A stretch of 39,544 nt of DNA from Lachnospiraceae bacterium (lineage in GTDB: Bacteria; Bacillota; Clostridia; Lachnospirales; Lachnospiraceae): positions 1 through 39,544 of the forward strand of contig JAGBEO010000030.1 in NCBI GenBank assembly GCA_017936885.1, written 5' to 3'. Below are positions 1 through 39,544 of this stretch, piece after piece. The notes beneath the pieces are model-generated. The model worked only from the letters and a program-made list of their open reading frames with translations, ran no database searches and was not told the DNA's origin. The first letter of the stretch is position 1. The number at the start of each line of letters is the position of its first letter. The translations under genes and the position numbers were made by a program.

Positions 1-72
1 AATATGCACGTGCCCATGCTTGATGCAATCCAGACAGCATCAAGGAGAGTATTTGCAAAAGCATTATTGTAA
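1..72 (+). CDS. C-terminal end of a cut-off gene (partial, unknown product)
   Basis: The first frame is open from the window edge to a TAA at 70-72 and encodes 23 residues ending in RRVFAKALL. The start lies outside the window. The fragment is too short to recognise a family. It could be the tail of a real upstream gene or a chance open stretch. About 85 bases of non-coding, A-rich sequence follow before the promoter of the next gene. Confidence 0.3.
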   Translation, partial: NMHVPMLDAIQTASRRVFAKALL

Positions 73-156
73 AAAATAAAACAAAAAAGGCATCCTGGAA
101 AAACTGATGAGTAAGTTGCCAATAAAGTGTTGACACAAACGTAACTGATATATGTC

Positions 157-185
157 TTGCAAAACGTTATTTAGTATGCTATTAT
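157..185 (+). promoter_or_regulatory. Probable sigma-A promoter of the Rpn-like gene
   Basis: TTGCAA at 157-162, a 17-base spacer and TATTAT at 180-185, with a TGC extended -10 at 177-179. Transcription would begin near 192. This rules out translation from the in-frame ATG at 152 and supports the internal start at 359, leaving a leader of about 165 bases. Confidence 0.5.
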
Positions 186-358
186 CTTATAAAAGCATAC
201 AGTTATTCTATTTTATCAGGCGTGAAGCCTTCTTAATGCCGGTATCGTTCCGAGCACGGCATATCAGAGAATCTTTAGAAGTCTATGCTTTTGTTTACCC
301 AATAATCATGAAAGCAGGAGACTTCAAAGACCTCCTGCGAAGCTACAGGAGGAAGAAG

Positions 359-1345
359 ATGGAGAAGGATTTTTACAGCAACATTTTCTTTTCCGACAAC
401 GAGCGGTATGCAGATATCATCAACGGCATCGGCTGTGACGGCATTTCGTTTGTGAAAGGAAAGGATCTGCAGGAACTTGACACCAGAGTCTATCACAGGG
501 GACGGAAAGGCATCGGACGAAGATACAGGCGTAAGAAGACACTGTATCGGGATCTGGTGCGTAAGACACCCTTTGGCATTAATTTTGCCATTGTGGGGAT
601 AGAAAATCAGGAAGAGATCGATTATGCGCTGCCGCTGCGCACCATGTGTTATGACGCGGGAACATACGAGAAGCAGGCTGCCGGAATACGCAGACAGGTC
701 AGAAGAAAGGCAAAGGGACTCTCAGCCGGAGAGTATCTGTATGGCTTTCAGAAAAGCAGCAGGCTTTTTCCGACGGTTACGTTGGTTCTTTATTACGGTG
801 ATAAGGAATGGGACGGGGCTAAAGACCTTCACGGGCTGATCGATTTCACGGATATACCGGACAGTCTCAGGGAGAAGGTCTCCAACTACCGTATCCATGT
901 GATAGAGGTGAGAAAGCTTAAAGATACGGATATATTTCAGACGGATGTAAAGCAGGTCTTTGATTTTATCCGGTTCTCGAAGGATAAAAGGAAACTGAAA
1001 GAATTGATAGAGCATGATCCGGCATATGCCTTTCTGGAGGAAGACGCCTATGATATGGTAGCCGGTTACGCGGGGGAAGAAGAGATGTTTAAAATAAAGG
1101 ACAAACACAAGAAAGGCGGGAAGGTAGATATGTGTCAGGGGTTAAGAGAGTGGATGGAAGATGAGAGGAACGAGGGCAGAGCAGAAGGCAGAGCGGACGG
1201 TAAGGCAGAAGGCAAAGCAGAAGAACGCGAAAGAATGAACCAACTGATCGTTATGCTGACGGCACAGTCGAGAGTGGAGGATTTAGTAAGAGCTGCGAAG
1301 GACGCCGATTATCAGGAGAGGCTTTTTCAGGAACTTGGAATTTGA
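359..1345 (+). CDS. Rpn family recombination-promoting nuclease / PD-(D/E)XK putative transposase
   Basis: This is a 328-residue protein of the Rpn/YhgA-like family, whose studied Escherichia coli members are DNA endonucleases that raise RecA-independent recombination. Visible family marks are DNERYADIIN near residues 13-22, then RD at 64-65, then FAIVGIENQEEIDYALPLR near 76-94. The pattern D...E-x-Q fits a PD-(D/E)XK core. The last 50 residues contain the charged EGRAEGRADGKAEGKAEE stretch usual for this family. I chose ATG 359 because AGGAGG lies at 347-352 and because the family normally begins close to the DNERYAD motif. In-frame ATGs at 152 and 236 would add unrelated residues and lack ribosome sites. 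A small membrane-anchored protein follows after 22 bases. These genes are often multicopy and mobile-looking, but no terminal repeats are visible here. Confidence 0.85.
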   Translation: MEKDFYSNIFFSDNERYADIINGIGCDGISFVKGKDLQELDTRVYHRGRKGIGRRYRRKKTLYRDLVRKTPFGINFAIVGIENQEEIDYALPLRTMCYDAGTYEKQAAGIRRQVRRKAKGLSAGEYLYGFQKSSRLFPTVTLVLYYGDKEWDGAKDLHGLIDFTDIPDSLREKVSNYRIHVIEVRKLKDTDIFQTDVKQVFDFIRFSKDKRKLKELIEHDPAYAFLEEDAYDMVAGYAGEEEMFKIKDKHKKGGKVDMCQGLREWMEDERNEGRAEGRADGKAEGKAEERERMNQLIVMLTAQSRVEDLVRAAKDADYQERLFQELGI

Positions 1346-1367
1346 GGGATGATTGGAGAAAGGCAGT

Positions 1368-1799
1368 ATGAAGCAGAAAAAATCATTCAGAATAGCATTA
1401 TGTGTTTTCTTAGGGGCAATGATACTATGTACGGGAACGATGATTCTGGTAAAGACAGCTACGTCGGATGAATTTCAATCCGGAACAGTTGAGACGATAA
1501 ATATTTCGGAAATTGGTCTTACACCTGAGTCTGAACGGCAAGAGAAATACGATCGGTATTTGGAACAAGTGCTTGCAGATGACTTGGCATCCTATTATGA
1601 TTTCTCTGAAGTCAATCTAGATCTTACCTACAATGAAAGTGAAGATATTTATACTGCTGTAGTAACAATAGTTAGAAAGGATAATCAAGAAGTCTTCGGT
1701 GATGACGAAACATCAATCAAAAATGCGATTGCCAAGGCATTGGAAAAAATTTCAACCGATGATATAACCATTTTAATAGTAAATGAAGATAGTGTTTAA
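1368..1799 (+). CDS. Small membrane-anchored or secreted protein, unknown function
   Basis: 143 residues. Residues about 8-29 form one hydrophobic segment after a KQKK start, so the protein is either exported or held by an N-terminal anchor. No convincing lipobox is present. The remainder is acidic and hydrophilic, with alternating patterns ending in DDITILIVNEDSV, and I do not recognise a family. The start is ATG 1368 with GGAGAAAGG at 1355-1363; a TTG at 1353 would add five residues. It follows the Rpn-like gene by 22 bases and ends just before a strong terminator, so the two are probably co-transcribed. Nothing in the sequence shows a shared function. Confidence 0.65.
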   Translation: MKQKKSFRIALCVFLGAMILCTGTMILVKTATSDEFQSGTVETINISEIGLTPESERQEKYDRYLEQVLADDLASYYDFSEVNLDLTYNESEDIYTAVVTIVRKDNQEVFGDDETSIKNAIAKALEKISTDDITILIVNEDSV

Positions 1800-1816
1800 A
1801 GACTAGCATCCAAACA

Positions 1817-1860
1817 GGGGCGGTTGCATGAAAACTCCAATCATGCAGCCGCCCCTTTAT
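1817..1860 (+). terminator. Strong intrinsic terminator between convergent genes
   Basis: GGGGCGGTTGCATGA at 1817-1831 pairs with TCATGCAGCCGCCCC at 1841-1855 (15 pairs, one G-T) around a nine-base loop, followed by TTTATT. It ends the Rpn-like transcript. The T-tract is only on the + side, so it is a poorer terminator for the opposing gene. Confidence 0.8.
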
Positions 1861-1905
1861 TATGTAACAAAATTAAAATCCATACAATAATCTGAAACAA
1901 TAAAT

Positions 1906-2841
1906 TTATTTAGCTTCCGGATAATACTTATCATAATTCACAATCTCATCAATCAGCTTCGGCAACTGCTCATCCATCACCTCATCCGCAAACTGGCACG
2001 TACCTACAGCCTTATGTCCGCCGCCGCCGTATTTCAGCATCAGGCTACCCACATTGACATGAGAGGTTCTGTTTAAGATGCTGTATCCCACAGCAGCAGA
2101 ACAGCCCTTGCCGCCCTTGCCGTTTACGATCCAGACAGAGATATTCTGCTCCGGATACATACTATAGATCAGGAAGCGGTTGCCGGAGTAGATCGGATCG
2201 ACGCCGCGCAGATCGGAGATGATCACATCCTTCTCCACACGGGTATGAGCCTTCACCATCTCGCGGAATTTCTGATCCTGCTCCTTATAGATCGCAATAC
2301 GCTCCTGTACGTCAGGCAGGGCTAAAATTTCCTCGGTATTCATAGTGCGGCAGCACTCCATCAGCTTCTCCATCAACTGATAATTGGAGATCGTAAAGTT
2401 ACGCCATCTGCCAAGACCGGTTCTGGGGTCCATTAGGAAACCCACCAAAATCCAGCCTTCCGGATTCTGAATCTCGTCAATGGTAAGATTGCCGGAATCT
2501 ACCTTGTCTACGGCAACCATCATATCATCAAAATGAGAAAAACGTTCTTTGCCGCCGTAATATTCATAAATAATACGTGCGCAGGAAGGCGTGATACGGC
2601 TCTCTCCTTTATATTTTCCGGCGAGCTGGTTGCGCTCGTGCTCGCTGGAGTGATGGTCAAACCAAAGCCCACAGCCTTCCACGAAAGGAACATTTGCCAA
2701 CACATCATTTTCCGTAATCTCTACCAGTCCATCCTGCAAATCCTTGGGATGGGCGAATTTCCAACTGTCAATCAGCCCTATTTCTTTTAACAGGGCGCCG
2801 CAGGCAAGACCGTCGAAGTCGGAACGGGTTACTAATCTCAT
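1906..2841 (-). CDS. DHH/DHHA1 phosphoesterase, exopolyphosphatase-related protein
   Basis: 311 residues, the only complete gene on the minus strand. The DHH domain shows DFDGLACG at residues 8-15 and WFDHH at 60-64, which supply the metal-binding aspartates and histidines. The DHHA1 domain ends with GGGGHKAVGT from residue 272, the usual substrate-binding glycine/histidine motif. Relatives include exopolyphosphatases, nanoRNases (NrnA) and c-di-AMP phosphodiesterases (GdpP, DhhP). No membrane or PAS segments are seen, so it is a soluble stand-alone enzyme. The substrate cannot be told from sequence. It is transcribed away from ktrB from its own promoter at 2929-2957. AAAGGAG precedes ATG 2841 by about nine bases. 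If it acted on c-di-AMP, its position beside a Ktr system would be of interest, but that is speculation. Confidence 0.85.
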   Translation of the reverse strand: MRLVTRSDFDGLACGALLKEIGLIDSWKFAHPKDLQDGLVEITENDVLANVPFVEGCGLWFDHHSSEHERNQLAGKYKGESRITPSCARIIYEYYGGKERFSHFDDMMVAVDKVDSGNLTIDEIQNPEGWILVGFLMDPRTGLGRWRNFTISNYQLMEKLMECCRTMNTEEILALPDVQERIAIYKEQDQKFREMVKAHTRVEKDVIISDLRGVDPIYSGNRFLIYSMYPEQNISVWIVNGKGGKGCSAAVGYSILNRTSHVNVGSLMLKYGGGGHKAVGTCQFADEVMDEQLPKLIDEIVNYDKYYPEAK

Positions 2842-2928
2842 CTTTCCATTCTCCTTTGTTCATATAGTATTTTGTATCGTAGCCTTTTATATGCTTAAGC
2901 AGACACAGGATCATATTCTAATATAAAA

Positions 2929-2957
2929 ATTATAGCCAATATAAACAGCTTTTTCAA
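2929..2957 (-). promoter_or_regulatory. Sigma-A promoter of the DHH phosphoesterase
   Basis: Read on the minus strand: TTGAAA (2957-2952), exactly 17 bases, then TATAAT (2934-2929). This is a near-consensus promoter with a leader of about 80 bases before ATG 2841. Confidence 0.75.
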
Positions 2958-3010
2958 GGGAAAAAAGCGAAACTTCGTGTGCTGCCGGTCACGGTGCGGA
3001 GGATGATGCA

Positions 3011-3032
3011 GACAGGCAGGGAAATGCCTGTC
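3011..3032 (+). promoter_or_regulatory. Perfect 8-bp hairpin in the DHH-ktrB intergenic region
   Basis: GACAGGCA at 3011-3018 and TGCCTGTC at 3025-3032 are exact inverted repeats around GGGAAA. No T-tract follows, so it is not an intrinsic terminator. It lies upstream of the proposed ktrB promoter, so an operator role is more likely than an RNA role. The 364-base gap from 2842 to 3205 otherwise holds two promoters facing away from each other and the palindrome at 3117-3131. Confidence 0.4.
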
Positions 3033-3070
3033 AAAAGGATCGCGGGAAAGACGGCGCAGGGGGATTTAGA

Positions 3071-3099
3071 TTGCGGTCAGATATCATGTGTGGTATCAT
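3071..3099 (+). promoter_or_regulatory. Probable ktrB promoter
   Basis: TTGCGG at 3071-3076, 17 bases, TATCAT at 3094-3099, with a TGG extended -10 element just before it. Transcription would start near 3106 and produce a leader of about 100 bases. Confidence 0.45.
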
Positions 3100-3116
3100 A
3101 AATAGGTCAAAAATCA

Positions 3117-3131
3117 CCCTGATGATCAGGG
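3117..3131 (+). promoter_or_regulatory. 15-bp palindrome in the ktrB leader
   Basis: CCCTGAT and ATCAGGG flank a single G at 3124. As DNA it is a possible operator just downstream of the ktrB start site. As RNA the one-base loop would have to open into a shorter stem. A second TTGACA hexamer lies downstream at 3143-3148, without a good -10 partner. Confidence 0.35.
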
Positions 3132-3205
3132 GAAAAGTAAGTTTGACAGCATGTTGCATCATAATTAGGCAATGCTAAAAGAATAATAACGGCAAAGGAT
3201 TTGAT

Positions 3206-4555
3206 ATGAAAGCAGTGTATAGAAAAAAGAGGCTTTCCTCGTCACAGATCATTATGCTCAGCTTTATGGGAGTGATTCTTCTGGGAAGCATCCTGTTAAT
3301 GCTTCCGTGGTCAACACAGCAAGCGGGCGGAGCTTCTTTTCTTGATGCCCTGTTTACGGCTACTTCGGCGACTTGCGTGACCGGGCTTGTGACCCATGAT
3401 ACGGCAACTTACTGGTCTGTGTTTGGCAAGGCGGTTATTTTGTGCCTGATCCAGATTGGAGGATTGGGGGTTATTACGATAGCAATATTGATCACAAGAC
3501 TTTCGGGGCGCAAGATCAATTTGATGCAGCGAAGTACCATGCAGGAGGCTATCGCGGCGCCGCAGATGGGCGGTATCGTGAGACTGACCAATTATATCTT
3601 TAAAACGGTACTTTTGATAGAGGCGTTAGGAGCCGTGGCGCTGATGCCCGGCATGATACCGCAGTTTGGTGTGGCGAAAGGTATCTGGTATTCTGTTTTC
3701 CATTCCGTCTCCGCATTCTGCAATGCGGGATTTGATCTGATGGGAATTAGGAAACAGTATTCCTCCCTGACGGCGTTTTCGGCAGACCCCTGTATTAATC
3801 TGGTTATTATGCTCCTGATTATCGTGGGCGGTATCGGTTTCCTGACATGGGATGATATGAAGAGAAATAAGTGGCATTTGCGCAGATACCGGATGCAGAG
3901 CAAGGTGATTCTTGTGGTAACGGCTATTTTGCTTGTATTACCGGCCATCTATTTCTATTGCTGTGAGTTTGGCAGACCCGAATGGGAGAGCATGACATTA
4001 CAGGAGAGAGTTTTTAGTGCAATGTTTCAGTCTGTCACGGCGCGGACGGCCGGATTTAACACGGTGGATTTGACACAGCTTACGGAGTCGGGACAGATGA
4101 TTATGATTCTGCTGATGCTGATCGGCGGTTCGCCGGGCTCCACTGCGGGAGGAATGAAGACCACCACCCTTGCGGTGCTTATTGCAACTGCCATAGCCGT
4201 ATTTAAGCGCAGACCCAATGCCCATATATTCGGCAGGAGGATTCCGAATGATACGGCGCACTATGCGGCCACGGTTCTGATGATGTATCTTACCCTGTTT
4301 CTGGCGGGCGGAATTTTCATCGGATATGTGGAAGGAATACCGATGATTTCTGCATTGTTTGAGGCGGCTTCCGCTATCGGTACGGTTGGGTTATCCTTAA
4401 GTGGCACGCCTACCTTTGGTACGGCTTCCAAGCTTGTGCTGATTGTGCTTATGTTTATGGGGCGTGTGGGCGGCATGACCATCGTGTATGCGGCGCTTTC
4501 CAGAAAGAAGCCTTATGTGTCGGAGCTGCCGCAGGAGAAGATTATGGTTGGTTAA
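3206..4555 (+). CDS. ktrB: TrkH/KtrB family potassium uptake channel subunit
   Basis: 449 residues, the size of KtrB rather than the larger TrkH. It is the membrane pore for K+ (with Na+ help in known Ktr systems). Four pore-loop repeats can be read in order: CVTGLV (about residue 56), FCNAGFD (about 170), RTAGFNT (about 280) and IGTVGLS (about 390). Each carries the single conserved filter glycine of this superfamily and sits between hydrophobic membrane helices. ATG 3206 has AAAGGAT about six bases upstream. The cytoplasmic partner ktrA follows after 82 bases with its own GGAGG, so the two form an operon. In Bacillus subtilis ktrAB is controlled by a c-di-AMP riboswitch; I could not recognise that motif here. 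The regulatory input is therefore open. Confidence 0.92.
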   Translation: MKAVYRKKRLSSSQIIMLSFMGVILLGSILLMLPWSTQQAGGASFLDALFTATSATCVTGLVTHDTATYWSVFGKAVILCLIQIGGLGVITIAILITRLSGRKINLMQRSTMQEAIAAPQMGGIVRLTNYIFKTVLLIEALGAVALMPGMIPQFGVAKGIWYSVFHSVSAFCNAGFDLMGIRKQYSSLTAFSADPCINLVIMLLIIVGGIGFLTWDDMKRNKWHLRRYRMQSKVILVVTAILLVLPAIYFYCCEFGRPEWESMTLQERVFSAMFQSVTARTAGFNTVDLTQLTESGQMIMILLMLIGGSPGSTAGGMKTTTLAVLIATAIAVFKRRPNAHIFGRRIPNDTAHYAATVLMMYLTLFLAGGIFIGYVEGIPMISALFEAASAIGTVGLSLSGTPTFGTASKLVLIVLMFMGRVGGMTIVYAALSRKKPYVSELPQEKIMVG

Positions 4556-4637
4556 ACGCACGTTGTTATAAGAATAGAAGCACAGCCCGAATGCTTTCCG
4601 ATATTGGGGGCAAATCGTTACGGAATGGAGGATTCGT

Positions 4638-5285
4638 ATGAAATCTGTACTATTAATCGGCTTAGGACGTTTTGGCAGGCACATCGCCGAGAAATTATAT
4701 GAACTGCATCATCAGGTTATGGCAGTAGATAAGAAGGAAGAACGTGTGGACGCGGTGCTGCCCTTCGTTACCAACGCGCAGATCGGGGACAGTACCAATG
4801 AGGATTTCTTAATGTCTTTAGGTATCCGCAATTTTGATCTCTGTATCGTGGCGATCGGGGATGATTTTCAAAGTTCCCTGGAAACCACATCTTTGTTAAA
4901 AGAGCTGGGAGCCAGGCTGGTAGTCTCCAGAGCGGCAGGGGATGTGCAGGCAAAATTCCTGTTAAGAAACGGAGCGGATGAGATCGTGTATCCGGAGAGA
5001 CAGTTGGCTAACTGGACAGCGATACGCTACAGTTCAGACCATATCTTTGACTATATCGAATTGGATGAGGAACACTCCATCTTTGAGATTCAGGTGCCGG
5101 AGGATTGGGTCGGCAAGACAGTGGGGGAACTGGATATCCGTAAGAAATACAATCTCAACATCATGGCGTTAAAACAGGCGGGGCGCCTGGATTTATCCAT
5201 CACACCGGATACCCGCATGGTACAGGATCAGACGATGCTGGTGCTTGGGACGAACAAAGAAGTGCAGAAGGTTTTTCATATATAG
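4638..5285 (+). CDS. ktrA: TrkA/KtrA family regulatory subunit of potassium uptake
   Basis: 215 residues, the usual KtrA length. The RCK_N Rossmann domain begins with GLGRFG (glycines 8, 10 and 13) and has the acidic residue D31 after the second strand, as in NAD(H)/ATP-binding RCK proteins. The RCK_C (TrkA_C) domain follows from about residue 135 (IFEIQVPEDWVGKTVGEL). Known KtrA proteins form octameric rings that gate KtrB, respond to ATP/ADP and, in some species, bind c-di-AMP through RCK_C. GGAGG precedes ATG 4638. It ends 61 bases before the sugar-sensor gene; a small hairpin (CCGTGATT at 5307-5314 with AATCATGG at 5324-5331) lies in that gap, and I see no terminator. Confidence 0.92.
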   Translation: MKSVLLIGLGRFGRHIAEKLYELHHQVMAVDKKEERVDAVLPFVTNAQIGDSTNEDFLMSLGIRNFDLCIVAIGDDFQSSLETTSLLKELGARLVVSRAAGDVQAKFLLRNGADEIVYPERQLANWTAIRYSSDHIFDYIELDEEHSIFEIQVPEDWVGKTVGELDIRKKYNLNIMALKQAGRLDLSITPDTRMVQDQTMLVLGTNKEVQKVFHI

Positions 5286-5346
5286 AACGTCAAGGATTGG
5301 AAGCAGCCGTGATTCGGAATGGCAATCATGGTAAACGACACGGAAA

Positions 5347-6525
5347 ATGACAGGTAAGACAGCATTGAAGAAAAAAGAGACGAAGCAAAAGAGAAAATGG
5401 AATAGAAATCCGTATATGTGGACAATGATTCTGACCACAGTCTGTATCGTTATGACGATGGTGATGGCAGTTTATGTCATTTGGTTCTATCAGAGCGGAC
5501 TTGTGGAGGAAACAGAGAAGGAGTCCTACGATAAGTACTACATCATGATTACCGAGGACAGCAAATCTTCTATTTGGAAGTCCATTTATCAGGGCGCCTG
5601 CGAGCGGGCTCTGGAAGAGAACGCTTACGTGGACTGGCTGGGAGATACTCTGTTTGAGGAATACAGTGTGGAAGAATTAATGCAGATTGCAACGGCGTCC
5701 GCAGTGGATGGGATCATTGTGACGGCAAATGAGAACGATGAATTGACTGGATTGATCAATGAAGCGGCGGCAGAAGGGATTCCCGTAGTTACATTGTATG
5801 GAGATAATACGAAGAGCGCCAGATGCAGCTTCGTCGGTGTAGGCAGTTATAACATGGGACGTGAGTACGGCAAACAGGCGCTTAAGATCATCAATGAGAG
5901 AAGGGAAGAAGAGACGGCAGAAGGTGCCATTGGGCTTATCGTGGAGAAAGACGGTATGGTACAGGCAGCCGTAGAAGAAGACGGAATATTGGGGAGTAAG
6001 AACCGTCCGGTTAAAGTGGCGGTGCTTGTCAATGCTTATGCCCAGGATTTGGATCAGAACATACTCTGTTCCGGTATTCAGGAGACGATCGAGCAGGAAC
6101 GTAGTGAAGATATAGAGATAGAACTGTCCCTGATTTCTGTGGATGATACCAATGCTTTTTCCGTGGAAGAGTCTATCCGTGATATTTTCATGGAGCAGGA
6201 CGTGCCGGATATTATGATCTGCCTGAATGAATTGACCACAACCTGTGTTTATCAGGCCGTGGTAGATTACAATAAGGTAGGAGAAGTCAGTATTCTGGGA
6301 TATTATGATTCTGACACCATCATCCATGCGATTGACAGGAATGTTATCTATGCTACGGTGGCGATTGACACGAAGCAGATGGGAGGTTTCTGTATCGATG
6401 CGCTGCAGGAATATCATGAGTTGGGGTATACCAGTCAGTATTTTACCGCGGACATCAGACTGATTTGCAAGGACAATGTGGCAGAATACCTGAAGAGAGG
6501 AGAAAATGCCGATGAAATTCCGTAA
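5347..6525 (+). CDS. Membrane-anchored periplasmic-binding-protein-like sugar sensor (XylFII-type)
   Basis: 392 residues. A positively charged start (KKKETKQKRK) is followed by one transmembrane segment at about 24-47. A type 1 periplasmic-binding fold of the RbsB/Peripla_BP_4 kind then fills the rest, with DGIIVTANEND near 118 and the return strand ILGYYDSD near 318. There is no lipobox and no signal-peptidase site, so the binding domain stays anchored outside the membrane. It overlaps the kinase gene by 20 bases, so translation is coupled. In Clostridium beijerinckii an anchored binding protein (XylFII) presents D-xylose to a LytS kinase; gene order and architecture match that arrangement. 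The ligand here is unknown. The ribosome site (GGAAA) is weak, and read-through from ktrA is possible. Confidence 0.8.
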   Translation: MTGKTALKKKETKQKRKWNRNPYMWTMILTTVCIVMTMVMAVYVIWFYQSGLVEETEKESYDKYYIMITEDSKSSIWKSIYQGACERALEENAYVDWLGDTLFEEYSVEELMQIATASAVDGIIVTANENDELTGLINEAAAEGIPVVTLYGDNTKSARCSFVGVGSYNMGREYGKQALKIINERREEETAEGAIGLIVEKDGMVQAAVEEDGILGSKNRPVKVAVLVNAYAQDLDQNILCSGIQETIEQERSEDIEIELSLISVDDTNAFSVEESIRDIFMEQDVPDIMICLNELTTTCVYQAVVDYNKVGEVSILGYYDSDTIIHAIDRNVIYATVAIDTKQMGGFCIDALQEYHELGYTSQYFTADIRLICKDNVAEYLKRGENADEIP

Positions 6526-8005
6526 ACTGAGCAGTATCTCCCTACAGGTCAAAATCAGCAGCATCTATATTTTCACCAATCTGTTAGTCATGATCGTGAA
6601 TGTCATATTACTGCTTGGTATCAACAATATTTCCAACAGGCTGGACATGGTATATCAGGACAATCTTCATCTGAATGAATTGTCGGACTCCCTCACGGTG
6701 GTGCAGGATAACATGACGGATTATCTCAGTTCCAAGACCAGTGATTCACTGGAGGATTATTACCGGAGTGAACAGGATTACCGCATGATGCTGGAGGATT
6801 TGAATGAAGAAATTACGGGAATCTCTTTTGACCGGATGGAGCGTAATATTAAGTACATGTCCGAGGATTATCTGGAAGAGGTGAGCCAGACCATTGAAGC
6901 CAAGCGCGGACGGAATGTGGAGAAGTACAGGATACATTATGAAAAGGCAACTCAGATGTACGAATATATCAATACCTACATTTCAAGCCTGAACATGGAG
7001 AAATTCAGAAATAATTCCGAGCAGTACAGTGCACTTTTGCAGAGATTCCGGTTGTTTGAAGTTACATCGCTGATTTCCATGGTGTTAGTTATGACAAGTA
7101 ACGTGTGCATCATTATCAGCTTTGTAGGCACCAGCATCCGGCCCCTTAAGAAACTGGCAGGCTCCGCAGATGAAGTGGCGAAGGGCAATTTTGATATTGA
7201 GCTTTTGCCGGTGGAATCGGAGGATGAAGTGGGGGTTGTTACGGGGGCTTTCAATCAGATGGTGGTCAGTATCGGCAAGTATATCGAGCGGCTCAGGGAG
7301 AGCATGGAGGCAGAACGCGCCTTGAAAGAGCGGGAACTTATGATGGAAGCGCATTTAAAGGATGCAAGACTTAAGTATCTGCAGGCTCAGATCAATCCCC
7401 ACTTTCTGTTTAATACATTGAATGCCGGTGCACAGCTTGCCATGATGGAAGGTGCAGACAGAACCTATGATTATGTACAGAAGGTGGCACAGTTTTACCG
7501 ATATAACATGAAGAAAAGTGAGGAGACCGTTACCATTGAGGATGAGATCGAGATGGTGGATTATTATGTGTACATCCTGAACGTGAGATTTGCCGGAGAT
7601 ATCCATTATGAGAAGAAGATCGATCCGTCCCTGCTTTCCGTGGAGATGCCGGGTATGATCCTGCAGCCTATCGTGGAGAATTGTGTGAATCATGGTATCC
7701 GTGAGATGGGAAGCGAAGGGAAGATCTGTCTTTCCGTCTACCGGGTGGAACATTCGGTGTGTATCAGCGTGAAGGACAACGGAATCGGTATGAGCCGTGA
7801 GACGATAGATAAAGTGATGAGCGGAACCTACAGAGAGGAAGGTATGGCAGCAGGGTCCAACGGAATCGGTATGGATAATGTGATATCGCGTATGAAGCTT
7901 TTTACCAAGAATGAAGATGTCATGGCGATCTCCAGCGAAGGAGAGGGAATGGGAACAGAGGTGTTCTTATATCTGAACGACAGACAGGAAACCAGACAGG
8001 AGTAG
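6506..8005 (+). CDS. YesM/LytS-type sensor histidine kinase
   Basis: 499 residues. Transmembrane segments lie at about 15-38 and 186-207 and enclose a helical extracellular part of roughly 145 residues that shows no Cache pattern. HAMP follows (about 208-260, with IRPLKKL and DEVGVV). The His_kinase domain has QINPHFLFN with H299 as the probable phosphorylated histidine. The ATPase domain has VENCVNHGI (N box) and DNGIGMS and GNGIGMDNV-like glycine loops. The absence of an obvious ligand fold outside the cell fits a kinase that reads a partner protein, here the anchored binding protein encoded just upstream. GAGAGGAG lies at 6495-6502 before ATG 6506. The response regulator gene follows 59 bases downstream. 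Confidence 0.9.
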   Translation: MPMKFRKLSSISLQVKISSIYIFTNLLVMIVNVILLLGINNISNRLDMVYQDNLHLNELSDSLTVVQDNMTDYLSSKTSDSLEDYYRSEQDYRMMLEDLNEEITGISFDRMERNIKYMSEDYLEEVSQTIEAKRGRNVEKYRIHYEKATQMYEYINTYISSLNMEKFRNNSEQYSALLQRFRLFEVTSLISMVLVMTSNVCIIISFVGTSIRPLKKLAGSADEVAKGNFDIELLPVESEDEVGVVTGAFNQMVVSIGKYIERLRESMEAERALKERELMMEAHLKDARLKYLQAQINPHFLFNTLNAGAQLAMMEGADRTYDYVQKVAQFYRYNMKKSEETVTIEDEIEMVDYYVYILNVRFAGDIHYEKKIDPSLLSVEMPGMILQPIVENCVNHGIREMGSEGKICLSVYRVEHSVCISVKDNGIGMSRETIDKVMSGTYREEGMAAGSNGIGMDNVISRMKLFTKNEDVMAISSEGEGMGTEVFLYLNDRQETRQE

Positions 8006-8064
8006 TTTAAAAGAAGCTTCCAACCTGCTGATCAATGTATGGGAAAAGAGGAACAGAGTAGAAA

Positions 8065-9657
8065 ATGTATAAAATTATGTTGGCGGATGATGAGGGAATC
8101 GTGATCGATTCTTTAAAGTTTATCATAGAGAAGGAATTCGGTGATGAGTGCCGGATCGAGTATGCCAAGACCGGCAGAAGCGTGATTGAGCTGGCGGAGA
8201 ATTTCAGACCGGATATTGCGATCATGGATATTCAGATGCCGGGAATTAACGGGATCGATGCCATGAAGGAGATCAGGGACAATAACAAGCATGTGATCTT
8301 TATTGTGATGTCGGCTTACGACAAATTCGATTATGCCAAGGAAGCGATCAAGCTTGGGGTTTTGGAATACATTACAAAGCCCATGGAGAAAAACAAGATT
8401 ATTGCTGCCCTGCGCAAAGCCATGGAGCAGATCAACAGGGAGCGCGCCAAGAGAAGTAATGACCTGTTAATTAAAGAAAAACTGGAGACAGTCGTACCGA
8501 TCATTGAAAGCGGTCTGATTTATGACATTCTTTTGCAGGAACGGTTTACGGAGGATATCGACAGTTACAGGACACTGCTTGGCATAGAACAGGATTATGC
8601 CTATATGATTGCTGTCGTATGCGGAGATACCCAGGAGGGAAATCATATGACCAATGCTGTGGGAAGCAGTGTGCGCATACAGCAGCACAGTCAGGAAGTC
8701 AGAGATGCATTGAAGGAAGGTTTTCCGGGCTGTATCGTGGGAACGGTAATGGCCAATAAAATCGCGGTTATGGTGCCCTGCAGCGAGGACAGGCTGGAAT
8801 ATAATGAAAGAATTGCGCTCATCGAGAAATCCAGGGAAATGGTGAGAAATCTGCGAAAGAAGACAGACAGCAGCTTCCGGATCGGCATCGGTGCCATCAA
8901 GAAGCTGCGGGAGGTCAGGGAGTCTTATCAGGAGGCGCTGGATACGCTGGTCAAGACAACCGGAAGCGTTGCCCATGCGGATGACTTGCCGATCAGGTGT
9001 GAATATGAGGATAATTACCCGATTCATCTGGAAAAGGAACTCTTTCAGAAAGTGGAGAGCGGCGAGGCAAACCAGGCGATGGCAGTGGCGGAGAATTTCT
9101 TCCGCTGGATGGTGGAGAACAATCCGGACAGTATGATGGATATCCGGTTAAAAGTGCTGGAGTTCGTATTGTGGGCGGAACATCTTGCTTATGAGAACGG
9201 CGGCATGACCTACGAGTTCAACACCCGCAAGGATTATCTGCCTACCGTGATGAATACGGAGGATATGAAGGAGCTTGAGAACTGGTTTGTGTTAAAAATC
9301 AGCGAGGCATGCCAGAACATACTGCGCAAAGGCGCGGAGAAATCCAGCAGCCTGATTGAGACGGCGAAGGAGTATATACAGGCGAACTACAGCAGGGATA
9401 TTTCGCTGGATGATGTATCCAGAACGGTGAATATCAGCCCCTATTATTTCAGCAAGATATTCAAGGAGGACACCGGGGAAGGGTTCGTGGAATATCTGAC
9501 AAGAATCAGGATGGAAAAGGCGAAGGAGCTGCTTACGACAACGGAGTGTTCCATGAAAGAAATCTGCTCTATGGTGGGATATGCGGACCCGAACTATTTC
9601 AGCAGATCCTTTAAGAAAAATGTGGGGGTGACACCTACGGAATACAAAAGGGAATGA
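8065..9657 (+). CDS. YesN-type response regulator with AraC DNA-binding domain
   Basis: 530 residues. The receiver domain (1-120) has the acidic pair D8/D9, phosphoacceptor D55 in IMDIQMPG, and K105 in TKPM. A middle region of about 300 residues, usual in YesN proteins, follows. The last 100 residues form two AraC helix-turn-helix units (ISLDDVSRTVNISPYYFSKIF and MKEICSMVGYADPNYFSRSF regions) ending in GVTPTEYKRE. It is the natural partner of the upstream kinase. The likely target is the chvE-mmsA-mmsB operon that starts after 10812, since known YesN-type regulators activate adjacent sugar importers. The XylF-like gene follows after 24 bases and is probably in the same transcript. Confidence 0.9.
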   Translation: MYKIMLADDEGIVIDSLKFIIEKEFGDECRIEYAKTGRSVIELAENFRPDIAIMDIQMPGINGIDAMKEIRDNNKHVIFIVMSAYDKFDYAKEAIKLGVLEYITKPMEKNKIIAALRKAMEQINRERAKRSNDLLIKEKLETVVPIIESGLIYDILLQERFTEDIDSYRTLLGIEQDYAYMIAVVCGDTQEGNHMTNAVGSSVRIQQHSQEVRDALKEGFPGCIVGTVMANKIAVMVPCSEDRLEYNERIALIEKSREMVRNLRKKTDSSFRIGIGAIKKLREVRESYQEALDTLVKTTGSVAHADDLPIRCEYEDNYPIHLEKELFQKVESGEANQAMAVAENFFRWMVENNPDSMMDIRLKVLEFVLWAEHLAYENGGMTYEFNTRKDYLPTVMNTEDMKELENWFVLKISEACQNILRKGAEKSSSLIETAKEYIQANYSRDISLDDVSRTVNISPYYFSKIFKEDTGEGFVEYLTRIRMEKAKELLTTTECSMKEICSMVGYADPNYFSRSFKKNVGVTPTEYKRE

Positions 9658-9681
9658 GTTGAGAGGTGAAACGATATTAAG

Positions 9682-10728
9682 ATGAGAAGAGGATTGAGCA
9701 TATTTTTGGTGCTGTGTCTGCTTGTGGGGGTGACAGCCTGCGGCAGTATCGAGAAGGAGAATCAGGTCAAGGAGCAGGAAGAGAAGAAGATCCAGATCGG
9801 TATGAGCTTTGATTCCTTTGTTATTGAAAGATGGCAGAGAGACAGGGATATTTTCGTGTCGGTGGCGAAAGAGCTGGGAGCGGAGGTCAATGTACAGAAT
9901 GCCAACGGAGATGTGGAAGAGCAGAAGAAACAGATTGATTATTTTATCCAGAAAGGCATGGACGTGATCGTGATTATCTGTATTGATTCGGCTTCTCTGC
10001 AGGACTCGGTTGAGAAGGCCAAAGCGGCAGGAATCAAGATCGTGGCTTATGACAGACTGATCGTTGATTCGGATGTGGATTTGTATATTTCCTTTGACAA
10101 TGAGATGGTAGGAACGATGATGGCGGAAGCGCTGATTGATGAAGGGCTTTCCGGAGGAAATGTAGTCATGATAGGCGGCAGTCCGACCGATAACAATGTG
10201 CCGATCGTAGAGGGGGCTTTCCGTGAAATCATGACCAAAAATCATGTGACGATACTGGACGCGGTACATGCAGACGGATGGAAAGCAGAGGAAGCTGCTA
10301 ACTATATATATGAGCACCCTTCAGTGATTGCCGATGCGGATGCTATTATGTGCGGCAATGATGACCTGGCGACCCAGGCGGTGCGTGCCCTCTCCGAGAA
10401 GCGCAAGGCGGGAGATATTCTGGTAGTGGGACAGGATGCGGATCTGGCGGCCTGTCAGCGGATCGTGGAAGGGACGCAGGTTATGACGGTTTATAAGCCG
10501 GTGGAGAAGCTGGCAGCCAGAGCGGCAGAGGCTGCCGTGGCTCTGGCACGGGATCATGAGGTGACCGGGGATGATGTGACAAGGATGAGCAATGGGGAAT
10601 ATGAGATTCCCTATATCGGGCTGGAGCCAATCCGGGTAGACAGAGATAACATGGATGAGGTCATCATCGGAAGCGGCTTCCACCTGAAAGAGGATGTCTA
10701 CCTGAATGTGCCTGATAAGATGCCGTGA
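9682..10728 (+). CDS. XylF-like sugar-binding lipoprotein
   Basis: 348 residues. The signal peptide ends in a lipobox, VTAC, so Cys20 should be lipidated and the protein tethered outside the membrane. The mature part resembles D-xylose-binding XylF: IGMSFDSFVIERWQRDRDIF, VNVQNANGD, IKIVAYDRLI and LYISFDNEMVG all have close counterparts there. GAGAGGTGA precedes ATG 9682. It sits in the regulatory operon, behind the response regulator and before a terminator, and not with a permease. It could feed the downstream CUT2 importer with a different sugar, or act as an extra sensory protein. Assignment to the XylF group is good; actual xylose binding is inference. Confidence 0.85.
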   Translation: MRRGLSIFLVLCLLVGVTACGSIEKENQVKEQEEKKIQIGMSFDSFVIERWQRDRDIFVSVAKELGAEVNVQNANGDVEEQKKQIDYFIQKGMDVIVIICIDSASLQDSVEKAKAAGIKIVAYDRLIVDSDVDLYISFDNEMVGTMMAEALIDEGLSGGNVVMIGGSPTDNNVPIVEGAFREIMTKNHVTILDAVHADGWKAEEAANYIYEHPSVIADADAIMCGNDDLATQAVRALSEKRKAGDILVVGQDADLAACQRIVEGTQVMTVYKPVEKLAARAAEAAVALARDHEVTGDDVTRMSNGEYEIPYIGLEPIRVDRDNMDEVIIGSGFHLKEDVYLNVPDKMP

Positions 10729-10774
10729 CAGAATGAACAGGTAAATGCAATAGGACATTTTTGCGGTTGGGGTG

Positions 10775-10812
10775 CGGTGCAGTGCGAAATTGTGCTAGCA
10801 CTCCGATTTTTT
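10775..10812 (+). terminator. Terminator or attenuator between the sensory and transport operons
   Basis: CGG (10775-10777) and AGTGC (10781-10785) pair with GCACT (10798-10802) and CCG (10803-10805), leaving a three-base bulge, and ATTTTTTG follows. A perfect 10-base palindrome, GTGCTAGCAC (10792-10801), overlaps the loop and could form an alternative fold. It separates the sensor/regulator genes from the highly expressed transporter genes. Confidence 0.5.
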
Positions 10813-10834
10813 GTTTATTTTTAAACTCAAAAAT

Positions 10835-10884
10835 TTGCAGAAGGTCGTAAATTATTCCTATTTGATTTGTGATACATTGTATTT
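10835..10884 (+). promoter_or_regulatory. Probable promoter region of the chvE-mmsA-mmsB operon
   Basis: AT-rich stretch with two readings: TTGCAG at 10835-10840 followed 17 bases later by CTATTT, or an extended -10 TGATACATT at 10870-10878 without a good -35. A poor -35 is what an activator-dependent promoter should show, in line with control by the YesN-type regulator. I could not identify its operator. Confidence 0.35.
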
Positions 10885-10953
10885 GCAGGCGGGCGACAGG
10901 TCCGTTTTGCGACAAAATCAATCAATACAATGAATAGGGAGGAAAAACAAACC

Positions 10954-12114
10954 ATGAAAAAGAAATTATTGAGCATGATTTTGGCAACAACTATGATTGC
11001 ATCTGTATTAGTTGGATGCGGCGGTTCTTCTGATTCTGCTGAGACAGCAGCACCTGCAGAAGAGGCAGCAACAGAGGAAGCAGCACCTGCAGAGGAGGCA
11101 GCAACAGAAGAGGCAGCTCCTGCAGCAGAGGCTAACGGAACAAAAGTTGGCGTATCCATGCCGACTAAGGATTTACAGAGATGGAATCAGGACGGCGCTA
11201 ATATGCAGGCCGAGCTTGAAGCAGCAGGCTATGAAGTTGACTTACAGTATGCATCTAACGATGTTCAGACACAGGTTTCCCAGATTGAGAACATGATCTC
11301 CGGCGGTGCTGACGTACTGGTTATCGCAGCGATCGAAGGTTCTTCTTTAGGTGAGGCTCTTGATATGGCTAAAGCAGCAAACATTCCGGTTATCGCATAT
11401 GACCGTCTGCTTATGAACTCCGATGCAGTTTCTTACTATGCAACATTTGATAACTACATGGTAGGTACAAAGCAGGGCGAGTACATTGTTGAAGCTCTTG
11501 ATCTTGAGAATGCTGATGGCCCATTCAACATGGAAATCACTGCCGGTGACCCTGGTGACAACAATGCCGGTTACTTCTACAATGGTGCTATGGATGTACT
11601 GAATCCTTACATCGAGGCTGGTAAGTTAGTAGTTGTTTCCGGACAGGTATCCTTTGACGAGGTAGCTACACCTACATGGGCAACAGAGACAGCACAGTCC
11701 AGAGCAGAGAACATTCTTTCCTCTAACTATGCAGATGGCACACAGATCGATGTATGGCTTTGCTCCAACGACTCTACAGCACTTGGTGTTGAGAACGCTT
11801 TAGCAGCTAACTACAATGGTGAGTATCCTGTTATCACAGGTCAGGACTGCGATATCGAGAACGTTAAGAACATGCTTGCTGGCAAACAGTCCATGTCTAT
11901 CTTCAAAGATACACGTACTCTTGCATCTCAGGTTGTTAAGATGGTTGGTCAGATCTTAAGCGGCGAGACAGTTGATGTTAACGATACAGAGACATATGAC
12001 AACGGTACAGGCGTTATTCCTTCTTACCTTTGCGAGCCTGTATTCGCAGATGTTAACAACTACAAAGAGCTGTTAATTGACTCCGGTTACTATACAGAGG
12101 GTGATTTACAGTAA
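10954..12114 (+). CDS. chvE: ChvE-type multiple-monosaccharide-binding lipoprotein
   Basis: 386 residues. The signal peptide ends in a lipobox, VLVGC, followed by a flexible Ala/Pro/Glu-rich linker made of a repeated 11-residue unit (about residues 32-59). The binding domain matches ChvE closely: VGVSMPTKDLQRW, LQYASNDVQTQ, VIAYDRLLMNSD, YYATFDN, ITGQDCD and the tail DSGYYTEGDLQ. ChvE delivers glucose, galactose, arabinose, xylose and others to the MmsAB/GguAB importer and, in Agrobacterium, also serves sensing and chemotaxis. Start ATG 10954 is chosen because GGGAGG at 10937-10942 precedes it; an ATG at 10930 lies before that site. Its codons are richer in T-ending forms than those of the flanking genes, a sign of high expression. 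A hairpin separates it from mmsA. Confidence 0.93.
   Translation: MKKKLLSMILATTMIASVLVGCGGSSDSAETAAPAEEAATEEAAPAEEAATEEAAPAAEANGTKVGVSMPTKDLQRWNQDGANMQAELEAAGYEVDLQYASNDVQTQVSQIENMISGGADVLVIAAIEGSSLGEALDMAKAANIPVIAYDRLLMNSDAVSYYATFDNYMVGTKQGEYIVEALDLENADGPFNMEITAGDPGDNNAGYFYNGAMDVLNPYIEAGKLVVVSGQVSFDEVATPTWATETAQSRAENILSSNYADGTQIDVWLCSNDSTALGVENALAANYNGEYPVITGQDCDIENVKNMLAGKQSMSIFKDTRTLASQVVKMVGQILSGETVDVNDTETYDNGTGVIPSYLCEPVFADVNNYKELLIDSGYYTEGDLQ
11047..11130 (+). repeat. 33-bp tandem repeat encoding the ChvE linker
   Basis: Two full 33-base units (11047-11079 and 11080-11112) and a partial third (11113-11130) encode AAPAEEAATEE repeats. The copies differ mainly at third codon positions. 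Length variation between strains is likely and would change the tether length between the lipid anchor and the binding domain. Confidence 0.75.
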
Positions 12115-12157
12115 TTTTCTTTCGAAACAAAACAGCATAATGAAAATGCATAGTTTG

Positions 12158-12181
12158 GCAGGCGGGTTTTATCCCGCCTGC
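12158..12181 (+). promoter_or_regulatory. Intercistronic hairpin between chvE and mmsA
   Basis: GCAGGCGGG at 12158-12166 pairs perfectly with CCCGCCTGC at 12173-12181 around TTTTAT. TAATGCTAA follows instead of a T-tract. Such hairpins behind binding-protein genes usually block 3' exonucleases or cause partial termination, giving more binding protein than ATPase and permease. Confidence 0.6.
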
Positions 12182-12233
12182 TAATGCTAAGAGATAATTT
12201 AGAATATGATAGAAATGATTGGGAGGGATACAG

Positions 12234-13772
12234 TTGGCAAAAGTTTTACTGGAAATGAAAAATATTACCAAGACATTCCCTGGCGTTAAAGCACTTGATA
12301 ATGTAAATTTGAAGGTTGAAGAAGGCGAAATTCACGCTCTTGTCGGCGAAAACGGTGCAGGAAAATCCACCTTGATGAATGTACTCAGCGGCATTTATCC
12401 CTATGGTACATACGAAGGTGATATTGTTTATAATGGTGAAGTTTGTAAATTCAATAAAATAAAAGATTCCGAAGAAAAAGGAATCGTTATTATCCATCAG
12501 GAGCTGGCACTGGTGCCCTACATGTCCATTGGCGAGAACATGTTTCTCGGAAATGAGCAGGGAAAGAAAAATGCCATTGACTGGGATAAGACCTATGCGG
12601 AAGCAGATAAGTATTTGAGAATGGTAGGATTGGCAGAATCCTCCAAGGTACTTGTAAAGGAAATCGGTACAGGTAAGCAGCAGCTTGTTGAGATTGCGAA
12701 AGCACTTGCCAAGAATGCGAAGCTCTTAATTCTGGATGAGCCTACATCTTCTTTGAACGAGACCGATTCCAAAGCCCTGCTTGACTTAATGTTAGAGTTC
12801 AAGAAACAGGGTATGACAATGATTATTATCACTCATAAATTAAATGAGGTTGCCTACGTGGCAGATAAAATTACGGTTGTCCGTGACGGCTCTACCATTG
12901 AGACCATGGATAAGCGTACTACTGAGATCTCTGAGGACAGAATCATCCAGGGAATGGTTGGCCGTGAGCTGACGAACCGTTTCCCGAAGCGCGAGGGTGT
13001 AAAGATCGGTGATGTGAATATGGAAGTAAAGGACTGGACCGTATATCATCCGCTGTATCCTGAGCGTAAGGTGGTTGATAATGTGTCCATGAATGTCCGT
13101 AAGGGTGAGGTTGTAGGTATCTACGGACTGATGGGTGCAGGCCGTACGGAACTTGCCATGAGTATTTTCGGACAGTCCTATGGTACCGGTATCACGGGTA
13201 CATTGAAGTTAAATGGCAAAGAAGTTACCTTGAAGAATCCCAAAGAGGCAATTAAGAATAAACTTGCCTATGTTACGGAGGACAGAAAAGGAAACGGACT
13301 TGTGCTGACAAATCCGATTAAGATCAATACCACACTGGCAAATCTGGAAAGCATCAGCAGTCACAAGGTGATTGATAAAGATAAAGAGTATCAGGTGGCA
13401 GAAGAGTACAGACAGAAGCTTCGTACCAAATGTCCTTCCGTAGAACAGAATGTAGGGAACCTTTCCGGCGGTAACCAGCAGAAGGTTCTTCTTGCAAAAT
13501 GGATGTTTACGGAGCCGGATGTGCTGATTCTGGATGAGCCTACAAGGGGTATTGACGTAGGTGCGAAATACGAGATTTACTGTATCATCAATGACTTGGT
13601 TGCAGCAGGCAAATCCGTTGTCATGATTTCCTCCGAACTGCCTGAGGTATTAGGCATGAGCGACAGAATCTATATTATGAATGCCGCTAAGATTGTCGGA
13701 GAGTTAAGGGCAGAGGATGCAACGCAAGAAATTATTATGGCAAATATTTTGAAATCAGGGAAGGGAGAATAA
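12234..13772 (+). CDS. mmsA: Multiple-monosaccharide ABC importer ATPase (MmsA/GguA)
   Basis: 512 residues with two fused ABC domains, as in all CUT2 sugar importers. Domain 1 has Walker [10 protein letters not shown] at 38-46, a [14 protein letters not shown] signature region and Walker [11 protein letters not shown]. Domain 2 has the usual degenerate Walker [10 protein letters not shown], signature LSGGNQQKV and [20 protein letters not shown]. The start is TTG 12234 with GGGAGGGA at 12221-12228; an earlier in-frame TTG at 12219 lies before that site. The rare start codon, together with the hairpin at 12158-12181, would keep its level below ChvE. The first permease gene begins two bases after the stop. 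It powers import through the two permeases that follow. Confidence 0.93.
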
Positions 13773-13774
13773 AG

Positions 13775-14944
13775 ATGGAAAAAATGAAGATAACAGATTC
13801 TTTAAAGAAGTACACCATGGTTATTGCCCTGATTCTGGTCATTGCTTTCTTCTACTGGAGCACAGAGGGCAAAATCCTTTATGCACAGAATATTAACAAC
13901 TTGATTTCACAGAATGCGTACGTGTTCGTACTGGCAACCGGTATGCTGCTGTGTATTCTGACAGGTGGTAATGTGGACTTGTCTGTTGGTTCTATTGTTT
14001 GTTTTGTCGGCGGCATCGGAGCGGTTATTATGAGCAAAGACATGAGCCCATGGCTGGCAGTTGCCGTTATGTTGATTGCAGGTTTGTTGGTTGGTATGTT
14101 CCAGGGCTTTTGGATTGCCTACATAAAAGTACCGCCTTTTATAGCGACTCTGGCAGGTATGTATGCTTTCAGAGGTTTGTCGAATGTTGTATTACAGGGA
14201 TATACGGTCTCTGTTTCCAATACAACTTTCTTAAACGTGTTCGGCGGCGGTGCAGATTGTTACGTTCCTAATTTTCTAGGCGGCGAGACACTGAATATGA
14301 CATGTTTGGCTGTCGGTATTCTGATTGCTGTAATTTTCATATTACTGACGGTTAAGAGCAGAATCAGGAAAAAAACAAAGGGCTATGCGACAGCACCGTT
14401 TGCGGGTGAAATGATAAAGACTGTTTTAATCAGTGCTGTTATCATCTGGCTCGCATATAAGCTGGCAAATTACAAGGGAATTCCAAGTGCTCTTGTCTGG
14501 ATTGTAGTTGTATTGGGAGCTTATGCATATATTACTTCTAAAACTACAATCGGACGTTATCTGTATGCAGTCGGAGGCAATGAAAAAGCAACAAGACTTT
14601 CCGGTGTAAATACGAAAAAAGTTTATTTCTTTGCTTATGCAAATATGGGATTTCTTGCAGGACTTGCAGGTATTCTGACGATTGCGAGAGCGACATCCGC
14701 ACAGCCTACCTATGGTCAGGGTTATGAGATGGATGCGATCGCAGCCTGCTTTATCGGCGGTGCATCTGCCTATGGCGGTGTCGGAACCGTAGTTGGTACG
14801 GTAGTCGGTGCCACATTGATGGGTGTTATCAATCAGGGCATGAGTATCATGGGTATGGAAGCTAACTATCAGAAGGTCGTAAAAGGTTTGGTGCTTTTGA
14901 TTGCGATTATCTTTGATGTAATGTCTAAGAAAGAAAAGAAATAA
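13775..14944 (+). CDS. mmsB: Multiple-monosaccharide ABC importer permease, copy 1 (MmsB/GguB)
   Basis: 389 residues with about ten hydrophobic helices, BPD_transp_2 family. Family marks include LTGGNVDLSVGS near 69-80, VPPFIATLAGMYAFRG near 119-134, TTIGRYLYAVGGNEKATRLSG near 256-276 and the late AIAACFIGGASAYGGVGT segment near 324-341. It begins two bases after mmsA, so translation is coupled. The next gene encodes a clear paralogue of the same length. CUT2 importers normally use a homodimer of one permease. Two adjacent paralogues point to a heterodimer or to alternative permeases sharing one ATPase. Confidence 0.92.
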   Translation: MEKMKITDSLKKYTMVIALILVIAFFYWSTEGKILYAQNINNLISQNAYVFVLATGMLLCILTGGNVDLSVGSIVCFVGGIGAVIMSKDMSPWLAVAVMLIAGLLVGMFQGFWIAYIKVPPFIATLAGMYAFRGLSNVVLQGYTVSVSNTTFLNVFGGGADCYVPNFLGGETLNMTCLAVGILIAVIFILLTVKSRIRKKTKGYATAPFAGEMIKTVLISAVIIWLAYKLANYKGIPSALVWIVVVLGAYAYITSKTTIGRYLYAVGGNEKATRLSGVNTKKVYFFAYANMGFLAGLAGILTIARATSAQPTYGQGYEMDAIAACFIGGASAYGGVGTVVGTVVGATLMGVINQGMSIMGMEANYQKVVKGLVLLIAIIFDVMSKKEKK

Positions 14945-14958
14945 GGAGGAGGATAAAG

Positions 14959-16128
14959 ATGAAAAAGGCTTTAGAGGTATTAAGAAAAAATACGATGATG
15001 TTTGTCCTGGTCCTGGTATTTCTCTTCTTTACTCTGATGACAAAAGGACAGATGTTTACACCATTGAATTTTAATGCTCTGATTACGCAGAATGCTTATG
15101 TATACATTCTGGCGACAGGTATGCTGATGTGTATGCTGACAGGTGGTAATATCGACTTATCCTGCGGCTCCTTCGTCTGCTTTATCGGCGCTATCGGCGG
15201 TATCTGTATGGTGACGAACGAAATGGGTACGGGGATTTCCGTATTGATCATGCTTTTAGTTGGTATTATTTACGGTGTGGCACTGGGATATGTCATTGCC
15301 TACCTGAATATTCCACCGTGGATTGCTACCCTTGCAGGTTATCTTGCATTCAGAGGATGGGGTACGGCACTGCTGAGTGCAAACAGCTCTACAGGAAGTA
15401 TCGCACCATTCCCACAGACTTATTTAAAGATCTTTTCCGGTAAGATCTTCGAGACGGCGATCGGTGTTCTGAATGTTCCGTGTCTGGTTGTTGGTGTTAT
15501 TGTGAGCATACTTGTTGTCATTCTTAACATTATGACCAGAAAGAACAGAATTAAGAAGGGGTATGAAGTAAATTCCGTTCTGTCTATGATAGTTAAAACG
15601 GTGATTTCCGTTGCGGTTATTATGCTGTTTGCCTACAAGCTGGCATACGCAGGCGGTATCCCTACTGTACTGATCTGGGTTGTAGCTATCATATTAATCT
15701 ATCAATTTATTACATCCAAGACAACAATCGGCCGTTATTTCTATACCATCGGCGGCAATGCAGAAGCAACAAGACTTTCCGGTGTTGACACAAAGAAGAT
15801 CATGTTTATCGCTTACCTGAATATGGCGATTCTGACAGTTATCAGTGCGTTTACCGTTATCGCAAGGTTCCAGGCAGCGAACTCCACAGCCGGTACCAAC
15901 TACGAGATGGATGCCATTTCCGCCTGCGTAGTCGGCGGTGTATCTGCTTACGGCGGTTCCGGTACCGTGTTCGGTATGGTAATCGGTGCTACCCTGATCG
16001 GTGTGATCAACTTAGGTATGAGCCTTATGGGTATCGATGCCAACTGGCAGAAGGTTATCAAGGGTGTCGTACTGTTAGCAGCGGTTGTATTCGAAATTCT
16101 GAACAATAAAGATAAGACAAAAGAATAA
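14959..16128 (+). CDS. mmsB: Multiple-monosaccharide ABC importer permease, copy 2 (MmsB/GguB paralogue)
   Basis: 389 residues, aligning end to end with the preceding permease: LTGGNIDLSCGS, IPPWIATLAGYLAFRG, TTIGRYFYTIGGNAEATRLSG and SACVVGGVSAYGGSGT occupy the same positions. The copies differ most in the loops after LAGxxAFRG and in the extracellular stretches, where sugar specificity could differ. GGAGGAGG lies just upstream of ATG 14959. An apparent terminator at 16184-16217 closes the operon. The copies look like an old tandem duplication, not a recent one, since they differ at many positions along their whole length. Confidence 0.92.
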   Translation: MKKALEVLRKNTMMFVLVLVFLFFTLMTKGQMFTPLNFNALITQNAYVYILATGMLMCMLTGGNIDLSCGSFVCFIGAIGGICMVTNEMGTGISVLIMLLVGIIYGVALGYVIAYLNIPPWIATLAGYLAFRGWGTALLSANSSTGSIAPFPQTYLKIFSGKIFETAIGVLNVPCLVVGVIVSILVVILNIMTRKNRIKKGYEVNSVLSMIVKTVISVAVIMLFAYKLAYAGGIPTVLIWVVAIILIYQFITSKTTIGRYFYTIGGNAEATRLSGVDTKKIMFIAYLNMAILTVISAFTVIARFQAANSTAGTNYEMDAISACVVGGVSAYGGSGTVFGMVIGATLIGVINLGMSLMGIDANWQKVIKGVVLLAAVVFEILNNKDKTKE

Positions 16129-16183
16129 ATAGAAATAATACCCTAAAGGCTGGCAGAAAAAATCTGCCCTGATGGGAATTGGG

Positions 16184-16217
16184 AAAAGGGACTGTTCATT
16201 TGGAGCAGTTCCTTTTT
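16184..16217 (+). terminator. Terminator of the sugar transport operon
   Basis: AAAAGGGACTG at 16184-16194 pairs with CAGTTCCTTTT at 16206-16216 with one G-T pair, followed by T and CAG. A smaller hairpin, GGCAGA/TCTGCC (16152-16168), lies just before it. Confidence 0.7.
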
Positions 16218-16339
16218 CAGTTTGTTCTGGCATCATGTCTTTTCATAAAAATATCCCATGCATAAAATAGAACTTTTTGTAAATTGTTTTAGATGAAACC
16301 AAATTGCAAATACAAATTAGCAAAACGGAATAAAAAAGA

Positions 16340-16368
16340 TTGAAAAAACGACTGCGATACAGTAAAAT
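16340..16368 (+). promoter_or_regulatory. Sigma-A promoter of the chemoreceptor gene
   Basis: TTGAAA at 16340-16345, 17 bases, TAAAAT at 16363-16368. This gives the chemoreceptor its own start, about 45 bases before GTG 16419. A flagellar sigma-28 reading was considered and does not fit by spacing. Confidence 0.6.
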
Positions 16369-16418
16369 AAAATGTATAGCACGAAATAAAAAGGCGTGGC
16401 TATGGGAGGGGGATTCAA

Positions 16419-18110
16419 GTGAAAAGCTTTAAAAACTATTTAAAAAATGCAACAGTGAAGAAAAAAATTCTAACAGCGCTGGTATCCATAATGGTTTGTC
16501 TGATTATTTTGGTTGTGTATGGCATCGTGTCTACGATGACACTGGTGGGGCAGATAGACAGTTTCTATGAGAAACCTTATCAGAACAGCAAACTACAGCT
16601 TGAGATTCGTAAGGATGTCAACAGTCTGTTGAAAAATGTACTCTGGGCGGCAGCAACGGAGGATCAGACGCTGAAGGCACAGTATTTGGAGGAGGCGCAG
16701 GCAGATGCGGACGGTATCTATGAATGCTATGAGATGCTGGAGCAAAGCTTTGACGATAAGGAACTGCTGGAAAGCCTGGGCGTTGCGCTGGAGGAAGAAG
16801 CGCTTGCCAGAAAAGAAGTTCTGGCGATGGCATCTGCCAATGATCCGGGAACATTAGATTATTTTAACAATGTCTATAACGCAGAGGCAGAGGATGTTAT
16901 TACGGCGATGAGGTCTGTTGCAGAGACGGCAGACAACAATGCGCTGAAGGCCTACAAGCTTGCATCCACGATTGGTGTTGGTGCGCTGATTATTATGATT
17001 CTGGTCGGTCTTGTTGCGCTGGTTATAGTTATGTTTTATCTAAAGACGCTCGTACAGGTCATTACAGAGCCTATCAAGGAGTTGAAGGAAGTATCCGAGA
17101 AGCTGGCGCAGGGCGATTTGGATATTGCCATTGAATATGATTCGGCGGACGAGCTGGGCGATTTGGTAAGAAGCTTAAAGAAGGTAGTGGGTCTGTTGGG
17201 AGAAATTATTCCCGATATTGATTACTGCTTAAGAGAACTGGCAGCCGGTAATTTTACGGTTACCAGCAGAAATAAAGAGGCTTATGTGGGCTGTTATACG
17301 CCGCTTTTATCCGCTATGCAGGAGATCAAGGGAAGACTGAGCGGTACGTTGGGAGAGATTCTGATTGCGTCAAGTCAGGTGCGTGCGGGAGCACAGAATA
17401 TGGCAGAGGGTGCCCAGGATCTTGCGGAAGGCGCCACCAATCAGGCAAGTGCGGTAGAAGAGTTGAATGCTACGATCAATGCATTGACGGATCAGATAGA
17501 ATTAAATGCAAAGAAGACTGCCGAAGCAAGCAAACAGGCGAAACTGGTGGGTGATCAGGCGCAGAGCAGCCAGCAGTATATTCTTAAGGTGAACAGTGCT
17601 ATGGCGAACATCAGTGAAGCGTCCAGACAGATTGCGGAAATCAGCAGCAGTATTGAAAGTATTGCGTCCCAAACCAATCTTTTATCCTTGAATGCTGCTA
17701 TTGAAGCTGCAAGAGCAGGTGAGGCGGGTCGCGGCTTTGCAGTTGTTGCGGATGAAATCCGTACGCTTGCAGCACAGAGCGCGGAGGCAGCAGTAAATAC
17801 CCATCAGTTGATTGACAACGCCTTGAAGGAAGTGGATAACGGAAGTGAGATTGTGGACAGTACAGCAGCCGCTCTGGCAGAGGTTATTCAGAAGATTCAG
17901 GAAATTGTAGAGGCAGCAAATGAGGTAAATCAGGCATGTGAGCAGCAGGCAGAAGCAGCAATGGAGGTCAACAGTGGTATCGAACAGATTTCCATGTCGG
18001 TTCAGAATACATCTGCAACCGCCGAAGAAAGTTCTGCAACAAGTGAGGAGCTGTTTGCACAGTCTGAAACACTGAATTCTTTAGTGAGTCAGTTTACTCT
18101 GCAGAAATAG
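16419..18110 (+). CDS. Methyl-accepting chemotaxis protein
   Basis: 563 residues. Transmembrane helices at about 17-40 and 183-208 enclose a roughly 140-residue helical sensor of the four-helix-bundle (4HB_MCP) kind. HAMP spans about 210-262, with a second HAMP-like stretch after it ([16 protein letters not shown]). The signalling domain carries the conserved hairpin tip around 420-446 ([20 protein letters not shown] then [12 protein letters not shown]). The C-terminus ends in SQFTLQK with no CheR-binding pentapeptide. The start is GTG 16419 with GGAGGGGG upstream. It lies directly after the ChvE-MmsAB operon but has its own promoter. A four-helix sensor can read a sugar-bound binding protein, as Tar and Trg do, so response to ChvE or the XylF-like protein is plausible but unproven. 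Confidence 0.93.
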
Positions 18111-18147
18111 AAGAACCTTAATGATTTAGAAGAATATATGTTTACAT

Positions 18148-18186
18148 AAAAAGGAGAAACGCTGATTTTGGCGGTTTCTCCTTTTT
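18148..18186 (+). terminator. Terminator of the chemoreceptor gene
   Basis: AAAAAGGAGAAAC at 18148-18160 pairs perfectly with GTTTCTCCTTTTT at 18174-18186 (13 pairs, 13-base loop), the T-tract being part of the stem. Confidence 0.85.
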
Positions 18187-18235
18187 GGTTTGGATAAATT
18201 TTTTATGAAATCTTTGTGAAATCTTACGGAGTCAC

Positions 18236-18264
18236 TTGCTATCCTTTTTTATTTGGCTGATAAT
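18236..18264 (+). promoter_or_regulatory. Promoter of the ABC exporter operon
   Basis: TTGCTA at 18236-18241, 17 bases, GATAAT at 18259-18264. An alternative register uses TGA plus TAATAA at 18258-18266. The leader is only about 25 bases and contains AGGAGGG before ATG 18298, leaving little room for an RNA switch. Confidence 0.55.
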
Positions 18265-18297
18265 AATATGAAGGAATATTAGAGCAGGAGGGATAAG

Positions 18298-20049
18298 ATG
18301 ATCAAAACGTTAGCGGCGCATATAAAGGAGTTTAAAACAGCTTCTGTTATTACGCCTGTTTTTATGATCCTGGAGGTTATTTTTGAGACGCTGATTCCGT
18401 TTCTGATGGCATCTATTATTGACAAGGGGGTAGATGCCGGTGATATGCACCATATTTATGTGGTAGGTGCTTTCATGGTGGCAGCAGCTTTGTGCGGGTT
18501 GTTCTGTGGCGTGATGGGCGGTAAGTTTGGTGCAAGAGCTTCCACGGGATTTGCCAGAAATTTAAGGCAGGTGATGTTTGAAAATATTCAGACATTTTCT
18601 TTCTCTAATCTGGATAAATTCAGTACGGCGGGTCTGGTAACCCGTCTGACAACAGATGTTACGAATGTGCAGAATGCTTACCAGATGATTTTGCGTATGG
18701 CATTCAGGGCACCTGTCAGTATGATTTGTGCGATGTCGATGGCATTTATGATTAACGCAGAGCTTGCCAGTGTCTATTTGATCGCCGTCTGCCTGCTTGG
18801 GGTTGTGATTGCCGTGATCATCAGGGGAGCGTTGAAATATTTCCATCAGGCATTCCCCAAATATGATGAACTGAATGCCTCCGTGCAGGAGAATGTCAGT
18901 GCGATCCGTGTGGTGAAAGCCTATGTAAGGGAAGACTATGAGACCGAGAAATTGAAAAAGGCAAGTCAGGGCATTTACGATATCTTTACGAAAGCGGAAG
19001 CTAAAGTGGTATTAAATATGCCGGTTATGCAGTTTACGGTATATACCTGTATTATGCTGATAAGCTGGCTGGGTGCGAAACAGATTGTAAACAGTACGTT
19101 AACCACGGGTGAACTGATGAGTCTGCTTACATACTGTATGAATATTCTGATGAGTTTGATGATGCTCTCCATGGTATTTGTCATGCTGACCATGAGCGAA
19201 GCTTCTGCCAAGCGTATCAGTGAAGTATTGAATGAGAAGAGTGATTTGACGAATCCACAGAATCCCCTTTATGAAGTTCCAAGCGGTGAGATTACTTTTG
19301 AGCACGTGGACTTCTCGTATCATAAAGACGGAAGCAAACCGATTCTTAAGGATATCAATCTGCAGATTAAGGCGGGGGAAACCATCGGCATTATCGGCGG
19401 TACCGGCAGTTCCAAAACCAGTCTTGTGAACTTAATCAGCCGTCTGTATGACGTGACAAACGGTTCTGTTAAGGTAGGCGGTCGCGATGTGAGGGAATAT
19501 GATATGGACAGTCTGCGTAATCAGGTAGCGGTGGTATTGCAGAAGAATGTACTCTTTTCCGGTACGATCTTAGAGAATCTGAGATGGGGGGATGAGTCTG
19601 CCACGGAAGAAGAGTGTAAGAGGGTTTGCCGTCTGGCCTGTGCCGATGAGTTTATTGAGAAGATGCCCGATGGATATCATACTTATATAGAGCAGGGCGG
19701 AACCAACGTGTCCGGTGGACAGAAACAGCGTCTGTGTATAGCCAGGGCACTGCTTAAGAAGCCGAAGGTGTTGATTTTGGATGACAGTACCAGTGCGGTA
19801 GATACTGCCACGGATGCTAAGATCCGCAAAGCCTTTGCAGAGGAAATACCGGATACCACGAAGCTGATCATAGCCCAGCGTGTGTCCAGTGTGCAGAATG
19901 CGGATCACATCATTGTATTGGAAGACGGACAGATCGATGGTTTTGGTACGCATGAGGAATTGCTTGAGACCAATGAAATCTATCGGGAAGTATTCGAGTC
20001 GCAGACCGGCGGCAGCGGAGATTTTGATGAAAAGGCAGGTGAAGCATAA
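18298..20049 (+). CDS. Heterodimeric ABC exporter, degenerate-site subunit
   Basis: 583 residues: six-helix exporter membrane domain (about 1-310) fused to an ATPase domain. Three catalytic positions are altered. Walker A reads GGTGSSKTS (K373) with Ser for the last glycine; Walker B ends LDDSTSAVD with Asp496 in place of the catalytic glutamate; the H-loop reads IAQRVSS with Gln527 for histidine. The signature VSGGQ is intact. This pattern marks the half that supplies the non-hydrolytic site in pairs such as TM287/288, BmrCD, LmrCD and EfrAB. The partner gene starts on the last base of its stop codon (TAATG), so the two are made together. Substrates are probably drugs, lipids or peptides; sequence does not say which. 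Confidence 0.9.
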   Translation: MIKTLAAHIKEFKTASVITPVFMILEVIFETLIPFLMASIIDKGVDAGDMHHIYVVGAFMVAAALCGLFCGVMGGKFGARASTGFARNLRQVMFENIQTFSFSNLDKFSTAGLVTRLTTDVTNVQNAYQMILRMAFRAPVSMICAMSMAFMINAELASVYLIAVCLLGVVIAVIIRGALKYFHQAFPKYDELNASVQENVSAIRVVKAYVREDYETEKLKKASQGIYDIFTKAEAKVVLNMPVMQFTVYTCIMLISWLGAKQIVNSTLTTGELMSLLTYCMNILMSLMMLSMVFVMLTMSEASAKRISEVLNEKSDLTNPQNPLYEVPSGEITFEHVDFSYHKDGSKPILKDINLQIKAGETIGIIGGTGSSKTSLVNLISRLYDVTNGSVKVGGRDVREYDMDSLRNQVAVVLQKNVLFSGTILENLRWGDESATEEECKRVCRLACADEFIEKMPDGYHTYIEQGGTNVSGGQKQRLCIARALLKKPKVLILDDSTSAVDTATDAKIRKAFAEEIPDTTKLIIAQRVSSVQNADHIIVLEDGQIDGFGTHEELLETNEIYREVFESQTGGSGDFDEKAGEA

Positions 20050-21956
20050 TGCCAGGTCCAGGAAACAGGGGCAGAATGCCTATGCAGGGAAAGAAAATAG
20101 AAAACCCGGGTAAGATTTTTAAGAGACTGATGGGATATGTGGCGAAGAAGTATGCCCCCCATCTGATTCTGGTGGCTATTCTGATTTTAGTCAGTGTGCT
20201 TGCCAATGTACAGGGAACATTGTTTATTCAGAAACTGATTGATGACTATATCGCACCGATGCTGACACAGGAGGTGCCGGATTTTCATCCGCTTGCTATG
20301 GGAATCGCAAAAGTTGCCGGTTTCTATGCCATTGGCGTAGCATCATCTTTTGCGTGGAACAGAATTATGGTTAATGTAACACAGGGAACGCTGCAGAATG
20401 TGCGTAACGATCTGTTTTCCCACATGGAAACATTACCGATTAAATACTTCGATACCCATGCGCACGGCGATATCATGTCTACGTATACCAATGATACGGA
20501 TACACTCAGACAGATGATCAGCCAGAGTATGCCGCAGGTATTCAACAGTGCGATTACCATTGTCAGTGTATTGATCAGCATGATTATTTTGAGTGTGCCG
20601 TTAACGGTTGTGACGCTGATCATGGTTGCCGTGATGCTGGTCGTTACCCGGAAAGTGGCGGGATTAAGCGGGCGCTATTTCTTACAACAGCAACAGGATT
20701 TGGGTAAGGTGAACGGCTTTATCGAAGAGATGATGAACGGCCAGAAGGTTGTCAAGGTGTTCTGCCATGAAGATGAGTCTGTTGCAAAGTTTACGGAGCT
20801 GAATGATAATCTGTATCACAGTGCGGATCGTGCCAACTATCTCGTCAATATTGTGGGACCGGTGAATATGCAGCTTGGTAATGTAAGTTATGTGGTGTGC
20901 GCCATTGTAGGAGGTGCCCTGGCGTTATCCGGTATATCCGGACTGACATTGGGAGCTCTTGCCAGCTTTTTAACCTTTAATAAGAGCTTTAACCAGCCCA
21001 TTAACCAAGTGAGTCAACAGTTTAATTCGATTGTGATGGCACTGGCGGGTGCGGAGCGTATCTTTAAGATGATGGATGAACAGCCGGAGACGGACGAGGG
21101 CTATGTCAGATTAGTGAATGTGAAAGAGGAAAACGGCAGGTTCGTAGAGACACCGGAGCGTACCGGGCGCTGGGCATGGAGACATGAGCATCAGGCGGAT
21201 CATTCGGTAGACTACGTAGAGCTTAAGGGAGATGTGGTATTTGATGGTGTAGACTTCGGCTACAACGACGATAAGATTGTACTGCATGATGTGAAGCTGT
21301 ATGCGGAGCCGGGACAGAAGATTGCTTTCGTAGGTTCCACCGGTGCCGGTAAGACCACAATTACCAATCTGATTAACCGTTTCTATGATATTCAGGACGG
21401 TAAAATCCGCTATGACGGGATCAATATCAATAAGATTAAGAAGGCGGATCTTCGAAGATCCTTGGGAATAGTACTGCAGGATACTCATCTTTTTACCGGA
21501 ACGGTGATGGAGAACATCCGGTACGGTAAACTGGATGCCACAGACGAGGAGGTCATTGCGGCAGCGAAACTTGCCAATGCAGACGTATTTATCAGGCATT
21601 TGTCAGACGGTTATGATACGATGCTGACAGGAGACGGTGCCAATTTAAGTCAGGGACAACGGCAGCTGCTTGCCATTGCCAGAGCGGCGATTGCCGATCC
21701 GCCTGTATTGATTCTGGATGAGGCTACAAGCTCCATTGATACCCGTACCGAGCGTATTGTGCAGGATGGTATGGATAAGCTGATGAAGGGCAGAACCACT
21801 TTCGTGATTGCCCACAGACTTTCTACTGTTAAAAACTCCGACTGCATTATGGTCTTAGAGCAGGGGCGTATCATTGAACGCGGCACCCATGACCAGCTTC
21901 TGGACGCCAAAGGAAAGTATTATCAGCTCTATACCGGAAATGCGATTGCAAATTAG
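20049..21956 (+). CDS. Heterodimeric ABC exporter, catalytic-site subunit
   Basis: 635 residues: a cytosolic Pro/Gly-rich N-terminus, six-helix membrane domain and ATPase domain. All catalytic motifs are canonical: Walker A GSTGAGKTT with K435, Walker B ILDEATSS with Glu558, and H-loop IAHRLST with His589. The signature reads LSQGQ. The consensus ATP site is built from these residues and the VSGGQ signature of the first subunit. Between the membrane and ATPase domains there is an extra stretch of about 35 residues around 365-395 (RFVETPERTGRWAWRHEH), which is longer than in most relatives. A terminator lies about 60 bases after the stop. The pair probably exports hydrophobic compounds. Confidence 0.92.
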   Translation: MPGPGNRGRMPMQGKKIENPGKIFKRLMGYVAKKYAPHLILVAILILVSVLANVQGTLFIQKLIDDYIAPMLTQEVPDFHPLAMGIAKVAGFYAIGVASSFAWNRIMVNVTQGTLQNVRNDLFSHMETLPIKYFDTHAHGDIMSTYTNDTDTLRQMISQSMPQVFNSAITIVSVLISMIILSVPLTVVTLIMVAVMLVVTRKVAGLSGRYFLQQQQDLGKVNGFIEEMMNGQKVVKVFCHEDESVAKFTELNDNLYHSADRANYLVNIVGPVNMQLGNVSYVVCAIVGGALALSGISGLTLGALASFLTFNKSFNQPINQVSQQFNSIVMALAGAERIFKMMDEQPETDEGYVRLVNVKEENGRFVETPERTGRWAWRHEHQADHSVDYVELKGDVVFDGVDFGYNDDKIVLHDVKLYAEPGQKIAFVGSTGAGKTTITNLINRFYDIQDGKIRYDGININKIKKADLRRSLGIVLQDTHLFTGTVMENIRYGKLDATDEEVIAAAKLANADVFIRHLSDGYDTMLTGDGANLSQGQRQLLAIARAAIADPPVLILDEATSSIDTRTERIVQDGMDKLMKGRTTFVIAHRLSTVKNSDCIMVLEQGRIIERGTHDQLLDAKGKYYQLYTGNAIAN

Positions 21957-22014
21957 CGGACAGACGCATCATAATTGTAGGAATAGAAAGAGGAAAAACA
22001 AAACGGAACGATTT

Positions 22015-22046
22015 AAAGAAACTGCTAAAATGGCAGTTTCTTTTTT
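22015..22046 (+). terminator. Terminator of the ABC exporter operon
   Basis: AAAGAAACTGC at 22015-22025 pairs perfectly with GCAGTTTCTTT at 22033-22043 around a seven-base loop, followed by TTT. A TACAAT at 22060-22065 just downstream may be the -10 of the next gene, with a poor -35 inside the terminator. Confidence 0.85.
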
Positions 22047-22087
22047 GTATAAATAGTAGTACAATAGTACCAGAAATGAGGTTGGTT

Positions 22088-23839
22088 ATGACACACGAAG
22101 AGAGAGCAAATGCATTATTAAAACAGAATTATCATTGTTCCCAGGCATTGTTTGGGGCATATGCCAATGATCTGGGAATGGAACTGAAAACTACGATGAA
22201 GCTCAGTACCTGCTTCGGCAGCGGCATGCGTCAGGGGGATGTCTGCGGATGTGTGACTGCGTCTATGATGATCTTGGGCATGATTTTCGGATTCTATGAT
22301 CCGCAGGATCAGGAGCAGGAAATACTTGGCAACAAGAAGACAGATGAGTTTATTAAGCTTTTTAAAGAGCGTATGGGCGGCGTTATGCACTGCCGGGATA
22401 TTTTAGGGGTAGATATTTCTGAACCGGACGGCATGGCGAAGTTCCGGCAGGAAGGACTTAAATTCAAAATTTGTCCCAAGGCACTGCATGCCAGCGTTGA
22501 AATTCTGGATGATATGCTGCAGGAATATCAGGCAAAGCAGCAGGATGGCGGTCTGGATAGGATAGAGCTTCCTAAAGAGGAGGAACTGCAAAGTGCTTTG
22601 CGCAGAGTCCATAAACTGAACAGATTCCGCAGAAATGTACAGAGTCTGATCCATGAGACAGACAAAGAGATCGTATTTATTCAGTTTGATTTGAGAAGAT
22701 TCAAGGTTATCAATGATATTTATGGTGAGAAATTCGGTGATGAAATTCTGGATTTTATCACGGAGAAGCTTAAGGTCATCTGCAATGAAAGACAGTACTT
22801 TGTGAATCTGCGCAGTGATGTATTTATGATTGTCACAGAACATACGCAGGAGAAGGAGCTGGCTGAGTTTATAGAGCACCTGGAGACGGAGTTGGGTGAA
22901 TTGAAGCATGTTAAGCTGCAATACACCTTCGGTATCTATACGGTAGAAGATAGAGGTATGGAACTGCGGCAGATGGAAGACCGTGCCGCTATGGCCCGTA
23001 AGGCTGCCAAAGGAAATGTTATGACCAATATTGTATTCTATAAAGAGCAGTTTAAGGAACTTCTCTATGCGAGAAGATTTATAGAAGAAAATATGCAAAC
23101 GGCAATTACGGAGCGTCAGTTCCAGATGTATCTACAGCCTAAATACAGCATTAGTAACAATAGTATTGTGGGTGCGGAAGCTCTGGTACGTTGGAAACAT
23201 CCTGAGAGAGGTATGATTTATCCCAATGAATTTATACCGGTCATTGAAGAGAACGGCTTCATCAGAAATGTGGATTATTATATCTGGGGAGAAGCATGCC
23301 GCTTTGTGAAGCGGTGTATGGTGGATGGCATTGAGGCATGTCCCATCTCTGTGAATGTATCCAGAAATCATTTGCAGGGAGATGATTTTATAGAAGTTCT
23401 GGAGGATCTGATCAGACAGAGTAAGATAGAGAAGAAATATCTGGAACTGGAAATCACGGAGACCGTGAATGACCAGCAGATCAGTGAAATGTCCAACCGG
23501 TTGAAAAGGGAGGGATTTACGCTCCTGATGGATGATTTCGGAAGCGGCTACTCTTCTTTGAGTATTCTTCTTGAGACTCCTTTTGATGTGATCAAGATTG
23601 ATAAGAAATTCATGGATAATATGATGGTATCAGAGAAAGGAAAGCTGATTTTAGCCCAAGTGGTATCGATGGCAGATAAGCTGGGGCTTGGTCTTTTGGC
23701 AGAGGGCGTGGAGACGAAAGAACAGGTGGAAGTACTCCAAAGCATCGGCTGTGATACCGTGCAGGGGTACTATTATGCAAAGCCTATGCCTGCCGAGGAG
23801 TTCTATGAACTGCTGAAAAAGGACCGTGCACAGCGATAG
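22088..23839 (+). CDS. C_GCAxxG_C_C redox-type domain fused to degenerate GGDEF and intact EAL (c-di-GMP phosphodiesterase)
   Basis: 583 residues in three parts. Residues 1-145 match the C_GCAxxG_C_C family: NYHCSQALFGAYANDLG, FGSGMRQGDVCGCV, HCRDILG and ICPKAL give cysteines 17, 42, 53, 55, 102 and 129. Residues about 180-315 form a GGDEF fold whose signature is RSDVF, so it should not make c-di-GMP. Residues about 330-583 form an EAL domain with all key residues visible: EALVRW, NVSRNHLQ, ELEITETV, MDDFGSGYSS, IKIDKKF, LAEGVET and QGYYYAKP. It is therefore likely an active phosphodiesterase lowering c-di-GMP. The start is ATG 22088 with GAGG at 22078-22081; ATG 22076 would add four residues. 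The cysteine domain probably binds a metal or cofactor and could report redox state. No membrane segments are seen. Confidence 0.85.
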   Translation: MTHEERANALLKQNYHCSQALFGAYANDLGMELKTTMKLSTCFGSGMRQGDVCGCVTASMMILGMIFGFYDPQDQEQEILGNKKTDEFIKLFKERMGGVMHCRDILGVDISEPDGMAKFRQEGLKFKICPKALHASVEILDDMLQEYQAKQQDGGLDRIELPKEEELQSALRRVHKLNRFRRNVQSLIHETDKEIVFIQFDLRRFKVINDIYGEKFGDEILDFITEKLKVICNERQYFVNLRSDVFMIVTEHTQEKELAEFIEHLETELGELKHVKLQYTFGIYTVEDRGMELRQMEDRAAMARKAAKGNVMTNIVFYKEQFKELLYARRFIEENMQTAITERQFQMYLQPKYSISNNSIVGAEALVRWKHPERGMIYPNEFIPVIEENGFIRNVDYYIWGEACRFVKRCMVDGIEACPISVNVSRNHLQGDDFIEVLEDLIRQSKIEKKYLELEITETVNDQQISEMSNRLKREGFTLLMDDFGSGYSSLSILLETPFDVIKIDKKFMDNMMVSEKGKLILAQVVSMADKLGLGLLAEGVETKEQVEVLQSIGCDTVQGYYYAKPMPAEEFYELLKKDRAQR

Positions 23840-23960
23840 GAAACATATTCACAACAAAATAAATGCCTTTTACAACATCTTCCGGTGCGGAACATAGGGC
23901 AGATGCGCTATACTGATACAGAAGACAGATGCGGGAAGCATGGTAAGGAAGCGGGTGCTT

Positions 23961-24773
23961 ATGAAAATCGGAATTTGTGATGATATGTCAGAGGTAAGAG
24001 AAATGATCGCCGACCTGGTGCGGCGTAGATGTCCGGCAGAAGATATCTGTCTCTACGATGCAGGAAACAGCCTGCTTGCAGAGGAGAGCCTGCCGGATAT
24101 TTTATTTATGGATATTCAGATGCCCGGTATCAACGGCATGGAAACTGCCAAAATGCTGCGGGAACGTAAACGGCAGATCTGTATTATATTTGTGACGGTA
24201 ATGTCAGATATGGTTTTTGAAGCCTTTGACGTGGGCGCTTTTCATTATCTGGTGAAGCCTTTTTCACAGGAGAAGTTCTATGAAGTATTGGCCAATGCGG
24301 TTAAGTGGAGCATCGAACAGCAAAAACTCATGGAACGGTATCATAATTGTCCTGTAAATGACGTGGACAGAGCCGGTCACTGGGTGCAAGCGGAAGAGAA
24401 AAGGCAGAGATGTATCGTGGTGAAGCAAGGCGGTATGAGTACCAGAGTCTTCCTGCGAGATATTATCTATGCGGAGGTATTTAACAGAAAAGTGCTTTTA
24501 CATACAATAACAGGCGATACAGAATATTACGGCAAGTTGACAGCTTTGGAGAAACAGGCAGGAGAAGCTTTTTTCAGGGTACACAGGGCGTATCTTGTGA
24601 ATATGGCATATGTGGTGCGGTATAATGCCCATGCCGTTACCCTGGAGAGAGGGCAGGCGATGATCGCTAAGCAGAAGTATGGGGAGTTTGTAAAAGCGTA
24701 TTTGAGGTTTTGTAAGCAGGAGGGGAGGAAGGAATGTACGGCTGGGATCAAATGTATGAACTGGCAGTGCTGA
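23961..24773 (+). CDS. LytTR-family response regulator (AgrA-like)
   Basis: 270 residues. The receiver domain has D7/D8, phosphoacceptor D51 in FMDIQMPG and K in LVKPFS near 99. The C-terminal LytTR DNA-binding domain shows YYGKLTALEKQ, FFRVHRAYLVNM and the basic YGEFVKAYLRF end. After it comes a short tail rich in cysteine (CKQEGRKECTAGIKC...), which lies entirely in the overlap with the kinase gene. ATG 23961 is preferred because AAGGAAG lies about ten bases upstream and the protein then starts MKIGICDD as relatives do; ATG 23940 would add seven residues. It overlaps the kinase gene by 40 bases. No AgrB/AgrD-like peptide genes are visible nearby, so the signal is unknown. Confidence 0.9.
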   Translation: MKIGICDDMSEVREMIADLVRRRCPAEDICLYDAGNSLLAEESLPDILFMDIQMPGINGMETAKMLRERKRQICIIFVTVMSDMVFEAFDVGAFHYLVKPFSQEKFYEVLANAVKWSIEQQKLMERYHNCPVNDVDRAGHWVQAEEKRQRCIVVKQGGMSTRVFLRDIIYAEVFNRKVLLHTITGDTEYYGKLTALEKQAGEAFFRVHRAYLVNMAYVVRYNAHAVTLERGQAMIAKQKYGEFVKAYLRFCKQEGRKECTAGIKCMNWQC

Positions 24774-26137
24774 TCTATAGTATCTGTATGGATCTGATTT
24801 CGGCAACCGCTTATGGATATTGGATAAAGGATTTTGTGAAGAGCCGGAAACTGGCATGGATTACGGGCGTTATATATATGATCCCTATGATGCCGTCCTA
24901 CTATACGCCTGCCGAAGAATCTTTATTTCCAGTCAGCGGTCTGAGTATCTTTCTGGGATTATCGGCGATTTGCTTTCTGGACAGGAGACGGTATTTGCAG
25001 AAGCTTTTTCTGGCGGTGACTTTTTTCTCTGTCAGGTGGTTTGCCTTTCGGATCGAAAGCTGTATCGGTGTGGTGCTGGGCAGACTGTCCACGTATTACC
25101 CGGGGTATTGGGAGAGTGAATGTACCGTATATATTTTATTTGTAATAACAAGCGTTATAGAAGTGGCACTGGGAGCTGTTTTGCTGTTTGGTGCGGTTAG
25201 ATGGATGAAAAGGGCATATCGCTATAAACAGGAAGAACTGCAGCTTCGGGAGTTCGTGCTGATGTCGATGCCTTCTGCGGCAGGACTGATGGCGTATATA
25301 GTGTATCGGTATATGGATAAGCTCTATGAGGCTACCGGAAACAGCACCTATGATGCACCGCTTAGTTATCATTGGTTTAACATTCTGTTTTATCTGACGA
25401 TGTACATATCGGTTGTCAGTGTGATTGTTCTTTTCCAGAATATTAAGGAAAAAAAGCAGGAAGAGAAGCAAAATGAGCTGTTGGCGGGACAGATGGAGGA
25501 TATGAAACATCATATCAGCCGGATGGAAGCGCTGTACCGGGAGATCCGCAGCATGAAGCATGATATGGGCAATCATGTACAAGTGCTGGAAAAACTGTCT
25601 TTTCAGGTGGCTAAAAAGGATGAACAGGAGCAGATCAGGGAAGAAATGCAGGAATATGTCAGTGCGCTGAAGCGGCAGTACAGCCACGTGACGGAGGAAA
25701 TCCGTACCGGGAATCCGGTTACGGACGTGATTCTGATGGAAAAGCAGAGGGAGGCGGAAGCTAAAGGGATAGTTTTTACCTGTGATTTTCGGTATCCCCA
25801 AACAGGGGCGGTGGATGCTTTCGATCTCAGTATCATTCTGAACAATGCTCTGGAAAATGCCATAGAGGCGGCGGAGAAGTGGCAAAGCTGCGCAGGGTAT
25901 GTTAGAATCAGAAGTTATATGCGTAAGAATGCTTACATGATAGAGGTAGCTAATAATTTTACCGATAAAATAACGATTGATATGGAAACAAATCTGCCTT
26001 ATACCACGAAAGATCATAAGGAAAGCCACGGTTACGGATTGCGCAATATCCGTGAGGTTGCCCGGAAATATTATGGAGAGATTGATATTGAGGCAACGGG
26101 GGAGGAATTTTGCCTGAGTGTGATGCTGAGCGTATAG
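24734..26137 (+). CDS. GHKL sensor histidine kinase (AgrC-like)
   Basis: 467 residues. Six or so membrane helices fill residues 10-235. A coiled linker (about 237-275) leads to the phosphorylation motif SMKHDMGNH with H276, the variant typical of AgrC/NatK/CitA-like kinases. The GHKL ATPase has the N box ILNNALENAIEAAE around 368-381 and a G box GYGLRNIREVARKYYG near 435-450. A multi-helix membrane sensor suits detection of a peptide or a membrane cue. GGGGAGG precedes ATG 24734, which lies inside the regulator gene, so the pair is co-translated. About 195 bases without a gene follow; they hold an imperfect hairpin (CAGATGTA 26140-26147 with TACATCTG 26176-26183) that lacks a T-tract. Confidence 0.9.
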   Translation: MYGWDQMYELAVLIYSICMDLISATAYGYWIKDFVKSRKLAWITGVIYMIPMMPSYYTPAEESLFPVSGLSIFLGLSAICFLDRRRYLQKLFLAVTFFSVRWFAFRIESCIGVVLGRLSTYYPGYWESECTVYILFVITSVIEVALGAVLLFGAVRWMKRAYRYKQEELQLREFVLMSMPSAAGLMAYIVYRYMDKLYEATGNSTYDAPLSYHWFNILFYLTMYISVVSVIVLFQNIKEKKQEEKQNELLAGQMEDMKHHISRMEALYREIRSMKHDMGNHVQVLEKLSFQVAKKDEQEQIREEMQEYVSALKRQYSHVTEEIRTGNPVTDVILMEKQREAEAKGIVFTCDFRYPQTGAVDAFDLSIILNNALENAIEAAEKWQSCAGYVRIRSYMRKNAYMIEVANNFTDKITIDMETNLPYTTKDHKESHGYGLRNIREVARKYYGEIDIEATGEEFCLSVMLSV

Positions 26138-26332
26138 TGCAGATGTATGGCAGACAGCAATGCAGAGGGCTGCTTTACATCTGAAAAATTACGGTTCACA
26201 ACATAGATGGTTATGGCTGGTGTAGCTAAGGCCGATGTATGTTATAGAAAATAAAAAGGAAGGCAAATCCCAGGGCAGAACTTGAAATTCTGTTCGCGTC
26301 CTCAGCGGGAATGCTTCGGAATGGAGGAAAAT

Positions 26333-27199
26333 ATGACAATAGGAGCGGTAAACGGCAGCTATCAGGTGCAGCCCGGACAGATGGGCCAAAATGCGGCGGA
26401 TGATCCGGTGGCAAAGGGGATTCAGGACAAGATTGCAAAGGCACAGAAAGAGTTAAAAGAGCTGTCTGCCAATACAGAAATGAGTATTGAGCAGAAGCAG
26501 AAGAAACGGCAGGAGCTGCAGCAGGAGATCAGTGACCTGAATATGCAGTTGAGACAGCATCAGATGGAACAGAAACAAAAAGAGCGTCAGGAAAAAATGC
26601 AGTCTGTGGATGAATTGACAGGCAATAAGGAAGGTTTAAACGGTGATGGCAGGTCTGGCACGGCAGCAGGGGCAGGCAGTCAGACAGGGTTCTCTACAGT
26701 CGCTATGGAGGCGTTGATTTCTGCGGACGGAGCCAGAAGGGCGGCGCAGATGCAGGGGAGTGTCGCAGCCCGGATGGAAGGAAGGGCAGCGACACTGGAA
26801 GCAGAGATTAAGCTGGATGCGGCGCGGGGCGGTAATACGGAGCGTAAAGAGGCAGAAATGGCATCCTTGCGGGCGAAGGCACAGGCAGCACAGGCTTCGC
26901 AGATGAGTACATTGAGTGATGCAAATGAGAAATTGGAGGCCGCTGCACAGAAAGAAGCTGCGGAACATACCGAAGATGCAGCAGAGAAAGACGTGCGAAG
27001 GACCGGTGCCAAAGAGGATGCTTCTCTGACAGCGGATCGGGAGCAGAAAACCGTGGCAGGGGAAAACGGGGAGGCTGCGGGCATGGAGCAGAAAAGCGTG
27101 AGAGCCCAAAACGAGGAGACGGCAGATCAGGCAGAGGAAGCCGATACGGAGAAGGGCAGCAATGCAGCCGGATATACCCCTGTGGATGTGAGGATTTAG
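26333..27199 (+). CDS. FlxA-like family protein
   Basis: 288 residues, hydrophilic, without membrane or signal segments. Residues about 27-92 form a long charged coiled coil (KIAKAQKELKELSAN, EQKQKKRQELQQEISDL) that matches the FlxA-like family common in Lachnospiraceae. The remaining 190 residues are low-complexity, rich in Ala, Glu, Gln, Lys and Gly, and probably disordered. The end GYTPVDVRI is a small conserved-looking motif. The start is ATG 26333 with GGAGG at 26323-26327. In Escherichia coli flxA belongs to the sigma-28 flagellar regulon, but the protein's role is unknown. No convincing sigma-28 promoter is seen here. It stands alone, ended by a terminator. Confidence 0.7.
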   Translation: MTIGAVNGSYQVQPGQMGQNAADDPVAKGIQDKIAKAQKELKELSANTEMSIEQKQKKRQELQQEISDLNMQLRQHQMEQKQKERQEKMQSVDELTGNKEGLNGDGRSGTAAGAGSQTGFSTVAMEALISADGARRAAQMQGSVAARMEGRAATLEAEIKLDAARGGNTERKEAEMASLRAKAQAAQASQMSTLSDANEKLEAAAQKEAAEHTEDAAEKDVRRTGAKEDASLTADREQKTVAGENGEAAGMEQKSVRAQNEETADQAEEADTEKGSNAAGYTPVDVRI

Positions 27200-27232
27200 T
27201 AAGATATTGTGTGGCGTATGGTTCGTAGAAAG

Positions 27233-27287
27233 AAAAGACATCTGATGATCACGTGGGATACCATTGGGATCATAGGATGTCTTTTTT
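27233..27287 (+). terminator. Terminator after the FlxA-like gene
   Basis: AAAAGACATC at 27233-27242 pairs with GATGTCTTTT at 27276-27285, and inside it ATGATC (27245-27250) pairs with GATCAT (27268-27273). Six T residues end at 27287. Confidence 0.8.
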
Positions 27288-27356
27288 GCAAGTGATAGGG
27301 AAAATACTTTTCTTCCACAAATTTTTATCTTGGATAGGTGCGTGTAAATTAAAAAA

Positions 27357-27365
27357 TGGTATAAT
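27357..27365 (+). promoter_or_regulatory. Extended -10 promoter of the MBL-fold protein gene
   Basis: TGG followed by consensus TATAAT at 27360-27365. No good -35 lies 17 bases upstream, which is tolerated with an extended -10. The leader would be about 100 bases. Confidence 0.55.
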
Positions 27366-27474
27366 AAATTCATCCCATATTATTTCAACAGCATAGCAAA
27401 TGAGAAAGAGCAGATGAGAAAATGCCTGTGAAGAATTTATATTGTGGCAGACTGCTCTGACATGGAGGTTTAGG

Positions 27475-28938
27475 ATGAAAATAGTTAAGAATATCGTGTT
27501 ATGGGTGCTGTCCGCTTTTTTATTGCTTATGGCGCTTGTGCTTTTTACTGACCGCTTTTTAAGCGGCTTTTTGATGTTGGCTGCGGTGCTGCTGTGCAAT
27601 CCGCTGGTGTTAAGCCTGATTGCAAAGCGTGGTAAGCGTGTGAAAAAGAAGATATGCATACCGGGTGTTATTATATTGTTTTTGGCAGCAATTATGACGA
27701 TGCCGTCTTCAAACCAAGGGGCAACAGAGTCTGTGGCTGCGGAAGCTGCCTCCAATACTGCCAAAATGGAAGAGGCTGATGCTGCAAAGACAGGGGAAAC
27801 ATCCGAACTGATGGTACATTTCATGGATATCGGGCAGGGAGATGCCGCACTGATTGCATGTGACGGGGAATACATGCTGATCGACGCAGGGGATAACGAC
27901 AAGGGTACTGCGGTACAGAATTACCTGACGAAGCAGGGAGTCAGCAAACTGAAATATGTGATTGGCACCCATCCCGATGCGGATCATATCGGCGGTCTGG
28001 ATGTTATCTTATATAAATTTGATTGTGAAACGATTATGATGCCGGATATTACCAACGATACGGCAACCTATCGGGATGTCATTGACACGATGGACGCCAA
28101 AGGATACCGGAATACGCTGCCCCGGGTGGGGGATACCTATACCTTGGGCGGGGCGGAATTTACGATTCTTGGACCGCGGAAGACATATGGTGATACGAAT
28201 AACAGTTCTATTGTACTGCGTCTGGTTCATGGAGAGAATAGCTTCCTGTTTGCAGGGGACGCAGAGGAAGAAGCAGAGACGGATATTCTAAACGGGGATA
28301 TCATGGTGGATGCGGATGTGTTGAAGGTAGGACATCACGGAAGCCGTACGGCTTCTTCCAAGGCATTTTTGCAGGCAGTTTCCCCTACATATGCGGTGAT
28401 TAGCTGTGCAGAGGACAACAGCTACGGACATCCTCATGCAGAGACGCTCAACAATTTGCGAGCTATGGGAGTACAGGTGTTCCGTACCGATGAACAGGGA
28501 ACAATTGTGGCAACCTCGGACGGACAGCAGTTAGAATGGAACTGTGCGCCGTCAGAAACCTGGAAAGCAGGAGAGAGTACCCAGAGTGCGGATCATAAGA
28601 CAAGTGCCGCGGACGGGGCAGGACAAAATGAGGCAGCAGGTAGCGATACAGCGGCAGAAAGTGCCGCCATGGAACAGACGGCAACGCAGCCTGACGAAAC
28701 GGCACAAAATGAGGAGAAGCAGGAACAGCTTACCGGCGCAGGAGGGGGGAACGGCAGTAACTTTGAAACCGGAGAAGCGCCTGTCGGAGCCAATTATATC
28801 GGCAACAAGAGAAACGGCAAGCTGCACAGAGCATCCTGTCATACCTTGCCAAAAGCAGAAAATCAAGCTATCTTTAGTACCAGAGAGGAAGCCGTAGCCG
28901 CCGGGTACGATGATCCTTGCGGCAATTGTAAGCCGTAA
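27475..28938 (+). CDS. Membrane-anchored ComEC/Rec2-type MBL-fold hydrolase with Ada-like zinc-binding C-terminal domain
   Basis: 487 residues. Hydrophobic segments at about 7-25, 28-48 and 62-78 anchor the protein. A metallo-beta-lactamase domain follows from about 112 with MDIGQGDAAL, LIDAGDND, THPDADH (165-171), LFAGDAEEEAE and LKVGHHGSRTAS, which together form the metal site seen in the nuclease-like domain of ComEC. A low-complexity linker of about 80 residues leads to a 45-residue tail with RASCHTLP and DPCGNCKP, a pattern of Ada-type zinc-binding domains attached to extracellular DNA-acting proteins. A role on extracellular DNA, in competence or nutrient use, is inferred. The ComEC transport channel itself is absent. 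ATG 27475 has GGAGG at 27464-27468. Confidence 0.88.
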   Translation: MKIVKNIVLWVLSAFLLLMALVLFTDRFLSGFLMLAAVLLCNPLVLSLIAKRGKRVKKKICIPGVIILFLAAIMTMPSSNQGATESVAAEAASNTAKMEEADAAKTGETSELMVHFMDIGQGDAALIACDGEYMLIDAGDNDKGTAVQNYLTKQGVSKLKYVIGTHPDADHIGGLDVILYKFDCETIMMPDITNDTATYRDVIDTMDAKGYRNTLPRVGDTYTLGGAEFTILGPRKTYGDTNNSSIVLRLVHGENSFLFAGDAEEEAETDILNGDIMVDADVLKVGHHGSRTASSKAFLQAVSPTYAVISCAEDNSYGHPHAETLNNLRAMGVQVFRTDEQGTIVATSDGQQLEWNCAPSETWKAGESTQSADHKTSAADGAGQNEAAGSDTAAESAAMEQTATQPDETAQNEEKQEQLTGAGGGNGSNFETGEAPVGANYIGNKRNGKLHRASCHTLPKAENQAIFSTREEAVAAGYDDPCGNCKP

Positions 28939-28956
28939 GGACAGGTATGGAAGCAG

Positions 28957-28996
28957 ACCAGCTATTTGTTTCTGAGCGACAGCAAATAGGCCTGGT
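28957..28996 (+). promoter_or_regulatory. Hairpin without T-tract after the MBL-fold gene
   Basis: ACCAGCTATTTG at 28957-28968 pairs with CAAATAG (28983-28989) and CTGGT (28992-28996), with a two-base bulge. GGCAGATG follows, so it is not a standard terminator. A second small hairpin, GCGCC/GGCGC at 29041-29064, lies just before the thioesterase start. Confidence 0.3.
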
Positions 28997-29083
28997 GGCA
29001 GATGACAAGAAGTGTAATTCTTTGAAAAACTTTGATTACTGCGCCGATTCTTACTGACAAGGCGCTTAGAAATGAGGGATCAT

Positions 29084-29491
29084 ATGCTTGATAAAGAAAA
29101 GGTACAGGCAATTATTAAGAAAAATCCTTTTTCCCAGTTGTTAGGACTGGAATTGTTGGATGTGTCGGAAGGATATGCCAAGGGGCGGATTCCCATGAAA
29201 AAAGAATTCGGCAATATCTACGGCGGCATGCACGGCGGATGTGCTTATGCTTTGGCGGATACTGTTGCCGGCATTGCGGCAGCGACCTACGGAAATTACG
29301 TGACCACCATAGACGGTAAGATGAATTATCTGCTTCCGGTCAAAGATACGGCGTACGTATATTGCGAGGCGAAGGTGGTGCGCCAGGGCGGTACCATCGG
29401 CGTGTATCAGGCACAGATCACGGATGATGGTGGCAAGCTGCTGGATACGGCAGATTTTACTTATTACCGAATGGATGCGGAGATTGTGTGA
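29084..29491 (+). CDS. PaaI-type hotdog-fold thioesterase
   Basis: 135 residues, normal for a single hotdog domain. The signature FGNIYGGMHGGCAYALADTVAG includes His50-Gly-Gly and Asp59, where PaaI-type acyl-CoA thioesterases carry their catalytic and active-site residues. The later strands YVYCEAKVVRQGGTIGVYQAQI and TADFTYY complete the fold. The acyl substrate cannot be told. ATG 29084 has GAGGGA at 29074-29079; an ATG at 29072 would add four residues. Its stop overlaps a small downstream ORF by four bases (GTGA), which suggests translational coupling. Confidence 0.85.
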   Translation: MLDKEKVQAIIKKNPFSQLLGLELLDVSEGYAKGRIPMKKEFGNIYGGMHGGCAYALADTVAGIAAATYGNYVTTIDGKMNYLLPVKDTAYVYCEAKVVRQGGTIGVYQAQITDDGGKLLDTADFTYYRMDAEIV

Positions 29492-29649
29492 AGAGGCAGT
29501 CAGAAGAAAATAATGATGTGAGGGAATGTGTGGTAGAGATCAAGGAATTATCAGCGGATGAAAGACTGCGGATGCAGTGTGAAGCCAGAGAGGATTATTA
29601 CAGAAGATTGTCGGATCCTTTCGAGAATCGGGAAAATCCGCTGAGGTGA
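29488..29649 (+). CDS. Small ORF resembling the tail of Rpn/PD-(D/E)XK proteins
   Basis: 53 codons from GTG 29488 to TGA 29647-29649, overlapping the thioesterase stop as GTGA. The product is very charged and contains ELSADERLRMQCEAREDYYRR. This stretch reminds me of the helical segment near the C-terminus of Rpn-type proteins in Lachnospiraceae. It may therefore be a remnant of a lost Rpn gene or a free-standing small protein. No ribosome site is needed if coupled to the thioesterase. The assignment is uncertain, since the match is from memory. Confidence 0.4.
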   Translation: MKRQSEENNDVRECVVEIKELSADERLRMQCEAREDYYRRLSDPFENRENPLR

Positions 29650-29692
29650 ATTTTTCTTTTATTGAGACTTCACAAAATTTTTACAAAAATAA

Positions 29693-29719
29693 TTAGCACT
29701 CACTATTGACGAGTGCTAA
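29693..29719 (+). promoter_or_regulatory. Perfect CIRCE element (HrcA operator)
   Basis: TTAGCACTC at 29693-29701 and GAGTGCTAA at 29711-29719 flank nine bases. Every consensus position is matched. HrcA binds this DNA and represses until heat or misfolding titrates GroEL. It identifies clpB as part of the HrcA regulon; I found no CtsR repeat. Confidence 0.95.
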
Positions 29720-29734
29720 CAATGGTGCTATTGT
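29706..29734 (+). promoter_or_regulatory. clpB promoter overlapping CIRCE
   Basis: TTGACG at 29706-29711, 17 bases, TATTGT at 29729-29734 with a TGC extended -10. The -35 lies inside the CIRCE spacer. An alternative is TTTACA at 29680-29685 with TATTGA at 29704-29709, 18 bases apart, which would put CIRCE over the -10. HrcA would block either. Confidence 0.65.
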
Positions 29735-29846
29735 TAAATCAATCGATAGTGTTATATCGAAAGTAGAACAAGCGAAACAAGTTTATTTCTAATTTATTCA
29801 CAGAATAAACTGCTGATCATGAAGTAGCAGTGAGGAGGTGTATATT

Positions 29847-32432
29847 ATGAATTTAACGAAATTTACGCAGAAATCCATGCAGGCGGTGGAGGGCTGCGAG
29901 AGACTTGCTTATGAATATGGTAATCAGGAGATTGAAGAAGAACATCTGTTATTGAGTCTGCTGACCATTGATGACAGCCTGATTTTGAAGCTGATAGAGA
30001 AGATGGAGATACAGAAGGAATATTTCGTAAACCGTGTGGAGCAGGGCTTGCAAAAGCGGACCAAGGTGCAGGGCGGACAGATATATGTAGGGCAGGATCT
30101 GAATAAGGTTTTGATCGGTGCCGAGGGTGAAGCGAAGGCATTGGGCGATGAATATGTGTCCGTAGAGCATTTGTTCTTAGCCATGATCAAACATCCGAAT
30201 AAGGAAATCAAGGAGATTTTGAAAGAGTTTGGCATCACAAGGGAACGTTTCCTACAGGCATTGTCCACTGTAAGAGGCAACCAGAGGGTTACCAGCGATA
30301 ACCCGGAAGCGACCTATGATACCTTGGAGAAATACGGACAGGATCTGGTAGAGCGGGCAAGAAGCCAGAAGCTTGATCCTGTGATCGGCAGAGATAATGA
30401 GATTCGCAACGTGATCCGTATCCTTTCCAGAAAGACGAAGAATAACCCTGTGCTGATCGGTGAGCCGGGTGTCGGTAAGACGGCGGTAGCAGAAGGGCTT
30501 GCACAGCGTATTGTGCAGGGCGATGTGCCGGAAGGACTGAAGGATAAGAAGATTTTTTCATTGGATATGGGCGCACTGGTAGCCGGAGCCAAATACCGTG
30601 GTGAGTTTGAGGAACGTCTGAAAGCAGTACTGGATGATGTGAAAAACAGTGACGGACAGATCATTCTTTTCATCGATGAGCTGCATACGATCGTGGGAGC
30701 CGGTAAGACAGACGGTGCCATGGATGCCGGCAATATGCTCAAGCCTATGCTTGCCAGAGGCGAACTGCACTGTATCGGCGCTACCACATTGGATGAATAC
30801 AGACAGTATATTGAGAAAGACCCGGCATTAGAGCGGCGTTTCCAACCTGTTATGGTAGACGAACCGACGGTGGAAGACACCATATCGATCCTTCGTGGAT
30901 TAAAAGAGCGGTATGAGGTATACCACGGCGTGAAGATCATGGACAATGCGTTAGTGAGTGCGGCAGTGTTGTCGAACCGCTATATTTCCGACAGATTCCT
31001 GCCGGATAAAGCGATCGATCTGGTGGATGAAGCCTGTGCTTTGATTAAGACGGAACTGGATTCCATGCCGACAGAACTGGATGAACTGCGCCGTAAGGTC
31101 ATGCAGCTTGAGATTGAGGAAACAGCGCTCAAGAAGGAAGACGATAACCTGAGCAAAGAGCGCCTTGCCCGTTTGCAGAAAGAGCTGGCAGAATTAAAAG
31201 AGGAACTGAAAAACCGTATGGCACAGTGGGAAAATGAAAAAGCCTCTGTGGAGAAGCTGTCTAAGATCCGTGAGCAGATCGATGAGGTAAACAGCCAGAT
31301 TCAGATCGCCCAGCGTGACGGTGACTATGAGAAAGCGGCGGAACTCAGCTATGGCACGCTGCCGTCCTTAAAGCAGCAGCTTGAGATCGAGGAAGAACGA
31401 ATCGGAAAGGAAGAGCTGTCTTTGGTACATCAGAGTGTGTCGGATGAAGAGATTGCCAAGATCATATCCCGTTGGACGGGTATTCCGGTGGCGAAGCTGA
31501 CGGAAAGCGAGAGAAATAAAACCCTGCATCTGGATGATGAACTGCATAAGCGTGTGATCGGTCAAGATGAGGGCGTTACCAAGGTTACGGAGGCAATCAT
31601 CCGGTCAAAAGCGGGGATTAAAGACCCTACCAAACCGATCGGTTCCTTTCTGTTCTTAGGCCCTACGGGCGTCGGTAAGACAGAGCTTGCCAAAGCATTG
31701 GCAGCTTCGCTGTTCGATGATGAGACCAATATGGTGCGTATTGATATGAGTGAGTATATGGAGAAATATTCTGTGTCCAGACTCATCGGAGCGCCTCCCG
31801 GATATGTGGGATATGAAGAGGGCGGACAGTTGACCGAAGCAGTCAGAAGAAAACCTTATTCGGTTGTACTTTTTGATGAGATTGAAAAGGCTCATCCGGA
31901 TGTCTTCAATGTGCTTTTGCAGGTATTGGATGACGGACGTATCACGGACTCTCAGGGAAGAACGGTGGACTTCAAGAACACGATTCTGATTATGACCTCC
32001 AATATCGGTGCCGGCTATCTGCTGGACGGTATTGATGAGAACGGCAATATTACGGCAGAAGCAGAAGAAGCGGTAATGGGAGACTTGAGAAATCATTTCC
32101 GGCCGGAATTTTTGAACAGACTGGATGAAACGATCTTGTTCAAGCCTTTGACCAAGAATAATATCGGCGGTATTATTCATTTGATTATAGAGGATTTGAA
32201 TAAGAGACTGGCAGACAAAGAACTGCAGATTGAGCTGACACCGGAGGCAGAGAGTTATATCGTAGAGAATGCGTATGATCCGATCTATGGTGCAAGGCCG
32301 CTGAAACGGTATATTCAGAAGTATGTGGAGACCTTATCCGCCAAGCTAATTCTGGCAGATCAGGTGGAAGCTAAGGATACGATTCAGATTGTGTTGGAAA
32401 ACGGGGTACTCGCAGCGCGTAAGAAAGTGTGA
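29847..32432 (+). CDS. clpB: ATP-dependent disaggregase chaperone ClpB
   Basis: 861 residues, the usual ClpB length. Order: Clp N-domain ([26 protein letters not shown]), AAA-1 with Walker A GEPGVGKT (K211) and Walker B LFIDELHT, a long coiled-coil middle domain (about 400-520) that separates ClpB from ClpA and ClpC, AAA-2 with Walker A GPTGVGKT (K611), then the small C-terminal D2 domain with [10 protein letters not shown]. ClpB works with DnaK to pull proteins out of aggregates. The start is ATG 29847 with GGAGG at 29834-29838; a GTG at 29838 sits on that ribosome site. It is transcribed alone from a CIRCE-controlled promoter and followed by a terminator. Confidence 0.97.
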
Positions 32433-32528
32433 TATGCAGGATAAAGCAGGGGATTTGTGTCAGGTGATGCGCCGGAACGGATGATAGACTGTGCGGCAGC
32501 CGGAAAGCCAAATAGAGAAAATATAGGA

Positions 32529-32577
32529 ACTCTCGGGTAAACATGTTGTGTATTAATGTTTGCCTGGGAGTCTTTGT
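32529..32577 (+). terminator. Terminator of clpB
   Basis: ACTCTCGGGTAAACAT at 32529-32544 pairs with ATGTTTGCCTGGGAGT at 32556-32571 (16 positions, two G-T pairs and one mismatch). The tail CTTTGTG is a weak T-tract. Confidence 0.6.
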
Positions 32578-32607
32578 GTAATAGGATATCTTTTTTATCA
32601 TAATCTA

Positions 32608-32616
32608 TGGTACAAT
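32608..32616 (+). promoter_or_regulatory. Extended -10 promoter of the S66 peptidase operon
   Basis: TGG then TACAAT at 32611-32616. The -35 region is T-rich and not recognisable. The leader is about 30 bases and contains AAGGAG before ATG 32653. Confidence 0.45.
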
Positions 32617-32652
32617 GAGCAAAGAAATGTAAGGATAAAGGAGCGGAAAAAT

Positions 32653-33768
32653 ATGAGATATCCCCAGTTTTTACAATCAAACGGAACGATCGGATTTGTG
32701 GCGCCTTCTTTTGGCTGTGCTACGGAACCGTATAAAACGGCTTTCCTGCATGCGCAGGAGAAATGGGCAAAGGAAGGATTTCATCTTAAGTTCGGCCCCA
32801 ATTGTTATGCGGACAGCGGTATCGGAATCAGCAATCAACCGGATAAATGCGGTGCAGAGCTGACAGAGTATTATTGCAATGAGACAAATGATTGCCTGAT
32901 TTCCTGCGGCGGCGGTGAGCTGATGTGTGAGATTCTTGACTATGTGGATTTTGAGAAGATAAGCAAAGCAAAGCCTAAGTGGTATATGGGATTTTCAGAT
33001 AATACAAATATGACGTTTCTGCTGGCTACGCTATGTGATACGGCTGCAATCTATGGCCCCTGCGCCTCTTCTTTCGGTATGGAGCCGGGACATCCGGCGC
33101 TTCAGGATGCGATGGCTCTGCTGCAGGGCAGGAAACTAACTATGCAGGGATACGATATGTGGGAGCTGGAATCAATCAAGAATGAAGAAAATCCGCTGCA
33201 GTCGTACAACCTGACTGAAAAGACGGAGATCAAATATATCTTGCCGGATGGCAGGACGAATATAGAAAGCCTGTCTGTAAAAGGGAGCAGGCAGGAAACA
33301 GAAGGAGAAACAAAACCGGACTGTGAAGAAGCGCAGATAAGCATTGATTTTTCCGGGAGACTTCTGGGCGGCTGTATGGATTGTCTGGTGAATCTGCTTG
33401 GCACAAAATATGATAACGTAGCGGCGTTTACAGAGAAATATAAAGATGACAGTGTTCTCTGGTTTATCGAAGCCTGTGATCTGAATCTGATGAGCATCCG
33501 TCGTGCCATGTGGCAGATGGAACATGCAGGGTGGTTTAAGCATTGCAGCGGTTTCCTGATCGGCAGACCGCGAATCGGAATGGGTGTTGAAGAATTCGGT
33601 ATCGACCATTATCAGGCAGTCTATGAGATGCTGAAAAATTACAATGTGCCTGTTATGATGGATGTGGATATCGGACACTTGCCGCCGATGATGCCGCTGA
33701 TCTGCGGTGGTATGGCGCATGTGACAAGTGATGGAGAGAAGTATTCCGTGCAGATGGAGTTACGCTAG
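32653..33768 (+). CDS. S66 family peptidase (LD-carboxypeptidase / MccF-like)
   Basis: 371 residues. The serine-peptidase triad of this family can be placed: Ser115 in the elbow YMGFSDNTNMT, Glu273 in WFIEACDLN and His342 in VDIGHLPP. CGGGELMCEILDYVDF, preceding the elbow, is also typical. Members cut L,D-peptide bonds in recycled murein tripeptides/tetrapeptides or detoxify microcin-type aminoacyl nucleotides. The sequence has an insertion around 200-228 that looks variable. ATG 32653 has AAGGAG at 32638-32643. It heads an operon with a DUF4250 gene (14 bases apart) and an ASKHA gene. Which of the two roles applies is not decided by sequence. Confidence 0.85.
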   Translation: MRYPQFLQSNGTIGFVAPSFGCATEPYKTAFLHAQEKWAKEGFHLKFGPNCYADSGIGISNQPDKCGAELTEYYCNETNDCLISCGGGELMCEILDYVDFEKISKAKPKWYMGFSDNTNMTFLLATLCDTAAIYGPCASSFGMEPGHPALQDAMALLQGRKLTMQGYDMWELESIKNEENPLQSYNLTEKTEIKYILPDGRTNIESLSVKGSRQETEGETKPDCEEAQISIDFSGRLLGGCMDCLVNLLGTKYDNVAAFTEKYKDDSVLWFIEACDLNLMSIRRAMWQMEHAGWFKHCSGFLIGRPRIGMGVEEFGIDHYQAVYEMLKNYNVPVMMDVDIGHLPPMMPLICGGMAHVTSDGEKYSVQMELR

Positions 33769-33782
33769 AAGGGAGAATGAAT

Positions 33783-33959
33783 ATGATGATACCTAACGAT
33801 CCTGTTATGTTATTGAGTTTTGTAAATTTGAAACTTCGCGATTTTTACGGAAGCCTTGCGGTACTTTGTGATGATCTGGATGTGGATCAGACAGAAATTG
33901 TGTCTAAATTAGCGAAGATTGATTATCATTATGACGAGGAGAAAAATCAATTTGTCTGA
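33783..33959 (+). CDS. DUF4250 domain-containing small protein
   Basis: 58 residues covering the whole DUF4250 family pattern: IPNDPVMLLSFVNLKLRDFY, then LCDDLDVDQTEIVSKLAKI and the end YDEEKNQFV. It is small, acidic and soluble, with a helix-turn-helix-like predicted layout, and its function is unknown. AAGGGAG at 33769-33775 fits ATG 33783 best; ATGs at 33777 and 33786 are alternatives. Its last eight bases overlap the start of the ASKHA gene, so expression is coupled. The family is widespread in Clostridia and Bacteroides-type gut bacteria. Confidence 0.85.
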   Translation: MMIPNDPVMLLSFVNLKLRDFYGSLAVLCDDLDVDQTEIVSKLAKIDYHYDEEKNQFV

Positions 33960-35652
33960 TAAAATTAAGGTAACAGTAGTTACTGAGTATAACGGAAAAT
34001 TGAATAACAGTGTCAACGGGCAGACAAAGGATTTTAACGGACCCTCTGTTATTGTGACACATGATTCTTCTGTGACACTTATGTCAACTTTGCTGAAAAA
34101 TGGTCTGATCAGCGGCAGTTTTTGCGGCGGCAGAGGGGATTGCGGAAGATGCAAAATCCAATATATCAAAGGTGTTACCATACCTACACCGTTGGAAAGA
34201 AGCGTGATGGAGCCGGAAGAACTCAGACAGGGGTATCGCCTGGCATGTCTTTCGCGACCAAAAGACGACTGTGTCATTCGATTGGCTTTGGTAGAAGATG
34301 AGCAAGTGGCAATTGTTTCTGAAATGATAGATTTGTCGGGAAATAATGACCGAATGAGTCAAGAAAAAGAATGCTCTGAAAATAGAAAAGCATATGATAT
34401 AGAATCTGAGAAAATGCAAACTGACGATGTAGAGTCAGACAGAACTAATCAAAAGTGTTACGTCATTGCAGTGGATCTGGGAACGACTACCATTGCCATG
34501 CAGCTTTGTGATCTGATGACCGGAGCGGTGGTTGACACCTATTGCGAGATGAATCCCCAGAGAAGTTATGGAACAGATGTGCTGTCCAGAATCCAAGCCT
34601 CCTGTGAGGGACACAAAGAAACTCTGCGAAAGATGGTATGGGATGTGCTGGAGCGCGGAATGGTGAAGTTTGCGGAGTATAAGGAAGAAACGCTGTCTGA
34701 TACGGACGATAAAGTAACTGGTGTTATGGAAAAAGTCTGTAAAATAGTCTGTATGTGTATCGCCGGAAATACGACTATGGAGCACCTTTTGCTGGGGTAT
34801 GACGTATCTTCTCTCGGTTTCAGTCCCTTTACGCCGGTGGAGATCGGTTTACAGGAAATCAGATATCCCGCATGGGATATGCCCGTCTATATCGCGCCGG
34901 GAATCAGTACCTTTGTGGGCGGTGATATCGTGACCGGATTGTATGTGCTTAATATGCTGGGAGGATGCCGAGCGGGCCTGCCGGAAGAATCCTCAGACGG
35001 GTTATCGGAAGAATCTGGGAGAAGCGAAAACGTCCGCCTTTTTATCGATTTAGGCACCAATGGAGAGATGGCGATCACGGACGGTCGCCGTATGATTGTG
35101 ACAGCTACCGCAGCGGGTCCGGCTTTTGAAGGCGGTGCGGGGGCACAGGTAATCGGTACGGATATGATTGCGGTTACGGCGTCTTTATTGGAGAGAGGAA
35201 TATTGGATGAGACCGGACTGTTAGCAGATCCTTATTTTGAAACAGGCGTTACGATTCCATGGAAACAAGTGTCTCTTTCTATAGAAAATAAAGATATCCG
35301 CAATCTGCAGCTTGCCAAGGCGGCGGTGCGCGCCGGAGTGGAGATTCTGTGGGAAACGTTAGGCACGCCGGTTGTCGATCAGGTATATCTGGCAGGCGGC
35401 TTTGGGTATTATCTGGATGTGGAAGCAGCTTTTCAGATCGGGTTGTTGCCGGAGAGCCTGCGGGGGAAGGTACAGGCTGTGGGAAACACCTCTTTGGCGG
35501 GTGCCTGCAAACTGGCGCGCGATTTGTACAGAAAATGCACCGATCCAAAGGCGCTGGAAGAACGGCTTTCTTCTATAGAGAGTATGAACCTTGCGAAGCA
35601 GGAAGGATTTGAAAGTCTGTATCTGCGCTATATGAATTTATGCCCCAATTAA
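33952..35652 (+). CDS. 2Fe-2S ferredoxin/ASKHA protein (RACE-like reductive activator, DUF4445)
   Basis: 566 residues. The N-terminal ferredoxin-like domain carries Cys58, Cys64 and Cys67 (FCGGRGDCGRC) and Cys99 (RLACLS), the ligand set of a plant-type 2Fe-2S cluster. A charged, variable linker (about 120-165) follows. The ASKHA ATPase domain begins with VIAVDLGTTTIA (D175) and continues with AGNTTMEHLLLG, LFIDLGTNGEMAI and AGPAFEGGAGA. Known relatives (RamA, RACE proteins) reduce inactive Co(II) corrinoid proteins at the cost of ATP. No corrinoid protein or methyltransferase gene is nearby, so its client lies elsewhere. Start TTG 33952 is chosen because GAGGAG lies at 33936-33941; ATG 33931 has no ribosome site. 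Confidence 0.85.
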   Translation: MSDKIKVTVVTEYNGKLNNSVNGQTKDFNGPSVIVTHDSSVTLMSTLLKNGLISGSFCGGRGDCGRCKIQYIKGVTIPTPLERSVMEPEELRQGYRLACLSRPKDDCVIRLALVEDEQVAIVSEMIDLSGNNDRMSQEKECSENRKAYDIESEKMQTDDVESDRTNQKCYVIAVDLGTTTIAMQLCDLMTGAVVDTYCEMNPQRSYGTDVLSRIQASCEGHKETLRKMVWDVLERGMVKFAEYKEETLSDTDDKVTGVMEKVCKIVCMCIAGNTTMEHLLLGYDVSSLGFSPFTPVEIGLQEIRYPAWDMPVYIAPGISTFVGGDIVTGLYVLNMLGGCRAGLPEESSDGLSEESGRSENVRLFIDLGTNGEMAITDGRRMIVTATAAGPAFEGGAGAQVIGTDMIAVTASLLERGILDETGLLADPYFETGVTIPWKQVSLSIENKDIRNLQLAKAAVRAGVEILWETLGTPVVDQVYLAGGFGYYLDVEAAFQIGLLPESLRGKVQAVGNTSLAGACKLARDLYRKCTDPKALEERLSSIESMNLAKQEGFESLYLRYMNLCPN

Positions 35653-35664
35653 TGTAATGAAGCG

Positions 35665-35703
35665 TTAAGGTTTCTTTAAGGTTCCTCGTATTTTCCTTTA
35701 AGA
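35665..35703 (+). promoter_or_regulatory. Phased TTAAGG boxes, probable OmpR/PhoB-family operator
   Basis: TTAAGG at 35665-35670 and 35676-35681 begin exactly 11 bases apart, and TTAAGA at 35698-35703 starts 22 bases further. Direct repeats with an 11-base period are the usual site for OmpR/PhoB-type regulators binding head to tail. TAATCT (35713-35718) and TAATAT (35718-35723) are candidate -10 elements just downstream. The response regulator encoded at 36831 is the obvious candidate to bind here. The rest of the 35653-35823 gap holds nothing else I recognise. Confidence 0.6.
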
Positions 35704-35823
35704 AAAGGATGGTAATCTAATATCAACAACGAAACAGGAATGCGCAAACCGCATACAATGTAAAAGATTGTATTCAACTGCAGGCAATGCCAAAATGCGT
35801 ATTCATGAGAGGAGAATGATATT

Positions 35824-36732
35824 ATGTGGACAAGAAAAGAATTGAAGCAAAAGGCGAAAGAAGCCTTAAAAAGAAATTACTGGAAGATCGTGTTGGTATC
35901 GGCATTACTTATTTTGTTGGGCGGTGGATCCGGCAGTGTCGGTTCCGGTTTCAGTTTCAGTTCCGGCAACGCATATCAGAACAATGTTTCGACCGTTGCT
36001 GATGTAGAGAACGGAGTGGATGTCATTGAAACGGAGTCGGGTAATTTCTTGATCGGGCAGTATGAGACAGAGGATACGCAGCAGATACAGTCTTCGGAAG
36101 AAGATACACAAACTACGATTGCTATAGACCAAGAACCGGATCACGAGGACTATATCGCGATGGTTGTCCTTGCAGTGGCTGTTTTCGCGGCAGTGTTCAT
36201 TGTACTTTTTGTTATCATATTTGCTGTTCAGGTATTTCTGTGTAATCCGCTCATAGTCGGAACAGACCGTTTTATGCTTAAGAGTATTGACGATAAGGCA
36301 GAAGTAAAAGAAATTGCATATGGCTTCGATCATTCTTATCTGAACATCGTTAAGACTTTGTTTTTCAGGGATCTGTATATATTCCTATGGAGCTTGCTGT
36401 TTATCATTCCCGGTATTTACAAGATGTATCAGTATCGCATGGTGTCTTATATCGCAGCGGAACATCCGGAGATGAATTATAAAGAGGTGCTGCAGCTTAG
36501 TAAAGATATGATGAACGGCGAGAAATGGCATGCGTTTGTGTTGGATCTGTCCTTTATCCCGTGGCATATTTTGGGAGTGATAACATGTGGTATTTTAGAA
36601 ATTTTCTATATCGCACCTTACCAGAATCTGACCAATGCGTGCTTATACCGTACACTCTGCACACTGCATGAACAGGCGGACGGACAGGGCATGATCCCTA
36701 TGTTAGAGGATGTAGAAACGGAAAACAGATAA
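35824..36732 (+). CDS. DUF975 family membrane protein
   Basis: 302 residues. The start MWTRKELKQKAKEALKRNYWKI is the signature of DUF975. Hydrophobic segments lie at about 20-33, 113-140, 178-200 and 240-265, and the later region has IPGIYKMYQYRMVSYI and the family's typical EVLQLSKDMMNGEKW stretch. A Gly/Ser-rich plus acidic insertion (about 34-108) sits between the first two segments and faces outward or is disordered. Function is unknown; similar genes often lie next to envelope-stress regulators. It follows the TTAAGG boxes and precedes the VanR/VanS-like pair, so it may be part of the regulon. A hairpin without T-tract (36748-36774) separates it from the regulator. Confidence 0.85.
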   Translation: MWTRKELKQKAKEALKRNYWKIVLVSALLILLGGGSGSVGSGFSFSSGNAYQNNVSTVADVENGVDVIETESGNFLIGQYETEDTQQIQSSEEDTQTTIAIDQEPDHEDYIAMVVLAVAVFAAVFIVLFVIIFAVQVFLCNPLIVGTDRFMLKSIDDKAEVKEIAYGFDHSYLNIVKTLFFRDLYIFLWSLLFIIPGIYKMYQYRMVSYIAAEHPEMNYKEVLQLSKDMMNGEKWHAFVLDLSFIPWHILGVITCGILEIFYIAPYQNLTNACLYRTLCTLHEQADGQGMIPMLEDVETENR

Positions 36733-36830
36733 TAATCTATCCATAATAGCCCGGCAGAATATTGCTGTCAGGCTGTAGTTAATGTATGACTCTGAAAGAA
36801 TACGAACAGAAAGACGAGGAAAACAATACA

Positions 36831-37526
36831 ATGGGCTATAAAATATTGATTGCAGATGATGAAGCGGAAATCCGGGATGTGCTGCATCTGTATTTGGAAA
36901 AAGACGGTTATGAGACCTATGAAGCTGCCGACGGCATGGAAGCCATGGGACTTCTGAAAAAAGAGCCGATCGATCTGGCGATTCTGGATATCATGATGCC
37001 GGGTCTTGACGGATATCGGGTGTTACGTAATATCCGTGAGAGCAATAATATCCCTGTTATCATATTGTCGGCAAAAAGCAGCGACTCCGATAAAATACTG
37101 GGACTTGATCTAGGGGCGGACGACTATATTACCAAACCCTTCGTGCCCTTAGAAGCAGTGGCGAGAGTAAATTCCAATATCCGGCGTTTCTACGCACTGG
37201 GTGCCAAAGGTAATAGGACAGGGGCAACCGGGGAACTGGCTGTGCGGGATCTGCGCCTGGATCTGGAAGCCTGCCTGCTGTGCAGGGACGGGGAAACGAT
37301 AGAACTGACTTCCGTGGAATATAAAATCATGAAGCTTTTCATGGAGAGTCCGGGCAAAGTGTTTACGAAACAGCAGCTCTTCGAACAGGGCTGGGAAGAA
37401 GCATATATGGCATCCGATAACAACATCATGGTCTGTATCTCGAAACTGCGGGCTAAGCTGGATCATGATGGCAAAGAATATATTAAGACGATACGCGGAT
37501 TAGGATATCGGTTGGAGAAAGAGTAG
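36831..37526 (+). CDS. OmpR-family response regulator (VanR-like)
   Basis: 231 residues. The receiver domain has D9/D10, phosphoacceptor D53 in ILDIMMPG, and K in ITKPF near 103. The winged helix-turn-helix (about 135-231) shows LTSVEYKIMKLFMESPGKVF, the recognition region DNNIMVCISKLRAKLD and YIKTIRGLGYRLEKE. GAGGA at 36816-36820 points to ATG 36831; ATG 36786 would add 15 residues upstream of that site. The kinase gene starts five bases after the stop. The pair resembles VanR/VanS, but no vanH/A/X genes are present, so it should not be read as vancomycin resistance. Confidence 0.92.
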   Translation: MGYKILIADDEAEIRDVLHLYLEKDGYETYEAADGMEAMGLLKKEPIDLAILDIMMPGLDGYRVLRNIRESNNIPVIILSAKSSDSDKILGLDLGADDYITKPFVPLEAVARVNSNIRRFYALGAKGNRTGATGELAVRDLRLDLEACLLCRDGETIELTSVEYKIMKLFMESPGKVFTKQQLFEQGWEEAYMASDNNIMVCISKLRAKLDHDGKEYIKTIRGLGYRLEKE

Positions 37527-37531
37527 ACAGA

Positions 37532-38707
37532 ATGCAGGAGAATAATCTAACAGAAAAGAAAAAAACATTAAAATGGTTTCTGATTCAGCGTTTTCTGATC
37601 ACGATGTTCTGTATCTTTATCTGTGAAGAACTTATCAGTCTGTTCTGCCGGGTGGGGATATTGCCTGTGCTCATACGGATCTTGGAATATCAGCAGATAG
37701 AGATCAGCAGTCAGGGAAATATTCTTGTATTTTTGATACAGATGTTATTGTATTTTGCGGCAGCGATTCTGCCGGACAGCGCGGCGGGATGGGCACAGAG
37801 TATGCTCAGCAATGCTATGGGGAATTCCTTCCGGATCAGTGTGAATTCACCTCTTTATCAGGGCAGATGGGTCGGTATGCTTTGGATTTTTTTGTTGGGA
37901 ATATTCCTGATCCTGCTGGGACTTAGCCTTTTGCCATATGTGGTAGGTGCGTTATATTACTGTCATTTGGTGACTAAGAAAGTCAATGAACTGCTGGAGG
38001 AAGAAAAAGAACAGCAGCTTGCTTTTGACCGAAGGAGAAACTTACTTTTGTCCGATATCGCTCATGATATCAAGACACCGATCACAACGATCTGCGGATA
38101 CAGTAAAGCCTTGTCGGAGGGCGTTGTGCAGGAGACAAGAAGACAGGAGTATCTGGATGCTATCTATGCGAAGTCCATGCGGATGAGCGATCTGATCACA
38201 CTGTTATTTGAATATGTGAAGCTGGAGAGTGAAGGCTTTGTCCTGTATAAAGAAACAGGTGATATCGCAGAACTTCTCAGGGAAAATGCGGCGCTCTTAT
38301 ATGCTGACTTCGAAGATAAGGGGATGGAACTGCAGATGGATATACCGGAGGAGCCTGTCAGCTATGAGATGGATAAGCTGCAAATGGGACGGGCGATTAC
38401 CAACCTGCTGACCAATGCCGTGCGATACGGAAAGGAAGGCGGTAAGGTGCTGGTACGTCTGCGGGAGGATGTACTCACAGTTGCGGATGACGGTCAAAAG
38501 ATAGAGCCGGAGTTTGCCAAACATATCTTTGAACCCTTCTCCAGAGCAGATAAAGCGCGGACTACGAAAGGTGGCAGCGGCTTGGGACTGAGCATTACTG
38601 CGAAGATCGTACAGATGCACGGAGGAGAACTGAAACTGGACTGTGATTTTGGGGAAGGTTATACTAAAGCGTTTCAGGTGTTATTGAAAAAAGAAGCGGC
38701 GGAGTAA
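37532..38707 (+). CDS. Sensor histidine kinase of the VanR-like regulator
   Basis: 391 residues. Hydrophobic segments at about 18-38, 63-80 and 115-145 leave a short extracellular loop (about 81-114), so it may sense a membrane or envelope state instead of a free ligand. The HisKA motif is LLLSDIAHDIKTPITTICGY with H178. The ATPase has the N box ITNLLTNAVRYG, DDGQKIEPE and the G2 box GGSGLGLSIT followed by VQMHGGEL. It lacks a HAMP domain that I can see; the helix after the last membrane segment leads straight into the dimerisation part. A terminator overlaps the end of the gene. It forms an operon with the regulator. Confidence 0.9.
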   Translation: MQENNLTEKKKTLKWFLIQRFLITMFCIFICEELISLFCRVGILPVLIRILEYQQIEISSQGNILVFLIQMLLYFAAAILPDSAAGWAQSMLSNAMGNSFRISVNSPLYQGRWVGMLWIFLLGIFLILLGLSLLPYVVGALYYCHLVTKKVNELLEEEKEQQLAFDRRRNLLLSDIAHDIKTPITTICGYSKALSEGVVQETRRQEYLDAIYAKSMRMSDLITLLFEYVKLESEGFVLYKETGDIAELLRENAALLYADFEDKGMELQMDIPEEPVSYEMDKLQMGRAITNLLTNAVRYGKEGGKVLVRLREDVLTVADDGQKIEPEFAKHIFEPFSRADKARTTKGGSGLGLSITAKIVQMHGGELKLDCDFGEGYTKAFQVLLKKEAAE

Positions 38708-38724
38708 TCTGCTGCTTCTTTTAT
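38689..38724 (+). terminator. Terminator overlapping the kinase gene end
   Basis: AAAAGAAGCGGC at 38689-38700 pairs with GCTGCTTCTTTT at 38711-38722 (12 pairs, one G-T) across the stop codon, followed by ATTG. The T-tract is the right arm of the stem. Confidence 0.65.
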
Positions 38725-38825
38725 TGTGTCATAATAGTGCTTTTATTCGGGATGGCGTTTCTCATAGTTTGTGTGCTTTTGCATAAATATATATTAGGAA
38801 GAGGCAGATAAAGGCTGGACGGAAT

Positions 38826-39544
38826 ATGAGTGTGAGAGGCAAAATGATGGCAGGCACGATCCTGCTTGTCGCCGCAGTATTAGGAGGAACGCTTGGCATG
38901 GTGGCACATAGGGACAGGATCGTAAGCACTGCCAATTATATAACAAATGTTATTGAGGGAGATGCGGATGGCGGCAATGAAAAAGAAGACACGGATAAGA
39001 CTTTGACGGACAGCCCGAAAATTGCGATTACTTTTGATGACGGTCCCCATCCTTACTATACGGAACAGCTTTTAGACGGACTGAAAGAAAGAGACGTACC
39101 GGCAACCTTTTTCGTGACGGGAAAGCAGGCAGAGGCATATCCGGAACTGATCAGGCGCATGCAGGACGAGGGACATTTGATCGGCAACCATACTTACAGC
39201 CATATCCAACTTGGCAAGGAAAACAGGGAGCGTTATATAGAAGAACTTGTCAAAACTAATGAGGTGATCAAAGAAATAACGGGAGAAGAAATACAGTACG
39301 TCAGACCGCCTTACGGAAGCTGGGACAAGAGCATTGAGGCGGAACTGACAATGTTTCCGGTATTGTGGACCATTGATCCATTGGACTGGTGCAGTGACAA
39401 CATATCCTGTATTGTCCAGAAGGTGACCGCCAAGGCGGGAGAGAATGACATTATTCTGATGCACGACCAGTATAAGACCACAGTGACGGCAGCCTTTGAA
39501 ATCATTGATGAACTACAGGCACAGGGGTATGAGTTTGTGACGGT
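38826..39544 (+). CDS. Polysaccharide deacetylase, CE4 family (3' end cut by the window)
   Basis: The frame is open from ATG 38826 to the window edge, giving 239 residues without a stop. An N-terminal hydrophobic segment (about 7-26) anchors or exports the protein, followed by an acidic linker. The NodB domain has all its motifs: TFDDGP at 69-74, HTYSH at 122-126, RPPYG at 160-164, WTIDPLDW at 181-188 and LMHD at 211-214. These residues bind the metal and catalyse removal of acetyl groups from N-acetylglucosamine or related sugars in peptidoglycan, a change that commonly lowers lysozyme sensitivity. The ribosome site is weak. A possible promoter (TTGTGT 38769-38774 with TATTAG 38792-38797) follows the terminator, so it is probably a separate unit. 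Confidence 0.88.
   Translation, partial: MSVRGKMMAGTILLVAAVLGGTLGMVAHRDRIVSTANYITNVIEGDADGGNEKEDTDKTLTDSPKIAITFDDGPHPYYTEQLLDGLKERDVPATFFVTGKQAEAYPELIRRMQDEGHLIGNHTYSHIQLGKENRERYIEELVKTNEVIKEITGEEIQYVRPPYGSWDKSIEAELTMFPVLWTIDPLDWCSDNISCIVQKVTAKAGENDIILMHDQYKTTVTAAFEIIDELQAQGYEFVT

Follow-up and report, generated by a model that had tools for sequence, protein, structure and literature searches.

EAL enzymes that carry a sensory domain at the front are already known, and several phosphodiesterases gated by redox state or oxygen (PdeC, Bhr-HD-GYP, RmcA, CdgF and PdeO) are tabulated in a census review of c-di-GMP sensing, in rows naming sensory domains other than C_GCAxxG_C_C (PMC8846402). The E. 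coli PdeC, a CSS-motif EAL phosphodiesterase for which the accessible part of the same review reports that disulfide control has been shown (PMC8846402), resembles the protein described here in pairing an EAL domain with a cysteine-bearing input. However, the two cysteines of PdeC are periplasmic, sitting in the loop that joins two membrane helices, whereas the present protein has six, located in an unrelated Pfam domain, and has no clear membrane anchor; no CSS-type domain is found among its Pfam matches. Bhr-HD-GYP of Ferrovum and DosP/PdeO of E. coli, as described in the accessible text, likewise have a metal-cofactor domain preceding a c-di-GMP phosphodiesterase, but the former combines a hemerythrin di-iron domain with HD-GYP and the latter carries a heme PAS domain, and neither has a C_GCAxxG_C_C domain. 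A cyclase-inactive GGDEF domain in front of an active EAL domain, as seen here, is also described for Caulobacter CC3396, P. aeruginosa RbdA and RmcA, and Shewanella PdeB in the accessible part of PMC9061725, where GTP binding is reported for these four and PdeB is noted to keep the GTP-binding residues, whereas in the present protein the corresponding loop reads RSDVF and binding of GTP is hypothetical.

The C_GCAxxG_C_C family itself (PF09719/TIGR01909) consists mostly of small stand-alone proteins. The present protein is like them in matching the family profile over the whole domain and in having the four family cysteines, but differs in being fused to GGDEF and EAL domains, in its CGCxxA motif, in the fixed Cys42 and Cys55, and in its placement on a separate branch with 100/100 support. 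In the accessible parts of the literature, selenoprotein forms of PF09719 are listed in review tables (PMC13188914, PMC9312934), which would suit a redox role of its thiols, and one C_GCAxxG_C_C protein is remarked on as possibly redox-active (PMC5640608). In similarly accessible text, the family appears in a gene table of an iron-response study, the one paper found to contain both GCAxxG and phosphodiesterase (PMC10434189), and elsewhere as a weak domain match (PMC2989971) and in a proteomic table (PMC4103992). Since the accessible passages that name PF09719 give it no biochemical role, any proposal of redox or metal sensing leans on the family name. The main text of the census review is silent on C_GCAxxG_C_C as an input domain (PMC8846402). 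The preliminary description of this locus had not recognized the architecture as a characterized one. In our literature search, with most subscription journals outside its reach, neither the family name with EAL nor GCAxxG with GGDEF was found together; domain databases may nevertheless list the architecture without comment.

The gene studied here lies in the window, i.e., the whole stretch of 39,544 nucleotides that was analyzed, and its features are collected in Table 1. The frame contains no internal stop, and while an alternative in-frame ATG at 22076 would extend the product to 587 residues, the start at 22088 is favored because M1-T2-H3 is invariant across 75 aligned rows and a GAGG ends six bases 5' of this ATG. 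Profile searches bear out the C_GCAxxG_C_C domain that had been claimed for the N-terminal region, with PF09719 scoring 79.4 bits (cut-off 27) and the NCBIfam model TIGR01909 scoring 58.9 bits (cut-off 47.4), and the GGDEF and EAL domains that follow score 58.4 bits (cut-off 23.8) and 220.5 bits (cut-off 31.3), respectively. Sequence searches of the GGDEF-EAL part against the PDB retrieved a motility regulator (PDB identifier 4rnh) as the best match with an E-value of 8e-62, and DosP with an E-value of 4.5e-46. The N-terminal domain found no PDB match at E-values up to 1 when used as a single sequence, six weak and non-credible matches when used as a 20-row profile (best E-value 0.039, NrnC), and nothing credible in PHROGs (best E-value 0.064). 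Hydropathy averaged over 19 residues is highest at residues 52-70 (1.86) and then at residues 520-538 (1.61), the latter stretch lying within the EAL domain; the protein is likely, though not proven to be, cytosolic, and the hydrophobic stretch at 52-70 counts against certainty on this point.

Table 1. Features of the fusion gene in the window, and multi-domain PF09719 frames found in relatives
Feature	Position	Strand	Evidence
Whole gene, C_GCAxxG_C_C-type domain, degenerate GGDEF and EAL	22088..23839	+	Open frame, 583 aa; Pfam and NCBIfam matches
GAGG, likely ribosome-binding site for the start at 22088	22078..22081	+	Sequence; all 75 aligned rows start with MTH
C_GCAxxG_C_C-type N-terminal domain, residues 15-143	22130..22516	+	PF09719, E 2.9e-22; whole-genome search returns the same stretch
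Cys17, family cysteine, with invariant His16 beside it	22136..22138	+	78/78 fusions; 111/112 other domains
Cys42, extra cysteine	22211..22213	+	78/78 fusions, 19/20 in the genus set; 29/112 others
Cys53-Gly54-Cys55, CGC replacing CGA	22244..22252	+	78/78 fusions; Cys55 in 4/112 and Cys53 in 112/112 others
Cys102, family cysteine	22391..22393	+	78/78 fusions; 109/112 others
Cys129, family cysteine	22472..22474	+	78/78 fusions; 106/112 others
Variable linker, residues 144-176, of near-constant length	22517..22615	+	Least conserved part; 33 residues in 72/78 rows; median dN/dS 0.141, 16 pairs
Degenerate GGDEF domain, residues 177-309	22616..23014	+	PF00990, E 9.4e-16
RSDVF replacing GGDEF	22811..22825	+	R 77, S 73, D 78, V 78 and F 77 of 78
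EAL phosphodiesterase domain, residues 334-566	23087..23785	+	PF00563, E 2.7e-65; catalytic residues kept in 78 rows
Cys410 to Cys418, two EAL-domain cysteines typical of the fusion family	23315..23341	+	C410 78/78, C418 76/78
PF09719 multi-domain open frames in relatives	L182:141-1640, L183:1658-2656, L184:1303-2463, L185:1399-2724, L186:540-1895, L187:593-1846, L189:1609-2637, L193:1361-2194		

A scan of genome contigs with an alignment of the N-terminal domain, whose patterns were derived from fusions, found relatives encoded in 175 stretches and kept the best 80. All of these best 80 of 175 loci encode the fusion frame with six N-terminal cysteines, a proportion that is no measure of how often the domain is fused, as the search patterns were themselves drawn from fusions and the count covers the best 80 of 175. 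Within this set, 77 loci are complete with more than 500 residues, two run off their contigs and one stops at residue 289; one locus stops early at 555. That the gene is an artefact, two neighbors joined through an assembly or frame error, is refuted by these 77 of the best 80 of 175 loci, which come from separate assemblies, and we give this explanation practically no chance; isolates are included, with Lachnospiraceae bacterium 28-4 and Eubacterium sp. 14-2 being examples among the 80 loci. The fusion is a real, conserved and specific protein. Within the genus, a match running from residue 1 to at least residue 561 is present in 20 of 37 genomes, counting the window's own; identity to the protein of the window is 62-73% in the other 19, and one of these 20 matches (L052) is interrupted by an in-frame stop close to its end. 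Two further genus genomes hold the fusion in pieces, matching from residue 92 (G414) or split across two contigs (G418), another (G430) matches from residue 294 only, and the remaining 14 of the 37, some of them incomplete, lack a fusion-level match. Fusion-level matches (at least 269 bits, in frames of at least 580 residues) were found in 10 of 397 genomes sampled from the family Lachnospiraceae, where the next match below them scores 150 bits in a frame of 145 residues, and in one of 398 genomes sampled from the phylum, which is the window's own. As far as the sampling goes, the fusion is a Lachnospiraceae protein, though the record titles of a few loci bear other names.

A tree of 130 N-terminal domains (22 fused and 108 other, four short ones of 112 having been left out) separates all fused domains from the rest by a branch that has 100/100 support, the stem of the fused group measuring 0.71 changes per column; this group was recovered in 100% of 200 bootstrap trees, with few alignment columns for the number of rows. 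By this tree the fused domain has a single origin. Median dN/dS values, calculated from pairs with an overall dS of 0.1-1 among the 2,628 pairs of 73 sequences, a set that excludes 8 of the 80 loci, are 0.037 for the N-terminal domain, 0.048 for GGDEF and 0.032 for EAL (17 pairs each), with the linker evolving faster (Table 1). These values indicate strong purifying selection on the N-terminal domain, its six cysteines included, which is what would be required of an input domain.

The cysteines of the fused domain were compared, in an alignment of 78 rows (the window and 77 loci from the best 80 of 175, three cut or truncated loci having been dropped), with those of 112 distinct other PF09719 domains, a non-random sample of mostly high-scoring matches. 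All six are present in each of the 78 rows, as are H3 and H16, and in the 20-row genus set the five other than C42 are present throughout. Four conserved cysteines are what we take to be expected of PF09719/TIGR01909, and the counts among the 112 domains bear this number out, nine of the ten misses at these positions being alignment gaps. The six cysteines that had been read as the family pattern are all there, but those belonging to the family are C17, C53, C102 and C129 alone. The family name presumably reads as CGAxxG, a motif that is common rather than strict in the comparison set, where position 55 is Ala in 93 and position 58 Gly in 103 of the 112 domains. The fused branch instead reads CGCxxA, with Cys at position 55 in 78 of 78 rows and Ala at position 58 in 75 of 78 (CGCVTA in the window), and by these counts Cys55 characterizes the branch. 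Because profile homology holds while the CGAxxG motif fails, the fused domain is filed as a divergent branch of PF09719 and an atypical member of the family. CGC at positions 53-55 also occurs in four other PF09719 domains (L210, L211, L219 and L231), which are spread over two or more distant regions of the tree, so a repeated origin of the motif is probable. Of nine PF09719 loci fetched for a selenocysteine check, five were readable, and none of these has TGA at a family cysteine.

PF09719 appears to be modular since elsewhere it shares a single frame with GNAT, NUDIX, DUF402, TrmO, PALP or Nitro_FeMo-Co domains. The partners observed in the relatives of Table 1 are PALP, GNAT (twice), NUDIX, TrmO, MarR-GNAT, DUF402 and Nitro_FeMo-Co; no EAL or GGDEF partner was seen by eye in 13 long PF09719 frames, among the matches listed, and a Pfam scan of eight such frames found neither domain. 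The fused protein could accordingly be conceived of as a bifunctional enzyme, in which the N-terminal domain retains a putative activity of the C_GCAxxG_C_C family, in catalysis or electron transfer, that is coupled to c-di-GMP turnover. Both the retention of all four family cysteines and the occurrence of PF09719 in other frames together with domains of enzymes (GNAT, NUDIX, TrmO and PALP among them) would agree with this. We nevertheless find it quite unlikely, as the changed CGAxxG motif and the long stem of 0.71 changes per column fit a loss of the parental function.

The GGDEF domain had been described as carrying a dead signature, and the alignment agrees, with RSDVF in place of the GG[D/E]EF active-site loop of active diguanylate cyclases (PF00990) and none of its residues conserved in fewer than 73 of 78 rows. 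No cyclase activity is expected from such a loop, and that RSDVF stays fixed rather than drifting suggests a retained non-cyclase role. Outside the loop, the nucleotide-site residues D201, F205, N209, D210, G213 and G217 are kept in 78 of 78 rows, K206 in 77 and D218 in 74, in agreement with DxxxFKxxND, which we take to be the GGDEF nucleotide motif. This conservation could be accommodated by an alternative in which the N-terminal domain is a docking or dimerization module whose cysteines bind a structural metal and sense nothing, the enzyme being set by GTP at the pseudo-GGDEF domain or always on; GTP control through an inactive GGDEF domain is indeed reported for related proteins in the accessible part of PMC9061725. 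However, the strongly altered RSDVF loop makes GTP binding uncertain, and a structural site would not easily account for cysteines arranged differently from those of the parent family, with Cys55 in 78 of 78 fusions versus 4 of 112 other domains, so we regard this alternative as somewhat unlikely.

The EAL domain had been credited with all catalytic residues, and these are indeed present: E364, N423, E455, E458, D482, D483, K503, E539 and Q559, presumably the catalytic and metal-binding set (the E of EAL, N, E, E, DD, K, E and Q), are kept in the 78 rows, the misses being X characters (one at D483, two at K503) or a gap (one at Q559). Some GGDEF-EAL tandem proteins, such as LapD and FimX, are receptors, and the present protein could by this precedent bind c-di-GMP or pGpG without being an enzyme, but given the catalytic residues and the DDFGSG loop (of the DDFGxG type), which are kept in all 78 rows save X or gap characters, we consider a receptor highly improbable. 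Thirteen other EAL proteins, six from the same genome (L201 being left out) and seven from other genomes, have Cys at position 410 in one case and at position 418 in none, while the equivalents of C404 and C555 are present in 5 and 11 of them.

The surroundings of the gene were surveyed in the best 80 of 175 loci, 71 of which have at least 2 kb of upstream sequence and nine less than 2 kb. No neighboring gene is conserved across these 80, and the commonest neighbor, GroEL-like by eye, occurs at 12 of the 80 loci, with no larger neighbor cluster. In the window, a chemoreceptor gene (16419-18110) lies directly upstream of an ABC transporter pair and is matched in 1 of the best 80 of 175 loci, and genes for a LytTR regulator and a GHKL kinase (23940-26137) lie directly downstream of the fusion gene and are matched in 1 and 4 of the 80, respectively. 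A functional link to the upstream ABC pair was considered and rejected, as both genes are beside the fusion, at 83-92% identity, in four loci, all from among the closest relatives of the window. The preliminary description mentioned chemoreceptors when suggesting a link to motility, but with neighbors that are not conserved, and with the upstream receptor found at 1 of the 80 loci, this receptor does not lend support. We infer that the gene works alone or with partners encoded elsewhere. A search for c-di-GMP-I riboswitches gave no match, its controls being silent as well. Further along the window are a metallo-beta-lactamase-fold protein (27442-28938), whose C-terminus matches the Ada metal-binding domain PF02805 with 24.6 bits against a cut-off of 23, and a RACo-like protein (33919-35652) with Fer2, Raco_middle and RACo_C_ter domains; RACo-type proteins reactivate corrinoid proteins.

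The genome of the window has eight EAL matches, this protein included, five flagellin matches and two PilZ matches. In the family sample, flagellin is found in 10 of 10 genomes with the fusion and in 203 of 387 others (213 of 397 overall), with a Fisher p-value of 0.0018 that is too small because the fusion genomes are related and kinship was left uncorrected. In the genus, all 77 genomes searched have flagellin, and yet 14 of 37, some of them incomplete, have no fusion-level match, which indicates that motility does not need the fusion. Another EAL protein encoded in this genome (G000 contig 29, about 44930-47545; L208:931-3546:+), with a frame of 872 aa, has Fer4, Fe_hyd_lg_C ([FeFe]-hydrogenase-like, PF02906, E-value 6.2e-19) and FeS domains ahead of GGDEF-EAL and is perhaps an H2- or redox-linked c-di-GMP phosphodiesterase. 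It resembles the fusion in having a metal- or redox-type input before GGDEF-EAL but differs in that the input belongs to another family, with no PF09719. Its ferredoxin and [FeFe]-hydrogenase-like domains make a redox or metal input to c-di-GMP breakdown plausible in this organism.

Based on the sequence comparisons above, we hypothesize, with a probability of roughly 0.5, that the protein acts as a c-di-GMP phosphodiesterase whose activity is controlled by an input domain based on thiols or a metal. The EAL domain would hydrolyze c-di-GMP, and the cysteines (most likely the C53-G-C55 pair together with C17, C42, C102 and C129) would form a metal or Fe-S center or a thiol-disulfide switch. A change in the state of this cysteine site could then alter the packing of the GGDEF-EAL dimer and with it the activity, and the pseudo-GGDEF domain may add a check on GTP in the manner suggested by the accessible text on CC3396, RbdA, RmcA and PdeB (PMC9061725). 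The output would be a lowering of c-di-GMP, probably favoring flagellar motility. That the reduced or metal-loaded form is the active one is a guess by analogy to PdeC and Bhr-HD-GYP, as these are presented in the accessible part of PMC8846402. More tentatively, and with a chance somewhat below even, the fused domain may represent a new class of cysteine-based sensor that feeds into c-di-GMP signaling, in which the CGC branch of an uncharacterized redox-protein family was recruited once in flagellated Lachnospiraceae to read oxidant or metal and set motility, with a GTP-reading pseudo-GGDEF domain as a second checkpoint and a possible thiol contact to Cys410 and Cys418 of the EAL domain.

No C_GCAxxG_C_C domain serving as an input was found in the literature searched, and if the domain does gate the enzyme, c-di-GMP hydrolysis would provide a simple read-out of what the C_GCAxxG_C_C cysteines bind or sense. 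The proposed control, if true, would suggest that redox state or metals govern c-di-GMP in anaerobic commensals, with motility perhaps affected as well, and could allow an anaerobe to sense exposure to oxidant or metal and set its motility.
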